Below are positions 1 to 64,000 of a stretch of DNA of 64,000 nt, piece after piece. Each line of letters opens with the position of its first letter. Within the stretch, counting starts at the first letter, position 1. The DNA is from an uncultured Clostridia bacterium (GTDB taxonomy: Bacteria > Bacillota > Clostridia > Christensenellales > Aristaeellaceae), in assembly GCA_946414315.1 (NCBI GenBank), contig CAMKNZ010000004.1, positions 1 through 64,000 on the forward strand, in the 5' to 3' direction. A program made the position numbers and the translations under genes. Under the pieces are notes generated by a model, which saw only the letters and a program-made list of their open reading frames with translations, was not told the DNA's origin and did no database searches.

Positions 1-200
1 CCGACCGGGGTCTCTCCGTCATAGATCCCGAGAGGCAGCGCGAACCTCCCTTCCGCTTTTGTGGCATAGGCTTCTGCCAGGCTGTAAATATTGTTTGCGA
101 CATAGTTTTTCTGTTCCTCGTTTACCTCAAGGTCGATCAGAGCATCAAAGTTCTTCGTATCGACCTTGACGAGTCGGACATTTTTCGTTTCGTTTGTCAT
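1..200 (-). CDS. GNAT acetyltransferase, polyamine/diamine type, 3' part off window
   Basis: The reading frame opens at ATG 198-200 behind a GGGAGACTC ribosome site and runs off the left edge after 66 codons, so only the N-terminus is visible. Residues such as DLEVNEEQKNYVANNIYSLA and PLGIYDGETPVG match the start of the spermine/spermidine (BltD-like) GNAT group, which transfers acetyl groups from acetyl-CoA to amines. The same signature recurs in the C-terminal half of the double acetyltransferase at 4456-5487, so the two may be paralogous. It is the last visible gene of the minus-strand array. The acetyl-CoA loop lies outside the window, so the substrate is inferred only from the N-terminal motif. 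Confidence 0.75.
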   Translation of the reverse strand, partial: MTNETKNVRLVKVDTKNFDALIDLEVNEEQKNYVANNIYSLAEAYATKAEGRFALPLGIYDGETPV

Positions 201-231
201 ATGAGTCTCCCTTGTTATTGACTGAAACCAG

Positions 232-870
232 TCATTTTTCTCCCCGGCAGCTCTTCAGCGCGGATACCCGGTCTTCGATGCTTTTCCGGAACTGTTCGTC
301 CGTCATGGACGGATCCCGTGTCGCCTGCCAGACCTCACAGGGAACCCGGTCGCAGGACGCACAGTTTGTGAAACGGTGTTTGTTGTCGCAGCAGGCATAA
401 ATCGGGCAGGCTTTCCCGTCTGCATGAAACACCTTTCCGCAGGCTTCGTTGCATCCGGTACATACGCTGCCGTGAAGCGGGCAGGCGGAACAGTCTGTCC
501 CGCAGACGGACAGTCCCAGAATCTCCCGCTGCTTCTGCTTCGGGAAGCCCTTCAGAACCAGTTCATAGGAACGGTCCAGCCAATGCTTCAGCAGATCGTC
601 CGGAATCGCCCCGTCGGGTTTGACGGAATTCCAGTGCTGCTTGTTGCTGTAATATCCGGGGATGATATCCGGATACTGCTGCCGCATCAGTTCGCTTTCC
701 ATCGGTTCCAGCTTCAGGTTGATATAGTAGGGTTGATCATTCTCGTCCAGGAGAATGGCAGCAAACATTTTTCCGCCGATATGATATCTGATCCAGTTCC
801 ATTCCGCCTGCAGATCCTTCGTAACGCCGTGTTTGGACAGCAGGTATTCATCGATCCAGGGATATTTCAT
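232..870 (-). CDS. MmcQ/YjbR-like domain fused to Cys-rich DUF3795 domain
   Basis: This is a 212-residue protein of unknown biochemical role. Residues about 1-115 resemble the MmcQ/YjbR (DUF419) fold, with a typical HWNSVKPDG stretch followed by a helical LVLKGFPKQKQRE end. Residues about 118-205 form a DUF3795-type cysteine cluster with CGTDCSACP, CTGCN and CASCDRVPC, a probable metal-binding unit. The start ATG has a GGAGGGG site about 9 nt upstream. It lies 31 nt upstream of the GNAT gene at 1-200 and 15 nt after the NUDIX-deaminase gene, probably in one transcript. A second DUF3795 unit is fused to a GNAT at 7264-8037. No activity is established for either domain. Confidence 0.75.
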   Translation of the reverse strand: MKYPWIDEYLLSKHGVTKDLQAEWNWIRYHIGGKMFAAILLDENDQPYYINLKLEPMESELMRQQYPDIIPGYYSNKQHWNSVKPDGAIPDDLLKHWLDRSYELVLKGFPKQKQREILGLSVCGTDCSACPLHGSVCTGCNEACGKVFHADGKACPIYACCDNKHRFTNCASCDRVPCEVWQATRDPSMTDEQFRKSIEDRVSALKSCRGEK

Positions 871-885
871 GAATTGCCCCTCCGA

Positions 886-1899
886 TTATTCTTTCTTTGC
901 CCTGACTTCAGCCATTTCCGCAATCAGTTCCTTCAACGGGCGGTATTCGCCGCCCCACCATTCAAACACATGCATGCCTTCGTCTTCAAGAACAGGCCCG
1001 GCCAGTTTCATCCGGACACCAAGCTTTCCGAGCAAGCCCTCACGGTCGACCGGAACCGCGTCGTTTGGCGTTAGCTTTGAAAACGCTTCATAGGACACAC
1101 CGAAGACGACGTTTTCGACGCCCAGAGACGCAATTGCGCAAAGGCAGCGTTCGCAGGGAGCACAGCTGGTATACAGCGTGGACTCTTTCAGGATGGTATC
1201 TGAAAACCGGTTTGCGCATTTGTGAACCAGATTAAATTCCGCATGTCCGAAAAGCCCTTTGTTCCAGTCCGCTGTGTTTTCAGCTTCCTCCAGAATCTCT
1301 CCGTTGTGGACGAGCAGCGCACCGAAGGTGTCAAAGCCTTTCTTGCCCGCCTGAACCGCCAATTCATAACAGCGTTTCATGTATTTCTCATGATCCATAT
1401 TCAGCTTAACAAGATATGGCTTATACCTTGGATACTGTATTGCAAGCACCGGTTCCTCCCGGATCAGGCGAAGAAAAGCAGATGGTTCCATCCATCGATA
1501 ATCAACGGTTTCTCCTTCCTGAAGCCGTACGGAATCCTTTGCACAGTCTACACTTGCAATAAAAGCATAAACCGCCGACCGGGTTGCCGGTTTCCGGGTG
1601 ATGCCGATCAGCTCCAGTTTTTCCGCCTTCAGTCCTGTTTCCTCCAACAGCTCTCGCCGGGCACATTCTTCCGGGGCCTCTCCGGCAAGCGCTGAACCGC
1701 CGGCGCTGGCTTCCCAGCAGCCGGGATACATCTCTTTTTGTGAATCCCGGAGTGTCAGGAGAAAACTCCCGTCCTGATGGCGGACCAGAACATCACAGAC
1801 AATGTGATATCTTCCTTCGGGAATCTCATACGCCCGGGAGCGTTCCCAGGTCTCTCCGGTTTTATTCCCCTGTTCATCATACAGGTCCCAAATCTCCAT
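886..1899 (-). CDS. NUDIX hydrolase-nucleoside deaminase fusion
   Basis: The 337-residue protein has two enzymes in one chain. Residues 1-165 are a NUDIX hydrolase of the isopentenyl-diphosphate-isomerase-like type (MEIWDLYDEQGNKTG start). The NUDIX box at about 67-90 is intact (G-x5-E-x7-REL-x-EETG). Residues 170-335 are a CMP/dCMP-type zinc deaminase with the catalytic HAE at 219-221 and zinc ligands in CAPCERC at 246-252. NUDIX enzymes hydrolyse nucleoside diphosphate derivatives and the deaminase family acts on bases or nucleosides, so a nucleotide-pool cleaning role is a reasonable inference. Both active sites look complete. The start is ATG 1897-1899 with an AAGGG site upstream. Confidence 0.8.
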   Translation of the reverse strand: MEIWDLYDEQGNKTGETWERSRAYEIPEGRYHIVCDVLVRHQDGSFLLTLRDSQKEMYPGCWEASAGGSALAGEAPEECARRELLEETGLKAEKLELIGITRKPATRSAVYAFIASVDCAKDSVRLQEGETVDYRWMEPSAFLRLIREEPVLAIQYPRYKPYLVKLNMDHEKYMKRCYELAVQAGKKGFDTFGALLVHNGEILEEAENTADWNKGLFGHAEFNLVHKCANRFSDTILKESTLYTSCAPCERCLCAIASLGVENVVFGVSYEAFSKLTPNDAVPVDREGLLGKLGVRMKLAGPVLEDEGMHVFEWWGGEYRPLKELIAEMAEVRAKKE

Positions 1900-1924
1900 A
1901 ACATTGTTCCCTTCTGTATTATCT

Positions 1925-2620
1925 TCACCGGATCAGTTCTCTCAAATCATGTATCTTCAGATAATCGGTTTCCACGTCCGAAGCCGGATTGGCCGCGATC
2001 AGGATCGGTGTAATACCCAAAGCTGCCGCGCCGTCCAGGTTGCGCACCGCGTCATCGATAAATACGGTTTCCTCAGCGGGAATACCGCACTTGTTCAGCG
2101 CGTCAAGATAAATCCGTTTATCAGGTTTGAACACGCCGACAAAGCAACTGAAGGTGCAGAACGACAGATACGGTGAAACACCGATATATGCCAGCTGCTG
2201 TTCGATACTCGGCCAGGTATCGGAGATGATCCCGAGCTGATGCGTTTTGCTGAGCGTGCTCAGCACCTCCACAATCCCGGGATAAGGGATATAGTTTTTC
2301 ATGTTGCAGGCACGGTCCCTGGCGATCCGGTCTCTTTCTTCTTCCGTCAGGCCCAGATCCAGCTGATCGGAAATAACAGAGAAATAATCAAAAAAGTTCC
2401 GGATCTCTGCTTCAACAGATTGAATCAGGTGATCCTGATCCAGAAATCGCAGTCCTGCGTCCCTTGCCCGTTGAATCTCTGTTTTCGTTTTCTGCTTCAG
2501 TTTTTCACCGGCAAGTTCCAGAAACTTGTTGGTAAACATCCAGTCTCCGGAAGCCGGCATGTCCAGCGTATAGCCCACATCGAAAAAGATCACTTTCTTG
2601 TCTTTCAGCAGATTGAGCAT
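1925..2620 (-). CDS. HAD-superfamily hydrolase
   Basis: This 231-residue HAD-like phosphatase has motif I as DVGYTL, motif II around IISDTW, the motif III lysine in FKPDKRIY and motif IV as FIDDAVRN. The nucleophile Asp is present, but the usual second Asp of DxD is a Gly, so it may be a dehalogenase-like or atypical HAD rather than a standard phosphatase. The cap domain is helical (about 20-110). The start ATG follows a GGGGTGA site. It is spaced 25 nt before the NUDIX-deaminase gene in the same orientation. The substrate cannot be told from sequence. Confidence 0.75.
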   Translation of the reverse strand: MLNLLKDKKVIFFDVGYTLDMPASGDWMFTNKFLELAGEKLKQKTKTEIQRARDAGLRFLDQDHLIQSVEAEIRNFFDYFSVISDQLDLGLTEEERDRIARDRACNMKNYIPYPGIVEVLSTLSKTHQLGIISDTWPSIEQQLAYIGVSPYLSFCTFSCFVGVFKPDKRIYLDALNKCGIPAEETVFIDDAVRNLDGAAALGITPILIAANPASDVETDYLKIHDLRELIR

Positions 2621-2647
2621 ATTCTGTCACCCCTCATGAAGTGTATC

Positions 2648-3196
2648 TCATAACTCCAGCCGCATGAGCACATTCTCCTGCCAGCCGCTGTTCCGGGAAC
2701 GGAAACTCTTCGGATTCCTGCCATACTCGATAAATCCGACGCTTTTATACAGTTCCGCCGCCCTAAAGTTGTCCGCGACAACCTCCAGCTCCAGCTGAAG
2801 ATACCCGGCCTCCCGGGCACATTCGATGCAGGCCTCTGTCAGTGCCCGCCCGATGCCAAGCCCCCACCAGGCTTTAGCGATACTGATGCCGAAGTGAGCC
2901 CGGTGCCTTGTTTTTTCCGCCGCATTGATGCCGTCTACGCCGGCCGTACCGACAACCTTTCCGTCGACCTCCGCCAGCAGCGCCGCGTCCCGGTCGCTTT
3001 CCTCTTTCTGTTTCAGGTATGCTTCTTCCTGTTCCAGAGTCAAAGTGACTTCTTCAGGATAGGTCGTCAGGAACTCCGTTTCCCCGTGGGTGAGAACGAA
3101 ATTGTCCCATACGCCCTGCGCGTCCCGCTGTGTTCCGTTCCGTATCATGCAGGTCCTGCCGTCCTTCAGACGGACTATTTTGCTGTATCTCATCAT
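2648..3196 (-). CDS. GNAT acetyltransferase
   Basis: The 182-residue protein has the GNAT fold; the acetyl-CoA loop reads WWGLGIGRALTEAC and the C-terminal half carries N-F-R-A-A-E-L-Y-K-S-V-G-F. An in-frame extension to 3322 exists but lies within the upstream gene. The ATG at 3194-3196 directly follows that gene's TGA and an AAAGGTGAG site; ATG 3191-3193 is equally possible. GNATs transfer acetyl from acetyl-CoA to an amine or other acceptor; the acceptor here is unknown. The compact spacing indicates cotranscription with the 2H phosphoesterase gene upstream. Confidence 0.8.
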   Translation of the reverse strand: MMRYSKIVRLKDGRTCMIRNGTQRDAQGVWDNFVLTHGETEFLTTYPEEVTLTLEQEEAYLKQKEESDRDAALLAEVDGKVVGTAGVDGINAAEKTRHRAHFGISIAKAWWGLGIGRALTEACIECAREAGYLQLELEVVADNFRAAELYKSVGFIEYGRNPKSFRSRNSGWQENVLMRLEL

Positions 3197-3197
3197 C

Positions 3198-3707
3198 TCA
3201 CCTTTTCCCTTCCAGTATAAATGATCCAATCTCCCGCGTCGGCCAGAATGCGCACAGATGCAGCCGGGTGATCCTGGCGGCAAACGGAACAAAGGATTGC
3301 ACGAAAACCGGCATAGCCGCATGGACTGTTTCCGGTTCGTCGATCAGGATGGTGGCGTGGGGCGTCCACGGATACTGCTGGGGCGCGCCTGACCGGCAAG
3401 CTGCCTGGAGCGCAGCCAGTTCCGCGTCTTTTTCCGGGGCGGCAAAGAGTACCTTCCCTCCGGCAAACAGGCCGATATGGCTGAGATGTACCGGTACCGG
3501 CGCATACTCCGCCGCCGCTTTCCGGGCGATCTCAGCCGCTTCCATCTCCCGGTCCGGAGGAAAAGTTGACAGGCTGATATGATAAGGAAGCCCCGGCGTC
3601 TGAACGCCGGTGAATCCTGCTTCCTGCAGGGACCGATACCATCCGGACATCCGCACCTGTGCTTCGTCGTCCAGATCCGCCATCAGCGTCAGAAACTGCT
3701 CCGCCAT
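3198..3707 (-). CDS. 2'-5' RNA ligase family (2H phosphoesterase) protein
   Basis: The 169-residue protein has the two H-x-[ST] signatures of 2H phosphoesterases, HIS within YHISLS and HAT within TPHATIL. Members act on 2',3'-cyclic phosphates or related ends; the true substrate here is unknown. The start was set at ATG 3705-3707 because an AGGAGG site sits 7 nt upstream, whereas the longer in-frame start overlaps the methyltransferase gene. The TGA stop at 3198-3200 lies next to the start codon of the downstream GNAT gene, so the two are probably translationally coupled. Confidence 0.78.
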   Translation of the reverse strand: MAEQFLTLMADLDDEAQVRMSGWYRSLQEAGFTGVQTPGLPYHISLSTFPPDREMEAAEIARKAAAEYAPVPVHLSHIGLFAGGKVLFAAPEKDAELAALQAACRSGAPQQYPWTPHATILIDEPETVHAAMPVFVQSFVPFAARITRLHLCAFWPTREIGSFILEGKR

Positions 3708-3723
3708 ATTCTTTCCTCCTGTA

Positions 3724-4377
3724 TTATCGCTTCGCAAGCAGGGTAAAGGTGGTTCCCCATTCTTTCAGGATCTGCACGTCCGCAAAACCCGCCTGCCGCA
3801 GCACCTGCATCTCATGGTCAACGGTCAGCGGCGTATCATAATGGAAAAACCCGTTCTCCGGAAGCCCTTGCTCTTCTTTCAGAAGCTTCAGATTCTGAAA
3901 GTATTCTTTTTCCAGTGCTTCCGATTCCGCAAAATAGTCTGTCAGCACAAACCGGCCGTTGTCCCTGAGCGCCGCATGCAGTTTCCTGTATAGAGCTTCC
4001 TTCTGCCCTGCCGGAAAATGATGCAGCGATTCCACGGAAACAGCGGCATCGTACGCGCCTTCTCCGAAGGAAACGTCAAAATAAGAGTCCAGGATCAGGT
4101 GAATCTTCCTGTCGGGAAGTTTCTCTTTCAGCGCCTTCAGCATCGCTTCCGACAGATCGATTCCCGTGACGTCCGCTTCCGGATTGAGCCGGAAGTATTC
4201 CTCCAGTTCCAGTCCGGTTCCGCAGCCCAGGTCCAGAACCCGGGTCTCTTTTTCCATCGGCAGCAGGGACGCCGTATAAGCATAGAAGTCAGACGCGCCT
4301 TCGATCGTCGTCCGCATATGTTCGTCATAGCCGTCCACCCGCGCGGCAAAAAAATCGTCCATTCGTTCCAGTTTCAT
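3724..4377 (-). CDS. Class I SAM-dependent methyltransferase
   Basis: The 217-residue protein has a clear Rossmann methyltransferase core. Motif I is VLDLGCGTGLE at about residues 46-56, followed by the acidic GIDLSEAM strand end and the DAAVSVESLHHF motif IV region. The start ATG has a GGAGG site at 5 nt. The family methylates small molecules or biopolymers; nothing here identifies the acceptor. It lies in the same direction as, and 16 nt before, the 2H phosphoesterase gene, in the small-molecule-modification array. Confidence 0.82.
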   Translation of the reverse strand: MKLERMDDFFAARVDGYDEHMRTTIEGASDFYAYTASLLPMEKETRVLDLGCGTGLELEEYFRLNPEADVTGIDLSEAMLKALKEKLPDRKIHLILDSYFDVSFGEGAYDAAVSVESLHHFPAGQKEALYRKLHAALRDNGRFVLTDYFAESEALEKEYFQNLKLLKEEQGLPENGFFHYDTPLTVDHEMQVLRQAGFADVQILKEWGTTFTLLAKR

Positions 4378-4455
4378 TCCGGCCTCCGTTATTGTCTTCC
4401 TTCAGTGATAAGTCCCCGGCTTTCCGGATTGTCAGAAATCTTGCAGGTTGACATT

Positions 4456-5487
4456 TCACAGCTTCAGCACAGCAGGTATTTCCTCGTCTTCCCTGCAAAG
4501 CTCGGGCTTTTCCTCAAAGCCAAGTGAAAGATACAGCTTCCTTGCCACTTCATTCTCCGGCTCATAGGACAGCCAGCAATACTCGGCTTTCCCGCACGGA
4601 AAAGTGCGGATGAAGTCTAGCGCAAGTTTCAGCGCTTCTTTCCCATAACCGTTCTTCTGGTATTTTTTGTCGATCATAAAGCGCCAGATATAATAGCTGT
4701 TCTTTGCGAAATCAAGGTTGTCTCTCCAGATGCAGTTGTAACTGATCATCAGGAATCCGACGGCCTTCTTCCCCAGGTAGATTCCGAAGGGAAAAACCGT
4801 CTTTCCTTCTTCCGTTATGGCAAAATAAGCGTCGATTAAGCTGTTGCTGTTGCTTGCTACAAAATCCTTTTGTTCTTTGGCTACTTTCAGTTTTAAAATC
4901 TCGTCCACATTGTCCCAGGTTGGTTTTTCCAGATGTATCGGATCCATCATAAAATGATCCTCCTTCTTGTCAGGGTTCCTTCCTGTGTTATCTGATTTTT
5001 CATACGCCAGCCGCGGATCGTTGTCCTCCGCCACATAAATGGTTCCGCAACGGATAAACCCCGCCTTTTTCACCAAGTTCTGCATGACGGTATTGTCGCC
5101 GTGGGTGTCGATCCGCAGATGGCCGCACTGCGCATATGCCCAGTTCAGGCAGAACATTCCGACCCCTTTTTCGGAACCGTCAGACGCGATCCGGTGCACG
5201 ACGCCGTACGGACTGTCGTCCAGCCAGGCGCCGTCCGTGATCTCCCTGTATGTCGGTTCGATATCCGGTCCGCAAGTATAGAAAAATGTACCGATAATCT
5301 TTCCTGCATCATTCGTGCAGACATAACTGTTTCCGTCCGCGATATCCTGCCGGATCAGTGCTTCCGGCGGCCAGTTGGTCGCTCCCCACTGGTTCGGATT
5401 GCCGTGCTGGGCCATAAAGGACCTGGCGCGCGCATAGATGTCCATGATCCGGGCAAAATCCTGCGGTACCGATTTCCTGATCTTCAT
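4456..5487 (-). CDS. Tandem GNAT acetyltransferase (two domains)
   Basis: A single 343-residue chain carries two different GNAT domains. The first (about 1-168) has the MKIRKSVPQDFARIMDIY start and an abbreviated acetyl-CoA loop at SEKGVGMF. The second (about 182-343) begins near an internal Met pair (MMDPIHLEKPTW), has LKVAKEQKDFVASN and the loop YQKNGYGKEAL, and resembles the spermidine-acetyltransferase (BltD) group, like the partial gene at 1-200. The linker between them is short and polar, and there is no stop or frameshift. It may have arisen by fusion of adjacent array genes. ATG 5485-5487 has a GGAG site about 10 nt upstream. Confidence 0.8.
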   Translation of the reverse strand: MKIRKSVPQDFARIMDIYARARSFMAQHGNPNQWGATNWPPEALIRQDIADGNSYVCTNDAGKIIGTFFYTCGPDIEPTYREITDGAWLDDSPYGVVHRIASDGSEKGVGMFCLNWAYAQCGHLRIDTHGDNTVMQNLVKKAGFIRCGTIYVAEDNDPRLAYEKSDNTGRNPDKKEDHFMMDPIHLEKPTWDNVDEILKLKVAKEQKDFVASNSNSLIDAYFAITEEGKTVFPFGIYLGKKAVGFLMISYNCIWRDNLDFAKNSYYIWRFMIDKKYQKNGYGKEALKLALDFIRTFPCGKAEYCWLSYEPENEVARKLYLSLGFEEKPELCREDEEIPAVLKL

Positions 5488-5520
5488 GATTCACGATCTC
5501 CATAAAAACCCAGATTGATA

Positions 5521-6234
5521 TTATTCTGCATTGATGATCAGTATCTTTTCTTCATCAAACGGAGTCCGTTCACATACCGATCCGTTCAGGAACCTGAATG
5601 CTCCTCCGTGACTGACAGGATTCCGGTCAATCGGATTGATCATCAGCGTCTCTTTCGCCGCCACCGCCGCCTGCCGGGCATAATCATCCAGTACGCCGTT
5701 TTCCCAGTCTTCCCGCGTATAATTGACATAGACCGGCCAGATCAGCAGATGCTCCGTTCTGAATCTTTCAGGATAATCCCACAGATCACCGCAAAGGGCC
5801 AGCATGATCTTTTTTCCGTGGAGTTCAAAGGGTTCCGTAACCGTTCCTTCGCAATAATGCCCGTCTGTAATCGTATATTCCTTCCATCCCCGGGAAATTC
5901 TCCTGTAATTGTACAGGATCTCACCGTCCGCCAGCACGACGCAGGAAGAATAAAGCCGGTCCTGATCCTTTTCAATATATCCGGTCAGCAGCGCCGTTCC
6001 GTATTGCTTTGTCAGCGCTTTCAGATGACTGATCGGTTCCGATGAAAGCCCTGCTGCCATCGCCTGGTCGGTTTCGTAGTTCCAGCACAGGGAATCAAAG
6101 CCCTGCAGGAAAGCCTCTCCGAAACAGAGCAGGTCGGCTTCTCCCCGGGTTTCCCGGAGCGCCCGTTCGATCTGACTGATGTTGAACGGGATATTCCGGT
6201 TTTCACACCTGCAGGAAACCAAACCGATCCTCAT
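5521..6234 (-). CDS. Carbon-nitrogen hydrolase (nitrilase superfamily)
   Basis: The 237-residue protein belongs to the nitrilase/amidase superfamily, which hydrolyses C-N bonds of amides or nitriles with a Glu-Lys-Cys triad. The Glu is in LLCFGEAFLQGF and the Cys in MLALCGDLWDYPE. At the position of the usual catalytic Lys (normally YRKxH) the sequence reads YRRIS, so the Lys is replaced by Arg or supplied by a nearby residue such as that in GWKEY. The start was set at ATG 6232-6234 because GGGAGG lies 5 nt upstream; a longer start at 6252 has no good site. Whether it is active is uncertain. Confidence 0.75.
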   Translation of the reverse strand: MRIGLVSCRCENRNIPFNISQIERALRETRGEADLLCFGEAFLQGFDSLCWNYETDQAMAAGLSSEPISHLKALTKQYGTALLTGYIEKDQDRLYSSCVVLADGEILYNYRRISRGWKEYTITDGHYCEGTVTEPFELHGKKIMLALCGDLWDYPERFRTEHLLIWPVYVNYTREDWENGVLDDYARQAAVAAKETLMINPIDRNPVSHGGAFRFLNGSVCERTPFDEEKILIINAE

Positions 6235-6283
6235 GCCTGCCTCCCTTATCATTCCCGAATAAAAGCTGTGATACCAGTGCCCG

Positions 6284-6742
6284 TTACTTTCCCGTCGGAA
6301 TGGCTTCGTTCAAGCTCTTGTTGCGATAGTTCAGGTTCGTCCTCAGGGAATATCCCTGCTGCTCCCAGAAAGCGTTGGCCGCTTCGTTGTCCTTGAAAAC
6401 CAGGCCGAATACTTTCTGGATACCTTCTTTCTTCAGCGCTTCTTCCGCCAGGGCGACAAGCCGGCCGGCAACGCCCGTCCGGCGGAAATCCGGATGAACG
6501 CACAGATGATGAACAATGGCCCGGCGCCCGTCATGCCCTGTCAGGATGACGCCGATGATCCTGCCGTCTTTGACCGCGGCAAAGCAGGTGTTCGGATTCC
6601 GTTTCAGATACCTTTCGATCCCTTCACGGGAATCGTCCACCGGGTTCAGGGCGCGGCGGCTCTGCTCCGTGCTGTTCCACAGCTCATAGATCGCGTCGTA
6701 ATCTTCTATTGTGACCTGCCTTACCGTGTATTCCATCTTCAT
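6284..6742 (-). CDS. GNAT acetyltransferase
   Basis: This 152-residue single-domain GNAT has the acetyl-CoA loop HPDFRRTGVAGRLVALAE and the conserved N-E-A-A-N-A-F-W-E-Q-Q-G-Y end, close to the ribosomal-protein acetyltransferase-like subgroup in layout. The start was placed at ATG 6740-6742 (GGGAG 5 nt upstream), because longer in-frame starts lie inside the upstream gene. The stop at 6284 is 50 nt before the nitrilase-like gene. The acceptor is unknown. Confidence 0.8.
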   Translation of the reverse strand: MKMEYTVRQVTIEDYDAIYELWNSTEQSRRALNPVDDSREGIERYLKRNPNTCFAAVKDGRIIGVILTGHDGRRAIVHHLCVHPDFRRTGVAGRLVALAEEALKKEGIQKVFGLVFKDNEAANAFWEQQGYSLRTNLNYRNKSLNEAIPTGK

Positions 6743-6768
6743 CCGGTCTCCCTGCTCAGATCGTCTGT

Positions 6769-7200
6769 TTATTTTACCGTCCATTCGGTCCATTCGATAT
6801 GGTTGTACTGCATTACGTCGTCCGCTTTCTTCATACCGAGCTTTTCATAGAAAGGCACCGCGCCTTCGTTGGCGATCAGGTATACCGCGATATCCTTTTC
6901 CCCGCCCGCAATCTGATGGGCCTGTTTCATCATCAGGGTTGCGATCCCCTGCCGTTCATAGTTCCTGTCGACCCCAAGATCGGTGATATAAAGCCAGTAG
7001 CAGAAATCCGTGAGCCCGAACAGCGCACCGACCATCAGATTTTCCTCGTTTCTCGCAACCAGGCTGATGGATACAGTCTGAACGAGCTTCGCAATCCTCT
7101 CCTCAAAACGTTCTTTGGGATACTGGGATCCCAGATCCGTTCTTTTCAGGAAATCAATGTATTCCGCAGCGGATACCCTTTCCTCGTTTATCGTGACCAT
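6769..7200 (-). CDS. GNAT acetyltransferase
   Basis: The 143-residue GNAT has the acetyl-CoA-binding loop in NYERQGIATLMMKQAH and a C-terminal G-A-V-P-F-Y-E-K-L-G-M motif, the standard alpha4/beta7 pattern. The start ATG has a GGGAGAGG site. It sits between two other acetyltransferase genes (26 nt and 63 nt away) in the same orientation. No feature identifies the acceptor molecule. Confidence 0.8.
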   Translation of the reverse strand: MVTINEERVSAAEYIDFLKRTDLGSQYPKERFEERIAKLVQTVSISLVARNEENLMVGALFGLTDFCYWLYITDLGVDRNYERQGIATLMMKQAHQIAGGEKDIAVYLIANEGAVPFYEKLGMKKADDVMQYNHIEWTEWTVK

Positions 7201-7263
7201 GTGCCTCTCCCGTTCTGTTTCTTCCGAGTCCTGCCGGGTCCGGCAAAAGCCGGCCGGGCTTTG

Positions 7264-8037
7264 TCAGATGCAGTCAATCATCCTGAGATAATACTCGTCG
7301 TTTCCCTCATAAACGCCCGTCCGCCTGAATCCATGGCGTTCGTAAAAGCTGCCGACACGGGCGTTGTCTTTGTGAACACCCAGCGCAATGGAACGCTTCC
7401 CGAACTCATCGTACACCCGGCAGATCGCGCTCTCCAGCATCTCCCCGCCGATCCCCCTGCTTCGGTACTCCCTGTCGACAACAAATCCCATCACCCTGTA
7501 AAACGGTTCTCCTTTCATTTCATCGGGATCCGTATCCCAGGCCAGGGCTTCCCCGATCATGATCAGGCCGACAGGCTTCCCGTCGGCATACGCAACGAAC
7601 GTGTGCCCGATCAGGCCGTGTTCGGCGCCGTAATCCGTAACCTCCATCAGGGAGCCGGCGGTATCCACCCATTCTTCCGGAATATCGTCCCGGTTGACCG
7701 ACAGGGCGTCCCTGTAGTTATCATGCGTCAGCTGTACCAGCGTCAACGTTCCCCTGTAGGCTCTCCTGTATTCATCCCTCAGCGCAGTCATATGCTCAAC
7801 AATGCCGGAGTTCCAGGAAATCAGTGACGGAAGCTTTTCGCAGGGGAACGCCTCGCACAATCCGCAGAAGGGAGCATGATGTTCCTTCGCACAGGCGTGT
7901 ACTTTGCATCTGCCGGATCCGGCCCATTCCGGCGCCCGGCCGTCCGCCTCAATACATCCCGGGCATCTGCCGTCCAGCTTTTTCGGGCATTCAGCACAGC
8001 TTTCGCCGCAGGCGGTTATTGTTGAAAAATCTGTCAT
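7264..8037 (-). CDS. DUF3795 Cys-rich domain fused to GNAT acetyltransferase
   Basis: The 257-residue protein joins an N-terminal cysteine cluster (about 8-72) with CGESCAECP, CPGC, CKVHAC and CGLCEAFPC to a C-terminal GNAT domain (about 95-255) whose acetyl-CoA loop is REYRSRGIGGEMLESA. The Cys block is of DUF3795 type and probably binds metal. The same block occurs fused to a different domain at 232-870. A GNAT fused to a metal-binding module might sense or bind its substrate through the Cys domain; that is inference. The start ATG is preceded by a GGAAGG-like site. Confidence 0.78.
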   Translation of the reverse strand: MTDFSTITACGESCAECPKKLDGRCPGCIEADGRAPEWAGSGRCKVHACAKEHHAPFCGLCEAFPCEKLPSLISWNSGIVEHMTALRDEYRRAYRGTLTLVQLTHDNYRDALSVNRDDIPEEWVDTAGSLMEVTDYGAEHGLIGHTFVAYADGKPVGLIMIGEALAWDTDPDEMKGEPFYRVMGFVVDREYRSRGIGGEMLESAICRVYDEFGKRSIALGVHKDNARVGSFYERHGFRRTGVYEGNDEYYLRMIDCI

Positions 8038-8075
8038 CCTTTATTCCTTCCAGTGCTCAGTATGCTCCCGTATGC

Positions 8076-8792
8076 TCAGTCGTCCGCAAAATGTTCCCGG
8101 GCATGGAACGTTTTGCAGATTGTCTGATAGTCCCCGAAGACGGTCAGCTTATCGCCGGCTTCAAACACGGTATCTGCCCCGGCCGGCGTCGGTTTGCCGC
8201 CCCGGCGCTCAACCAGCATGACCAGGATACCGGTATCCGCGCGCAGCCCGGTCCCGGCAAGACTGAGTCCCCGGTATTCCTCCGGAATATGGCGGAGCGT
8301 CACCTGGACAATGGATTCGGATCCGATATTATCCACCAGCATCACGGCATTGAAAGATTCCTTCCGGTCAAAGATCCGGTCCGCCAGGCGGCGGAAAAGG
8401 TTTTCGCCCCAGGCGTGGATTTTCGGCACCCGCATGAACACAAAGATCAGGGCAACGGTACCCAGCGGGATCAGGAAACTGAACAATTCATGCCCGACCT
8501 GGATAACCTTCATGGATAAAAACACGTTGATGAACGCGGAAACGATGGTCACATTGAACACATATCCGAAGAGCATGGTAATCCGCGCAAGCCGGCGGCG
8601 CAGCCGGGAGGACAGAATAATCTCGCTCTCCCTCGTGGTAAAGCCCGTGCCGGTCAGCAGCGAGATGACCTGAAAGCGGGCCTTCTCAGCCGGCAGGCCC
8701 GTTAAGCGGAAGAAAAAAGTGAACAGCTCCGTAATCACCCAGTACAACAGAATGATAAAGGAAAAGAGCAGCAGCGCGAGATAGATGTTCAT
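8076..8792 (-). CDS. Membrane protein with C-terminal TrkA-C (RCK_C) domain
   Basis: The 238-residue protein starts with a membrane helix (about 3-24), has a cytoplasmic segment and two more helices (about 72-95 and 102-123), and ends in a soluble TrkA-C-like domain (about 150-232) with GLSLAGTGLR and GDKLTVFGDY. TrkA-C domains bind nucleotides or c-di-AMP and gate K+ or other ion transporters. No pore-forming signature is visible, so the transported ion and even a transport role are unproven. It lies between the EamA exporter gene and the DUF3795-GNAT gene, on the same strand. Confidence 0.7.
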   Translation of the reverse strand: MNIYLALLLFSFIILLYWVITELFTFFFRLTGLPAEKARFQVISLLTGTGFTTRESEIILSSRLRRRLARITMLFGYVFNVTIVSAFINVFLSMKVIQVGHELFSFLIPLGTVALIFVFMRVPKIHAWGENLFRRLADRIFDRKESFNAVMLVDNIGSESIVQVTLRHIPEEYRGLSLAGTGLRADTGILVMLVERRGGKPTPAGADTVFEAGDKLTVFGDYQTICKTFHAREHFADD

Positions 8793-8851
8793 GCCTTCCG
8801 TTCTCCTTATGTCTTTCAGGATGTCGCTAATCCGGTTTCTCTTCTTTATCT

Positions 8852-9736
8852 TCAGTCCGGTCCGCAGATCTCACTGACGACCGCCGACCCGATAATCATT
8901 ACCGCGCCCGCGATGCCGGGGAGGCTCAACGGCTCCCGGAGAAACAGGGCGGAAAAGAGCAGGGCGGCAACCGGATCAATATAGCTGAGGATGGCGGCGG
9001 ACTGGGCTTTCAGCCCGTCGAAGCTCCCAAAGTACAGCACGTAAGCAATCCCCGTATGAAGAATCCCTACCGTGAAAAGAAGGATCACGGTCAGGGCACT
9101 GACGCCTTCGGCACTGAACCCGCCTGTCAGAAGCAGGTAAGGGATCATCACAATCCCAGCGGACAGGAGCTGGATCTTTGTCTTCTGAAAAGCTTCGACG
9201 CCGGTGATCTTTTTATTCATGATCACAACCACGGCATAGCAGACCGCGGCGCCCAGGCCGAACAGAATGCCCCGCGGATCGCCCGCCTGCGGGCCTACGC
9301 CGCCGGTCACACCGGATACCAGCACCATGCCTACGACCGCGACAACCGCGCAGGCTCCCTTCCGCAGCGTCAGCCTTTCCCTGAAGATGACCGGGGACAG
9401 GAGCACGACGATCGTCGGCTGCATATAATAGCAGAGCGTTGCGACAGCAACAGTTGTGTAGTTATACGCCTCAAAAAGCAGGATCCAGTTGACGCCCATG
9501 ACAGCGCCTGAAACCGCAAGCCACAGGACGGTCTGAACCGGCAGCTTCTCTGCCTGCTTTCTCCGTTTCAGCTTCAGGAAGGCCAGAAGGAACAGGCCGC
9601 CCAGGATCCCGCGTGAAAAAGCCAGAAAAGCAGACGGAAGCGGAATATATCTCCTGAAGATCCCGATCGTTCCGAAGATCAGCATGGATGAAATGAACAT
9701 CCAGACTGATCTGCGGTCGTTTTCCCTGCTTTTCAT
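8852..9736 (-). CDS. EamA-family (DMT superfamily) transporter
   Basis: The 294-residue protein has about ten hydrophobic helices arranged as two EamA repeats, the usual size for the drug/metabolite transporter family, which exports small metabolites or drugs. Typical patterns are the RGILGGLFLLAF region in the first half and SYIDPVAALLFSALFLREPL in the second. The start ATG has GGAG 7 nt upstream. Its place among acetyltransferases suggests metabolite handling or detoxification, but the substrate is unknown. Confidence 0.85.
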   Translation of the reverse strand: MKSRENDRRSVWMFISSMLIFGTIGIFRRYIPLPSAFLAFSRGILGGLFLLAFLKLKRRKQAEKLPVQTVLWLAVSGAVMGVNWILLFEAYNYTTVAVATLCYYMQPTIVVLLSPVIFRERLTLRKGACAVVAVVGMVLVSGVTGGVGPQAGDPRGILFGLGAAVCYAVVVIMNKKITGVEAFQKTKIQLLSAGIVMIPYLLLTGGFSAEGVSALTVILLFTVGILHTGIAYVLYFGSFDGLKAQSAAILSYIDPVAALLFSALFLREPLSLPGIAGAVMIIGSAVVSEICGPD

Positions 9737-9761
9737 TGTTTCACTCCGTGCAAATAATGAT

Positions 9762-10385
9762 TTACCTGTTTCCGGGTTTCCAGGGTTTGGGCGTCAGAAG
9801 GGAGGTTTTGCCCACATCCGGCAACACGTCATAAATGGAACAGCCCATCTCTTTTTCAAAGTATTCCTTGATCGAAAAAGCAATCTCCCAGCCTTTGATA
9901 TATCCTTCCATGATCCCGTATCTTCTTGTGACGTCCACAAACCGTTTTTCAAGGATCACGAATCCGTAATCCACCGCCAGCGAGTCGCACAGCTGAATCA
10001 GTTTATCATAATCATCCGCCCGGCAGTTCAGGATATATTCTTTGATCGCCCTCTCGTTTTCCTGTTCCGGGTCGTAATCGAACTCATCCCGCATCCGGAG
10101 ATAGGAATGCGTCATACAGATCCTGGCGGCTTCATCCCAGCCTTTTTCCATGCAGTATTTATAGCCTTCGTAAACATGGGTCGGAATATCCACGACGCCG
10201 ACCCTCCTGCCGATATCGTGCAGCAGCCCGACGATATAAGCTTTCTCCGGGTTCAGCCATGATACTTTTTCGGCAATGTTCCTCGCGGCGATTCCGGTAT
10301 TGACCGAATGCCTGACCCAGGGGCCCGGATTCAGTTCCTCGGCAAGCTTCAGTTCATACAACGCTTCATCAACTGTCGGCAGCAT
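9762..10385 (-). CDS. HD-domain phosphohydrolase
   Basis: The 207-residue protein contains an HD metal-binding motif in YIVGLLHDIGRRVG, with additional conserved His residues upstream (RHSVNTG) and downstream (MTHSYLR). HD proteins hydrolyse phosphomonoesters or phosphodiesters, often nucleotides. The start ATG has GGAGG 6 nt upstream. It lies 25 nt before the EamA gene. A second, distinct HD protein is encoded at 13551-14135. Confidence 0.75.
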   Translation of the reverse strand: MLPTVDEALYELKLAEELNPGPWVRHSVNTGIAARNIAEKVSWLNPEKAYIVGLLHDIGRRVGVVDIPTHVYEGYKYCMEKGWDEAARICMTHSYLRMRDEFDYDPEQENERAIKEYILNCRADDYDKLIQLCDSLAVDYGFVILEKRFVDVTRRYGIMEGYIKGWEIAFSIKEYFEKEMGCSIYDVLPDVGKTSLLTPKPWKPGNR

Positions 10386-10423
10386 CTGATTCCTCCGGAA
10401 AAAAACGTTCGTTCATCGGTCGT

Positions 10424-10912
10424 TCAGTAATCGAAAGCTTCCTTTTCCACATGGATGGTGGTCGCCGGTTTTTCTCCCCCGTACGGTTTCCTGATCTCAA
10501 TCATGTTCAGAACGGTGTAGCCCTTTGAACGGAGAAACCGGATCATTCCTTCATTGTTCGGATGAACAAAATTATACACCGTATCTTCACCCATGGATTC
10601 AGCGATCTCTTCAGCCTTGCCGAAAAGCAATGTCGCAGCGCCTTTTCTCCGGTATTCCTCGCGTACGAAGATATGTTCCACCCATAAACAGGGCTCCTCA
10701 ATCCTGCAGACAATATAACCGGCCAGGGCACCGTCCTCTTCCGCCGCATAAACCGGATACCCTTTGTCCAGGTATTCAATGATCTCTTCTTTCGCTGCTC
10801 CCAGGTCAGGTTCCGATACAATGCCTTTATAGGAATTCAGCGTGGTTCGGAAACCGGCAACCAGCGGCGCGATCCTGTCCGCGTCATTGACGCCAATGCT
10901 TACAAGATTCAT
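10424..10912 (-). CDS. GNAT acetyltransferase
   Basis: The 162-residue single-domain GNAT has the EYRRKGAATLLFGKAEEIA acetyl-CoA loop, a preceding LWVEHIFV beta4 strand, and a C-terminal N-E-G-M-I-R-F-L-R-S-K-G-Y motif. The start ATG has an AGGTGA site. It is transcribed toward the HD-domain gene, 38 nt away. The 103 bases on its upstream side (10913-11015) show no gene or clear promoter. The acceptor is unknown. Confidence 0.8.
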   Translation of the reverse strand: MNLVSIGVNDADRIAPLVAGFRTTLNSYKGIVSEPDLGAAKEEIIEYLDKGYPVYAAEEDGALAGYIVCRIEEPCLWVEHIFVREEYRRKGAATLLFGKAEEIAESMGEDTVYNFVHPNNEGMIRFLRSKGYTVLNMIEIRKPYGGEKPATTIHVEKEAFDY

Positions 10913-11015
10913 GGTTCACCTCATTGCAATCCTCATCGCAGCTACATTCGCACAGAAGACATGACAGCCTCCAAACTTCATGAACCTGCAGCAGCCGGTC
11001 CCGGACAGTCCGCGG

Positions 11016-11396
11016 TCATATCATCTTCCCGTCTTCCACCCGTACGGCAACCTGCCATTCGTCCTCATAGATGATCGATCCGACATGATTCGTATAAACA
11101 ATATCATACGGATGATTGTATCTGTCCAGGATCCGGACGGCCGGTTCGATTTTCTTCAGCATCTCATCCGTCGTTTCCGTCTTAAAGAAGGTGATCACTT
11201 TCTCATGCGCTTTGCAGGGATCAGGTTCCGGAAGATTCTTCCTGAACCAGTCGTCAATCTCCCTGAAAGTCCTTTCATCCTCCGGGCTCATGATCCCGTC
11301 CGATATCATCCGCCAGCACATGCCGAAGATCCCCTTGGGGTACTTCGTGATCCAGGAATCTTCCCTTCCCTGGATCCGCATATATCTGCAGTTCAT
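11016..11396 (-). CDS. Conserved hypothetical protein, 126 aa
   Basis: I do not recognise a named domain. The protein begins MNCRYMRIQGRED, continues with ITKYPKGIFGMCWR and ends with PYDIVYTNHVGSIIYEDE plus QVAVRVED. I recall similar small proteins in other Firmicutes, annotated as hypothetical. The start was set at ATG 11394-11396, with AAGGAG 9 nt upstream; the longer in-frame extension overlaps the P-loop kinase gene and is Arg/Pro-rich, typical of out-of-frame translation. It follows the P-loop gene by 13 nt. Confidence 0.65.
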   Translation of the reverse strand: MNCRYMRIQGREDSWITKYPKGIFGMCWRMISDGIMSPEDERTFREIDDWFRKNLPEPDPCKAHEKVITFFKTETTDEMLKKIEPAVRILDRYNHPYDIVYTNHVGSIIYEDEWQVAVRVEDGKMI

Positions 11397-11409
11397 AGTA
11401 CTCTTCTCC

Positions 11410-11913
11410 TTATTGATCGCCGAATGACTGCCGCATGATCTCCTCCGCAGCCTGTTCGGCGGACAGGCCGCTGGTGTCGATCGTGTTTTCCATGGCCTCG
11501 AAGCCGGGCAGGGACGCCAGGCTGGCCTCCAGCCACCGGTCTGTTCTCCATTCACAGCTCCGGTCGTCGTTCCAGCGCCTGATCAGGCTTTCCCTGTCAC
11601 AAACCAGGGTAACAGAGCGGACTTCCGCCTGCAGCACGGCCAGGCCGTCCCTGATCTTTTCCCGGACCCATGCGTCATCCATCAGCCAGACCAGCACGAC
11701 CATTCTGCACGCGGAACACTGCCCGTAATTTCCGATCATGTGCAGGATGTTGTCGACCGCCATAGCCTTTGTTTCCCGGTTCCCGACAAACGGATGAAGA
11801 TCCATGCACCAGTCCCCGTCGATGAACGCGGTGCCGGGATTCTTTTCCGCGATCAGCTTGCCGGCCGTAGTCTTCCCGACGCCCATGGGACCGTTAATGA
11901 TAATGACTTTCAT
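11410..11913 (-). CDS. P-loop NTPase, small-molecule kinase-like
   Basis: The 167-residue protein opens with a Walker A motif (INGPMGVGKTTAGK at about 7-20), continues with FIDGDWC, and has a lid-like Arg-rich segment around LIRRWNDDRS. This layout matches AAA_17/AAA_33-type kinases that phosphorylate nucleosides, antibiotics or other small molecules. A related P-loop gene lies at 14167-14724. The phosphate acceptor is unknown. The start ATG has a modest GAGG site. Confidence 0.75.
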   Translation of the reverse strand: MKVIIINGPMGVGKTTAGKLIAEKNPGTAFIDGDWCMDLHPFVGNRETKAMAVDNILHMIGNYGQCSACRMVVLVWLMDDAWVREKIRDGLAVLQAEVRSVTLVCDRESLIRRWNDDRSCEWRTDRWLEASLASLPGFEAMENTIDTSGLSAEQAAEEIMRQSFGDQ

Positions 11914-11932
11914 GCTGCCAGGCCTCTCCTCT

Positions 11933-12490
11933 TTACCACCTGCGCGGTTCTTTGTGGAAGAAATATCCGAGGTTCAGCCGGACTTCCTTCTTTCCGATAT
12001 CGTCGTTCGTATAGCAGCAGGTATCAAAACCGATCAGTTCAAAGCCTTCATGCAGGTAGAACCCGATGGCGCCCGTATTGCAGGACTGGGTCTCCAGGAT
12101 CACAGCCCGGCGCTTCTGTTCTGCCGCGATCTCTTTCGCCTTGTCCATCAGGCGCTTTCCGACGCCTTTGCCGCGAAGTTCCTTCGATACCCAGAGTTCG
12201 GTAACCAGGAGGCGGTTTGACCACTCTTCCGGAGTTACCTCGATGCAGGCCAGCACCTTTCCCTGTTCATCCACCACGCCGTAGGCCTCCGGAGCTTCCC
12301 AGTAGTCCTGGTACAGGGTATCGTGATGGTTCGCTTCGAAAACTTCCCTCGGTTTCCGGACCAGGGAGACCGTGCATCCGTTTTCATTCAGCGGGCTGAT
12401 CTCCAGGTCGTAATAACTGTCATTCCGGTAGTCCAGCGGCACCGGCGTTCCTTTATACTGCTCTTTCGGCAAATAAATAATTTCAAACAT
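11933..12490 (-). CDS. GNAT acetyltransferase, streptothricin-acetyltransferase-like
   Basis: The 185-residue GNAT has the loop SKELRGKGVGKRLMDKAKE followed by ILETQSCNTGAIGFYLHEGF and a GFDTCCYTN end. That combination (LETQ-x-x-N-x-x-A-x-x-F-Y, then a G-F-D stretch) is seen in SatA/YyaR streptothricin acetyltransferases, so acetylation of an amine antibiotic or its analogue is possible; the assignment is by motif only. The start ATG has a GGAGTG site. It lies 19 nt before the P-loop kinase gene. Confidence 0.75.
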   Translation of the reverse strand: MFEIIYLPKEQYKGTPVPLDYRNDSYYDLEISPLNENGCTVSLVRKPREVFEANHHDTLYQDYWEAPEAYGVVDEQGKVLACIEVTPEEWSNRLLVTELWVSKELRGKGVGKRLMDKAKEIAAEQKRRAVILETQSCNTGAIGFYLHEGFELIGFDTCCYTNDDIGKKEVRLNLGYFFHKEPRRW

Positions 12491-12510
12491 AGGTTTACAC
12501 TCCGTATTCC

Positions 12511-13050
12511 TTATTGTTCCAGTTCATGTTTCAGTATCTCATACTGTTCCGTGAAAAAAGCGATGGCCTGCTCTGTGTTTTCTGTCAGGTTCTTCCGGAT
12601 CTTTTCGCCTTCAGCAAGGGCTGTTTCATACTGCTCCTTTGTGACCGCGCCGGAAGCATACGCTTCTTCCAGTTCGTCCCGGTCCAGTTCATAAACCTTT
12701 CCGTCGGCGACAACATAGTCCAGATACATATCGTCAAAGGTCGGATTCTCAGCCAGCGCATCATTTCCGTCCGTCACGTCGACATAGATCTCAATAAACC
12801 GTCCCTGATCGTCAAACATGACCGTAAACCAGGCATGGGACCGGTCTTCCGCAAGCTGCAGCCAGTAATACCCGGCATCCGCCAGGACGATCTCCCGGTT
12901 TTCATACCTGCGTACAAACGGCCCGCTGAGCTCCAGGATCTTCAGAAGCGAGATCTTCCCTTTATGTTCCCCGCATGCAAATTCCCGGATGATCTGTTTT
13001 TTGGAACGCACCCTCGTCCAGGCGCTCCGCAGCATATCCTTTTTTGACAT
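12511..13050 (-). CDS. DUF402-domain (FomD/Ntdp-like) protein
   Basis: The 179-residue protein has the DUF402 pattern: YYWLQL, a GRFIEIYVDVT strand and MYLDYVVADGKVYELDRDEL. Known members are nucleoside di/triphosphatases (Ntdp) or the FomD phosphoesterase, metal-dependent enzymes that hydrolyse nucleotide phosphate bonds. The start was chosen at ATG 13048-13050 because the longer start overlaps the upstream GNAT gene and lacks a ribosome site. The C-terminal 40 residues form a helix rich in Glu and Lys. Confidence 0.75.
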   Translation of the reverse strand: MSKKDMLRSAWTRVRSKKQIIREFACGEHKGKISLLKILELSGPFVRRYENREIVLADAGYYWLQLAEDRSHAWFTVMFDDQGRFIEIYVDVTDGNDALAENPTFDDMYLDYVVADGKVYELDRDELEEAYASGAVTKEQYETALAEGEKIRKNLTENTEQAIAFFTEQYEILKHELEQ

Positions 13051-13069
13051 CGGCCGGCCCTTTCTGTAC

Positions 13070-13558
13070 TCATTCAAGCGGTTTCATGAAGAAATCCACA
13101 TGAATAACCGTTCCGTCCGGATAGGTTTCCGTATCGGAACAGAGATATTCGGTGAATCCCCAGTGATGATACATTTCCCGGTTCAGGGTCTCCTCCGGTT
13201 CCACGCCCACGACGGCTTTCGTGTATCCTTTCCGCTTCAGGTCTTTCAGCATGAAGTCCTTCAGCTTTGAGAAATAACCCTGACCCCGGAACGCCTTGTT
13301 GGTCCGGAAGGCACAAAGCTCCACCGCATGATCCGGGGCCTGCTTCAGATCAGGATTCGGGATTGCGGTCGCCTCACAGATGACCGTTCCGTCCAGAATC
13401 CCGTAATACGGAATGGACCGGCCGGACCGGGCTCCCTCGATCGCCTCGCCTTTCCAGGCGATCCAGTTTTCCTTCTCCGCATGGATCCCGATCTCATAAT
13501 CCCATTTCTGTTCCATTTCCTCCGCAGAGGCGATTTTACAGATATACCTGTTATCCAT
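13070..13558 (-). CDS. GNAT acetyltransferase
   Basis: The 162-residue GNAT has the acetyl-CoA loop NKAFRGQGYFSKLKDFML and a C-terminal N-R-E-M-Y-H-H-W-G-F motif. The start ATG 13556-13558 overlaps the TAA stop of the upstream HD gene (ATGGATAA), implying translational coupling. A longer start lies inside that gene. The acceptor is unknown. The overlap makes it likely that the HD protein and this acetyltransferase are made together. Confidence 0.78.
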   Translation of the reverse strand: MDNRYICKIASAEEMEQKWDYEIGIHAEKENWIAWKGEAIEGARSGRSIPYYGILDGTVICEATAIPNPDLKQAPDHAVELCAFRTNKAFRGQGYFSKLKDFMLKDLKRKGYTKAVVGVEPEETLNREMYHHWGFTEYLCSDTETYPDGTVIHVDFFMKPLE

Positions 13559-14135
13559 CTTCCTGCCCGTCGCCCAGCACAATACGCTTTATGGTATTGT
13601 ATCTGTCCCTGAAAGCTTCTTTTGTCCTTTCGCTCAGATCGTTATAGTCATGTTCAAAGGAATCACGCATCCAGGTTCTGACCTCATTCAGAGAAACGCC
13701 GTCCCGGTTGAATGCCGCATTGAACAGCATGGGAATGTTGTCCAGGTGGGCAAGGCAGTCCGCGTCGCAGACGCATAATTCCTCAATATTCTGCGCGTTT
13801 TTTGAACTCCTGTGGTTCAGCACGCAGCCCAGCACCCTGTTTTTCAGATCCCCGGGGCAGTGGAAGCGATCCAGAATCTCATTGCTCAGGATCTTTCCGT
13901 TCAGATGGTGATCCTTCCTGCTTCCGGTTTTCTCGATCAGCGCAATGTCATGCAGCAGGGCGCCCAAGGCGACCACCGTCTCATCCGCACCATACTCTTT
14001 GGCCAGGCTGAGAGCCTCCTGATATACATAGCGGATATGTTCATTCCAGAAATCATAATGATCCTCTGACGTTTCCCTGTATGCTTCGGACCTTTCAATA
14101 ACGTATTTTCTGATCTCTTCAATCAATCCGGTCAT
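13551..14135 (-). CDS. HD-domain phosphohydrolase
   Basis: The 194-residue protein has an HD motif in ALGALLHDIALIEK, then a SRKDHHLNG segment with further metal-ligand His residues and VLNHRSSKN. This is the arrangement of YpgQ/PF01966-type HD phosphohydrolases, which commonly hydrolyse nucleotides. The start ATG has GGAGG 5 nt upstream. Its stop overlaps the start of the downstream GNAT gene. The substrate is unknown. Confidence 0.78.
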   Translation of the reverse strand: MTGLIEEIRKYVIERSEAYRETSEDHYDFWNEHIRYVYQEALSLAKEYGADETVVALGALLHDIALIEKTGSRKDHHLNGKILSNEILDRFHCPGDLKNRVLGCVLNHRSSKNAQNIEELCVCDADCLAHLDNIPMLFNAAFNRDGVSLNEVRTWMRDSFEHDYNDLSERTKEAFRDRYNTIKRIVLGDGQEDG

Positions 14136-14166
14136 CGGTGCCTCCGCTCCGCATCTTTATCCGATA

Positions 14167-14724
14167 TCACTGCCGCAGCAGCCAGTGCTCCGGAACAATC
14201 TCACGGATTATCTCGTCAATCGGCTTCCCGGTAGTATTGTACAGGTGTCCCCGGTTTTCCGGCATGGTCTCCAGTTTCTTTTTCAGGAACAGCGCCCTTT
14301 CGGTCAGATCCGCGTCGCCGCGGCCGAGGATACGCCGCTTAATCTCTTCCGCATCCGCTGTCAGCACAATGTAATACAGATCCGCCCGGTATTCCGCCGC
14401 CAGTTTCTTTACCCGGGGAAGCTCATCTTCGACGACATAGTCGATAATCACATCCATACCCTGCTGCAGCGCCCGTCCCGCCGTCGCAGTCATGCAGTCC
14501 CAGTTGAACCGGAGGATATCCTCCCACAGCACCTGATCGGAAGCCTGTCCGTCCCGAAAGAAATCCCCCTTGTCTTCCGGCTCGATGAACCCGTGATGGA
14601 AATCGTCGCCGTGGATCAGGTACACCGTTTTATGTTCCTGCCGGACCAGGTGCCTGGCGTACGCGTCCGCGAAGGTGGTTTTCCCGCATCCGCACGCCCC
14701 TGAAATCAAAATAATCTTAGGCAT
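14167..14724 (-). CDS. P-loop kinase (AAA_33/uridine-kinase-like)
   Basis: The 185-residue protein opens with Walker A (ISGACGCGKTTFADAYA at about 5-21), has a HGDDFHHGF substrate-loop-like motif, VIIDYVVED as a probable Walker B strand, and an Arg-rich lid (IKRRILGRGDADL). It resembles small-molecule or nucleoside kinases. The start is taken as ATG 14722-14724; a TTG two codons earlier (14728-14730) has the better-spaced AAAGG and could be used instead. It lies 31 nt before the HD gene. Confidence 0.75.
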   Translation of the reverse strand: MPKIILISGACGCGKTTFADAYARHLVRQEHKTVYLIHGDDFHHGFIEPEDKGDFFRDGQASDQVLWEDILRFNWDCMTATAGRALQQGMDVIIDYVVEDELPRVKKLAAEYRADLYYIVLTADAEEIKRRILGRGDADLTERALFLKKKLETMPENRGHLYNTTGKPIDEIIREIVPEHWLLRQ

Positions 14725-14788
14725 TATCAATGAATCCTTTCACAGATTACGGCCATTGTGTCAAAAGCAGTTCCTGTCCTGTGCTTTT

Positions 14789-15544
14789 TTATTCCCTGAC
14801 CGCGACCGCCGTAAATTCACCGGGCAGGTCCTTATCCTCCCACGCCGGATGCTCGTCAAAGCGCTTTAGGGTGAAGCCGCTGTCAATGATCGCGTTGATG
14901 ATTTCGCTGACCGTATATTTCCGCAGGCTGCATTTGGGGATCTGTTTCCGGATCTCTTCATCATAGAACCGGGCATGGGCCATCTCACACTCCACGATAT
15001 CGGTCGTGAAATATCCTACCGACGGCATGCCCATCTTCAGCGTATCCATGATCTTTGTTACGGGATGGAAATCGCTGCAGATCATCTTTCCGCCCGGCTT
15101 CAGCATGGCGTACATAACCTTCATGAACGCGTTGATATCAAAGAAATAATGAAGAATCCCGCCTTCCATGAAGACCACGTCAAAATATCCGCCGTATTTC
15201 GACAGATCCACTTCCATCACGTCGCCCACCTCATAGGCGATGCTGACGTTCGCGGCCTGCGCCGTCTCCATGGCGTAGCGTCTGTTCTGCTCGGAGATGT
15301 CAAAGATCGTCACGTCCGCGCCGAGCAGCGCCAGGGGGATCGCTTTCTTTCCGCAGGATCCGCAGATGTTGGCGACCCTGACGCCTTCAAAGCAGTCAAA
15401 ATACTGCGCGTATTTCCGCAGCATCTTTTTCGGATCCGCCCTGTCTTCCCGGGCCCGCTCCTCCGGCGTGCCGGCCTGTTTGACCCAGAACTCATAGGCG
15501 TCAAATTCCCAGGCCTGTTTGTGCTGTTTTGTAAACTCGTTCAT
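14789..15544 (-). CDS. Class I SAM-dependent methyltransferase
   Basis: The 251-residue protein has a methyltransferase core with a slightly unusual motif I, VANICGSCGKKAIPLALLG (about 57-75), an acidic residue in TIFDISEQNRRYA and a motif IV region FDVVFMEGGILHYF. The N-terminal 45 residues are a helical, Trp-rich lead (WEFDAYEFWVKQ). The family methylates small molecules or nucleic acid; the acceptor is unknown. The start ATG has GGAGG 8 nt upstream. Its stop is 64 nt before the P-loop kinase start. Confidence 0.8.
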   Translation of the reverse strand: MNEFTKQHKQAWEFDAYEFWVKQAGTPEERAREDRADPKKMLRKYAQYFDCFEGVRVANICGSCGKKAIPLALLGADVTIFDISEQNRRYAMETAQAANVSIAYEVGDVMEVDLSKYGGYFDVVFMEGGILHYFFDINAFMKVMYAMLKPGGKMICSDFHPVTKIMDTLKMGMPSVGYFTTDIVECEMAHARFYDEEIRKQIPKCSLRKYTVSEIINAIIDSGFTLKRFDEHPAWEDKDLPGEFTAVAVRE

Positions 15545-15560
15545 CTGCTGTTCCTCCCTG

Positions 15561-16259
15561 TTACCGGGAATAAATGCCGGTCAGGACTTCCTTCTGGAAC
15601 GCTTCCTTCAGCGGCAGGTCCGGATAAAGGTCCGCGGTCTCCACCGCCTTTTGGTTGTCATAGGGAACGGAAAGCACCGTGATATGCAGCGGGCCGCCTT
15701 CCTTTTCCCCCTCCAGCAGCAGGGCGTGGGCCCGCGGCAGGCTGAGATTGTCCCCGACGCTGCCGGTATTGAGGGCATACCCGCCCTCCAGCGGCCGGAT
15801 GAACGGCCTGTGGCAGTCCGCACAGATCATGCCGTCCGCGTCCGGACGGCCGTCCTTGAACTTAAAGCCTTCCCGGAGTTTTTCGTCCGGGTCAAAGCTC
15901 ATATACAGCGGGTCCAGGTAACGCCCGTGCACCAGGCGGAACCGCATGCCGCCGATCGTCAGTTCATCCTCCAGGGGCAGGGAATCCAGCCAGGCAAACC
16001 GTTCCGGACCGATCTGGGTCGTATAAAAGGCGTAATCCGCCTGATCCCGTTTCTCACTCAGTTTCCGGTCCCAGTTTCCGGCGAGCCAGTGATCGCAGTG
16101 CATCCGGACCCAGTCGCAGGTCTTGTCGCTTTCCGGGCCCTTTCCGATTGCGTCACCGAGAAAATATACCTCGTCCGGCCGGATCCTTTCCAGCTCCTTT
16201 TCCATGGCCTTTGTCGCGGCCATGTTCCCATGAAGGTCAGCCAGCAAAACGATCTTCAT
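15561..16259 (-). CDS. Metallophosphoesterase (YfcE/MJ0936-like)
   Basis: The 232-residue protein carries the calcineurin-like metal site: DLHGN at about 7-11, GDAIGKGPES, GNWD in place of the usual GNHD, and the downstream LVHGR and NTGSVG motifs. These enzymes hydrolyse phosphodiesters with two metal ions. The start was set at ATG 16257-16259 behind a GGGGTGAG site, since the longer in-frame region is intergenic. A sigma-A-like promoter lies at 16295-16323, so this gene and those after it may be transcribed separately from the upstream operon. Confidence 0.82.
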   Translation of the reverse strand: MKIVLLADLHGNMAATKAMEKELERIRPDEVYFLGDAIGKGPESDKTCDWVRMHCDHWLAGNWDRKLSEKRDQADYAFYTTQIGPERFAWLDSLPLEDELTIGGMRFRLVHGRYLDPLYMSFDPDEKLREGFKFKDGRPDADGMICADCHRPFIRPLEGGYALNTGSVGDNLSLPRAHALLLEGEKEGGPLHITVLSVPYDNQKAVETADLYPDLPLKEAFQKEVLTGIYSR

Positions 16260-16294
16260 TGCTCTCACCCCGTTGTCCAAGGATATATATGCAC

Positions 16295-16323
16295 ATTGTA
16301 TCGGGAAAGGCATGGATTGACAA
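16295..16323 (-). promoter_or_regulatory. Sigma-A-like promoter of the metallophosphoesterase gene
   Basis: On the minus strand TTGTCA (16318-16323) and TACAAT (16295-16300) are separated by 17 bp, about 36 nt upstream of the start codon at 16259. The elements match the housekeeping consensus at 5 of 6 positions each. The promoter was identified by eye. Confidence 0.6.
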
Positions 16324-16332
16324 GAAAAGATG

Positions 16333-17091
16333 TCAACAAAACAGTTCGGAAAGATATGCAGCAACACCGTCCTCGTCGTTGCTGCCTGTGATGTGGTCCG
16401 CGATCTCCCGGACACAGTCCAGGGCGTTGCTGACCGCCACACCGCAGCCGCAGTTCCGGATGGGGTCGATATCGTCGTTGTCATCCCCGAAATATACAGC
16501 CTGCTCCGGGTCGATCCCGAAGGCGTCCAGCATGCTCCGGATCCCGTTCCACTTGGTGGCGGACCGGCTCATGACCTGCAGGAGCTTGTGCTCCGCAACG
16601 GTGCAGTAAGTATCTTCCGGCAGGGCCAGGGGAAGCTCATCCACGGGAATCTGCGGATGGCTGGCCAGGATCTTATAGACTTTATCCCTTTGGGGGAGCG
16701 TCCGGATATCACGGACGACGGTCGGCGTCCAGAGGGGGATGTCCGTATTGGCGTAGATCTCGTTCCCCGCTTCCACGGAGATGACTGCTCCGGGGATCCG
16801 GTCCAGCTGTTCCAGGATCGTTTCCGCTTCCGGCGCGCTGATCGGGTTCTCCAGAATAGCGTCCGGCGTAACGGTCCGGGCCCCGTTCAGGGTCGTGACC
16901 GCGTCAAAAGGGATAAGGCGGCAGTATTCCGTAATCGCCCGCCGGGGCCGTGCAGTGGCGGCGAACAGCCGGGCGCCGGCTTCCTGCCAGGTCCGCATCA
17001 CCTTTACGGTATGATCCGATATGGTTTTGTCCGTATGCAGCAGGGTCCTGTCAAAATCGACAATGACCGCGCGGTATGGCGGATGGTTCAT
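16333..17091 (-). CDS. Cof-type HAD-IIB phosphatase
   Basis: The 252-residue protein has HAD motif I as VDFDRTLL, a Thr in motif II, a Lys in motif III (ATKWNGIRSML) and motif IV GDDNDDIDPIRNCG, the Cof-type arrangement (GDxxND then a G-x-A-V-S-N-A stretch). Cof-type enzymes dephosphorylate sugar phosphates, FMN or pyridoxal phosphate. The start was set at ATG 17089-17091, with AGGA 6 nt upstream and 8 nt after the DUF362 gene stop; longer starts overlap that gene. Confidence 0.82.
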   Translation of the reverse strand: MNHPPYRAVIVDFDRTLLHTDKTISDHTVKVMRTWQEAGARLFAATARPRRAITEYCRLIPFDAVTTLNGARTVTPDAILENPISAPEAETILEQLDRIPGAVISVEAGNEIYANTDIPLWTPTVVRDIRTLPQRDKVYKILASHPQIPVDELPLALPEDTYCTVAEHKLLQVMSRSATKWNGIRSMLDAFGIDPEQAVYFGDDNDDIDPIRNCGCGVAVSNALDCVREIADHITGSNDEDGVAAYLSELFC

Positions 17092-17099
17092 GCTTTTCC

Positions 17100-18224
17100 T
17101 CATTTCATCCGGACCAGTTCGTATTCCCGGGTGCCCAGGCCGATCTTTTCCGCGTGCTCCAGGCATTCCCGCCAGCTGGTGTTCGGATGGACGTCCTTGA
17201 AGGGATCGTGGTGCGTATGCGCGTGGGGATCGCTCAGGCGGTCCGTCAGCTGGCTGTTGGGCAGCGGATCCGCTTTCAGGCACAGGTCCGCGCAGGCCTG
17301 GTCCAGCGCCACCGCGTCGAAGGACGCGAGCATGCCCAGGTTCGGCAGGATCGGCGCGTCGTTCTCCCCGTGGCAGTCGCAGTCCGGGGAAACATCCATG
17401 ATCATGTTGATCCAGAACACCGGCTTGCCCGCCGCGATCGCCGCGGTATACTCCGCCATTTTGCGTCCCAGGGCTTCCGATACGCTGTCGAAATCCGTAT
17501 AGATCGCGTCAAAGGCGCAGACGCCGATGCAGCGGCCGCAGCCTTTGCACAGGTCCGGATCGATGTACGCCTTGCCGCTGTCATAGGAAATGGCGTCCGA
17601 GCCGCACTGCTTTGCGCACTGGCGGCACATACGGCACGCGTCCGGGTCCACGGATGGCTTGCCCTCGTTGTGCTGCTGCATTTTGCCGGCGCGGCTGCCG
17701 CCGCCCATGCCCAGGTTCTTCACGGCGCCGCCGAAACCGGCGACCTCGTGGCCCTTGAAATGGCTTAGCACGATGATGACGTCCGCGTCATACAGGGCCC
17801 GGCCGATATACGCCTCCTTGCAGTAAACGCCGTTGGGCACCGGCACGACCACGTCGTCCGTACCCTTCAGGCCGTCGGCAATGATATTATGGCAGCCGGT
17901 GGTCATATAGTTGAAACCGTTGATATCCGCGTTCAGCAGATGGTCCACGGCGTTTTTCCGGGATCCTGGATAGAGCGTATTGCAGTCCGTGAGGAAGGGC
18001 TTGCCGCCCAGTTCCTTCACCAGGTCCGCCACGGCCTTCACATAGTTCGGCCGGATATAGGCGAAGTTCCCCAGTTCCCCGAAATGCAGCTTGATTGCCA
18101 CGAACTTTCCTTCAAAATCGATGCGGCCCAGACCGGCCTGCCGACAGAGTTTCTGCAGCTTGACGCCCTGGCTTACGTTCGGTTTCGTCCGGAAATCGGT
18201 AAAGTAGACCTTTGCTTTTTCCAT
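17100..18224 (-). CDS. DUF362-domain 4Fe-4S protein
   Basis: The 374-residue protein has an N-terminal DUF362 domain (about 1-190; KLHFGELGN, VLSHFKGHEVAGFGGAVKNL) followed by two 4Fe-4S motifs, CRMCRQCAKQC and CKGCGRCIGVC (about 197-240), and a further C-terminal region with a CDCHG motif. Family members are uncharacterised iron-sulfur proteins of anaerobes, some linked to flavin or redox chemistry. The cysteine sets are complete. It is closely followed by the Cof-type HAD gene. GGAGG precedes the ATG by 10 nt. Confidence 0.82.
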   Translation of the reverse strand: MEKAKVYFTDFRTKPNVSQGVKLQKLCRQAGLGRIDFEGKFVAIKLHFGELGNFAYIRPNYVKAVADLVKELGGKPFLTDCNTLYPGSRKNAVDHLLNADINGFNYMTTGCHNIIADGLKGTDDVVVPVPNGVYCKEAYIGRALYDADVIIVLSHFKGHEVAGFGGAVKNLGMGGGSRAGKMQQHNEGKPSVDPDACRMCRQCAKQCGSDAISYDSGKAYIDPDLCKGCGRCIGVCAFDAIYTDFDSVSEALGRKMAEYTAAIAAGKPVFWINMIMDVSPDCDCHGENDAPILPNLGMLASFDAVALDQACADLCLKADPLPNSQLTDRLSDPHAHTHHDPFKDVHPNTSWRECLEHAEKIGLGTREYELVRMK

Positions 18225-18262
18225 CGCTGTTGTCCTCCTCTGTTTTATGAACTTATCTTACG

Positions 18263-18733
18263 TCACAGGATCTTTTCCATACCCACCTTGTAAGGCGTGA
18301 GTCCGAGTTTTTCATAGAACGCCATGGCGCCGGGATTGCAGGTCCAGACATTCAGGGTCACGTTATAGGCGCCCTTCTCCCGGGCAAAAGCCAGGATATA
18401 CTCATACAGCGCCCGGCCCACGCCCTGTCCCCGGGCCGCCTCGTCCACACAGATATCGTCAATATAGACGGTCGTGTGTTCTTGCATGAGCTGACCGCCG
18501 GAATGCTGGATCATACAGAATCCGTGGCCCAGTACCCGGTCCTGTTCATCCGTGCAGACGAATACGGGCGTTTCCTCATCGGCAAGAATCCGCTCCAGTT
18601 CCTCCGCGCTGTACTTGGTCGCCGGGCCCTTGAACAGGTCCGGCCGGCCGTTATGGTGCACCATGTCCACCTGGACCAGCAGGTCCAGGATCGCGGGAAT
18701 GTCCCGCGCCCCGGCGCGGCGTACGCTGTTCAC
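18263..18733 (-). CDS. GNAT acetyltransferase (GTG start)
   Basis: The 156-residue GNAT has the loop EAARGQGVGRALYEYILAFAR and a C-terminal N-P-G-A-M-A-F-Y-E-K-L-G-L motif. No ATG fits the N-terminus: GTG at 18731-18733 lies 8 nt after AGAGG, while another GTG three codons earlier overlaps that site, so I chose the inner one. It is the tenth GNAT gene of the window and the last of the cluster, placed in the housekeeping operon between the TSUP permease and the DUF362 gene. Confidence 0.78.
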   Translation of the reverse strand: MNSVRRAGARDIPAILDLLVQVDMVHHNGRPDLFKGPATKYSAEELERILADEETPVFVCTDEQDRVLGHGFCMIQHSGGQLMQEHTTVYIDDICVDEAARGQGVGRALYEYILAFAREKGAYNVTLNVWTCNPGAMAFYEKLGLTPYKVGMEKIL

Positions 18734-18763
18734 GGCAGACACCTCTTTTCTTCAAGTCTGCGG

Positions 18764-21899
<3,136 letters not shown>

Positions 21900-21900
21900 G

Positions 21901-23163
21901 TTATTCTTCCACCCGAATGACATTTTCAACCTTGGTGATCTCAGGATTGAGGGAGTTCATTGCACGCTGCATCGCCTTTTCGGGCGCGCTGTGGGTAATG
22001 AAGATCAGGGTCGCCTTTCCGTCGGGACCGGCGTCCTTCTGCATCATGGCGGAAACGGAGATCTTTTCCTTTGCCAGGAGTCCTGCAACCTCCGCCAGTA
22101 CGCCGGGTTCGTCCTTGGCCTTCATGCGGATGAAATACTTGCTGTACCAGTCATCCGCCACAGGCAGCGGATTCTCCCGCATGACCGGCATGGGATGGAC
22201 CGCGTTCTGCGCCGCCTGAATGATATCGCCCACGATGGCGCTGGCCGTCGGGGCGTCGCCCGCGCCGCGGCCTTCCAGCATCATATCCTTGAAGGAATGA
22301 CCGTAGAGATAGATCGCGTTCAGGGAGCCGTCCACGCGGGCCAGGGGATGGTCCGCCGGCAGGAACACCGGATGCACACGGGCTTCGATGGATTCGCCGT
22401 TGTCCTTGCCGATAGCCAGGAGCTTCAGCACATAACCCATCTCACGACCGAAGGCGATATCCTCGGAATTGACCTTGGTGATGCCTTCGCGGTATACGTT
22501 CTCCACCCGGACCCGGGTATGGAAACCGATGGAGCCCAGGATGCTCAGCTTGTAAGCCGCGTCGTAACCTTCCACGTCCGCGGTGGGATCCGGCTCGGCC
22601 AGGCCCAGGCGCTGGGCGTCCTTCAGGACGGTTTCGTACTCGGCGCCTTCCGCCGCCATCCGGGTCAGGATGTAGTTGGTGGTGCCGTTGACAATGCCCA
22701 TGATCTGCTCGAGATGGTTGGCGATCAGCGGGCTCTGGATCGCGTTGATGATCGGGATCGCGCCGCCCACGCTGGCTTCATAGTAGAGGCCGGCGCCGGT
22801 CTTCTGCGACATAGCCCGCAGTTCGTCAAAATGGAGCGAGAGAGCCATCTTGTTCGCGGTGACGACGGACTTGCCGTTTTCCAGCGCGCGCAGCATCATG
22901 GAAGCCGCGGGCTGTTCGCCGCCAAGGAACTCGCAGACGATCTGAATTTCCGGATCCTCCAGGATATCGTTCTTATCGGTGGTCAGCACCTCGTCCGGCA
23001 CTTCCTTGCCGCCGTGGATCTTCTTGTCCAGCACCAGCGCCTTCTTCACGCGAAGCTTCACGCCCGTGCGCTTTGCCGTTTCATCCCCGAATTCGCGGAT
23101 CAGGTCCCAGACGCCCCCGCCGATGTTTCCCAGTCCCAGCAGTCCCAGCACGATCTCTTTCAT
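21901..23163 (-). CDS. hom: Homoserine dehydrogenase
   Basis: The 420-residue enzyme has an NAD(P)-binding start (LGLLGLGNIGGGVWDL), the catalytic region VTANKMALSLHFDELRAMS, the substrate motif GIVNGTTNYILTRM, and a C-terminal ACT domain (about 345-420; DEPGVLAEVAGLLAKEKISV). It reduces aspartate semialdehyde to homoserine in the Thr/Met branch. The ACT domain is the usual site of Thr feedback. The length is normal. GGAGG lies about 10 nt before the ATG. It is flanked by coaX upstream and the HAD-Tmk fusion downstream. Confidence 0.95.
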   Translation of the reverse strand: MKEIVLGLLGLGNIGGGVWDLIREFGDETAKRTGVKLRVKKALVLDKKIHGGKEVPDEVLTTDKNDILEDPEIQIVCEFLGGEQPAASMMLRALENGKSVVTANKMALSLHFDELRAMSQKTGAGLYYEASVGGAIPIINAIQSPLIANHLEQIMGIVNGTTNYILTRMAAEGAEYETVLKDAQRLGLAEPDPTADVEGYDAAYKLSILGSIGFHTRVRVENVYREGITKVNSEDIAFGREMGYVLKLLAIGKDNGESIEARVHPVFLPADHPLARVDGSLNAIYLYGHSFKDMMLEGRGAGDAPTASAIVGDIIQAAQNAVHPMPVMRENPLPVADDWYSKYFIRMKAKDEPGVLAEVAGLLAKEKISVSAMMQKDAGPDGKATLIFITHSAPEKAMQRAMNSLNPEITKVENVIRVEE

Positions 23164-23184
23164 TTGTCATTTACCTCCGCAATT

Positions 23185-23958
23185 TCAATTATCCGTCCGG
23201 TTCCGTTCATAGATCAGCCGCAGGCCCTTGAGGGTCAGCAGGCCGTCCAGTTTGTCAATGACTTTGCTCTCGTCGGCAATCATCAGCGCCATACCACCGG
23301 TAGCCACTACGTAGGCATCCACGCCGAGCTCCTGGCGGATCTTCCGTACGATGTTCCGCACCAGGCCCACATAGCCGTAATACATCCCGCTCTGCAGGTT
23401 GCTGAGGGTGGTGCGGCCGATCACGTTTTCCGGCTTCGCCAGTTCAAACCGCGGCAGCTTCGCCGTACCGGTGACCAGGGCCTCGCTGCTCAGCTTGATG
23501 CCCGGGCAGATGGTGCCGCCCAGGAAGGACCCCTCTTTATCCACAACGCCGAAGGTCGTGGCGGTGCCGAAGTCGATGAAGATGCATGGCCCGCCGTATT
23601 CGTCGTAAGCGGCGACGGCATTGGCGATCCGGTCGCTGCCCAGCTCCCGGGGATTCTCATACCGGATGTTGATGCCGGTTCTGATGCCGGGCGCCACAAA
23701 CAGCGGCGTTTTGCCGATATAGTTTGTGAGCATGTGCTCGATCGTATAGTTGATGGTCGGTACGACGCTGGACACGATGATGCCGTCCACCACGTCCCTG
23801 CCCACACCCTCATGGGCAAACATGGACATCAGGCGCACGCCGTATTCGTCCGAGGTGGACGTGATATTGGTAGACATGCGCCAGTATTTGTACATTTCCT
23901 TTCCGTCGAACAACGCCGTCTTAATGTTGGTGTTGCCGATATCCATGGTCAGGATCAA
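23185..23958 (-). CDS. coaX: Type III pantothenate kinase CoaX, TTG start
   Basis: The 257-residue protein starts ILTMDIGNTNIKTALFDG, the phosphate-binding motif of the ASKHA fold, and has GIRTGINIRYENPRELGSDR and CIFIDFGTATTFGVVDKEG, both CoaX signatures. It phosphorylates pantothenate in the first step of CoA synthesis and, unlike CoaA, is K+-dependent and not inhibited by CoA. The first codon is TTG (23956-23958) with GAGG 5 nt upstream; an ATG four codons in would cut the first beta strand. It lies 1 nt after the ECF-type S component gene. Confidence 0.93.
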   Translation of the reverse strand: MILTMDIGNTNIKTALFDGKEMYKYWRMSTNITSTSDEYGVRLMSMFAHEGVGRDVVDGIIVSSVVPTINYTIEHMLTNYIGKTPLFVAPGIRTGINIRYENPRELGSDRIANAVAAYDEYGGPCIFIDFGTATTFGVVDKEGSFLGGTICPGIKLSSEALVTGTAKLPRFELAKPENVIGRTTLSNLQSGMYYGYVGLVRNIVRKIRQELGVDAYVVATGGMALMIADESKVIDKLDGLLTLKGLRLIYERNRTDN

Positions 23959-23959
23959 A

Positions 23960-24568
23960 TCAAATCATCCTCGCTTTCTTCAGCGCGACGCCGGCAGCGC
24001 CGGTTACAACAGCTGCCACGATCATCTCGACCACGGCATTGATGCCCACGGAAGTGATGATATACATAATCACGCCTTTTTCCGCGATGGAACCGGCCAG
24101 GTTATCCGTGCTGCCGAAGAACATCACCAGCAGGCTCATGAACAGCAGCGTGTTGAACAGTGCGGCGCAGAAGCCCGTGACCGCGCCCCGGATATACAGC
24201 GGAAGCGAAGTCTGCTTCAGTGCGGACCAGACCACCGCAGCCAGCGCGCCGACCAGCACGCGGGACACGAAGCGCTGCACGAACATCAGGAAAGGGTTGT
24301 AGTTGACCAGGGCCGCGCCGAGGGCGCTGAACCCGAAAATGCCGAAGCACTGCAGGAAGCTGATCAGACCGAATGCGCCGCCGATGATCAGGCCGCCGGA
24401 CATGCCCATCGCCATGACTGCGATCGCCACAGGGATCATGTTGAAGGTGATCGAAAGGCCCATGGGCATCGGGATGTTGACGAAAGCCAGAACGATCAAA
24501 ACCGCCACCAGCATAGCCAGCAGCGTCATCCGCGCAATCTTGGTGCGTCTTGTTGTTGTGTTTGTCAT
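23960..24568 (-). CDS. ECF transporter S component, probably pantothenate type
   Basis: The 202-residue protein has about six hydrophobic helices, the alanine-rich first helices of ECF S components (TKIARMTLLAMLVAVL) and the FVNIPMPMGLSITFNMIPV stretch. S components bind a vitamin and dock onto a shared EcfAAT module. Position directly before coaX suggests pantothenate as ligand; this is inference from context. The start was placed at ATG 24566-24568 with GGAGGAG 6 nt upstream; a longer start extends into the untranslated leader. It is the first gene of the housekeeping operon. Confidence 0.82.
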   Translation of the reverse strand: MTNTTTRRTKIARMTLLAMLVAVLIVLAFVNIPMPMGLSITFNMIPVAIAVMAMGMSGGLIIGGAFGLISFLQCFGIFGFSALGAALVNYNPFLMFVQRFVSRVLVGALAAVVWSALKQTSLPLYIRGAVTGFCAALFNTLLFMSLLVMFFGSTDNLAGSIAEKGVIMYIITSVGINAVVEMIVAAVVTGAAGVALKKARMI

Positions 24569-24691
24569 CAGAATCTCCTCCGTTCGGGTTCGTGTTTCAG
24601 ATACCCGTCGAAACATTATTTCCGCATATTGATTTATCCCCGCGTCAGGCGCCGGGAGGGCTGCCTGCGTAAAACCGATGCGGATGCGTCT

Positions 24692-24719
24692 ATTATAGCG
24701 GAAAATCAGGGAATGTAAA
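24692..24719 (-). promoter_or_regulatory. Sigma-A-like promoter of the ECF-coaX-hom operon
   Basis: On the minus strand TTTACA (24714-24719) and TATAAT (24692-24697) are spaced by 16 bp. They leave an untranslated leader of about 120 nt before ATG 24568. I found no riboswitch that I recognise in that leader. It is likely the main promoter for the run of genes down to about 16.3 kb. Confidence 0.65.
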
Positions 24720-24724
24720 GGAAA

Positions 24725-25537
24725 TCAACGGATGTTTCCTTCTCCCTTGCGGGCTTTTTTGTCCGCATACATCTTCTCGTCCGCGTTCTGGAAGATCTCA
24801 TCCAGGTCATAATCCTCGCCGCCGAAGGCAAATCCGCAGGCGATCTCGCAGCGGATCCCGTCGTCCTGCCGGTTCAGTTCGGCAAGGCCTTCCTCCCATG
24901 TCTTCAGGATCCGCTCCGCCTCTTCCCGGTTCACATGGATAGCGACCACGATGAACTCGTCTCCGCCCACGCGGAAGGGGATGATGTTCCGGGCCTCGAT
25001 CTTCTTCAGGCTTTCGGCCGCCTTGAGGATCAGCCTGTCGCCTGCTTCATGTCCATAGACGTCGTTCATCTGTTTCAGGTTGTTGACGTCCATATTGAAG
25101 ACAGCGATGGTCTTCTGGTTCCGGAAAAGGGTCTTCTTCAGCTCCAGAAACCTGCTCTTGTTGTAAAGGCCAGTCAGCCCGTCATGATCCTTTTCGTTCT
25201 TCAGCGATTTTGAGTATTCGCCCATATCCCGGACCAGGTCCATATACAGGCTGGTATCCATCAGGTGATGGATCTGCCGCAGGTGCCCATCTTCCCTGAA
25301 GGTGGAGGAATAGACCACCCAGGTCTTGCCGCTGCCGTTATCCAGCAGGTCCCACATCTCCGCCCGCTGTCCGTAAGCCGGAGGCGGACAGGCCGCATTC
25401 CAGTTGGTCTTTCCCTGCCGGACGGAGGCCGCCTTGGCGTCCTCATACAGGACTTTTCCGTCCTCATCCGTGATCAGGATCCGTCCGATATCGTTCCTGA
25501 AGAACCGGAGGATCATCTCATCCAGGTCCATTGCCAT
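24725..25537 (-). CDS. Diguanylate cyclase (GGDEF) with N-terminal sensor region
   Basis: The 270-residue protein has an N-terminal region (about 1-100) resembling a PAS fold (ILITDEDGKVLYED, YSSTFREDG), a helical linker and a GGDEF domain beginning at DHDGLTGLYNKSRF. The active-site motif RVGGDEF is intact, so it should make c-di-GMP from two GTP. The inhibitory RxxD site is absent (RNII at that position). It has no membrane helix. Its ATG lies 1 nt after the stop of the ABC exporter gene, making it the last gene of the exporter operon, so c-di-GMP may report on export; that is inference. Confidence 0.88.
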   Translation of the reverse strand: MAMDLDEMILRFFRNDIGRILITDEDGKVLYEDAKAASVRQGKTNWNAACPPPAYGQRAEMWDLLDNGSGKTWVVYSSTFREDGHLRQIHHLMDTSLYMDLVRDMGEYSKSLKNEKDHDGLTGLYNKSRFLELKKTLFRNQKTIAVFNMDVNNLKQMNDVYGHEAGDRLILKAAESLKKIEARNIIPFRVGGDEFIVVAIHVNREEAERILKTWEEGLAELNRQDDGIRCEIACGFAFGGEDYDLDEIFQNADEKMYADKKARKGEGNIR

Positions 25538-25538
25538 C

Positions 25539-27734
25539 TTATTGTTCCCCTTCCGTATCCAACCGCTGCCGGGCGACCAGTTCCGCAAAATGTCCGCCCT
25601 TTTCGATCAGCTGATCATAGGTCCCTTCCTCGATGATCGCGCCGTCGTCCATGACCAGGATCCGGTCGCAGTTGCGGATGGTAGAGAGGCGGTGAGCGAT
25701 CACGATGCGGGTGCAGTTCAGCTTGTCCAGCGCGTCTGATACCTGCTTCTGGGTCTTGTTGTCCAGGGCGGAAGTTGCTTCGTCAAAGATCAGGATCTTC
25801 GGTTTGGGAGCGATAGCCCGGGCGATCATCAGGCGCTGTTTCTGGCCGCCGGAAATCCCACCCTGGCCTTCGGAGATGACAGTCTGCATGCCCATGGGCA
25901 TTTCACGGATATCCTGGGCGATCCCGGCAGTCTCCGCCGCTTCCCAGGCTTCCTCCAGGGTCAACTGGGGCACGGAGATCGTGATGTTGGAGAAGATATC
26001 GCCCTGGAACAGCTGGCCGTTCTGGATAACCACGCCGATATTCCGGCGCAGGGACCGGGGATCCAGGCTGTTCATATCCCGGCCGTCATAAAAGACAGAA
26101 CCTTTTTCCGGTTTTTCAAAGCCCAGCAGCAGGCGCACCAGCGTGGACTTTCCGCAGCCGGTACGGCCGACGATCGCGACGTATTCACCGGAGCGGATGT
26201 TCAGGCTCAGGTCATTCAGAATATACGGGGTGTTCTCGTCATACCGGAAGGTGACATGGCTCATCTCAATGTGACCACTCACACGGGATACGGTCTGTTT
26301 CTCCTCGGCCACTTCCGGTTCCGCCTGCAGGATCGGCTCCGCCATTTCCAGCACCGGCTTGATGGCCGCCACGGAGACCGCGATGCCCGTGAGGGCGGAA
26401 AACGCGCCTGACAGCCGCCCGAACGCGGCGCTGAACGCATAATACTGATTGACTGATACACCGGTCTGTACCGCCAGATAATACAGGACAACCGTTCCGG
26501 CAAGGGAGATGGCTGTAGTGATCAGCGCATTCAGTTTCACAAAGGCGGGCGGATTATACTCCAGCTGGGCGTTCCTCGCATACAGCCTTCCCCAGCGGGC
26601 AAATACCCGCTTTTCCGAACCGGAAAGACGAATTTTCTGGATTCCGTTCAGCACAGCATAGGTCATGCCGGTCTCCTCGGCGCTCAGCTTCATCTTTTTC
26701 CGGGAAATGCCGATCTGGACAAGGGAGGCTGCCACGCTGACCACCAGCGTAGACAGGATAATCAGGATGGACGGCCACACCAGCGCGGGGGCAAACTGGA
26801 AGATCTGCGTGATGTACAGCAGGGACATAAGGCTGCTCAGGCCGATGGAAAAGATATTGTTCAGGATCATATTGCACAGGGAACTGATGCTGTTCGCCCG
26901 GCTGGAGAGTTCACCGGAAGAGAACTTCCGGAAAAAACTGACGGGGAGGGACAGGATGCGAATCATCACCGACGCCTCCACCGCCTGGGAACTCCGGGTA
27001 TTGATCCTGTCCATCAGGAGCGTGCGGATCAGCTCGATCATCTTGCTCGCGAAAGCAGAACACAGCAGGAACACCACAACGCCAAGCATCAGGTTCATAT
27101 TCCGGCTTTGCAGGATCGGGCCGGTCACCAGGGCGTACGCCTTCGGCTCGATCATGCCGACAAGGGTAACCGCCAGCGTGACCAGCACAATCAGAAGCAG
27201 ATCGCCGTTGGGAATGCTTTTTTTCATGTACAGCAGCAGGTCCGGAATGCCCAGTTTCTTCATGGGCAGGGGTTTATAGAAGCACAGCGCGTCCCTGGAA
27301 AACAGCTTCGCGGTCTTCCGGGTCACGCGGGTCTTTTTGCCCGTGACCGGATCTTTATAGTAATAGCCGTAGATCTTCCCGGGAAGCAGCGCCACGGTGG
27401 TTCTGGTCTCTTTCATGCAGCCCAGCATCGGTCCGTAGGCGTCTTTCTGCCAGTCTTCCGTCAGTTCCACATCCCGGACCATCAAGCCGGAAGGACGCAT
27501 AGCATATTCCAGCTGTTTGGAGACGTCCGGGATGTTCTCCGGGATCTCCACGGGCTTCTCATGGTAGTATTTCAGAACTTCGTCGATGGCTTCCTTGGCA
27601 ATCAGGCGGCCGTCCTCCAGCTGTTCCGCGCTCCATTTGTCCATCACGACGCTGGCCATACGGAAAAAGGAGTCTTCCAGGATGTTCTGATCTGATTCCA
27701 TTCTTTGTTTGATCTGTTCGTTAAACCAGCCCAA
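25539..27734 (-). CDS. NHLM-type bacteriocin-export ABC transporter, ATP-binding protein (TTG start)
   Basis: The 731-residue protein matches the second ABC protein of NHLM (nitrile hydratase leader microcin) export systems. It has an N-terminal soluble domain of about 150 residues without a C39 peptidase site, a six-helix ABC membrane domain (about 170-450) and a nucleotide-binding domain (about 490-725) with GRTGCGKSTLVR, ISGGQKQRLMIARA and ILIFDEATSALD. It probably pairs with the peptidase-ABC gene 15 nt upstream. The start codon is TTG 27732-27734, with a strong AAAGGAGGT site 9 nt before it; the next in-frame ATG lies 11 codons in without such a site. Confidence 0.9.
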   Translation of the reverse strand: MGWFNEQIKQRMESDQNILEDSFFRMASVVMDKWSAEQLEDGRLIAKEAIDEVLKYYHEKPVEIPENIPDVSKQLEYAMRPSGLMVRDVELTEDWQKDAYGPMLGCMKETRTTVALLPGKIYGYYYKDPVTGKKTRVTRKTAKLFSRDALCFYKPLPMKKLGIPDLLLYMKKSIPNGDLLLIVLVTLAVTLVGMIEPKAYALVTGPILQSRNMNLMLGVVVFLLCSAFASKMIELIRTLLMDRINTRSSQAVEASVMIRILSLPVSFFRKFSSGELSSRANSISSLCNMILNNIFSIGLSSLMSLLYITQIFQFAPALVWPSILIILSTLVVSVAASLVQIGISRKKMKLSAEETGMTYAVLNGIQKIRLSGSEKRVFARWGRLYARNAQLEYNPPAFVKLNALITTAISLAGTVVLYYLAVQTGVSVNQYYAFSAAFGRLSGAFSALTGIAVSVAAIKPVLEMAEPILQAEPEVAEEKQTVSRVSGHIEMSHVTFRYDENTPYILNDLSLNIRSGEYVAIVGRTGCGKSTLVRLLLGFEKPEKGSVFYDGRDMNSLDPRSLRRNIGVVIQNGQLFQGDIFSNITISVPQLTLEEAWEAAETAGIAQDIREMPMGMQTVISEGQGGISGGQKQRLMIARAIAPKPKILIFDEATSALDNKTQKQVSDALDKLNCTRIVIAHRLSTIRNCDRILVMDDGAIIEEGTYDQLIEKGGHFAELVARQRLDTEGEQ

Positions 27735-27749
27735 AGCAGAAGACCTCCT

Positions 27750-29930
27750 TTACTCGTTAGTGACCAGCTCGTTATAGATACCGCCTTTTGCGTACAGCTC
27801 ATCGTGCGTACCGCGTTCCACGATATGCCCTTTTTCAAGCACGATGATCTCGTCGCAGTCGCGGATCGTGGACAGCCGGTGGGCGACCACGATACAGGTG
27901 ATGCCGCGGTCCTTGACAGCTTTCACCAGTTCATATTCGGTTTTGGCGTCCAGCGCGCTGGTCGCCTCATCCAGAATGACAATGGATGGATCCTGCGCCA
28001 GCACCCGGGCGATCTCCAGGCGCTGCCGCTGTCCGCCGGACAGGTCCCGGCCGTTTTCGATCAGCCTGCCCTGGTATCCCCCGGGCCGCTGAAGGATGTC
28101 ATCATGAATCTGCGCGTCGCGGGCCGCAAGGATCACTTCGAAATCCTCGATGCTTTCGTCCCACATACGGATGTTGTTGGCAATGGTATCCTCAAAGAGC
28201 ACGATTTCCTGATCGACCATGGCTACAGAACCGGTAAACACGCTCCGCGGGATCGTGTTCGCAGGCCTTCCGTCAAAGAGAATCTCTCCGGCCCAGGGCT
28301 GATAGAGCCCCGTGATCAGTTTGCTGACGGTGGATTTTCCGCAGCCGCTGGCGCCGACAATGGCAACCCGGCTGCCGGGTTTCAGGTGCATGGAGAAATC
28401 GGTGACCGTCGGCTCGCCGAGGCGGGAATAACCGAAGGTCACATGCTTCAGTTCCACCTCGCCCTTCAGTTTGGCAAAGTTCGTTTCCCCGCTGTCCGCG
28501 CCGTTCATGAGCGCCGGATCGTCCGGGTAGTTCATCACGTCCTCCACCCGTTCCATCTCCGTACGCATCTCCTGGATGGTCTGTCCTGCATCCACCAGCG
28601 TCATCGCCGGACCCATGAAGGCCGTCAGCAGGCCCTGGAAGGTGACGATCATACCCATGGTAAACTGTTTGTTCATCGCCAGGATAACACCCAGGAACAG
28701 GACCACATAGCCGCTGGCTGCACTGATGAATTCGGGGATCAGTCCGATCCGGGCGCTCAGGGTGTCAAACTTCACCTGCTGCGTGTTCACAGACGCCTGA
28801 TAGCCGCTCCACCGGCGGAAGAATCCGGCTTCCGCGCCGGCAGCGCGGATCGTTTCCGTCTGGCTGATACCGGCCATCGTCGCGGAGGCCAGCTTGCCCA
28901 TATCCCGCATCTGGACCCGGGTCAGGTTGACCCGCTTTTCCGCCAGGTAGCGTGCAACAAACAGGTTGATCGCCAGAGAAGCGACTCCGACCAGCGTCAG
29001 CAGGACGCTGTAACGGAGCATCACAACCAGGTAGAAGATCATCATGATCGTGTTCAGCGCCAGAGGCGCCACGGTCTGCACCAGCGTGCTCGCAATGGAG
29101 GCGTTCGTGCCCTGGCGCTGCATGATATCGCCGGTCATGCGCTGGGAGAAAAAGTCCATGGGCAGCCGCAGGATCTTCCACATGTAGCCGGCGTTGCCCT
29201 CAATGGCCATCTTGCCGTTGATCTTGAGGTTGTAGACGATCTGGGCCCATTGCACGATCAGCTGGAACACCGCCAGGCCGACCATCACCATCAGGAAGGG
29301 ATAGAGCCAGGAGGGCGCCTTGCCTGTCAGCAGGCGGTCAAAGAAGATCCGGGAAAGAACCGGATTGATGACGCCGAACAGATAGGTAATGATGGAGGTC
29401 AGCACCACAAAGACCACCGCCGGCGCCGCGCCCGTCAGGCGTTTGCGGGCAAATTCCAGCGTACTCCGGCGTTTTCCGGAGGGAACGAATCCCTCGCCGG
29501 GCTCAAAGGTCAGGACCAGTCCCGTGAAGGACTCGTCAAACCGCTCCATGGGAATCTGGACAATGCCACGGGCCGGATCGTTCAGGACCGCTTTGCCGTT
29601 CTTAAACCCGTCCAGGACCACAAAATGGTTGAATTCCCAGTGGATGATGCAGGGGAAAGTGCCGTTTTCCTTCAGTCCCTCCGGTTCCATGCGGTATCCG
29701 TGCACATTCAGCCCGTAATGCTGGCCCGCGAGAAACACGTTCTTCATATTGGATCCGTCCCGGCTGACGCCGCAGTCCAGCCGCACCTGTTCCAGCGGGA
29801 TCCATTTCTGATAATACGCCAGGATCATGGCGAGACAGGCCGCACCGCATTCCAGCGCTTCCATCTGCATGATCACCGGCACTTTCGCCACACCCGCCTT
29901 CACGGGAGCTTTCAGCGTTGTTTTACTCAT
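27750..29930 (-). CDS. NHLM-type peptidase-containing ABC exporter (C39 peptidase)
   Basis: The 726-residue protein combines an N-terminal C39 peptidase (about 15-140), a transmembrane domain (about 165-430) and an ATPase (about 485-726; GASGCGKSTVSK, LSGGQRQRLEIARV, IVILDEATSALD). The peptidase triad looks complete: Q22 as oxyanion residue, C28 in ECGAACL, H102 in NHFVVL and D118 in NDPARG. C39 domains cut leader peptides after a double-glycine-type motif while the ABC part exports the core. The obvious nearby substrate is the 62-residue peptide at 33210-33398. AAGGAG lies 8 nt before the ATG; the HlyD-like gene is 18 nt upstream. Confidence 0.93.
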   Translation of the reverse strand: MSKTTLKAPVKAGVAKVPVIMQMEALECGAACLAMILAYYQKWIPLEQVRLDCGVSRDGSNMKNVFLAGQHYGLNVHGYRMEPEGLKENGTFPCIIHWEFNHFVVLDGFKNGKAVLNDPARGIVQIPMERFDESFTGLVLTFEPGEGFVPSGKRRSTLEFARKRLTGAAPAVVFVVLTSIITYLFGVINPVLSRIFFDRLLTGKAPSWLYPFLMVMVGLAVFQLIVQWAQIVYNLKINGKMAIEGNAGYMWKILRLPMDFFSQRMTGDIMQRQGTNASIASTLVQTVAPLALNTIMMIFYLVVMLRYSVLLTLVGVASLAINLFVARYLAEKRVNLTRVQMRDMGKLASATMAGISQTETIRAAGAEAGFFRRWSGYQASVNTQQVKFDTLSARIGLIPEFISAASGYVVLFLGVILAMNKQFTMGMIVTFQGLLTAFMGPAMTLVDAGQTIQEMRTEMERVEDVMNYPDDPALMNGADSGETNFAKLKGEVELKHVTFGYSRLGEPTVTDFSMHLKPGSRVAIVGASGCGKSTVSKLITGLYQPWAGEILFDGRPANTIPRSVFTGSVAMVDQEIVLFEDTIANNIRMWDESIEDFEVILAARDAQIHDDILQRPGGYQGRLIENGRDLSGGQRQRLEIARVLAQDPSIVILDEATSALDAKTEYELVKAVKDRGITCIVVAHRLSTIRDCDEIIVLEKGHIVERGTHDELYAKGGIYNELVTNE

Positions 29931-29948
29931 TCATTATGCTCCTTGCGG

Positions 29949-30428
29949 TCAGTTCCAGAAGTAACTGATCGGCGTGGTGGATTCCAGGACCAGTTCCGCG
30001 TCAAACTCGCCGTCCGTCAGCGGATAGTTGATCTTGTCCATTTGAATCATGACCTGGACCTTGTCCTCTTCGGAAAAAACGGAAAGCCATTCGACGTGAC
30101 CTGTTCCGTTCCCGAACCGCACCTGCATCCCGGTCTTGACCGTGTCCATCTGATCGATCGGAATTTCGGTGTATATCAGCGTCGCGTCCTTTTCCTCCCC
30201 GGTGCCGCTCTGTTCCGCTGTCAGGTGATAATTCTCCACCGTCACCCTGATCGGCATCGTGTTCTCCATGGTGGTCCGGGAGGCATACACAATAAAGCCT
30301 GCCAGCAGCAGCACAACCGCAGCCAGGAGCATCCACAGCCGCGGGCTGGTCACCCGCATATAGTCGTGCAGCTGCTCCGGAGAAGAGATCCGCTCTATGC
30401 TTTTTTTGCGGAAAAGTCCGTTATCCAT
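29949..30428 (-). CDS. Short HlyD-like secretion protein of NHLM type
   Basis: The 159-residue protein begins with the NHLM secretion-protein signature (LFRKKSIERISSPEQLHDYM), a proline-containing RVTSPRLWM stretch and one membrane helix (about 31-50). A short extracytoplasmic beta-rich part follows. Typical HlyD-family adaptors are two to three times longer, with coiled-coil and lipoyl domains, all missing here. The frame is intact and ends with a normal stop, so it appears to be a minimal version rather than a recent truncation. In a Gram-positive cell it may only scaffold the exporter. GGAGG is 10 nt before the ATG. Confidence 0.8.
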   Translation of the reverse strand: MDNGLFRKKSIERISSPEQLHDYMRVTSPRLWMLLAAVVLLLAGFIVYASRTTMENTMPIRVTVENYHLTAEQSGTGEEKDATLIYTEIPIDQMDTVKTGMQVRFGNGTGHVEWLSVFSEEDKVQVMIQMDKINYPLTDGEFDAELVLESTTPISYFWN

Positions 30429-30466
30429 ATCTGTCTGTCCTCCTGCCGGTATGCCGGCTCCTGTGT

Positions 30467-32938
30467 TTACTGCAGTTTTTTCCGGATCGCCAGGATGTTC
30501 TCCCCGTTCTCGTAGCGGTACTGCACGTCGTCCATGGATTTCTTGACCATAAAGATGCCCAGGCCACCGATCTGGCGCTCCTCCGCGGGAAGCGTCACAT
30601 CCGGATCCGCCTTCGCCAGCGGGTCAAAGGGCGTCCCGCTGTCGTGGAACTCAATCCCGGTAGAGCCGTCCTCCACCGTCATCCGGATCTCAGCGCTGCC
30701 GGTCTCCTGCCCGTAGGCATAACTGGCAATGTTGACAAAGATCTCCTCCGCCGCGATCAGGATCTGGTTCACCGTCCTGACGGAAGCGCCTGCTTCTTCC
30801 AGGTTCTGCCCGATAAATCCGAGCACCTGTTCCAGATTCTGCACTTTCGCTTCCAGCTTCAGCGTTTTCACATTGCTCACCGCCTTTTCCGATCCGATAT
30901 AGGTAAAGTTCAGCATCGTGATGTCATCAAACTGGTCTTCCTTGCCGACAAAGGCGGCAAGATCCTCCAGCACGGAGGAAAGCCCTCCTTTGAGCGTGGC
31001 TTTCGCGGCCCGGTTCAGCGCGTTGATCATCCGCCCGGTACCGTACTGCTCCGTTTCGCTGTTGATCGCTTCCGGTACGCCGTCTGTGTAAACAAAGATC
31101 CGGTCGCCGGGATTCAGCTGCAGTTCATATTCCTTATACTTCATCCCGTCCATTGCGGCCAGGGCGAGCCCGTGCCTGTCCTTGATCAGTTCATATTCGC
31201 CGCCGGCGCGCATGACAGCCGGATACTCATGCCCGGCGTTGGCGCATATCACCTGCCCGGTCTCCAGGTCGACAACGCCCAGCCAGGCGGTGACGAACAT
31301 CTCCGCGTCATTCCCTTCGCAAAGCACGCTGTTCGCCTGGGCCAGCACCTCCGCCGGGCTCCGGCCGGATTCCGCCAGGGTCCGGATCGACGTCTTGGCC
31401 CGCATCATGAACAGCGCGGCCGGAATTCCCTTGCCGGAAACGTCCGCGATAACCAGCGCGATCCTGTTCTTATCCAGGAAGAAGAAATCGTAGAAGTCGC
31501 CGCCGACCTCCCGCGCGGGATGCATGGTGGCGTAAATCTCAAAATCGCTGCGGGGGAAGGCGAAATTCTTCGGCAGCGCGGAGTCCTGGATCGTCCGGGC
31601 GAGCTCCAGTTCCTGCTCGATTCGTTTTTCCGCCGCGGTGATGTATCCCTTCAGCGTGTCCACGGTCTGGTTGATATCGTCCGACAGGGAAGCGAATTCC
31701 GATGAGCTCCGGACGTCGACGACCTCATTCAGATCCCCGCCGGTGATCTTTGTCAGCGACGCGTTCACCATGCTCAGGTTGTTCACCACGATCAGCTGGA
31801 CCAGCTGGGAAATCAGGGTATAGACCACCGCAAACAGCATGATGTCCGCCAGCGCAGTCTCGTAGATCTGCGCGTTGCGGCTGGCGTAGATTTCCGCAGT
31901 CGGAAGCTGCACCAGCACCGACACGTCCCCTTCCAGTTTCTCCTTGCGGCAGAAGGATTCCGTTCCGAAGATCGTCGCGGTGAAGAATTCGTTTTCCGGC
32001 GCTTCCCGGAGCTGCTGTTTGTTTGTTTCGGTCATGACGGCGCTCACGTGGGTTCCGGTAATAACGATCGTATTGTTCCTGATCAGGTCATAGGCGCCGT
32101 CCTGCCCTACATGGAACACCTGGCGCGCTTCCTTCATGCCTGCCTGGTCTTTGGTATAGGTTTCCCTGATATCGGAAATCGTGTTGGTCAGGGTGTTCCG
32201 GGCATTCTGGACAGCGGCACTCGTCTGAAGCGCATAGCTGAAAACCAGGTTGGCGATGAGCAGAAAGGCCGTGACGATAAAAAGCCAGAACTGGAAACGG
32301 CGCGAAACAGGTTTCTCCTCCCTGCTGACGCGGCGGAACGGATTCTTCCACTCCCCGGTCAGAACCTGCAGCACGGCGGAACCGCCGGCCATGCCGAGCC
32401 CGGTAAACAGGATCATCGGAACGGCACAGATGCTTACGACATAGATCGCCATCGTCATGTCTTCCCGGTGGGTGATCAGGACCACATACATGTGGAACAC
32501 TTCCATGACCGCGCCGAGAATAAAGCCGAAGACCGCAGACGGTTTTTTATGCTTGAACAGCCATACCCGCAGGGAAGCAGCCAGGAAACCGGCCAGGCAG
32601 GTGGATACGCTGCAGGCGATGCGGGTATAGCTTCCGACATTCCAGTATGTGCCGGCAATATAGCGTTCAATTCCGCCGATCAGGCCGGCGATAATTCCTG
32701 AGGCGGGATCAAAGAACAGTCCGGACATCAGGGGGCCGAGGTCGCGGACGTTCAGCAGCATCTGGCTGTAATCCACCGCGAAATGCGTGGACAGTACGGA
32801 ACAGCCGCCGTAGATCAGGCCGATCAGCAGCTTGTGCCAGGCACGCATCTGCTTTCCGGACACCCAAAGCCAGATCAGGGCTGTCAGCAGCACGTACAGC
32901 AGCGTGATCCCGGACATCTTCAGTATCATCGTCAGCAT
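30467..32938 (-). CDS. Membrane sensor with SpoIIE-type PP2C phosphatase and GHKL anti-sigma domains
   Basis: The 823-residue protein has a LytS-like 5TM receptor domain (1-190; NVRDLGPLMSGLFFDPASG), a helix at about 214-236, an extracytoplasmic segment (237-365), another helix (366-388), a HAMP-like linker, a PP2C/SpoIIE phosphatase (about 466-680; GGDFYDFF, IADVSGKGI, YTDGVPEA, QFDDITML) and a C-terminal GHKL ATPase (about 695-823; EEIFVNIASYAYG, HDSGTPFDP, GGLGIFMVKK). Such phosphatases activate STAS anti-anti-sigma proteins, whereas GHKL kinases inactivate them; this chain carries both. It is the first gene of the exporter operon, with its own sigma-A-like promoter at 33025-33053. A STAS candidate partner lies at 51892-52191. 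Confidence 0.9.
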   Translation of the reverse strand: MLTMILKMSGITLLYVLLTALIWLWVSGKQMRAWHKLLIGLIYGGCSVLSTHFAVDYSQMLLNVRDLGPLMSGLFFDPASGIIAGLIGGIERYIAGTYWNVGSYTRIACSVSTCLAGFLAASLRVWLFKHKKPSAVFGFILGAVMEVFHMYVVLITHREDMTMAIYVVSICAVPMILFTGLGMAGGSAVLQVLTGEWKNPFRRVSREEKPVSRRFQFWLFIVTAFLLIANLVFSYALQTSAAVQNARNTLTNTISDIRETYTKDQAGMKEARQVFHVGQDGAYDLIRNNTIVITGTHVSAVMTETNKQQLREAPENEFFTATIFGTESFCRKEKLEGDVSVLVQLPTAEIYASRNAQIYETALADIMLFAVVYTLISQLVQLIVVNNLSMVNASLTKITGGDLNEVVDVRSSSEFASLSDDINQTVDTLKGYITAAEKRIEQELELARTIQDSALPKNFAFPRSDFEIYATMHPAREVGGDFYDFFFLDKNRIALVIADVSGKGIPAALFMMRAKTSIRTLAESGRSPAEVLAQANSVLCEGNDAEMFVTAWLGVVDLETGQVICANAGHEYPAVMRAGGEYELIKDRHGLALAAMDGMKYKEYELQLNPGDRIFVYTDGVPEAINSETEQYGTGRMINALNRAAKATLKGGLSSVLEDLAAFVGKEDQFDDITMLNFTYIGSEKAVSNVKTLKLEAKVQNLEQVLGFIGQNLEEAGASVRTVNQILIAAEEIFVNIASYAYGQETGSAEIRMTVEDGSTGIEFHDSGTPFDPLAKADPDVTLPAEERQIGGLGIFMVKKSMDDVQYRYENGENILAIRKKLQ

Positions 32939-33024
32939 CGGTGTTCCTCGTTTTCCTCTGTCTTTCGGGCTGTCGGAAATCCGCCCGGCTTCATCGTTCT
33001 CTTTTTTTCTTGCTTTGAAATATT

Positions 33025-33053
33025 ATTTTATCAGAAAATGCCGCCGCTTTCAA
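33025..33053 (-). promoter_or_regulatory. Sigma-A-like promoter of the phosphatase-exporter operon
   Basis: On the minus strand TTGAAA (33048-33053) and TAAAAT (33025-33030) are separated by 17 bp, about 86 nt upstream of ATG 32938. It lacks the shared CTGGACA element found on the divergent side, so the exporter operon and the peptide/sigma operon have different promoter types within one 271-bp divergent region. Confidence 0.65.
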
Positions 33054-33095
33054 CGTTTCCGCGGAAGCGGGAAGTTTTCAAAAAATCGTGCCCGG

Positions 33096-33128
33096 TACTG
33101 GACATTTACCGGGTAAAACCTGTAAAAT
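33096..33128 (+). promoter_or_regulatory. Shared CTGGACA promoter element (copy C), leader peptide/sigma operon
   Basis: The element reads TACTGGACATTTACCGGGTA, then AAACCTG and TAAAAT. TGGACA (33099-33104) and TAAAAT (33123-33128) are 18 bp apart and fit a -35/-10 pair; TG just before the -10 adds an extended -10. The stretch CTGGACATTTACCGG is almost identical to the elements at 40741-40758, 49281-49298 and 52264-52281. The second heptamer (CCGGGTA) is the least conserved of the four. It lies about 80 nt upstream of ATG 33210. Confidence 0.6.
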
Positions 33129-33209
33129 ATTTTTTGTCAGATTGACTGCCACCTTGCCGGGTGCATCCGTATAAACTGATGAAAGAATTCTGAAAGGAGG
33201 GTGACATCC

Positions 33210-33398
33210 ATGGAGGGTAAACTGAAAGCCCTGTTCGATTACCAGAAGTTTGAGGGGAATTCCACGCTTCAGTCGGTGATCGATTCCGTCCACTCCCGTT
33301 ATGCCGTGAAGGAGCTGAGCCTGGACGAAATGGAGTGGGTCGCCGCTGCGGGGATTCCCGAAACCAAACCTGAAGATAAAGACCATAAAGGCAACTGA
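33210..33398 (+). CDS. 62-aa peptide with double-glycine-like leader, candidate exporter substrate
   Basis: The 62-residue peptide has a hydrophilic, helical N-terminus (MEGKLKALFDYQKFEGN), then KELSLDEMEWVAAAG at 34-48, which matches the L-S-x-x-E-[LM]-x-x-V-x-x-x-G pattern cut by C39 peptidases, with AG in place of GG. Cleavage after G48 would release a 14-residue charged tail, IPETKPEDKDHKGN. The tail has no Cys and one Thr, so lanthionine-type modification is unlikely and a signal-peptide role is possible. AAAGGAGG lies about 9 nt before ATG 33210. The sigma-factor gene starts 5 nt after its stop. Alternatively it could be a small regulatory protein that is never exported. Confidence 0.75.
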   Translation: MEGKLKALFDYQKFEGNSTLQSVIDSVHSRYAVKELSLDEMEWVAAAGIPETKPEDKDHKGN

Positions 33399-33403
33399 CG
33401 AAA

Positions 33404-33886
33404 ATGCAGACCGCAGATCTTGACCGGATCTATACGGAATACAGCGGCAAGGTAATGGGATATATCCGCGCCCGGATACGCAGCAGCGCCGAAGCGGAAG
33501 ACCTCCACTCGGAGGTTTTTGAAAAAATCCTGAAGAAGATCGAAGAATTCGATCCGTCCAAGGCGTCCCTGAACACCTGGATCTTTACGATCACCCGGAA
33601 CACGGTGATCGACCACTTCCGCAGGTCCAAGCCCAGTGAGGAACTGGACGAGAACCTTTCGGACAACGTTGAGCTGGATGAAGACCTGCTCAACTCTGAA
33701 ACGCTCAGCGAACTGGCCGCGGCGCTCCGAAAGCTGCCGCAGCAGATGATGGACATCATCGTGCTGCGCTATTACGACGGCAAACCGCTGACAGAGATCG
33801 CAGAGATGATGAACCTGAGCTATGGTGCCGTAAAGCTCCGGCATCAGAACGCTGTCCTGATGCTCCGCCAGGCGCTGACCGACTGA
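33404..33886 (+). CDS. ECF-like sigma-70 family RNA polymerase sigma factor
   Basis: The 160-residue protein has a sigma-2 region (about 8-75; EAEDLHSEVFEKILKKI, LNTWIFTITRNTVIDHFRR) and a sigma-4 region (about 100-155; LRKLPQQMMDIIVLRYYDGK, LTEIAEMMNLSYGAVKLRH), with no sigma-1 or sigma-3, as in ECF sigma factors. It directs polymerase to a special promoter set. No conventional membrane anti-sigma gene follows; a terminator comes next. It sits 5 nt after the leader-like peptide gene with a weak ribosome site, so translation is probably coupled. GHKL and STAS proteins elsewhere in the window are candidate regulators. Confidence 0.92.
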   Translation: MQTADLDRIYTEYSGKVMGYIRARIRSSAEAEDLHSEVFEKILKKIEEFDPSKASLNTWIFTITRNTVIDHFRRSKPSEELDENLSDNVELDEDLLNSETLSELAAALRKLPQQMMDIIVLRYYDGKPLTEIAEMMNLSYGAVKLRHQNAVLMLRQALTD

Positions 33887-33892
33887 ACAGAA

Positions 33893-33931
33893 AAAAGCGC
33901 CTGCAGTTTCAATGAAACTGCAGGCGCTTTT
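33893..33931. terminator. Bidirectional rho-independent terminator
   Basis: A perfect 18-bp stem (AAAAGCGCCTGCAGTTTC and its complement) with a 3-base loop lies between the convergent sigma-factor and MATE-GHKL genes. A-rich and T-rich flanks on each side suit termination on both strands. Confidence 0.9.
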
Positions 33932-33932
33932 C

Positions 33933-35690
33933 TTATTCCTCTGCGGCCTCTTCCCTGCCGATCCGGATGTAGACATTGTTCAGGTTCAGCGCATAAGTAT
34001 AGCGTGCGTCCTGGGCGAAGGCCAGGACCAGGCGGATCCCCAGCGCGTCTTCTCCGTCCTTCGGAATATAACTGACCGGGTCGAAAGCACCGCAGTCATC
34101 CCGGAAGCGCAGCACCGTGTCTGCTTCCTTCTGCAAAAGCCGGACGGACAGGTCGTGATGTTTCTGATCCATGGCAAACCCGTGCTGAATGGTATTGGCC
34201 GCCATCTCCTCAATGCACAGCGCAATATGGTTGCTGACCTTCGCGTCCTGGCCGTGATCGCGGCAGAACTGCTCCGCTTTCTGCGCCGCGGCCGTCACGT
34301 CTTCCATGGATCGGATATCCATCTCCAGCAGGCAGTCCGGCATGACGCCGAAATCCTTTTTCAGCAGCAGGGCCGCACCGTCCTGCCAGGGAAGCTTCCG
34401 CGCCAGGATCATCACCAGCGCCGCGATGAACAGCAGGGTCAGGGTCTCTCCGGCAAGGAAATAGAGCCAGACGCCCGTCGTTCCCATGAACCGGCTGAAA
34501 ACAAAGCCTGCCAGCACGGGAAAGAACGTTCCTTCCAGCAGGGAGATCAGCACCGTCAGAAAAACCCGTTTTGTTCCCTGATATGCGTTTTTCAGCGCAT
34601 TGTTGATGCTGCAGGGAATCATGCCCGCGGCAAACAGGCGCAGGCCGAGGGCAGCCATGCGCTGGGTCTCTCCCGGTTCAGCGATGAAAAGGGAAACCAG
34701 CAGCGGCGCAGCCGCCACCAGGAAAGCTCCCATGGCGAGCCCGAGGATCACTCCGTACCGGCTCAGGCACCGGATCAGCGTCCGGAGGGCAGTACGGTCC
34801 TCCTCATGGAAAAAGATGCCGGACAGCGTCAGGGAAACGCCGCCGACGCCCGTGGTAATGCAGTTGGCAGCATTCCCCAGCGAGGTAATCACGGCAAAGG
34901 CCGCAAGCGCACTGCTGCCGCCCGTGGATTTAAGCACCCGGTTCAGCAGGAAGACCATGATCACGGAAGAAGCCATGTTGAACCCGGCGGGAACCCCGCC
35001 GCGGAACAGCTCCGCGATCTTCTTCAGGCTGACCCCGCGGAAAGAGAAGCGGAACACGCAGCGCTTCGACAGGAAATAGGTGCCGACGACCGCAATCGCG
35101 GCGTAGTAGCTGAGGGACGAGGCCAGACCCATACCGAACATTCCCCAGTGGAGTACCAGGCCGTTGAGCAGGTCCAGCGCGATATCCGTTACCGTCATGG
35201 TCAGCACGGCGACGATAAGCAGGTTCCCCTGCCCCGCCATCTGCAGGAAAGGAATCAGCACGAGCGCACCCATGCTTCCCGGTGCCCCGATGGAGAACCC
35301 GATCAGGTAGCCTTTGGTCATGTCATACAGCCCGCCGCTGGTTCCCGCACCCATCGCCCGGGCCAGGAACGGCGCAAACAGCACCACGGCCGCGGCGAAC
35401 AGCACCGAAACCGCCGTGCCGAACGCCACGGCGGACGAATAGCCCGCATTGGTCTCTTCCTTCGAACCGGAGCCCAGGGACTTTCCGCAGGCCACCTGGA
35501 CACCGGCTGCGAGCAGCGAACCAATGGCCCCGATAGACAGCAGCAGCGGATTGGCCAGCGTATAGGAAGCCATACCCTGTTCCTGGTAAAAGCGGCCGAT
35601 CATGATGTTGTCGACCAGCAGACACAGAGAAACTGCCAGCGCAGAAAAGATCTGCGCTGACAGCATCTGTTTCACGAGTTTCCGGATCAT
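33933..35690 (-). CDS. MATE-family transporter fused to a GHKL (RsbW-like) ATPase domain
   Basis: The 585-residue protein has a complete 12-helix MATE antiporter part (about 1-432; SLCLLVDNIMIGRF, GVPAGFNMASSVIM) and a cytoplasmic C-terminal GHKL domain (about 448-578). The ATPase motifs are intact: N-box LCIEEMAANTIQHGF with N499, G1 box RFRDDCGAFDPVS and G2-like GEDALGIRLV. MATE proteins expel cations, drugs or metabolites using Na+ or H+ gradients, while GHKL domains of this kind phosphorylate STAS proteins or hold sigma factors. I know of no standard role for the combination; it could couple transport to partner-switching control. GGAGG lies 7 nt before the ATG. Confidence 0.88.
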   Translation of the reverse strand: MIRKLVKQMLSAQIFSALAVSLCLLVDNIMIGRFYQEQGMASYTLANPLLLSIGAIGSLLAAGVQVACGKSLGSGSKEETNAGYSSAVAFGTAVSVLFAAAVVLFAPFLARAMGAGTSGGLYDMTKGYLIGFSIGAPGSMGALVLIPFLQMAGQGNLLIVAVLTMTVTDIALDLLNGLVLHWGMFGMGLASSLSYYAAIAVVGTYFLSKRCVFRFSFRGVSLKKIAELFRGGVPAGFNMASSVIMVFLLNRVLKSTGGSSALAAFAVITSLGNAANCITTGVGGVSLTLSGIFFHEEDRTALRTLIRCLSRYGVILGLAMGAFLVAAAPLLVSLFIAEPGETQRMAALGLRLFAAGMIPCSINNALKNAYQGTKRVFLTVLISLLEGTFFPVLAGFVFSRFMGTTGVWLYFLAGETLTLLFIAALVMILARKLPWQDGAALLLKKDFGVMPDCLLEMDIRSMEDVTAAAQKAEQFCRDHGQDAKVSNHIALCIEEMAANTIQHGFAMDQKHHDLSVRLLQKEADTVLRFRDDCGAFDPVSYIPKDGEDALGIRLVLAFAQDARYTYALNLNNVYIRIGREEAAEE

Positions 35691-35722
35691 GAACGATCCT
35701 CCGTCAGTCTGAATTCAGGAAA

Positions 35723-36799
35723 TTACTGTGCGGGCGTATAGAACCGTTCCACGGAAACCATTTCACAGTTCACGTTGAATTTGACTTCCACATTATTCGT
35801 GGCAAAGTCGGGGCTCAGGTTCTCGTCAGCCAGCATGGCCTTGAACTCATCGACAGTGTAGGTGACCGGCTCTTCCAGCGGATCGCCGTTCTCTTTGTCG
35901 ATATGGTCGATGATCGTCAGGTTGTCCGGGATCTCCACCGTCAGTTCGGCAAACTGCTCAATATGTTCGATCTCGTACATATAGATATGGTATTCTTCAT
36001 CTTTCTTCCGCAGCTCGATATCGTCGTTGATCAGGATGACGCCTTCCTCGGACTTGTCGATTGATACGATCTCTTCCTGGAGCTGGCCGTCGATCAGCGT
36101 ATCGCCGATATCCAGCTGTTCCACCTGCGCAGCAGGCAGCGGAATGGGCCGCATCGCAACAGCGGTCAGCGTATTGGTCTCGGGATTGTAATCGCTCAGA
36201 TTGGTGACAAATGTGAGGCCTGCGACCGCCTGCGCCCCGGTCACCCCGGCGTCAGCGGGGATGAAGTCCAGGTTCGTCAGGAAACTGACGCAGGTAGCAA
36301 TCTGCTCCGCGTTCAGGTTCCTGTCCCCTTCCTGGGCGGGCAGGAGCACGAATTCCACGCAGTATCCCCTGAAGATGGAGAAGAAAACAATATAATCCAT
36401 GTCTTCCGTATCATGCTTGGCAACCAGCACCCGGGTACCGTAACCGGTTTCACCGTAGGTAATCTCCACATCCGGATCGGGATCGATGAAAGTCTGCTCC
36501 AGCAGGGCCAGGGCTTCATCATCCATGTCGTTCAGCCGTTCCACGTCGGCATACTGCTCGTCAAAGGCGATGGACAGCTGCATAGCGGGCTTCGCCGGAT
36601 CTTCCGACGAGATCAGGGCAACGTACTGTTCCGGCGTGACAGTCAGGGGCGTAATCTTATAACCTTCCGGCAGCGCGCTCTGAAGCCGGAACGCGCCGTT
36701 AATGCTCACGGTGCCGAGGGTCACTTTGTCCTCCGCCATCGCGGATACCGCGCAAAGCAGCATCGCAAGGCCCAGGATAATCGCAATGATTTTTTTCAT
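35723..36799 (-). CDS. Secreted protein of unknown function, 358 aa
   Basis: The protein has a clear Sec signal peptide (MKKIIAIILGLAMLLCAVSA, likely cut after AMA). The mature part is acidic; it has a region about 30-200 with YGETGYGTRVLVAKHDTED and a C-terminal half with several short beta-rich stretches. I recognise no domain. It is the last of four same-strand secreted-protein genes with 30-40 nt gaps, probably one operon from the promoter at 40370-40398. Envelope or extracellular location is expected; the function is unknown. Confidence 0.75.
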   Translation of the reverse strand: MKKIIAIILGLAMLLCAVSAMAEDKVTLGTVSINGAFRLQSALPEGYKITPLTVTPEQYVALISSEDPAKPAMQLSIAFDEQYADVERLNDMDDEALALLEQTFIDPDPDVEITYGETGYGTRVLVAKHDTEDMDYIVFFSIFRGYCVEFVLLPAQEGDRNLNAEQIATCVSFLTNLDFIPADAGVTGAQAVAGLTFVTNLSDYNPETNTLTAVAMRPIPLPAAQVEQLDIGDTLIDGQLQEEIVSIDKSEEGVILINDDIELRKKDEEYHIYMYEIEHIEQFAELTVEIPDNLTIIDHIDKENGDPLEEPVTYTVDEFKAMLADENLSPDFATNNVEVKFNVNCEMVSVERFYTPAQ

Positions 36800-36829
36800 C
36801 TTATTGTTCCTCCTTCTGCTCTGTGCGTC

Positions 36830-37462
36830 TTACTGCACAACAAACTGCTTGTTGATGAAACCGACGTCGCCGGTATCCTGGTCTTCCACCTGGTACCAGT
36901 TGTTCGTCTCCTTGATGACCAGCAGCTTCTCATTCTGCTTGTAGGTGGCCATAAGCTCCGCGCTCTTGCTGGGTGCCCAGCGCAGGTTCACCCATCCGCT
37001 GGCACGGGTCGGGCGAACCGTCACGATGAACGGGGTCACCTTTTTCGCGCTCTTGAACTCCGCGTTGATCTCCGCCGTCACATCCGTGGACGCGGAGGAA
37101 GCGGAAGAAGACGAGGAAGATCCGCCGTTGCGGGCCGGGGGTTTGTTCTTGCGCAGGTAGCGGCTGGAAATGTATGCGGCGTAGGTGCCGTAGCCGTAAC
37201 CCGGATTATTGTAGTAATAATCAATCAGGGCCCAGCCGTTTCCGCCGTCGCGGTAATAGCAGTAGATCTTCGTGCCGTATTTCAGGCTGCCGACGACATC
37301 GCCGCCGGGCGTTGAGCGGACATTCAGGCCTTTGCCGTTCTCGGTATAGACGTAATAGTATCCTTCGGACGCCATCGGCGTATCATCTTCCGCCAGCGCC
37401 GCGGGGATCAGGCCGGCCGCAAGCACCAGCACCATCAGCAAAGCAATCAGACGTTTTTTCAT
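36830..37462 (-). CDS. Secreted protein with two bacterial SH3 domains
   Basis: The 210-residue protein has a signal peptide (cut near ALAED), an SH3b domain at about 33-105 (YVYTENGKGLNVRSTPGG, GTKIYCYYRDG), a Ser-rich linker (about 112-126) and a second SH3b domain at about 145-208 (GWVNLRWAPSKSAELMATY, VGFINKQFV). Such domains bind cell-wall peptidoglycan. No catalytic domain is attached, so it is probably a wall-associated adaptor. GGAGG precedes the ATG. It lies between the secreted proteins at 35723 and 37494. Confidence 0.85.
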   Translation of the reverse strand: MKKRLIALLMVLVLAAGLIPAALAEDDTPMASEGYYYVYTENGKGLNVRSTPGGDVVGSLKYGTKIYCYYRDGGNGWALIDYYYNNPGYGYGTYAAYISSRYLRKNKPPARNGGSSSSSSASSASTDVTAEINAEFKSAKKVTPFIVTVRPTRASGWVNLRWAPSKSAELMATYKQNEKLLVIKETNNWYQVEDQDTGDVGFINKQFVVQ

Positions 37463-37493
37463 GGTTTTGTTCCTCCTATCTCTTGTTTACAAG

Positions 37494-39305
37494 TCAGTGC
37501 AGGACCCCGTGCGGATTGTAGGTGATCCTCGCCTGACGGTTGTTCTTTCTGACCGTCTTGACCCAGTCGTTGTCGATCTGGAACTCCGAGATCCGGACCC
37601 GGATCGCTCCGATACCTTCTGCAATGACCAGGTCCCTGTCATAATCAACTAGTTTCCACCCGTCTTCAGGCGTGGTCCTTCCGGAAGCCAGGGGTTTATT
37701 GTATACGGCCTTCACGATGTTCGATCCGTTCCGCTTGTTCACCGGTTCCGGATTTCCGTCAAAGTCGAAGCATTCCATCTCAAGCGTGATGCTCGTGATG
37801 TTCAGGTCGCTGACGTTCTTAATTGCAAAGCAAAGGTTGCACCTGGCATCGAACTTGCCTTCCACCCATTTCAGCGAATTCTCCCAGTCGCCGACCCGGA
37901 CCGTAAGGGACGCCCGGAATCCTCCGTCCTCCGTTATTCCATAGATCTCAGTCATGCCGTAAGAAACGCCGGTGATATCGACCTTGTTGGGCGCTTTTTT
38001 ATTCTGCGCGACGGACGCGATCGCAGGATCCGCGCTTTCCCAGGTCATGTTGGGGTTGATATTCTTTACCTTCTCCGGCTCCAGGACCGCGCCGGCGGAA
38101 GACGTCTGGCCGTAATCGATATAAGCGGTCTTCCTCAGCATATGCACTCCGGTCAGGTGCTGCATGACCTTGACCTTGACCTTTGCCTGCCGTCTTGACC
38201 CGTCGGTGGTGGTGGCGGTCACGTAGGCTTCTCCGCCGGAAACGCCGGTCACGACGCCATTTTCATCCACAGTCAGGATCTTCTCATTGGAAGATGCAAA
38301 CGTCAGCTTCGGATTGGAAGCGTTCTCCGGCTCGATCTTCCATGTCAGCTGGGCCGTTTCACCGTTGTAAACCGCCGGTGCGGGATCGAGGGTCACCTTC
38401 TTCACCGGCTGCTGCACATGCACAACCGCCTTCGCCATCACGGTGCCAACCTCTTCGCTGGCGCAGGTGATTTCACAGTCGCCCAGCGCGACGCCGGTCA
38501 CCCGGCCTTGGTTGTTCACCTTGGCGACGCTCTCGTCCGAAGAGGACCAGACAACCTTCCTGTTGTTGGTATCCTTCGGCAGGACGGTCGCCTTCAGCAC
38601 GCCGTTCCGGCCGACGTCGACCGTCAGTTCCGAATTGTCCAGCGTGATCTCTTCAGCGCTCTGGGTCACCTGAAGGTTGATGTTTGCACGGATGTTGCTG
38701 CCATCCGTCGCTGTGGCTGTGATACGGACGTTCCCGCGCTTCAGGCCGGTCACTACGCCGTTCGCATCCACCGTGGCAAACTGCTCGTTGGCGGAAGCCC
38801 AGGTAACCTGCTGACGGGTCGCGTTCTCCGGAAGATATGCCGGCGTCAGCTGAATCGTTCCTCCGACGGCGACGTTCTTCGCAGGCGCTGTCAGGGTCAG
38901 GCGCGTGATGGGCTGGATCACGACGATCCGGTACTGGATCGAGACCGACGGATCCTCCTGGCTGGTAATGGTCAGGACGGTTTCACCGGGCGCCAGCCCG
39001 GCCACCGCATTGCCCTTGGCCCGGACGACCTCCTCGTTGTCCACGGCCAGGTCGACCTTCTTGTTCCTGGTCGTCTTCGGCAGCACGTTCACCTGCAGCG
39101 AAAGGCTTTTCTTCACCGCAAGCACGATCACCGGCAGGCCGTCTCCCGCGGACGTCAGTCCGTTCAGGTACGGATCGTCTGCGGCATAGACCGGCAGTCT
39201 CGCAGTGTTCAGTTCAAGCGTGACTTTTTCGCCCTCCTCCGCCAGCGCGGCCATGCTCATACAGAGCACTGCCAGTGCGAGCAGGAGGCTCAGCATCTTT
39301 TTCAT
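37494..39305 (-). CDS. Secreted protein with multiple BIG2 Ig-like repeats
   Basis: The 603-residue protein has a signal peptide (cut near ALAEEG) and at least four tandem BIG2-type Ig-like domains (about 65-450). They show the repeated patterns VTWASANEQFATVDANGVVTG, VVWSSSDESVAKVNNQGRVTG and LTFASSNEKILTVDENGVVTG. A C-terminal beta-rich region (about 455-600) is unassigned. BIG2 domains act as surface or adhesion modules. It sits between the YARHG and SH3 genes in the secreted-protein operon. No wall-sorting signal (LPxTG) is present, so it may be released or held by other means. Confidence 0.85.
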   Translation of the reverse strand: MKKMLSLLLALAVLCMSMAALAEEGEKVTLELNTARLPVYAADDPYLNGLTSAGDGLPVIVLAVKKSLSLQVNVLPKTTRNKKVDLAVDNEEVVRAKGNAVAGLAPGETVLTITSQEDPSVSIQYRIVVIQPITRLTLTAPAKNVAVGGTIQLTPAYLPENATRQQVTWASANEQFATVDANGVVTGLKRGNVRITATATDGSNIRANINLQVTQSAEEITLDNSELTVDVGRNGVLKATVLPKDTNNRKVVWSSSDESVAKVNNQGRVTGVALGDCEITCASEEVGTVMAKAVVHVQQPVKKVTLDPAPAVYNGETAQLTWKIEPENASNPKLTFASSNEKILTVDENGVVTGVSGGEAYVTATTTDGSRRQAKVKVKVMQHLTGVHMLRKTAYIDYGQTSSAGAVLEPEKVKNINPNMTWESADPAIASVAQNKKAPNKVDITGVSYGMTEIYGITEDGGFRASLTVRVGDWENSLKWVEGKFDARCNLCFAIKNVSDLNITSITLEMECFDFDGNPEPVNKRNGSNIVKAVYNKPLASGRTTPEDGWKLVDYDRDLVIAEGIGAIRVRISEFQIDNDWVKTVRKNNRQARITYNPHGVLH

Positions 39306-39345
39306 TCCCGTTTCCTCCTCTATGATAAATGTTTTTCAGGTTTGT

Positions 39346-40290
39346 TCAGCCGTCTCCCTGGCCTGCGTCTGTCTCCGTGATATCTTCACCGGTAATGGAC
39401 AGCGTTCCGGATGGCACGAAGCCGCGGATCGCCTCGCCGTTGAACGTTGTTTCAATGTAATCCCAGGCGCCGGAATTGTACATCGTGGTCAGATATGTAA
39501 CCCGGGTGCCAGCCGGCAGCTGCATCAGCGCGTTGCCTGTCTGCGCCGGATCATCCGTCAGGGCCGTGGAAGATATGACCTCCACCGAGCTGCGGTCCCA
39601 GCTCAGGATCTCCAGCGCCGGTTTCTTCCCCTTGATCTTTGAGATCTCGATATAGCCAACCCGATACTGACCGGCCTGGTTGGCTTCATAAAGCATCAGC
39701 ATCCAGCCCTGATCCTGGCCCAGCGCGTAAACGGGGCCGTTTGTGCTGACCGTAGCTTTACCATTGTTCGCCCGGTATGCCGCAGTCGACGGGGCGGTAT
39801 ATACGGCGTATTTCTGATTCGATTGCAGATCCACATAATCAAATCCGCGGGGCCTGTTCACCACTTCCGCAGGCGGCGTCGGCATTCCCTTCCCATTGGG
39901 ATTGTACCATTTCTGCGCCCGCATTTCCCTGCGGACAGCCTTGATCAGATCCACATTGTCGTTTTCAATCTTGGAACACTGAGAATAGCTGGTATGATGG
40001 TTCTGGCTGTTTTCGTCCGCATTGGGTTTGTACCAGGGCATCCTGGTGAACCAGTTGTAGCAGCGGCTGCCGGTTTCAAACTTGTAACCATGCCGTGCAT
40101 AGATTTCATTGAATGCATAAAGCAGCGTGTCATACTGGTACCCATTCCACAATTCATCCCAGGTCAGCGCACGCGTGTTGCTGTCCGGAATGATGTACAT
40201 GGAATCAGCTTTGGCCCCGGCCGGTACGAGCGCCGCCGCACAGGGCAGCAGGATCGCCAGCGCAAGCAGCAATGCAAACAGTTTTTTCAT
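39346..40290 (-). CDS. Secreted YARHG-domain protein with SH3-like C-terminus
   Basis: The 314-residue protein has a signal peptide (cut near AKADS), then a YARHG domain (about 40-130; YAFNEIYARHGYKFETG, WYKPN). A C-terminal part contains two SH3-like stretches (about 165-305) ending in RGFVPSGTLSITGED. YARHG domains are extracellular and probably bind peptidoglycan or related polymers. It is the first gene of the secreted-protein operon, with AGGAGGAG before the ATG. A promoter with an exact TATAAT lies at 40370-40398. Confidence 0.85.
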   Translation of the reverse strand: MKKLFALLLALAILLPCAAALVPAGAKADSMYIIPDSNTRALTWDELWNGYQYDTLLYAFNEIYARHGYKFETGSRCYNWFTRMPWYKPNADENSQNHHTSYSQCSKIENDNVDLIKAVRREMRAQKWYNPNGKGMPTPPAEVVNRPRGFDYVDLQSNQKYAVYTAPSTAAYRANNGKATVSTNGPVYALGQDQGWMLMLYEANQAGQYRVGYIEISKIKGKKPALEILSWDRSSVEVISSTALTDDPAQTGNALMQLPAGTRVTYLTTMYNSGAWDYIETTFNGEAIRGFVPSGTLSITGEDITETDAGQGDG

Positions 40291-40369
40291 GGTGTTTCTC
40301 CTCCTGTATTATATATCGTCACCCGCTGGGCGGGATAGTGATCTGTCTTTTGTTTTTTCTGTTGGATCC

Positions 40370-40398
40370 ATTATACCACAGGGTCAGCTGTCGGGCAA
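40370..40398 (-). promoter_or_regulatory. Promoter of the secreted-protein operon
   Basis: On the minus strand TTGCCC (40393-40398) and TATAAT (40370-40375) are 17 bp apart. The -35 element lies inside the end of the 77-aa gene at 40384, so this operon can be transcribed independently of that gene. The small CCCGC/GCGGG hairpin just downstream has no T tract. Confidence 0.55.
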
Positions 40399-40617
40399 TT
40401 CGGGATCGCTGAAGCCGTCCAGCGTTCCGTTCTTCTCAATCCATACGTATTTATGCCAATCCTTCGACGACAGGAACAGCCTGGCTGCCACGTAAGGATA
40501 TCTCCGGCTGTCCGGGCTTTTCATAATCAGCCGGAAACGCTCCTCACCGACGCGTTCCCTGAGGAAAGATACGGCTTCTTTCGTATGTCTTCCCGGCTTG
40601 TATGTGTCCCTTTCCAT
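40384..40617 (-). CDS. Small hypothetical protein, 77 aa
   Basis: I do not recognise the family. The protein starts MERDTYKPGRHTKEAVSFLRER, is charged throughout and contains YPYVAARLFLSSKDWHKYVW before an acidic tail. It has no signal peptide, membrane helix or Cys. AAAGG and GGGA precede the ATG. Its notable property is its promoter: the shared CTGGACA element at 40727-40758 lies 110-140 nt upstream in the correct orientation, placing it in the same putative regulon as the sigma-factor operon. Confidence 0.6.
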   Translation of the reverse strand: MERDTYKPGRHTKEAVSFLRERVGEERFRLIMKSPDSRRYPYVAARLFLSSKDWHKYVWIEKNGTLDGFSDPELPDS

Positions 40618-40726
40618 TCCCGCGGTTCCTTTCCTACGGCGTTCTCAGGCCCCTGTTAAGGGTCTGCACAGCTTGATACGCACAAAAAAGCATATCTGGC
40701 AGTTCTTTTCTGAAATCTTTACTGAT

Positions 40727-40758
40727 GATATATCCTGTTTTGTCCAGTAAATGTCCAG
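40727..40758 (-). promoter_or_regulatory. Shared CTGGACA promoter element (copy A), 77-aa gene
   Basis: On the minus strand the sequence CTGGACA-TTTA-CTGGACA (40741-40758) is a perfect heptamer repeat with 11-bp period. It is followed by AAACAG and GATATATC; TGGACA (40752-40757) to GATATA (40729-40734) is 17 bp. It is the cleanest of the four strong copies. A separate forward promoter for the YdcF-like gene lies just beyond. Confidence 0.6.
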
Positions 40759-40783
40759 TAAAAACCGTACATTTTATTTTTTT

Positions 40784-40812
40784 TTGGCAAAAATGCCGGT
40801 TTTTGGTATCAT
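40784..40812 (+). promoter_or_regulatory. Promoter of the YdcF-like gene
   Basis: TTGGCA (40784-40789) and TATCAT (40807-40812) are separated by 17 bp, about 36 nt upstream of ATG 40849. An A/T-rich tract just upstream (40771-40785) could act as an UP-like element. Confidence 0.5.
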
Positions 40813-40848
40813 AATGATGATCAGAACACGGAAAGGAACCCGGAAAAG

Positions 40849-42279
40849 ATGAGAAAAGCAGTCAAACAGATCCTCCTGTGCGCGGCGGCGCTGCTCCTGG
40901 TCTGCCTCGCCTGCCGGGCTGCCTTTTTCGATCATCTCAATATTTATATTCCGCTGCAGGGAGCCGCGGAGCCGGAAGCGGAGATCCGGGTCGAACAGCC
41001 GGACATTCTGCGGGCCGGCGAAGCGGAGTCACGCGGCGGATATCTGCGGCTTCCCCTGTATCCGGCAGGTCGCGGAGAAACCGATCTGGTATACGGAAAT
41101 GAAACGGATGGCGCCCTGAAGCATGAGCTCCGGGTAGACCGCTTTCACACGGTATACGACATGAACACCGGCAATTTTACCGGCGATACGGTTGTACTGA
41201 TCGCCGTGACCCTGTTCTGGCTGCTGGTCAGCGCGATCATGCTCTGGCACTTCTTTCAGGCGAAAGGCGCCGCATTTTATGACTACGGAACAATTTACTA
41301 TGCCGGTTTCTCCCTGTTTGCCCTGGCTTCCGGCCTTGTGATGCTGAGCGTTACCGTTTCCCATCTGCTGCATCCGGAAAATTACAGCATGTATGAAGCC
41401 TATGCCGCGATCAGCGGCGCCAGCGCGCGGTATATGAAGATCTCTACGCCCCTGATGCTGGTATTCGCCGCAGCCATGGCGGTCAGCAACATTGCGCTGC
41501 TGCGGCATGAACGCCCCCGGATCCAGAATGCCCTCGGCCTGCTGGTCAGCATCCTGCTGATCATCGGGGAATTCATCGGCTGGTTTCTCCTTTTACGGAA
41601 TTTCTCCGGATCGGAAATCGCTTACCGGATCGACAACACCCTGCAGAACACCTACGCCACCGCGTTCATCTATTTCCAGTGCATGCTGACCGGCGCGGTC
41701 ATCTGCGGCTTCACGGCCGCGCGCCGCACCCCAGCCCCGGACAAGGACTTTATTATCATCCTGGGCTGCTGGTTCCGTCCGGACGGTTCACTGCCGCCGC
41801 TGCTGCGCGGGCGGGCGGACAAAGCGCTCGAATTCTGGACAAAACAGAAAGAAGAAACAGGAAAAGAAGCCCGGTTCATCCCCTCCGGCGGACAGGGCGG
41901 CAATGAGCCGATGCCTGAGGGCGAAGCAATCCGGCAGTACCTCCTCTCCCGGGGGATCGAAGACCGGCTGATCCTTCCCGAAGACCGGGCCGTCAACACT
42001 TATGAAAACATGGCAAATTCCCGGGAGATCATCCGGGGAACTGCCCCGGAGGGCAAAACCGTCTTTGCCACCAGCAGCTATCACGTATTCCGCAGCGGCC
42101 TGTGGGCCCGGCAGGCCGGACTGTCCGCCGAAGGCCTGGGCAGCCGGACGAAGTGGTGGTTCTGGCCGAACGCTTTCATGCGGGAAACCGCGGGGCTGTT
42201 GCAGAAGCGCTGGAAACAGGAGCTGCTTTTCCTGCTGCTGCTGATCGTCTTTTTCGGAATCCTGTCCATGATACTGTGA
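40849..42279 (+). CDS. Membrane protein with C-terminal YdcF/ElyC (DUF218) domain
   Basis: The 476-residue protein has an N-terminal helix (about 8-28), a small extracytoplasmic domain (about 30-110), four to five more helices (about 118-290) and a DUF218/YdcF domain (about 297-450; IILGCWFRPDGSLPPLLRGRADKAL, RAVNTYENMANS, TSSYHVFRSGLWAR). It ends with a further helix. ElyC and SanA of this family act in envelope precursor metabolism; the exact reaction is unknown. It is one of the few forward genes and ends at a strong bidirectional terminator. Confidence 0.85.
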   Translation: MRKAVKQILLCAAALLLVCLACRAAFFDHLNIYIPLQGAAEPEAEIRVEQPDILRAGEAESRGGYLRLPLYPAGRGETDLVYGNETDGALKHELRVDRFHTVYDMNTGNFTGDTVVLIAVTLFWLLVSAIMLWHFFQAKGAAFYDYGTIYYAGFSLFALASGLVMLSVTVSHLLHPENYSMYEAYAAISGASARYMKISTPLMLVFAAAMAVSNIALLRHERPRIQNALGLLVSILLIIGEFIGWFLLLRNFSGSEIAYRIDNTLQNTYATAFIYFQCMLTGAVICGFTAARRTPAPDKDFIIILGCWFRPDGSLPPLLRGRADKALEFWTKQKEETGKEARFIPSGGQGGNEPMPEGEAIRQYLLSRGIEDRLILPEDRAVNTYENMANSREIIRGTAPEGKTVFATSSYHVFRSGLWARQAGLSAEGLGSRTKWWFWPNAFMRETAGLLQKRWKQELLFLLLLIVFFGILSMIL

Positions 42280-42286
42280 GTTAATG

Positions 42287-42322
42287 AAAAAACGCTGCAG
42301 GAGAATCTCCTGCAGCGTTTTG
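42287..42322. terminator. Bidirectional rho-independent terminator
   Basis: A long stem (AAAACGCTGCAGGAGA and its complement) around a 3-base loop separates the convergent YdcF-like and ABC-2 permease genes. A and T runs flank it on both strands. Confidence 0.9.
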
Positions 42323-42332
42323 GGTTTTCGGG

Positions 42333-43796
42333 TTACCGTTTGTCCTTGTCGATCAGTTCCAGGGCAATGGTGGCAAGCATCGCGAAGACGGCAATGAAGA
42401 TAAACAGCGTAATCCAGTTGTCAACGATGTTGTCCACCGTATTTGCATATTCCGGCTTGTAAGCTGCCTGGGCCGTCCTGGTCTGGATAAAATCCTTCAC
42501 GTTCTCCTCGCCGAAAAGATCCAGGATTTCCCCTACGGTGGTTTTCAGCGTGATCGTCTTGTCACGCTGTTTTTTCAGCGCGTCATTGTTCTTCAGGAAA
42601 TCCACGACGGTCCCGACCGTTACCGGCGGATTTACCTGCACGTCGGACGCCGCCCTGACGATCTCTTCCGCATGCAGGGCGTCCAGCACCTGGCCGACGG
42701 TGATCGTCCTGCCCAGCTCCTTGTCCAGGATTTTCCCGGCGGCTTCCGCCGACGTCAGCGACGTCAGCACGTCGCCCAGGGTCTTGTCCCCGATCAGTTT
42801 CAGATCCCGGACGTCCTTCATCGCGTCTTCCTTCAGGATCATATCCGCGATCTCCCGCAGGGTGAAGGGATGGGCCACTTCCTTCTCCCGCAGCTTCAGA
42901 TACTCATCCGCGCTGCTCAGGATTTCAGCCACTTCTCCCACGGTATAGGACTTCAGGATCTCCCGGTCACGGAGCCTGTCCACCACCGGGTTGTCCAGCT
43001 TGTCGAGCAGCTCCCCCACGGTGAACGTGCCGCCGATCTCGCTGTCCCGCATGCCTTCAACCGTTTTCCACACCGTGGTCATGGGCAGCTCGTTGTAGCC
43101 GCTCTGGGCTGTCATCGCCCTGATGCCGTAATTGGAGATGGTATAGTTGGAAAGCGGCCGGGACCACTCAGGCAGCGGGATGATGCCGCCGGAGAATACC
43201 AGCTGGAAAATCAGGATGAAAGGCATCAGCGTCATCGCGCCGGTGGTCGTCCGGGAGATGCTGGAAAGGAACAGGCTCAGCATGTCCGACGCATAGGAGA
43301 TCAGGAACATCGTGATTCCGAGGTCGCAAATCATCCAGGGCGTAATTTTCCCCGATCCGAACCCCTTCGGGATCGGTACCTCCAGCATCCGCAGCACGAC
43401 CATGGTCAGCACCGTCTGGGCCGCGCACAGCAGGAACTGATAGATCATGTGGGCCGCCACATAGGAGGAAATATGCATGCCGGAGCGGTGCTCGCGCTTG
43501 ATGATCGCCCGTTCCCGGCAGACCGCCTGGATCGAGTTGAAGCAGCCGTTCCAGATCGCCACGCAGGTCAGGGCAAAACCGCCGATGAGGCTGCCTTCCA
43601 TATTGACGAAGTAGCGCTTGCGGATAACCATGGCCACCAGGGCGGCGATGATCGCCGCCATCGGCAGCACTTTCCAGTCGTTTTCATTGATAAAGAAGCG
43701 GAGCTGCTTTCCGAGATAGATACGCACCTGGCTGCCCCGGCCCGTATGGCGGATCCTGCGAATCCGTTTCTTTGCGGTCGTATTCGCTTCAGACAT
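42333..43796 (-). CDS. ABC-2 type permease with a seven-repeat extracytoplasmic domain
   Basis: The 487-residue permease has a cytoplasmic lead (about 1-40), six membrane helices of ABC-2/ABCG type (about 45-225 plus a last one near 460-480) and, between helices 5 and 6, a large loop holding seven tandem 27-residue repeats (about 257-446). Each repeat begins T-[VL]-G/R-[EDQT]; the Thr positions are 259, 285, 312, 339, 366, 393 and 420. The start was set at ATG 43794-43796 because GGAG is 9 nt upstream and it overlaps the ATPase stop (ATGTCTGA). Its partner is the upstream ATPase. The exported substrate is unknown. Confidence 0.85.
   Translation of the reverse strand: MSEANTTAKKRIRRIRHTGRGSQVRIYLGKQLRFFINENDWKVLPMAAIIAALVAMVIRKRYFVNMEGSLIGGFALTCVAIWNGCFNSIQAVCRERAIIKREHRSGMHISSYVAAHMIYQFLLCAAQTVLTMVVLRMLEVPIPKGFGSGKITPWMICDLGITMFLISYASDMLSLFLSSISRTTTGAMTLMPFILIFQLVFSGGIIPLPEWSRPLSNYTISNYGIRAMTAQSGYNELPMTTVWKTVEGMRDSEIGGTFTVGELLDKLDNPVVDRLRDREILKSYTVGEVAEILSSADEYLKLREKEVAHPFTLREIADMILKEDAMKDVRDLKLIGDKTLGDVLTSLTSAEAAGKILDKELGRTITVGQVLDALHAEEIVRAASDVQVNPPVTVGTVVDFLKNNDALKKQRDKTITLKTTVGEILDLFGEENVKDFIQTRTAQAAYKPEYANTVDNIVDNWITLFIFIAVFAMLATIALELIDKDKR
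42459..43022 (-). repeat. Seven 27-residue protein repeats in the permease loop
   Basis: The units start FTVGELLDKL, YTVGEVAEIL, FTLREIADMI, KTLGDVLTSL, ITVGQVLDAL, VTVGTVVDFL and TTVGEILDLF. Spacing between the leading Thr residues is 26, 27, 27, 27, 27 and 27. Each unit also shows a central acidic/Ala stretch and an R/K-D/E pair near position 19-21. The repeats diverge at the DNA level, so they are old. Confidence 0.85.
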
Positions 43797-45159
43797 GCTG
43801 CGCCACTCCCCTCTCCGCATATTTCATGATAAACTCGTCGGCCCGGCCTTCGCCGCCCTCTTCCTGGCGGTTGACAGACTTGACGATCTCTTCCATCTTC
43901 TCCTTGCCGAAGAATTCCCTCGCCTCGTCGATGGGCCCGAAGAAGGCCAGGCGGCCGGTGCGGTTGGCGTCCTTGGCAAGGACGATCACATCGTCAAACA
44001 GGTCGATGACCCGGTCCGGCGTATGGGTGATGACAATGATGATCTTGCCCTGGTCCGCGATCTGGCGCAGCTGCTGGAACAGTTCCCGCGCCATGACGCC
44101 GTCCAGGCCGCTGTCCGGCTCATCAAGGATAAACAGGGTCGGATTGGAGATGAACTCCATGGCGATGGACAGGCGTTTCCGCTGTCCGCCGGAAAGTTTT
44201 ACCACCAGGTTATTCCGGACAGGCGTCAGGCCGAAGATCTCCATGACTTCGTTTACCCGGGCTTCCCGTTCCTCCCGGGTGAAATCGGACGGCAGACGCA
44301 GGGTCGCCGCGTCCGCCAGGGTGCGGTAAACGCTGTCGGAACCGCGCATCAGGTCCAGCTGCGGCACGAAACCGATGTCATACTGCATATCCTTGTATTC
44401 TTTATACATGTTCCGGCCGTTCATCACGACCTCTGCCTTTGCCTTTTCATAACCGTTCACAGCGTTGATATAGGTGGTTTTGCCCGCGCCGGAGCCGCCC
44501 AGCAGCAGCACCATGTGCCCGGGCCGGATATACATATGGATATCCCGCAGCAGGTATTTCTTTTTGAAAAACTCGGTCGCGGTCCGCTCTTCCAGGTTCA
44601 CGGTCAGGCCCTGGTCCAGCACGGCGGCTTTCGATCCGGAGAAGAAGGACGCTGCGTCGTGCTTCATCTCATCCACTTTCCACAGCGGCTGGTACTTCTT
44701 CAGCCAGCCCCACATCATCGCAGGGATGCCGCTGAGCGTAACCCAGAGAAATGTCCAGCGCTTTTTCCGGTCAAACACCTCGCACAGCGCACGGCACAGC
44801 CGGATCATATAGATGAACAGTGAGAGACTGATCAGGAACTGGACAACCGCAATGATAAAGAAGCCTGTGTCATCTGATCCTGATCTTCCGTAGAGAATGA
44901 GCGATGCTTCATGCAGAATGATGCTGAGCCCCTGCAGCATCGCGGTAACACGGCCTTCCTTTTCCATGCCGACGATCTCGCCGAACCGGTCCTCCCGCAG
45001 GCAGGGTAACAGGGCATACCAGCCCTTCAGGCCGCATTTCTGGAATATCCCGTACATTCCGGCGATATACAGAATCTGCAGGATGATATATACCACTGAG
45101 TCGGTCGTCTGCTGAAAGAAAAAAACAGTAACCGCACTTATGATGTCTTCCAGGACCAT
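43789..45159 (-). CDS. ABC transporter ATPase with N-terminal membrane domain
   Basis: The 456-residue protein has four N-terminal hydrophobic helices (about 5-150; similar to small DUF5684-like membrane modules with GLKGWYALLPCLRE) followed by an ABCG-type ATPase (about 175-420; GGSGAGKTTYINAVNGYE, KLSGGQRKRLSIAMEF, LFILDEPDSGLDG, VITHTPDRVIDLFDD). ABC ATPases rarely have their own membrane module of this kind. The start was taken as ATG 45157-45159 (AGGAG 8 nt upstream); an in-frame GTG three codons earlier overlaps that site. It is translationally coupled to the permease gene. A weak copy of the CTGGACA element lies at 45221-45249. Confidence 0.85.
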   Translation of the reverse strand: MVLEDIISAVTVFFFQQTTDSVVYIILQILYIAGMYGIFQKCGLKGWYALLPCLREDRFGEIVGMEKEGRVTAMLQGLSIILHEASLILYGRSGSDDTGFFIIAVVQFLISLSLFIYMIRLCRALCEVFDRKKRWTFLWVTLSGIPAMMWGWLKKYQPLWKVDEMKHDAASFFSGSKAAVLDQGLTVNLEERTATEFFKKKYLLRDIHMYIRPGHMVLLLGGSGAGKTTYINAVNGYEKAKAEVVMNGRNMYKEYKDMQYDIGFVPQLDLMRGSDSVYRTLADAATLRLPSDFTREEREARVNEVMEIFGLTPVRNNLVVKLSGGQRKRLSIAMEFISNPTLFILDEPDSGLDGVMARELFQQLRQIADQGKIIIVITHTPDRVIDLFDDVIVLAKDANRTGRLAFFGPIDEAREFFGKEKMEEIVKSVNRQEEGGEGRADEFIMKYAERGVAQHV

Positions 45160-45220
45160 TCGCTTCACTCCTATCCGGACAGTGATCCGCGCAAAGCGGC
45201 GTGCTGAAGTAATGCAACTT

Positions 45221-45249
45221 ATTATGATTCATTTTCCGGTGTATGTCTA
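45221..45249 (-). promoter_or_regulatory. Possible weak copy (E) of the shared promoter element
   Basis: On the minus strand GTAGACA-TACA-CCGGAAA is followed by a CATAAT -10 (45221-45226), 17 bp from TAGACA (45244-45249). The match to the shared element is 5 of 7 and 6 of 7 in the heptamers. It lies about 60 nt upstream of the ABC ATPase gene and may be chance. Confidence 0.35.
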
Positions 45250-45396
45250 CCCCTGACTGTACATTTCGGCGATCCGTGCCGCAATTACGGCACTTTCAGG
45301 ACAGTACTGCCACTCGGTGCCGCCGCTGCGTATCAACAGACGGGAGCGCCGTACGGTGTCCCGACCAGTCAGTAAAAGAAGAAAGGAAGTAATCGT

Positions 45397-46191
45397 ATGA
45401 AAAAAATTGTAAGTTTGATCCTTGTCCTCGCGCTGGCGCTTTCGCTGGTATGCGCGGCCCGCGCGGACGAAGTGCCGCAGCCGGAAGGCGGGAAGAAGTT
45501 TGAAACCGGCTGGGCGATCTTCAACACAACCATCCGGATCGTCTATGAAGAGGAAGGCTACCGGGTCTTCATCCGGAATACGGATCCTTCGGAGCAGAAG
45601 GTCACCGAATGGGAATACAGCTGCTATTACGTCGAGGCCGAGGACGTCCTCAAGTCCGTCTCCTCCTCGAAGCACAGCTATACCATTGACCCGGAGACCG
45701 GCGACAGCAAGGGTGACAAGACTGAATATGAAGACCTGGACGATGAGAATACCGTCACCGTTTTCCGGATCACCGAAGACGGTTTCCTGAACTGGGAAGA
45801 CGGCCGCGGCCAGGACGGTACTGACTCCGATTTCTCAAAGATCGGTGATTTCGAAGGCGTCTGGCGCAGCGATGACAACTACGTCTGGGCCGAGTTCGAA
45901 TGGAATGATTCCGAAGAGGATTACGGCTATTATGTGTACCTCCACAGGGGCTTTGACGACGTCTATGCCGAGTTCACCGCACAGGGCCTGTACAACCCGG
46001 AAACCGGCAAACTGACAGTCAAAACCATCGTTCCGGTGGCCACCAACACCCTGAAGGACGGCGCTTATGAAACGAAGTACGACGAGGATGAATACGAACT
46101 GGTCTTCTCCGAACTGGGCGGCGGAAAGATCCTGTTCGAGGCTGAAAACGGTGTGGAACTGACCTACGACATCATGGGTTCCGCCGGCTGA
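45397..46191 (+). CDS. Secreted protein of unknown function, 264 aa
   Basis: The protein has a signal peptide (MKKIVSLILVLALALSLVCA, cut near ARADE). The mature part is strongly acidic with many Asp, Glu and Tyr residues and alternating beta-type patterns (YVWAEFEWNDSEEDYGYYVYL, YDEDEYELVFSELGGGKILFE). No known domain is recognised. AAAGGAAG lies about 8 nt before the ATG. It is divergent from the ABC exporter genes (237-bp gap) and ends at a terminator. A calcium-binding or carbohydrate-contacting role cannot be judged from sequence. Confidence 0.75.
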   Translation: MKKIVSLILVLALALSLVCAARADEVPQPEGGKKFETGWAIFNTTIRIVYEEEGYRVFIRNTDPSEQKVTEWEYSCYYVEAEDVLKSVSSSKHSYTIDPETGDSKGDKTEYEDLDDENTVTVFRITEDGFLNWEDGRGQDGTDSDFSKIGDFEGVWRSDDNYVWAEFEWNDSEEDYGYYVYLHRGFDDVYAEFTAQGLYNPETGKLTVKTIVPVATNTLKDGAYETKYDEDEYELVFSELGGGKILFEAENGVELTYDIMGSAG

Positions 46192-46207
46192 GAAAAACAG
46201 CCGTTAC

Positions 46208-46246
46208 AAACAAGGCGCGCGGTTTTCACCGCGCGCCGTTGTTTTA
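46208..46246. terminator. Terminator between convergent genes
   Basis: A 9-bp G/C-rich stem (GGCGCGCGG, loop ttttca, CCGCGCGCC) at 46214-46237 is followed by GTTGTTTT on the forward strand and by T-rich sequence on the reverse strand. Confidence 0.8.
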
Positions 46247-46255
46247 TGTTCCCGC

Positions 46256-47680
46256 TCACTTTCCGGCATAGAATTCCGTTTTTGTCGGGTTTTCCTGGAT
46301 CAGGACGGAACTCTGCCGGAAGACGCTGATCAGTTCGTCCGCCGCGGCGTGCACCTTTTCAGGCGTCGTATCGCTCAGGCTGATTACCAGCGTGTATTCC
46401 TGGTATTCTTTCCCGCCGTCGATCCATCCGCCGCGCGCTTCCTGGATCGTATATCCCCCGAAGTTCCGCAGCAGAATCGCCCGGGCCTGCTCCATGGCTT
46501 CCGCCTCGGTGAAGACGGGCGTATTGGTATCCTTGTCGTTTGTTCCCAGATACAGGACATACTGAACGTCGCTGTCCGCCGCCTCTTCGGCCGCCGGCTC
46601 CTCCGCGGGCACCCGTTCCTCCGCCAGATCCTCCAGCCAGTGGAAGGTGCCGGTCTTCTTCACTTCGTCCCCGTAGATCGTCCGGAAATCGTCCCGCATG
46701 GAAATCACATAGTATCCGCTGGCTTCCCACTTTTCCTTCAGCGGCTGTACCTTTTCCGCGCTGCCGTAATCCTGCTCTTCGTTATCCGCGATCAGCATGA
46801 AGGCCGCGCTCTTATAGCGGTTGTTGAAGATCGTATAGTTGTGCATGCTCACGTCGCCGCCGGAATTGCCGAAGGACAGCACCGGCTGGCGGCCGATCTC
46901 CTTCACGATCTGGGCAACCTTGTTCATCTTCAGGTTCTTGATGAGCAGTCTGTCCGTCCGGATGATATTGTCCTCGCTGGTATACACATAATCCAGGCCG
47001 TCCGTATCCCCCTGGTTCGTCGCCTCCACAGCCACGTCCATGCCGATAATCTGCTCATAGGGAATATCCAGCACGCCTTCGATATAGGTCCGGCAGAGGA
47101 AGCGGTCGCTGCCGCTGCAGACAAAGACCTTGAAATCGTTCTCCTGGAGATATTCCACGACTTCAATCATCGGGGTGTAGAAGGTGTTGGCATAGGTCAT
47201 GCCCTCAAAACCGTCTGCTTCCTGCACGAGGCGGTTGGTGACGAAGTCCTGGAACTGGGTCAGGGTCATGCCGGCGTAGGCTTTTGCTGCGTGGGTGGCA
47301 TGAAGCATGTCCATATGGTCCGGGAAAGATTTGTCCAGGGCATGGTCCCGCAGCATACGGCCGAACTCCAGCATTTCAGCGTCCGGCTCATAGGAAGGAT
47401 CCTTCAGGATCCGCCAGGCCAGCAGGTAATACTCCAGATAGGTGGGATTCAGCTCAGCGCAGAGCGTGCCGTCCATATCGAACGTCGCAATCCGGTCCAC
47501 CGGCGGGATATAGTCCGGGGAGGACTCATCCGTCACGGACTCCACATACTCGATCAGCGCCTTCAGCGCAGGCGCATCCGGATTCCAGTCGGCGAAACGG
47601 TTCTCTTCCTCCGCCATTGCCGGCACGGTAAGCATCAGCGCCATCAGCAGCGCCGTCAGTACAGCCAGGATTCTTTTCAT
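46256..47680 (-). CDS. Secreted HAD phosphatase with C-terminal DUF3574-like domain
   Basis: The 474-residue protein has a signal peptide (cut near AMAEEE) and a HAD domain of phosphoserine-phosphatase type (about 60-350; ATFDMDGTLCAEL, VFVCSGSDRF, LSFGNSGGDVSMHN). An acidic Ala/Glu-rich linker and a DUF3574-like domain follow (about 376-472; YVLYLGTNDKDTNTPVF, EYQEYTLVISLSD). Secreted HAD enzymes are uncommon in Gram-positive bacteria. The start was placed at ATG 47678-47680 with GAGGG 7 nt upstream; an ATG two codons earlier overlaps that site. It follows the preA-like gene by 45 nt. Confidence 0.85.
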   Translation of the reverse strand: MKRILAVLTALLMALMLTVPAMAEEENRFADWNPDAPALKALIEYVESVTDESSPDYIPPVDRIATFDMDGTLCAELNPTYLEYYLLAWRILKDPSYEPDAEMLEFGRMLRDHALDKSFPDHMDMLHATHAAKAYAGMTLTQFQDFVTNRLVQEADGFEGMTYANTFYTPMIEVVEYLQENDFKVFVCSGSDRFLCRTYIEGVLDIPYEQIIGMDVAVEATNQGDTDGLDYVYTSEDNIIRTDRLLIKNLKMNKVAQIVKEIGRQPVLSFGNSGGDVSMHNYTIFNNRYKSAAFMLIADNEEQDYGSAEKVQPLKEKWEASGYYVISMRDDFRTIYGDEVKKTGTFHWLEDLAEERVPAEEPAAEEAADSDVQYVLYLGTNDKDTNTPVFTEAEAMEQARAILLRNFGGYTIQEARGGWIDGGKEYQEYTLVISLSDTTPEKVHAAADELISVFRQSSVLIQENPTKTEFYAGK

Positions 47681-47725
47681 GGTCATTCCCTCTTCTCTTA
47701 ATATTTGTTTCCCGAAAGACGATGA

Positions 47726-49225
47726 TTATCTTCTGATCCGTTTTGCCCCCGGCACGATGGCATGCTGCGGACAGACCAGCAGGCACAGATGGCATCCCAC
47801 GCACTTTTTCCCGTTCAGCACCGGACGGCATCCTTCATCCATGGCAATGGCCTGGTGGCCGCCGTCCATACAGGAGATCATGCAGCGGCTGCAGCCGATG
47901 CAGCGTTCCCGTACGAACTGCGGGAAGACTACCGTATCCCGCTCCAGCACGTCTGTGGTCTCACTCATCGAGTCCAGGCCCAGGCCGACCGCGTCCTTCA
48001 CACTGGCAAAGCCTTTCTCCGCCAGGTACAGGTTCAGTCCATCCTTCAGGTCGTCAATGATACGGTAGCCGTACTGCATGACCGCCGTAGTGACCTGGAC
48101 AGAACCGCCGCCCATCAGGATGAACTCCAGGGCGTCCTGCCAGGTCTCAACGCCGCCCATGGCTGAAATATGCATTCCCTTCAGCGCCGGATTCCGGCCA
48201 AGCTCCGCGACAAAACGGAGCGCGATGGGCTTGACCGCGTTGCCGCTGTACCCGCCGACGGCGCTGTGACCGTGAACGGCCGGCGCGGATACATAGGTAT
48301 GCGGGTTCACGCCGACGATAGACTTGATCGTGTTGATGGCAGCAATGCCGTCCGCGCCTCCGCGCTTTGCCGCTTCCGCCGCCGGGTTCATGGACGCCAC
48401 GTTCGGCGTCAGCTTCGCCAGAACGGGAATGCTGCACGCGCTCTTCGCGGCGCGGGTAAAACGCTCCACCAGTTCCGGCACCTGGCCGATATCGCTGCCC
48501 AGGCCGCCCTCCGCCATGTTCGGGCAGGAGAAGTTCAGCTCCACCGCGTCCGCGCCGTTCTCTTCGCACAGGCGCGCAAGCTCGCCCCATTCCGCTTCGT
48601 TCTGGCCCATGATGGACACCAGGATGAACTTGGTGGGATAATTCGCCTTGAGCTCCCGGAAGATCTTCATGTTTTCCGCCACGCTGTGGTCGGAAAGCTG
48701 CTCAATATTCTTGAATCCGATGATGCTGCCGTCGCTGCCGGTCACGGCAGAGTAGCGGGGCGACGCCTCATGGATATCCAGCGTGCAGACCGTCTTGAAA
48801 CAGACGCCGGCCCATCCCGCCTCAAAAGCCCGGGCGCACATGTCGTAGGTACTGGCAACCACGGAAGAGGAAAGCAGGAAGGGATTCTCCAGCGGGATTC
48901 CGCACAGTTCACACTTCAGCCGGTCTTCGTTCTCCGGCAGCGGTGTTTCGCAATTCGGCTTCACCTGATAATACAGGCGGTTTACCAGGTCCCGGATCGG
49001 AACTTCACCGGGTCGGACGCAGGCGTTTTCGCACGGCGCGCTGCAGGTCAGGCAGGGATTCTCCTCCGGCAGGCGCTGGACAGCCGTCTGTTCATTGCCG
49101 AACCAGATGCTGCGAAGCAGCCTGGACGGCCTCAGCTTCTCGCAGGCCTTGTTGCAGGCCGCGTTCCCGCACAGCGCGCAGCGGATCATATCCGTACGGT
49201 TGATAGACGGGGTGATCTGGATCAT
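47726..49225 (-). CDS. preA: PreA-like dihydropyrimidine dehydrogenase/dihydroorotate dehydrogenase-type protein
   Basis: The 499-residue protein has an N-terminal Cys-rich Fe-S region (about 15-75; CALCGNAAC, CLTCSAPCENACVRPG) resembling the cluster domain normally found in the PreT subunit. A flavin-binding TIM barrel follows (about 105-400; NFSCPNMAEGGLGSDIG, VLAKLTPNV, SAMGGVETWQDA), then two C-terminal 4Fe-4S motifs (CIGCSRCMISC and CVGCHLCLLVC). Related enzymes reduce pyrimidines. No separate PreT gene adjoins. The start was set at ATG 49223-49225 with GGAGGG 7 nt upstream. Its promoter carries the shared CTGGACA element. Confidence 0.88.
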   Translation of the reverse strand: MIQITPSINRTDMIRCALCGNAACNKACEKLRPSRLLRSIWFGNEQTAVQRLPEENPCLTCSAPCENACVRPGEVPIRDLVNRLYYQVKPNCETPLPENEDRLKCELCGIPLENPFLLSSSVVASTYDMCARAFEAGWAGVCFKTVCTLDIHEASPRYSAVTGSDGSIIGFKNIEQLSDHSVAENMKIFRELKANYPTKFILVSIMGQNEAEWGELARLCEENGADAVELNFSCPNMAEGGLGSDIGQVPELVERFTRAAKSACSIPVLAKLTPNVASMNPAAEAAKRGGADGIAAINTIKSIVGVNPHTYVSAPAVHGHSAVGGYSGNAVKPIALRFVAELGRNPALKGMHISAMGGVETWQDALEFILMGGGSVQVTTAVMQYGYRIIDDLKDGLNLYLAEKGFASVKDAVGLGLDSMSETTDVLERDTVVFPQFVRERCIGCSRCMISCMDGGHQAIAMDEGCRPVLNGKKCVGCHLCLLVCPQHAIVPGAKRIRR

Positions 49226-49268
49226 TTTCATTCCCTCCGGCATATATCACGTTGTTGTGGATAAGAAT

Positions 49269-49298
49269 ACTATAACCGGTTGTCCGGTAAATGTCCAG
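49269..49298 (-). promoter_or_regulatory. Shared CTGGACA promoter element (copy B), preA-like gene
   Basis: On the minus strand CTGGACA-TTTA-CCGGACA (49281-49298) is followed by ACCGGT and TATAGT (49269-49274). TGGACA (49292-49297) to TATAGT is exactly 17 bp. The second heptamer occupies the spacer, where sigma-A consensus alone would not require conservation. Confidence 0.65.
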
Positions 49299-49323
49299 CA
49301 CCGAACAGACAAATTAGCTTCGA

Positions 49324-49965
49324 TTACCGTTTTGAAACGGCGTTTTCACTGACCGGGAACGTAAAGAAGGTATCCGGATAGGGCTCATTTTCCAGGGTGA
49401 AATGCCACCATTCCTCCGCCACCGGCCTAAAGCCGCGCCGCAGCATGCTCTCCCGCAGCAGCATACGGTTCCGGTACTGCTCCGGCGTGATCCGCCGGCA
49501 GTCCGGATGGCTGATCTCCCCGAAGAAGTCGAAGGGACTGCCCATATCCGCGTCCTTTTCCGCCTTCATATCGAACAGCGTCAGGTCCACTGTGCTCCCC
49601 CGGCTGTGGCCGGAATGTTCAGCGATATAACCCCCCGGGATCAGCACGGACTTATCGAGATCCGGATAGAAATACGCCTTCATCCGGGTGTCCCCGGGAT
49701 CTTTCGCCCAGCGCATAAAGTGATCCACCGACTTCTGGGGCCGGTAGGCGTCATAAATCTTCAGCCGGTATCCTTTGGCGGCCAGGTCGCCGCTGACTTC
49801 CTTCAGCTTCAGCGCCGCTTCCCGCGTAAGCAGCGCCACAGGCTGCTCATAGCCGTCGATCCGGTCGCCGATGAAATTGAAAGTGGTATAGTACCGGATC
49901 TCCAGGATCGCATCCGGGATCAGCCGGCCGACGGAAACGAATCCGCCCGCGTCATCCGAAAACAT
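49324..49965 (-). CDS. VanX/DdpX-like D-Ala-D-Ala dipeptidase
   Basis: The 213-residue protein has the zinc-peptidase signature SGHSRGSTVDLTL (S-x-H-x-x-G-x-x-x-D), the catalytic EEWWH motif near residue 185 and the conserved Arg in DAYRPQ. VanX-type enzymes cleave D-Ala-D-Ala in vancomycin resistance or in peptidoglycan recycling. No VanA/VanH ligase or dehydrogenase genes are nearby, so a recycling or nutrient role is more likely. It has no signal peptide and is probably cytoplasmic. GGAGG is 5 nt before the ATG. It lies 20 nt after the DUF819 permease gene. Confidence 0.88.
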   Translation of the reverse strand: MFSDDAGGFVSVGRLIPDAILEIRYYTTFNFIGDRIDGYEQPVALLTREAALKLKEVSGDLAAKGYRLKIYDAYRPQKSVDHFMRWAKDPGDTRMKAYFYPDLDKSVLIPGGYIAEHSGHSRGSTVDLTLFDMKAEKDADMGSPFDFFGEISHPDCRRITPEQYRNRMLLRESMLRRGFRPVAEEWWHFTLENEPYPDTFFTFPVSENAVSKR

Positions 49966-49985
49966 GGCATCCTCCTTTTCCGTCC

Positions 49986-51197
49986 TCAGGCGCCGAGGAG
50001 CGATCCGACCAGAATGCCCAGCCAGGTACCGATCACATAGCCGAAGGTGCCGACCAGCATACAGGGCCCGATCAGTTTCACCCAGCCCTGTGAAATCGCC
50101 ATGCCGGCCGCCGTCGTCGGGCCGCCGATGTTGGCGTTGGAAGCCAGGATAATCTCCTCCAGGTCAAATCTGAACAGTTTTCCGCCCAGGAAGCAGAACA
50201 GCATGTTTACCAGCACGATAATCATGCAGAACAGCAGCAGGATCGGGGCATTCCGGATCAGCACGCCGACAGAGGCAGGAGCGCCGATCACGAAGAAAAA
50301 CAGATAGATCAGCCAGGTACCGATCTCCTGCGCGCCGCGCATTTTGGAGGCCTGCTTTGAAAAGCAGGTGGACCAGAGCAGCGACAGGTTGGTAATCCAG
50401 ACATATTCGCTGCCGAAGAAGGTGTTCAGCATCTTCAGGAACCAGTTGTCCGCCGGGATCAGGTCCCTGAAGAAACCGCCGATCAGCTTGGACAGGAACA
50501 CCACGATCACCGCGTAGGTCATATTCCATGCGATATCCTTCAGGGATGTTTCCTTTTTGGTCCAGTAACTCGCAGCCAGCGTCTCCCCGGTATCGCTTTT
50601 CCCGTTCGCCAGCACGTCGTCGATATGCGGATGGCGGTAGCGTTTCCGGAACCAGGCGCTGCCGGCAGCGGACAAAAGCACCAGGAAGTAGATTGCCATG
50701 TTCAGGTTGTCCGCCACGGTGGTGGAGGCCTTCAGGTTCGCGTCCACGTTGAACGCCGCCGCCAGGGCGGTAAAGTTCACGCCGCCGCCGATATAGGAAC
50801 CGGTCATCATCGCGGCGGCACCGGGAATCCCCTCCACCGTGCCGCGCAGCAGCACCGTCGCCAGCACCGCGCCGACCACCGTTCCGACTGCGCCGATCAG
50901 GAAAATCGCCAGGAACCGGCCCGCCTCCCTGTGCATTCTCCGCAGGTCGGTCTGCAGGAGCAGCAGCGGAATCGCCAGGGGCACGGCATACCCCCAGACA
51001 AAATCGTCAAAGACCGGCGCCTCGGACGGAATGACGCCCAGGTTTACCAGCGCAATGGCGATCACCAGGGTAATGATTGCCCCGGAGATTTTCGACGCCC
51101 ATTGGTACTTCTGTTCCAGGAAAATTGCCAGGAACGTGGAAGCAAACAGGATTGCCAGCAGCGCCCAGTGGTTGTCGGCAGCGATCAGCGTCTGCAT
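49986..51197 (-). CDS. DUF819-family membrane protein
   Basis: The 403-residue protein has 10-12 hydrophobic helices and DUF819 patterns: AVPLAIPLLLLQTDLRRM, MMTGSYIGGGVNFTALA and ASNANIGGPTTAAGMA. Members are probably transporters with uncharacterised substrates. Proximity to the D-Ala-D-Ala dipeptidase gene (20 nt downstream) suggests import of a cell-wall peptide or related solute, which is inference. The start ATG has AGGAGG 7 nt upstream. A strong terminator separates it from the upstream STAS operon. Confidence 0.82.
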   Translation of the reverse strand: MQTLIAADNHWALLAILFASTFLAIFLEQKYQWASKISGAIITLVIAIALVNLGVIPSEAPVFDDFVWGYAVPLAIPLLLLQTDLRRMHREAGRFLAIFLIGAVGTVVGAVLATVLLRGTVEGIPGAAAMMTGSYIGGGVNFTALAAAFNVDANLKASTTVADNLNMAIYFLVLLSAAGSAWFRKRYRHPHIDDVLANGKSDTGETLAASYWTKKETSLKDIAWNMTYAVIVVFLSKLIGGFFRDLIPADNWFLKMLNTFFGSEYVWITNLSLLWSTCFSKQASKMRGAQEIGTWLIYLFFFVIGAPASVGVLIRNAPILLLFCMIIVLVNMLFCFLGGKLFRFDLEEIILASNANIGGPTTAAGMAISQGWVKLIGPCMLVGTFGYVIGTWLGILVGSLLGA

Positions 51198-51221
51198 TGT
51201 TATGCCTCCTTAAACAAAAGG

Positions 51222-51259
51222 GTCCGTCAGACCGCGGGACAGTCCCGCTGCTGACGGAC
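51222..51259 (-). terminator. Terminator of the STAS/GHKL-like operon
   Basis: A two-part stem (outer GTCCGTCAG/CTGACGGAC, inner GCGGGA/TCCCGC) ends in a CCCTTTTGTTT tract on the minus strand, just after the stop codon at 51276 and before the DUF819 gene. Confidence 0.8.
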
Positions 51260-51275
51260 ACGGATTTTTAATGAT

Positions 51276-51878
51276 TTATGCCAGCTTTTTCAGGATGATC
51301 ATCTCGACGTATCCGCCGCTGATGGCCACCTTGACGTCGTCGGCCACGTTCTTGACCACGGATTTCTCCAGCTCGTCCCAGGCTTCCCGGGCCGCCGAAT
51401 CCTGTTCAACGCGGGCGGAGAGCACGTCCTCGTACCGGCGCATGGACCATTCCCAGTCCAGCGCGGGAGAGGTGGAATGCTCGAAGGCGTCCGGAAGCAT
51501 ATACGGGCCGGCAAAGCCGTCGTAGTCCTCGTCGCAGCCCCAGTCGAAGAAAGCCCGGATGCGTCCCATCAGGCCGCGGGCAGATTCGTTCTTTCCGGTG
51601 GCGGAAACGGAAAGCAGCTGCTCCCGTTTCTCAATGCTCAGGCGGGTCGCGACCTTCAGGTGGAGCTGATACTCTCCGTTATTGTCCTCGATCCAGAATT
51701 CGCCTTCCGGTTCGCCGGTGATGGAGCGCATCATGCTCATCATCTCTTCGGCCAGCAGGCGCAGATGCAGGGCGCCCTTCGGAGAGAGGCCTTTGTAGGC
51801 CGCCACCTTGTCCACCTGCTGCAGCGCCGTTTCCATCTGTTTTCCTTTGCTGGAAACAGTAATGACATCTGTTTTCAT
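51276..51878 (-). CDS. Degenerate GHKL-like (RsbW-type) protein
   Basis: The 200-residue protein looks like a GHKL anti-sigma ATPase that has lost key residues. The N-terminal strand-helix pattern matches (ITVSSKGKQMETALQQV), the region LRLLAEEMMSMMRSITG sits where the N-box would be, but the ATP-magnesium Asn is replaced by Met, and the G1 box region (FWIEDNNGEYQ) lacks the D-x-G-x-G form. It may bind the STAS protein without kinase activity. It follows the STAS gene by 13 nt. The start was set at ATG 51876-51878 with AAGGGA upstream; the longer start overlaps the STAS gene. The C-terminal 80 residues are unassigned. Confidence 0.65.
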   Translation of the reverse strand: MKTDVITVSSKGKQMETALQQVDKVAAYKGLSPKGALHLRLLAEEMMSMMRSITGEPEGEFWIEDNNGEYQLHLKVATRLSIEKREQLLSVSATGKNESARGLMGRIRAFFDWGCDEDYDGFAGPYMLPDAFEHSTSPALDWEWSMRRYEDVLSARVEQDSAAREAWDELEKSVVKNVADDVKVAISGGYVEMIILKKLA

Positions 51879-51891
51879 GATGTTATTCCCT

Positions 51892-52191
51892 TCACTTTTC
51901 GATATCGAGGATATCGGCAAAGCCGGTGACCTCAAATACTTCCTGCACGATCTCGTTCACATTCGTGACCTTCATGCCGCCCTTGGCACTCATCGCCTTA
52001 TGTGCGGAGAGCAGCACCCGCAGGCCGGCGGAAGAAATATAATCCAGCTTGCTGAAGTCCAGCGTCAGGCTTTCCGCGCCGGTCAGGGACTGGTTCAGTT
52101 CCGCTTCCAGCTCCGGTGCGGTCATGGTATCCAGACGGCCTTCCAGCGCGATCTCCAGCGCAGTTCCGTTCGCCTTCTTATTGATTGTCAT
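51892..52191 (-). CDS. STAS-domain anti-sigma factor antagonist
   Basis: The 99-residue protein is a complete STAS domain (ALEIALEGRLDTMTAPELE, LTLDFSKLDYISSAGLRVLL). The phosphorylatable Ser is S53 or S54 in DYISSAG. Such proteins bind GHKL anti-sigma factors when dephosphorylated and are reset by SpoIIE/RsbU-type phosphatases. Candidate partners in the window are the phosphatase-GHKL protein (30467-32938), the MATE-GHKL fusion (33933-35690) and the degenerate GHKL-like protein next to it. AGAGGAGG precedes the ATG. It is expressed from the shared CTGGACA promoter element (copy D). Confidence 0.92.
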   Translation of the reverse strand: MTINKKANGTALEIALEGRLDTMTAPELEAELNQSLTGAESLTLDFSKLDYISSAGLRVLLSAHKAMSAKGGMKVTNVNEIVQEVFEVTGFADILDIEK

Positions 52192-52250
52192 TATGGGTTC
52201 CTCCTCTGATCATCTGTTTTAAACCTTGAATTTTGTCCAGGTGATATCAT

Positions 52251-52281
52251 ATTGTACACATTTTGTCCAACAAATGTCCAG
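52251..52281 (-). promoter_or_regulatory. Shared CTGGACA promoter element (copy D), STAS operon
   Basis: On the minus strand CTGGACA-TTTG-TTGGACA (52264-52281) is followed by AAATGTG and TACAAT (52251-52256). TGGACA (52275-52280) to TACAAT is 18 bp. A further CTGGACA lies downstream at 52234-52240. The element lies between the orphan response-regulator gene and the STAS gene. Confidence 0.65.
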
Positions 52282-52303
52282 CTATTTTTTGTCCCCGGAC
52301 GCT

Positions 52304-53101
52304 TTATTTCCTGTTTTCCGATATCCGGTCCAGATAAGCTTCCCGCATATTGGCCCAGGAATAGGTGTTCATATACTCGCCCTGATACTCGTTCACGGCA
52401 TCCACGTCTCCGCTGAAAAAACGCCAGGCATCACAGGAGATCTTCTCCGGAATGACCCGCAGGGTCCCCCGCTTCAGCTCAAAAATCCAGCCGATATGGT
52501 GCTCTTCCAGCGTCTCCCGGAGGCTGCGGATAATCACGTCCAGCTGTTTCTGCATCGGGCGGTCGTACATCCGGTCCTCCCACAGGATCGCAAAAGCCTC
52601 CGCCCGGGTCACGCTGCTGCCCTGCCGGTCGATCAGGTAGGCCAGCAGTTCCTTGCACTTCGCCTGGCGGAAGGTCACGGGATCTCCGTCCACAAACAGA
52701 TCGAAATTGCCGAAGGTCCGCGCTGTAATATGGGCGCCGCCCTGTTTTCCGGACAGCGCGTAGGCCACTTCGGCCGCCAGTTTTTCCCGGTTCACCGGCT
52801 TTAGCAGGTATCCGGTCGCATGGACCGCAAAAGCGTCCAGCGCATGTTCGGGAAATGCCGTCAGGAAGATCACCGGCATATCCGGCCTCATTTTCCGGAT
52901 CTCCCTCGCCAGGGTGATCCCGTCCATGTCCGGCATATTGACATCCAGCACCGCCAGGTCCGCATGGTCGCCCTTCAGCCATTCCAGCGCGTCCAGCGGG
53001 CTGGTAAAGCCAAGGACCTCCGTGATCCGCGGCAGGGTCCGGCAGAAGGCCGCGGTATCCTCGACGATCAGCTGTTCGTCGTCCACACAGATGAGTCTCA
53101 T
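52304..53101 (-). CDS. Orphan response regulator with SARP-like DNA-binding domain
   Basis: The 265-residue protein has a receiver domain (about 1-118) with the acidic pocket D7/D8, the phosphorylation site D53 in LDVNMPDMDG, T81 and K101 (all standard). An output domain (about 125-265) of OmpR/SARP winged-helix type follows, with RTFGNFDLFVDGDPVTFRQAK and helices ending in a truncated BTAD-like tail. SARP regulators bind heptamers repeating every 11 bp, the geometry of the CTGGACA elements. No histidine kinase is in the window. It lies 37 nt after azlD and may belong to that operon. Its targets are inferred only. Confidence 0.85.
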   Translation of the reverse strand: MRLICVDDEQLIVEDTAAFCRTLPRITEVLGFTSPLDALEWLKGDHADLAVLDVNMPDMDGITLAREIRKMRPDMPVIFLTAFPEHALDAFAVHATGYLLKPVNREKLAAEVAYALSGKQGGAHITARTFGNFDLFVDGDPVTFRQAKCKELLAYLIDRQGSSVTRAEAFAILWEDRMYDRPMQKQLDVIIRSLRETLEEHHIGWIFELKRGTLRVIPEKISCDAWRFFSGDVDAVNEYQGEYMNTYSWANMREAYLDRISENRK

Positions 53102-53138
53102 CGGGCTTTTCCTTCCTGATATTCGTTCGTTTATCCCG

Positions 53139-53459
53139 TTACGGGACCAGCAGCAGAAAACCCTGGGCCAGCGCTACGGCGCAGCAGGCGGCCACAGCCA
53201 CCGTCAGCAGGCTCCTGCCCCGCCAGGCCAGCAGCACCGCCACCGCGACGCCGCACACCGCCGTGCGCAGGTCCCCGGTGGAATAAAACACGTCCGGGAA
53301 TGTCATCGCGCCCAGCACCGCATAAGGAATATAGGCCAGGAAAGAGCGGATGAACCGGCTTTTGATCTCCCGGCGGAAAACCGTCAGCGGCAGCATGCGG
53401 ATCAGATAGGTCACACCGGCCGTCACGGCCAGATAAGGCAGAAAAACGCTCCACTTCAT
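53139..53459 (-). CDS. azlD: AzlD-family branched-chain amino acid export subunit
   Basis: The 106-residue protein has four hydrophobic helices and the AzlD pattern TYLIRMLPLTVFRREIKSRF, FLAYIPYAVLGAMTFPDVFY. With AzlC it exports branched-chain amino acids and analogues. The start is ATG 53457-53459, which overlaps the azlC TGA stop (ATGA); longer in-frame starts lie inside azlC. The length is normal for AzlD. Confidence 0.9.
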   Translation of the reverse strand: MKWSVFLPYLAVTAGVTYLIRMLPLTVFRREIKSRFIRSFLAYIPYAVLGAMTFPDVFYSTGDLRTAVCGVAVAVLLAWRGRSLLTVAVAACCAVALAQGFLLLVP

Positions 53460-54157
53460 GCGGCTTCCTCCTCCGCCGGGAACAGCCAGGCTCCGGCAGC
53501 GGCCGCCAGTACGCCGCAGATGATAATCACAAACCCGGAGGAGACCTGGTTCAGCCCGGGAATATAGTGGAAGCAGAGGCTGAGCGCCACCGCGACAAGC
53601 ACCACAAAACATACATGGCCGTTTTTGCGGGCCGGCGGCAGGATGATCGCCAGGAACATGCCGTAGATGGCGATGCCCAGGGCTGTTCGGACAAAGACCG
53701 GCAGAAGCGTCCCTGCCGCAGCACCCAGGAAGGTCCCCAGCGACCAGCCGATCCACGGCGCCAGCATAAGCCCGTAGAGATAATGCTTCCCGACTTTCCC
53801 CGGCTGGGAAGAGGAGACGGCAAAGATTTCGTCCGTGTTCGCAAAGGAAAAGATCAGGCGCTGGAGGGTGCCCATACTGCCGTCCAGTTTTCGGCTGAGC
53901 GACAGGCTCATCAGTGCGTAGCGCAGGTTAATGGTCAGCTGGGTCAGGGCCATTTCCGCCAGCGAAGCGCCGCCGACCATCAGCGGCAGCGCTGCGATCT
54001 GGCCGGCGCTGGTCAGGTTGGTCATAGAGATCAGCACGGCCTGCAGCACAGTCAGCCCGTCCCCCACTGCCTTCATACCGAAGGCAAAAGAAACGCTAAG
54101 GTAACCCAGCCCGATCGGGATCCCATGGCGGATCCCCTGCCGTAAGGCAGACTTCAT
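53456..54157 (-). CDS. azlC: AzlC-family branched-chain amino acid export permease
   Basis: The 233-residue protein has the AzlC pattern at its start (RHGIPIGLGYLSVSFAFGM, NLTSAGQIAALPLM) and FANTDEIFAVSSSQ, with seven to eight helices. It works with AzlD. The start was placed at ATG 54155-54157, overlapping the phosphorylase stop (ATGA) with GGAGG upstream; the longer in-frame region lies within the phosphorylase gene. Coupling of azlCD to pyrimidine salvage looks positional. Confidence 0.9.
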   Translation of the reverse strand: MKSALRQGIRHGIPIGLGYLSVSFAFGMKAVGDGLTVLQAVLISMTNLTSAGQIAALPLMVGGASLAEMALTQLTINLRYALMSLSLSRKLDGSMGTLQRLIFSFANTDEIFAVSSSQPGKVGKHYLYGLMLAPWIGWSLGTFLGAAAGTLLPVFVRTALGIAIYGMFLAIILPPARKNGHVCFVVLVAVALSLCFHYIPGLNQVSSGFVIIICGVLAAAAGAWLFPAEEEAA

Positions 54158-55491
54158 GCATCCGCCTCCAGCCTGCGTACGCCGTCCTTTGTGACAACCG
54201 CATAGAAATTCGGCACCCGGCCGCAGAGTTCCCGGCCGAAGGTGATCGCGGCGCGCACCGCCGCTTCCGCCCGGTCTGCGTCCGCTTCGCTGCGGGCATG
54301 CAGCACGCACAGCGGCGTTTCGGCTTCCACCCGGTCGCCGATGCGCACCTGCAGCACAAAACCTACGGAATAATCCAGTTCGTCGTCGACCTTCATCCGG
54401 CCGGCGCCCATCGCCTGGGCCGCCAGACCCAGCGCCGTGGTGTCCATCTTTGTGACCCAGCCGCTCACGCCGCAGGCCACGGGACGGATAACCTTCGCCC
54501 TGGGCAGGCGGGTCACGTCGTCGCAGACGGAGGGATCCCCGCCCTGGGCCGCGATCATCTGCTTCAGTTTCGCCAGGCCCGCGCCGCTGCCGATGGCCTG
54601 TTTCATCATCTGCTGCCCGGCTTCCGGCGTTTCCGCTTTGCCGGCCAGGTGCAGCATAAAACCGCCGAGGGTCAGGGAAACCTCAAGCAAATCCCCGCCG
54701 GCCCGGCCGGACAGGATATCAATGGCTTCTTTCACTTCAAGCGCGTTGCCCACATGGGTGCCCAGGGGCTGGTCCATACCGCTGACCAGCGCCACGATGG
54801 GTTTACCGGCCAGTACGCCGACCCGCACCATGTTTTCCGCCAGCCTCAGGCTGTCCTCCAGGGTATGCATGATCGCGCCGGAGCCCGTCTTTACGTCCAG
54901 GACGATGGCGTCGCTGCCGGCGGCCAGTTTTTTGCTCAGGATCGAGGAGACGATCAGGGGCAGGGAGTCTACCGTGGACGTCACATCCCGAAGGCTGTAA
55001 AGGGTCTTGTCCGCCGGAGCGAGCTTTCCGGTCTGGCCTACCACGGCCACGCCAATCTCTTTCACCTGGCGGATGAAATCTTCCACGCTCAGAGCGACGC
55101 TCATCCCGGGAATCGACTCCAGCTTGTCCAGCGTACCGCCGGTATGGCCCAGCCCCCGGCCGCTCATCTTCGCCACAGGCGCGCCGCAGGCGGCCACCAG
55201 GGGCGCCAGCACCAGCGTGGTCGTATCGCCCACGCCGCCGGTAGAATGTTTGTCCACCTTGATCCCGGGGATCGCGGAAAGGTCGGCGATATCGCCGGAG
55301 TCACGCATGGCCAGGGTCAGATCCGTGGTCTCCCGGTCGGTCATGCCATTCAGCCGGATGGCCATCAACAGCGCGGACAGCTGGTAATCCGGTACGGATT
55401 TCTCCGCGGCGGCATTGGCAAAGAAGGCGATCTCCTCCTTTGTCAGTTCCTGTCCGAACTTCTTTTTTTCAATGATCTCCAGCATGGTCAT
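54154..55491 (-). CDS. pdp: Pyrimidine-nucleoside phosphorylase
   Basis: The 445-residue enzyme has the family signature SGRGLGHTGGTLDKLESIPG, the phosphate-site KHSTGGVGDTTTL and the C-terminal alpha/beta domain ending near residue 445. It reversibly cleaves (deoxy)uridine or thymidine with phosphate, releasing a base and a ribose 1-phosphate; length and motifs agree with the Bacillus pyrimidine-nucleoside phosphorylases or thymidine phosphorylase (DeoA), which cannot be separated here. The start is ATG 55489-55491 behind GGGAG. It opens the operon with azlC and azlD. Confidence 0.92.
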   Translation of the reverse strand: MTMLEIIEKKKFGQELTKEEIAFFANAAAEKSVPDYQLSALLMAIRLNGMTDRETTDLTLAMRDSGDIADLSAIPGIKVDKHSTGGVGDTTTLVLAPLVAACGAPVAKMSGRGLGHTGGTLDKLESIPGMSVALSVEDFIRQVKEIGVAVVGQTGKLAPADKTLYSLRDVTSTVDSLPLIVSSILSKKLAAGSDAIVLDVKTGSGAIMHTLEDSLRLAENMVRVGVLAGKPIVALVSGMDQPLGTHVGNALEVKEAIDILSGRAGGDLLEVSLTLGGFMLHLAGKAETPEAGQQMMKQAIGSGAGLAKLKQMIAAQGGDPSVCDDVTRLPRAKVIRPVACGVSGWVTKMDTTALGLAAQAMGAGRMKVDDELDYSVGFVLQVRIGDRVEAETPLCVLHARSEADADRAEAAVRAAITFGRELCGRVPNFYAVVTKDGVRRLEADA

Positions 55492-55513
55492 GCGATCATC
55501 TCCCTATTAAACA

Positions 55514-55540
55514 AGCCGATATCCTGCCCGGATATCGGCT
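55514..55540 (-). terminator. Hairpin upstream of the phosphorylase gene
   Basis: A perfect 11-bp stem (AGCCGATATCC, 5-base loop, GGATATCGGCT) is followed on the minus strand by TTGTTTAAT. It probably terminates transcription from yebC and the repeat region, but could be an attenuator for the phosphorylase operon. Confidence 0.6.
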
Positions 55541-55571
55541 GTCATTGCCCATCTTCGGGCTTATTCTCGTA

Positions 55572-55666
55572 ATCGCCGTTACCCATCATTGCTGCGCTTC
55601 GCTTGCAACAATGGACGGCTGTAACATGGTAATTGTTACCCAAATCAAAGATTTGGACAATTACTC
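55572..55666 (-). repeat. 100-bp tandem repeat, copy 1
   Basis: This 95-bp unit is nearly identical to the unit at 55672-55766 (about 3 mismatches over 95 bases) with a 100-bp period. Each unit contains two inverted repeats, one around AATTGT..CCAAATC-AAA-GATTTGG-ACAATT and one around CATTGTTGC..GCAGCAATG. It fills the gap between yebC and the phosphorylase gene. Confidence 0.85.
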
Positions 55667-55671
55667 TTGTG

Positions 55672-55766
55672 ATCGCCGTTACCCATTATCGCTGCGCTAC
55701 GCTTGCAACAATGGACGGCTGTAACATGGTAATTGTTACCCAAATCAAAGATTTGGACAATTACTC
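55672..55766 (-). repeat. 100-bp tandem repeat, copy 2, overlapping the yebC stop
   Basis: This is the second copy of the unit; its last bases include the yebC stop codon at 55761-55763. The hairpin AATTGTTACCCAAATC/GATTTGGACAATT therefore lies directly after the yebC stop on the minus strand and could stabilise or end its transcript. The duplication of the unit gives two such hairpins in a row. Confidence 0.85.
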
Positions 55767-56507
55767 ATCTTCGTCCTCTTCAGGCAGATCCGCGTTATGG
55801 AACACGTTCTGCACGTCATCGTTCTCCTCCAGCAGATCCAGCATCTTCTGGATCTTCAGGATGGTGTCCGGATCGGTCACCGCGACGGTGTTCTGCGGAA
55901 TCTTCGCCACTTCGGCGCTCAGGAAGGTGATCCCCTGCTTCTCCAGGTTCTCACGGACCGTGCTGAAGTCGTTGGGCGCGGTATAGATTTCGAACACGTC
56001 TTCGTCCACCTTGACGTCTTCGGCGCCGGCGTCCAGGGCAGTCATCATCATCTCGTCCTCATCGCTGCCGGGTTCCCGTTCCACGACCAGTACGCCGCGC
56101 TCGTCAAACATGAAGCCGACGGAACCGGTGGTGCCCAGGTTGCCGCCGTACTTGGCGAAGCAGTGGCGCACGTCGCTGGCCGTGCGGTTGCGGTTGTCGG
56201 AGATGCAGTCCACGATGACTGCCACGCCGCCGGGGGCGTAGCCTTCGTAGGTGATCTCTTCGTAAACGACGTTGCTCAGCTCGCCGCTGGCCTTTTTGAT
56301 GGAACGCTGGATATTATCATTCGGCATGTTGTTGGCCTTGGCCTTGGCGATGATATCCCGCAGTTTGCCGTTGGATTCCGGATTGGCGCCGCCTTCACGG
56401 ACGGCGATGGCGATCTCACGGCCGATCTTGGTGAATACCGCGCCGCGCTGCGCGTCAGCCTTGCCTTTTTTAGCCTGAATGTTATGCCACTTGGAATGCC
56501 CGGACAT
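55761..56507 (-). CDS. YebC/PmpR family transcriptional regulator or translation factor
   Basis: The 248-residue protein has the YebC start ([20 protein letters not shown]), [17 protein letters not shown] and [19 protein letters not shown]. YebC-family proteins bind DNA as regulators and some relieve ribosome stalling at proline stretches. The length is normal. The C-terminus ends in an acidic DEDE tail that is longer than usual. GGGAGGG precedes the ATG. The promoter lies at 56553-56582 and a tandem repeat follows the stop. Confidence 0.92.
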
Positions 56508-56552
56508 CGAATCCCTCCCAGAAATGTGTAAGGTATATGAAAAATACGGTAC

Positions 56553-56582
56553 ATTATATCACTGGAAATCAATGCAAGTCAA
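56553..56582 (-). promoter_or_regulatory. Sigma-A-like promoter of yebC
   Basis: On the minus strand TTGACT (56577-56582) and TATAAT (56553-56558) are 18 bp apart, with TG at the extended -10 position. It lies about 45 nt upstream of the ATG and just after the PFP terminator. Confidence 0.65.
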
Positions 56583-56586
56583 GGAA

Positions 56587-56618
56587 AAACGGCTCTCTGC
56601 CGATGCAGAGAGCCGTTT
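56587..56618 (-). terminator. Terminator of the PFP gene
   Basis: A perfect 14-bp stem (AAACGGCTCTCTGC and its complement) with loop ATCG ends in TTTTTCC on the minus strand, 10 nt after the stop at 56629. Confidence 0.9.
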
Positions 56619-56628
56619 GAAAGATCAA

Positions 56629-58290
56629 TTATTCGCCTTTTTCCAGCGCCAGGGTCCGGGTGGTCAGGTCGCAGACTTCAGCGGGTCCGAAGTACTGGAT
56701 CGCGCCGGGATAGGTGAAGCAGGTCTTTTCGGCCCACTCTTCGCGGTGCGCCTCAAAGTACTTGAAGGGCGCGCCGTCCAGTTCCACCAGCGCCTTGCGG
56801 ATGACGGGCTTGTCTTCGCCGTTGCGGCGTTCCATGTTCATCATCTTGGTGATGGGCATACCGCCGGCCACCCACTCTTCAGCGGGTTTGGAGATGTTGG
56901 AGACCTTGGACAGGTATCCGGTGTAGCCGTACTGGATCAGCATGAAGGCATTGTAGCCCAGGCTGTAGCAGTAGTCCGCGTCAAAGTTGGACGGGAACGC
57001 GCAGCGGCCTTCATAGCCGAAGAAGTGATGCTGCTGTCCGAACTTGCCCTTGTAGGTGCCGGCGGCCTTGCGCTTCGCCAGTTCCGCCTTCACCATTTCG
57101 GAGAAGAGCTTTTCGGACTCGATCAGGGAAACCTGCACGTTGCCGTGGGGATCCCGTTCAAGGAACAGCTGCTGCTGCACGAACTCGGGCAGGATGTCAA
57201 ACACCGCGAAGCTTTCGCCGGACAGGCCCTTTTTGATGAACTCATACTTGGCGGCCCAGTTGGGCAGCGCGTTGAACTCTTCGGTCTTCTTGCCGGCCAG
57301 CAGCTCGTTGATCTCCGCGATCAGCTTGGAGAACTCGGGCACGAATTCCACGATGCCTTCAGGGATGATGGCAACGCCGAAGTTCTCGCCGTTGTTGCCG
57401 CGCTTTTCGACAGAATCGGCAATATAGTTGGTGATCTGGGCAAGGGACATCTTCTTCGCGGCGACTTCTTCACCGATCAGGCAGATGTTCGGCTGGGTCT
57501 CCAGCGCGCATTCCAGCGCCACGTGGGAAGCGGAGCGGCCCATGACCTTGATGAAGTGCCAGTACTTCTTGGCAGAGTTGGCGTCACGCTCAATGTTGCC
57601 GATGAGCTCGGAATAGGTCTTGGTGGCGGTGTCGAAACCGAAGGAGGCTTCGATGTCTTCGTTCTTCAGGTCGCCGTCGATGGTCTTCGGGCAGCCGATG
57701 ACCTGGACGCCGGTGTCGTGAGCAGCCATGTACTCAGCCAGGACAGCCGCGTTGGTGTTGCTGTCGTCGCCGCCAATGATGACGATGGCAGTCAGGCCGT
57801 GCTTCTTCGCAACTTCGGTCACGATCTTGAACTGCTCTTCCGTCTCCAGCTTCGTACGGCCGGAACCGATGATATCGAAACCGCCGGTGTTGCGGTACTG
57901 ATTGATATATTCATCGGTGAACTCGATATAATCGTCGTCGATCAGGCCGGAGGGACCGCCTTTGAAGCCCAGCAGCACGTTGTTTTTGTCGGTTGCCTTG
58001 ATGGCGTCATACAGACCGCAGATGACGTTGTGTCCGCCGGGGGCCTGGCCGCCGGAAAGGATCACGCCCACAACCTGCTTTTTGGCCGCGGAGGTGTTGC
58101 TGCCCTTGACGAAGGTAATCTCTTCCTTGCCGTAGGTGTTGGGGAAGAGCGCCTTGATCTTGGCCTGGTCCGCTACGCTTTCGGTGGGCGCGCCGACTTT
58201 GACGGAGATCTCGGAGATGCCGCCGCGGAGCATGCCGGGAAGCTTGGGGCTGTACTCATATCTTGCCTTCTGAAGTGGTGACAGATTCAT
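56629..58290 (-). CDS. pfp: Pyrophosphate-fructose 6-phosphate 1-phosphotransferase
   Basis: The 553-residue protein is a long-form PPi-dependent phosphofructokinase. It has [16 protein letters not shown] near residue 60, [15 protein letters not shown], the PPi signature TIDGDLKN, and [14 protein letters not shown]. It interconverts fructose 6-phosphate and fructose 1,6-bisphosphate using PPi, reversible and common in anaerobes and the plant-like subgroup. Length is typical for that subgroup (about 550). AAGGAG lies 7 nt before the ATG. It is monocistronic, with a strong terminator. Confidence 0.95.
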
Positions 58291-58352
58291 GTTGTTTCTC
58301 CTTCGATGTTAATTGTTTATATATGATCCATGTTCTGGATGAACCATCTGTG

Positions 58353-59621
58353 TTATCCGCGGCGGATGATGCTGTGCCGTTCCGGGCCGACGGAGATCCA
58401 GCGGATCACCTGGCCCACGGTCTGCTCGACGCGGTTGACGAAGGCCTTTGCCTCCTCCGGCAGCTCCCACCAGTTGCGGATGCCGGAGATGCTGCACTTC
58501 CAGCCCTTCATGGTCTCGTAGACCGGCTCGCACTTCTCCAGTGCGGCAGGGAAGGGCATCTCCGTGATCACCTGGCCGTCCAGTTTGTATCCGACGCACA
58601 GCGGTATCTCGTCCAGCTCGCTGAGCACGTCCAGCTTGGTCATGGCCAGCTCAGTCGCCGCCTGGACCTCCGCACCGTATTTGGTTGCCACCAGGTCGAT
58701 GGGCCCGATGCGGACGGGCCGTCCGCTGTCGTGCGTCTCGTGGCACATTTCACGCCAGGCTTCCGCTTCGCTGCCGGAATACTCACAAACAAAGGGACCT
58801 TCACCCAGGCAGGTGGAATAAGCTTTGGTCACGCCGATGACCCGGTCGATCTCCATACCGGGCACGCCTGCACCGATGGGCGCGTAGGAAGACAGCGTGC
58901 TGACGGAAGTCGTGTAGGGATAGACGCCGAAATCCAGGTCCCGCAGGGCACCGAGCTGCGCCTCAAACAGGATGCGTTTATGGTCGCTCTCCGCCTTGAG
59001 CAGATAAGCCCGGGTATCCTGAATATAAGGTTTGAGCGGCTCACAGTATTCATGGAGCCATGCATTCAGCTCCTTTTCGCTGACAGGCTTTTCATCGTAT
59101 ACCTTTTCCAGCGTCAGGTTCTTCCATGTGCAAAGGTCCTTCACATGTTTCTTCAACCGCTCCGGGTAGAACAGCTCGCCTGCCAGGATCGTCTTTTTCT
59201 GGTTCTTGTCGGAATAGAAGGGCGCGATCCCTTCTTTGGTGGACCCGGTTGTCTTGTCCTTCAGGCGGTTTTCCTCCAGCATATCCACCTGGCGGTGCCA
59301 GGGCATCAGCAGGGAGGCTCTTTCACTGATTTTCAGGTTGTCCGGCGTAATGGCAATACCGTTCTGGTTCGCCATTTCCTTTACCAGGGCTTCCGGATCC
59401 AGCGCAACGCCGTTGCCCAGAATGTTGACCACACCGGGCCGGCAGACGCCGGAAGGAAGCAGATGCAGGTCAAACTTGCCGAACTGGTTGATGACGACGT
59501 GGCCGGCGTTGGCGCCGCCCTGGAAACGCACGACAACGTCGAACGCTTCGGTCAGCAGGTCTACCATCCTGCCTTTTCCTTCATCGCCCCAGTTGACTCC
59601 GACAATTGCTGTACTGGCCAT
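58353..59621 (-). CDS. purA: Adenylosuccinate synthetase
   Basis: The 422-residue enzyme has the N-terminal GTP loop GVNWGDEGKGRMVDLL, RFQGGANAGHVV, GIAPFYSDK and DLDFGVYPYTTSVSTL. It joins IMP and Asp using GTP in the AMP branch of purine synthesis. One variation is an Arg in the first loop (GDEGKGRMVD) where Lys is usual. The start was set at ATG 59619-59621 with GGAG 8 nt upstream; a longer in-frame start lacks support. The promoter lies at 59669-59697. Confidence 0.93.
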   Translation of the reverse strand: MASTAIVGVNWGDEGKGRMVDLLTEAFDVVVRFQGGANAGHVVINQFGKFDLHLLPSGVCRPGVVNILGNGVALDPEALVKEMANQNGIAITPDNLKISERASLLMPWHRQVDMLEENRLKDKTTGSTKEGIAPFYSDKNQKKTILAGELFYPERLKKHVKDLCTWKNLTLEKVYDEKPVSEKELNAWLHEYCEPLKPYIQDTRAYLLKAESDHKRILFEAQLGALRDLDFGVYPYTTSVSTLSSYAPIGAGVPGMEIDRVIGVTKAYSTCLGEGPFVCEYSGSEAEAWREMCHETHDSGRPVRIGPIDLVATKYGAEVQAATELAMTKLDVLSELDEIPLCVGYKLDGQVITEMPFPAALEKCEPVYETMKGWKCSISGIRNWWELPEEAKAFVNRVEQTVGQVIRWISVGPERHSIIRRG

Positions 59622-59668
59622 CGTCCCGTCTCCTTTCTTCCTCAAAAAGCGCCTCTGCGCGTACGGTC

Positions 59669-59697
59669 ATTGTACCTTTCCGAACTTTGGTTGTCAA
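59669..59697 (-). promoter_or_regulatory. Sigma-A promoter of purA
   Basis: On the minus strand TTGACA (59692-59697) and TACAAT (59669-59674) are exactly 17 bp apart. The roughly 48-nt leader contains a tiny GCGC/GCGC hairpin followed by T5, which might act as a weak attenuator. The promoter match is strong. Confidence 0.7.
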
Positions 59698-59702
59698 TGC
59701 GT

Positions 59703-61799
59703 TCAGACGTTCTGAGCCGTGTTGATCCGGATATTGGTCAGGACGCACTGGTCGCCGGTCAGCGCCGCATAGACTGTGCCGTTTGCGTCCGCCTCCGGCA
59801 GCGTCGTTACGTTCTTCACGTCCAGCCCCAGGTTCTTTGTGCTGACCGTGATCTGACCGCCGTTCCTGGCAAAAGCCACTTTGCAGTCGTAGCCTTCCTT
59901 ATTGCTCTGTTTCCAGGCATTCCAGCCCCTGAAATCCGTATCCCGGTGTACGGTCGTCCGGTTCGTTGCTTCACCGTCCGGGTCCCAGTCCTCCCCGTTC
60001 AGGCGAACCACCGCGTACTCCCGGTAATTCGGCCCGTTCACCGTTCCGTCCGCGGAGCGGAACAGTACAATATACGGGCAGTGCCAGATCAGCCGCGCCG
60101 TAGGCAGGCTCTTGGTATGGAAAGTAAAACTCATTCCGTCCGTTACCGGGATCCCTTTCGTGGCCGCGCTCCGGATACTGTCGATCTGAATGTTCGGAAG
60201 GTCTCCGTCCGGGCCGTCAATATAGCTGATTTCCTCTGCGATCCGCGAGATATAATCATCCGGCACCGGGGTTTCCGCCTTGTCTATCCGGATATCGCTG
60301 ATGAAACAGTTCTTCCCGGTCAGGGCAAGATAGGCAAAAAGGGAGTTGTTCTGCAGTGCAGCGATCACTTCCGTCGTCTTCTGTCCGTCATCCGCACGGA
60401 TCAGTACATGGTCCTTGCACTTCACCGCCTCTATCTTCCAGACCTTCCGGTCCCCTTCCGCCGGGGCTTCCGGCGCGTGTTCCGTCACCGCGGTCTTCAC
60501 CGCCCGCGCACTGCGTTGGATGGTTTCTCCGTCGAGCCGGATCATGCAGTATTCGTTATAGTGCAGGTCACGCACGGCCATCTCGTCGTTCCGTGCCTGT
60601 CCGTCCAGCGAGTCATACAGGATTACCGACGGTTCCGCCCCGCCCTCCCGTGGGTTCTCCGCCCGGCAGGTCAGGCGGATCGTGACGGGCTTTGGATTCA
60701 GCAGAATGCCTTCCGAAACCTCGCTCCGTTCTCCGCTGCAGTGGATCTCCCGGCCGCCGGCCAGTTCCCGCACCGCTTCCTGTTCCTTGATGTAGTTCTG
60801 TCCGTCCATGTCGATCATGTTCCGCATGATCATGGCGATCTCCGGATCGAACTGCGTGCCGGCCCCGGCGATGATCTCCTCCCGGATCAGCTGCTGCGGG
60901 ATCGCCAGCCGGTAGCTCCGGTCGGAAGACAGGGTATCGTAGGTGTCCGCTACGGAGATGATCCGCGCGATCTCGGGGATCGCTTTCCCCTTCAGCCCTT
61001 CCGGATATCCGGTACCATCATACCGCTCATGATGGTAATGCGCGCCGATCCGGATATAGGGATAATCCTTGATGCTGGACAGGATCTGGTCGCCCAGCAC
61101 CGGGTGCTGCTTGATCACTTCATATTCTTCGGGCGTCAGTTCGCTCTTCTTGTTGATAATGCCGTCGGAAATACCGAGCTTGCCCACATCGTGGAGCAGG
61201 CCGGCGTAATAAACCTTCCGGCACTCCTCTTCACTCTTGCCCATCATCCAGGCGATCCGCTCCGCGTATTCCGCCACCCGGAGGGAATGGCCGTGGGAGT
61301 ATTCGTCCTTCGCGTCGATGGCGGTGACCAGGGCCGTGACCGTCTGCTCGAATAGGCGCTGGGAGAGCTGCTGCCGCTCCGTCAGCTGTTCCACTTCCTC
61401 CGACTGGTACTTCACGATCTGCCGGTCCCGGGACCGGATCAGTATGATGGCGATCACCGTCAGCAGGTTGATGGACGCGCCCGGGATGCTGGTCAGCGTC
61501 CGGCGGAAAAAAGTATCCCAGAGCCAGAAGGGGAACTGGATCAGCAGCGCGCACATCGCGGTGATAAAGCCGGTCCTCCCGTAATATACCACCAGGCAGA
61601 TGATACACATATTGCTCAGGGCCGAAAGGACGCCGGTAAAAGCGGACACCGGAAGCCGGGCGCTGCCGATGGCGATCATGTCCCCGGAAGCGGACGCGCG
61701 CGGAAGCAGCACGGATACCGCGGCGAAGATCGCCAGCAGCACCGCAAAACCGATATATTCCGTTGCTTTCCTGTTCTTCCGTTCCATCCTGATCTTCAT
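59703..61799 (-). CDS. HD-GYP domain protein with membrane N-terminus and duplicated C-terminal domain
   Basis: The 698-residue protein has about four membrane helices (about 15-122), a coiled segment, a complete HD-GYP domain (about 145-340; LLHDVGKLGI, HHERYDGTGYP) and a C-terminal extension of about 340 residues made of two related domains (about 359-506 and 537-694), each with Y-x-E-Y, R-L-[DN]-G-E and a closing L-T-G-x-x-C-x-x-[ST]-[DN]-I-R-I pattern. HD-GYP enzymes degrade c-di-GMP, the counterpart of the cyclase at 24725-25537. The start is uncertain: ATG 61797-61799 is used; a GTG at 61817 overlaps the uvrA stop region. Confidence 0.85.
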   Translation of the reverse strand: MKIRMERKNRKATEYIGFAVLLAIFAAVSVLLPRASASGDMIAIGSARLPVSAFTGVLSALSNMCIICLVVYYGRTGFITAMCALLIQFPFWLWDTFFRRTLTSIPGASINLLTVIAIILIRSRDRQIVKYQSEEVEQLTERQQLSQRLFEQTVTALVTAIDAKDEYSHGHSLRVAEYAERIAWMMGKSEEECRKVYYAGLLHDVGKLGISDGIINKKSELTPEEYEVIKQHPVLGDQILSSIKDYPYIRIGAHYHHERYDGTGYPEGLKGKAIPEIARIISVADTYDTLSSDRSYRLAIPQQLIREEIIAGAGTQFDPEIAMIMRNMIDMDGQNYIKEQEAVRELAGGREIHCSGERSEVSEGILLNPKPVTIRLTCRAENPREGGAEPSVILYDSLDGQARNDEMAVRDLHYNEYCMIRLDGETIQRSARAVKTAVTEHAPEAPAEGDRKVWKIEAVKCKDHVLIRADDGQKTTEVIAALQNNSLFAYLALTGKNCFISDIRIDKAETPVPDDYISRIAEEISYIDGPDGDLPNIQIDSIRSAATKGIPVTDGMSFTFHTKSLPTARLIWHCPYIVLFRSADGTVNGPNYREYAVVRLNGEDWDPDGEATNRTTVHRDTDFRGWNAWKQSNKEGYDCKVAFARNGGQITVSTKNLGLDVKNVTTLPEADANGTVYAALTGDQCVLTNIRINTAQNV

Positions 61800-61813
61800 C
61801 CTTCCGCTTGAAA

Positions 61814-64000
<2,187 letters not shown>

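Follow-up and report, generated by a model that had tools for sequence, protein, structure and literature searches.

A leader-like peptide gene paired with a sigma factor gene beside an NHLM-type exporter: probable control of scattered secreted peptides

In flagellar type III export, FlgM, the partner of FliA, serves as an export-gated anti-sigma factor, and ComX belongs to the Com system of streptococci. Peptide export of another type is represented by the NHLM/NHLP system, described through the families TIGR03794, TIGR03796 and TIGR03797 (Haft et al. 2010, PMC2887384), an account whose main text does not contain the word 'sigma'. According to the available part of PMC7018657, the streptococcal Com, Blp and Rtg systems join C39 exporters and several co-regulated unmodified double-glycine (GG) peptides to a regulatory switch, a pheromone with its own regulators. 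In the case of microbisporicin, the part of PMC4973701 at hand presents MibX as an ECF sigma factor that controls a peptide-antibiotic cluster in a feed-forward manner and is co-transcribed with a negative partner, the membrane-acting MibW.

The window considered here, that is, the whole stretch of 64,000 nucleotides analysed, contains a locus that can be compared with each of these systems (Table 1). A preliminary description had recognised in it a minus-strand operon for a SpoIIE/GHKL sensor, a short HlyD-like protein, a C39-ABC protein, a second ABC protein and a GGDEF protein, with gaps of 38, 18, 15 and 1 nt, and divergent genes for a leader-like peptide (PEP) and an ECF-like sigma factor (SIG). 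All seven genes were located, the gaps were recovered from the coordinates with the GGDEF start set to 25537, and the NHLM assignment of both ABC proteins was upheld, their scores exceeding the curated cut-offs. As a whole, the window is best explained, with a probability of about 0.72, as the control pair and exporter of a peptide-secretion regulon. SIG would recognise promoters of the form CTGCCA-N15/16-CGTATMAA, switching on, besides its own PEP-SIG operon, scattered genes whose products are small membrane proteins, secreted proteins and peptides with a double-glycine leader (bacteriocin-like, LysM-bearing and others). Leader cleavage and export of these peptides, here probably unmodified, would fall to the NHLM exporter (C39-ABC, ABC and short HlyD). 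PEP, presumably made with SIG and consisting of a conserved N-terminal part and a C39-consensus leader with Ala-Ala (AA) for GG, would be no cargo but a co-regulator of SIG, sensing or gating export. The gene pairing, the promoter, the genes behind it and the leader anatomy are all read from sequence.

Table 1. Positions of the genes and predicted promoters in the window.
Feature	Position	Strand	Remarks
GGDEF protein	24725..25537	(-)	GGDEF domain; probably no conserved part of the system
Second ABC exporter subunit (NHLM_micro_ABC2)	25539..27734	(-)	TIGR03797, 734.5 bits (cut-off 709.4)
C39 peptidase-ABC exporter (NHLM_micro_ABC1)	27750..29930	(-)	TIGR03796, 915.9 bits (cut-off 853.3); Peptidase_C39
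Short HlyD-like protein, 159 aa	29949..30428	(-)	N-terminal anchor region of TIGR03794 only
SpoIIE sensor: 5TM-LYT (5TM-5TMR_LYT) / SpoIIE phosphatase / GHKL (HATPase_c_2)	30467..32938	(-)	First gene of the exporter operon
Predicted SIG promoter before PEP-SIG, CTGCCA-N16-CGTATAAA	33146..33175	(+)	PWM score 29.6
PEP, 62-aa leader-like peptide	33210..33398	(+)	Ala-Ala (residues 46-47) at the Gly-Gly position
SIG, ECF-type sigma factor, regions 2 and 4	33404..33886	(+)	Sigma70_r2, Sigma70_r4
YARHG-domain protein	39346-40290		Next after the 77-aa ORF
77-aa ORF downstream of second predicted SIG promoter	40384..40617	(-)	
Second predicted SIG promoter	40673..40702	(-)	PWM score 28.3
Third predicted SIG promoter	45307..45336	(+)	PWM score 33.1
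264-aa protein downstream of third predicted SIG promoter	45397..46191	(+)	Signal-peptide-like N terminus (by eye); no Pfam family matched

The likeness to the NHLM/NHLP system extends to relatives with GG or Nif11-type cargo and to a Treponema locus (L305) with the full trio, in which PEP-SIG stands at the head of an operon with full-length HlyD, ABC1 and ABC2, and an outer-membrane efflux protein adjoins. However, the window's HlyD is cut down to the anchor (21.3 bits against TIGR03794, below the cut-off of 156.2, with only positions 1-34 matched), a short gene that precedes ABC1 in almost every family locus examined. The locus differs further in that no LanC, YcaO or SPASM enzyme adjoins, and in its dedicated sigma factor with an AA-leader partner. 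Unlike the streptococcal systems, it pairs a sigma factor with an AA-leader protein predicted to be co-transcribed, and a scan of its eight proteins (24725-35690) found no linked kinase and response regulator. With regard to microbisporicin, where MibW acts at the membrane, PEP has no such domain and is a small leader mimic, and the predicted SIG regulon is scattered and no lantibiotic cluster.

PEP occurs in 37/150 family genomes, which rules it out as an isolated oddity of the window; the order-wide search was positive in 11/396 genomes, three of these outside the family, and no plasmid or phage match appeared at E 0.01. It corresponds to no NCBIfam family and to no Pfam family above its cut-off. 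The co-occurrence of exporter and 62-aa peptide family put forward in the preliminary description is supported, PEP, SIG and exporter being linked: the exporter (E<=1e-150) was found in 33/37 PEP-positive genomes, four giving no match at that threshold, versus 25/113 PEP-negative ones (Fisher 2.7e-13), the latter indicating that the exporter also works without PEP-SIG.

By coordinate comparison in the 150 family genomes, PEP lies directly upstream of 34/36 SIG homologues (E<=1e-25), and the two homologues lacking it rank among the more distant ones, with identities of 42% and 36%. In the named loci, spirochaetes included, SIG is found on the same strand within 700 bp of PEP in 69/80, and three of the 11 without it have just 44-237 bp of contig left downstream. 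PEP and SIG thus form a near-obligate pair across phyla, and the adjacency of their genes, with frequent overlaps, supports co-transcription. SIG contains PF04542 and PF04545/PF08281 and no region 3 family, which places it in the ECF class. A full-text literature search, judged on titles and the starts of abstracts and with most subscription journals and all preprints outside its range, gave no paper recognised as dealing with the SIG-PEP pair or its promoter.

A conserved two-box element upstream of PEP-SIG is the candidate autoregulated ECF promoter. CTGCCA and CGTAT boxes stand 15-16 bases apart in 25/43 PEP upstream regions, the strict boxes being missing in the other 18, and orphan PEP genes without SIG are also preceded by this promoter. 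The pattern CTGCCA-N15/16-CGTATMAA was found at 14 places in the own genome (reversed control, 0), and at 182 places in the 37 PEP-positive genomes (29 with at least one, strict sites missing in eight) versus 16 in the 113 PEP-negative ones (12 with at least one; Fisher 1.7e-14), the reversed pattern giving 10 places across all 150 genomes. A PWM scan of the window revealed three strict sites, the best score in three shuffles being 11.6; two weaker sites, one on the minus strand at 36089 (score 19.6) and one on the plus strand at 25531 (15.9), fall inside or across genes.

What stands behind the promoter was classified for 109 distinct sites, taken from fetched loci only and including chance sites of PEP-negative genomes. 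PEP followed 21 of them, a share biased by the fact that many loci were fetched because of PEP, whereas GG peptides followed 19, proteins with a signal/TM-type N terminus 31, other proteins 13, and no ORF 25. Gene and GG calls were made with our own scripts and a crude regex, and two proteins classed as other (L371, L373) have a GG by eye. GG ORFs made up 19/63 of the non-PEP ORFs behind the promoter versus 218/5000 control ORFs (p 1.4e-11), and 16/25 versus 196/5000 outside the family. The enrichment is strong also in Lachnospiraceae/Oscillospiraceae and in spirochaetes. The Treponema pattern was derived from six PEP promoters that count among its 24 places. Taking into account that the promoter precedes double-glycine peptides (bacteriocin-like, LysM-bearing and Nif11-type) and secreted proteins, SIG probably controls the cargo of the exporter. 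The exporter operon itself was rejected as a direct SIG target: the promoter lies upstream of 1/47 family exporter operons (L077, itself headed by PEP-SIG) and the window's operon has no site, so the exporter does not generally belong to the regulon, and what links it to the cargo is genome content.

The window combines the exporter of a gut-bacterial system with its probable master switch, one sigma factor that seems to turn on scattered small secreted peptides. The PEP-SIG pair and its promoter offer a simple handle on secreted peptides encoded far from exporters, which are likely to be missed by cluster-based mining; on its own, this promoter pattern leads to genes for bacteriocin-like, LysM-bearing and Nif11-type peptides in gut bacteria belonging to two phyla.

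The 31 sites before signal/TM-type proteins mean that the regulon may be broader, of an envelope type. SIG could then be a general envelope-stress sigma factor, with GG peptides and PEP as some of many surface targets and PEP as a passive exported protein. Several similar secreted proteins of ~184 aa behind promoter sites in one genome (G100) would agree with this, as would LysM cargo, which would bind the wall. However, we consider it unlikely, given the near-obligate pairing across phyla, the strong GG enrichment also in spirochaetes and Lachnospiraceae/Oscillospiraceae, and the surroundings of PEP-SIG. Among the 25 largest clusters of neighbouring proteins (895 proteins from 93 loci, duplicates kept) no membrane anti-sigma gene recurs generally, the clusters being, apart from SIG and PEP themselves, exporter ABC (39 loci), HlyD (22), a VanZ-like membrane protein (12), STAS-like (12), PP2C (11), a 118-aa cluster (10), HATPase (8) and others in seven loci at most. 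The 124 PEP calls of this neighbourhood set include duplicates shared by two sets of loci and are given no weight as a rate.

The role of PEP has to be read from its leader. Its start at 33210 is preceded by AGGAGG, and Ala-Ala replaces Gly-Gly in 97/105 PEP sequences (distinct predicted proteins), the window's included. This register, imposed by regex, is also visible in an alignment made without it, which covers 35/43 called PEP genes (omitting L119, L121, L124, L130, L131, L133, L136 and L137). Within the 97 sequences, L occupies -12 in 89, E/D -8 in 91 and V/I/L -4 in 95. PEP carries the hydrophobic residues at -4, -7 and -12 and the acidic one at -8 of C39 (PCAT) substrates, as given in the available parts of PMC7018657 and PMC6363468, but not Gly-Gly (or Gly-Ala, Gly-Ser) at -2/-1, and the former describes GG as needed both for binding and for cleavage by other transporters of this kind. 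The tail is unconserved, with a mean pairwise identity of 15% versus 53-54% for the remainder. Outside the AA register are L130 (a miscalled start), L137 (true GG), L273 and the Lachnospiraceae sequences L316, L320, L323, L325 and L327, which have true GG or AG; the tail is short in L323, whereas the other four have a longer cargo. L136, one of the genes omitted from the alignment, shows AAKG. The predicted fold is poor (pLDDT 61, pTM 0.30), and the PEP profile gave a single chance-level ribosomal match among solved structures (E 0.91). Overall, PEP looks like an export signal with an altered cutting site.

The same leader could belong to a pheromone precursor, whose 14-15-residue tail would be cut at AA/G, secreted and sensed at the surface, perhaps by the SpoIIE sensor, raising SIG activity. 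The C39 positions other than GG fit such a precursor, hypervariable tails would suit strain-specific signals, and the 5TM-LYT sensor gene is divergent to PEP both in the window and in its nearest relative locus, L252. Nevertheless, a pheromone is decidedly unlikely: the scissile position is Ala-Ala in nearly all sequences, GG being described as necessary in other transporters of this kind, the tails share little identity, many PEP-SIG loci have no SpoIIE gene in the vicinity, and orphan PEP copies bear the same promoter. The earlier view that one 14-residue tail is the cargo is not supported, on the grounds of this tail, this cleavage site and a promoter that points to many other GG peptides.

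Since Ala-Ala prevails and the tail is unconserved, the role of a regulator linked to export, which could be that of an export-gated anti-sigma factor, is likelier for PEP than that of a pheromone. In its specific form, an anti-sigma factor working through a cleavage-resistant leader mimic from Clostridia to spirochaetes, this proposal is tentative and as a whole somewhat doubtful. The N-terminal part of PEP would hold SIG in the cytoplasm while the Ala-Ala leader of C39 type docks on the exporter peptidase and stays uncut, so that free exporter capacity, or competing true GG cargo, would set the amount of SIG released. Synthesis of secreted peptides would be matched to exporter occupancy, making PEP an ABC-exporter counterpart of FlgM, provided that PEP binds SIG and the exporter removes or titrates it. 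If PEP gates SIG via the exporter, this would be a new way of sensing secretion capacity.

With respect to modification enzymes, the preliminary description found none in the window, and no LanC-like, YcaO or SPASM match exists on its contig, these being the three types searched. The own genome has LanC 0, YcaO 0 and one SPASM on another contig, its absences being weak in an assembly 60%-complete (2.24 Mb, 54 contigs). The same-genus genomes G026 and G132 (97-98% complete) also have LanC 0 and YcaO 0, and, on the contig that carries the exporter, no SPASM enzyme lies less than 50 kb from it. LanC occurs in 1/37 and YcaO in 3/37 PEP-positive genomes; SPASM enzymes occur in 37/37, within 10 kb of an exporter in five (G009, G042, G055, G076, G103). 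G042 has a YcaO ~7 kb from the exporter, and G132 a SPASM match ~13 kb from PEP. In Lachnospiraceae loci of the L322 type, exporter and PEP-SIG are separated by genes for a Nif11-like precursor and a radical SAM/SPASM enzyme, so lacking a modification enzyme is no trait of the whole family; only some relatives have RiPP enzymes alongside the exporter. In line with the proposal of an unmodified peptide, most PEP-positive relatives lack LanC and YcaO. An ordinary NHLM RiPP export locus, whose precursor and modifying enzyme are encoded at another place in the genome or in the 40% that the assembly lacks, would account for both NHLM ABC matches and these neighbouring enzymes, yet it is very unlikely in view of the own genome, of G026 and G132, and of the GG peptides of plain appearance that the own genome encodes downstream of predicted SIG promoters.

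The GGDEF protein was discarded as a component: its N-terminal part was found within four genes of 0/63 other exporters, any GGDEF domain near 2/63, and the gene is missing from L252. The co-occurrence of the SpoIIE-GHKL gene with the exporter, also proposed at the outset, stands as a modest link: PP2C/HATPase genes lie near 20/47 exporters versus 4/29 background loci, making SpoIIE a weak conserved partner of the exporter.

The layout of the window's operon and of the gene pair divergent to it matches the preliminary description. Both ABC proteins of the exporter exceed the cut-offs of the curated NHLM models, and the HlyD-like protein of the operon consists of an N-terminal anchor only; the exporter is of a known kind. 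The divergent 62-aa leader-like peptide (PEP) has a strong ribosome-binding site, and the ECF-type sigma factor gene (SIG) starts 5 nt after it. What looks new is the sigma factor paired with an AA-leader protein, together with the set of peptide genes that the predicted SIG promoter reveals.

PEP was found in 37 of 150 family genomes, the exporter in 58 and SIG (E<=1e-25) in 35. PEP and exporter co-occur, the latter being present in 33/37 genomes with PEP vs 25/113 without it. Coordinate comparison across the 150 genomes placed PEP directly upstream at 34 of 36 SIG places, the exceptions occurring in G031 and, for its second SIG, in G076, and the SIG search gave no match in three PEP-bearing genomes (G004, G006, G125). 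In the named collection, 88 relatives were found and 80 kept. They come from rumen and gut Clostridia, Lachnospiraceae (isolates included), Oscillospiraceae and Candidatus Ruminococcus equi, and seven records are from spirochaetes; SIG lies <=700 bp from PEP in 69 of the 80 loci, mostly downstream and sometimes upstream. Cultured commensals with the pair include Sporofaciens musculi (L322) and Petralouisia muris (L328). Six of the spirochaete records are titled Treponema (L305, L306, L311, L313, L319, L330) and one Spirochaetaceae (L318). SIG adjoins PEP in six of these seven, L311 stopping at a contig edge, and several also carry exporter genes. The presence of these genes in spirochaetes suggests transfer between phyla. 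The clearest physical link between PEP-SIG and the exporter is found in L305, where the pair heads HlyD-ABC1-ABC2 (ABC1, the C39-ABC protein; ABC2, the second ABC protein), with an outer-membrane efflux protein gene divergent.

The predicted SIG promoter consists of a CTGCCA box and a CGTAT box with a spacing of 15 or 16 bases; the two precede 25 of 43 PEP genes, orphan ones included. CTGCCA-N14-18-CGTATMAA has 14 matches in the window's own genome and its reverse none; two weaker promoter-like matches in the window fall inside or across genes. With a spacer of 15 or 16, the pattern is present in 41 of the 150 family genomes (maximum 32 places, in G100), at 182 places in genomes with PEP vs 16 in those without, the reversed pattern giving 10 over all 150. 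Beyond the family, a spacer of 14-17 yielded 18 places in 8 of 10 Lachnospiraceae, Oscillospiraceae and Ruminococcus genomes (control, 4). The upstream box of the spirochaete PEP promoters is unlike that of the family; a pattern derived from six of those seven promoters occurs at 24 places in the seven genomes vs 1 for the control.

In the own genome, promoter sites precede PEP-SIG, a second PEP, and genes for ABC, membrane and secreted proteins; for one of the 14 sites there is no gene close by. They also precede double-glycine-leader (GG)-type peptides of 57, 82 and 71 aa, <=80 nt away, the 57-aa leader ending in SG, and a 47-aa GG peptide lies 302 nt downstream of a site. The 82-aa peptide carries a LysM domain (PF01476, E 1.4e-10), and after it come two peptides that each combine a GG leader with a GxxxG-rich core. 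In relatives, such sites precede GG-LysM peptides, Nif11 leaders (L096; TIGR03798, 57.5 bits), other GG peptides and signal-peptide protein families. GG peptides account for 19/63 non-PEP ORFs in family loci and 16/25 outside the family, vs ~4% of control ORFs. The small GG-LysM proteins may represent wall-binding cargo for a bacteriocin-type exporter. Secreted proteins of 181-189 aa, similar to one another, each follow a predicted SIG promoter; G100 has many of them and G099 one.

Features of the window and of related loci
Feature	Location	Remark
PEP gene	33210..33398 (+)	window
SIG gene	33404..33886 (+)	window
Predicted SIG promoters	33146, 40702-, 45307	window; pattern matches, 3 of own genome's 14
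MATE transporter-HATPase_c_2 fusion	33933-35690	window; convergent to SIG
Same fusion	L252, L254, L267, L285, L289, L073	near PEP-SIG or exporter
GG leader + LysM-like core, 77-88 aa	L165:1944-2192, L195, L214, L221, L226, L229, L111	core confirmed by Pfam in L165 only, others by eye
Secreted proteins, 181-189 aa	L199, L200, L202, L204, L205, L207, L230	SH3-like by eye
Nif11-type precursors + radical SAM enzyme	L096:1250-5765	own-family locus of G120, beside exporter
VanZ-like protein + 482-aa protein	L080:5712-8262	between SIG and exporter

Mean pairwise identity in PEP is 53% over residues 1-33, 54% over the leader-like residues 34-48 and 15% over the tail (49-62). Ala-Ala is invariant in the alignment of 35 PEP genes, and 97 of the 105 distinct sequences carry it in register. 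Taking A46-A47 as -2/-1, L36, E40, M41 and V44 fall at -12, -8, -7 and -4, positions described for C39 substrates in passages of PMC7018657 and PMC6363468. PEP could act as an anti-sigma factor, holding SIG and gated by the exporter. Four Lachnospiraceae proteins (L316, L320, L325, L327) have the PEP domain, a true GG or AG and longer cargo behind; thus, the N-terminal domain is itself compatible with export, which makes the anti-sigma reading less likely. The cargo is cysteine-rich in three of the four. The function of PEP is directly testable.

The exporter had been proposed to serve one unmodified signalling peptide; what it exports in the own genome probably carries no modification. Among the 37 genomes with PEP, LanC was detected in 1, YcaO in 3 and SPASM in all. 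In five of them a SPASM match and an exporter are no more than 10 kb apart, and the own genome's single SPASM match is on a different contig from the window. Lachnospiraceae loci of the L322 type hold a Nif11-like precursor, scoring under the curated cut-off, and a radical SAM/SPASM protein between exporter and PEP-SIG, so that PEP-SIG can accompany unmodified or modified cargo. The PEP search in G120 found none.

Near other exporters, the GGDEF gene does not recur. A STAS-PP2C-HATPase module does, also beside the Treponema system L305, its window version being a 5TM-LYT/PP2C/HATPase fusion; a PP2C or HATPase gene lies near 20/47 exporters vs 4/29 background loci. The VanZ-like cluster was found in 12 loci.
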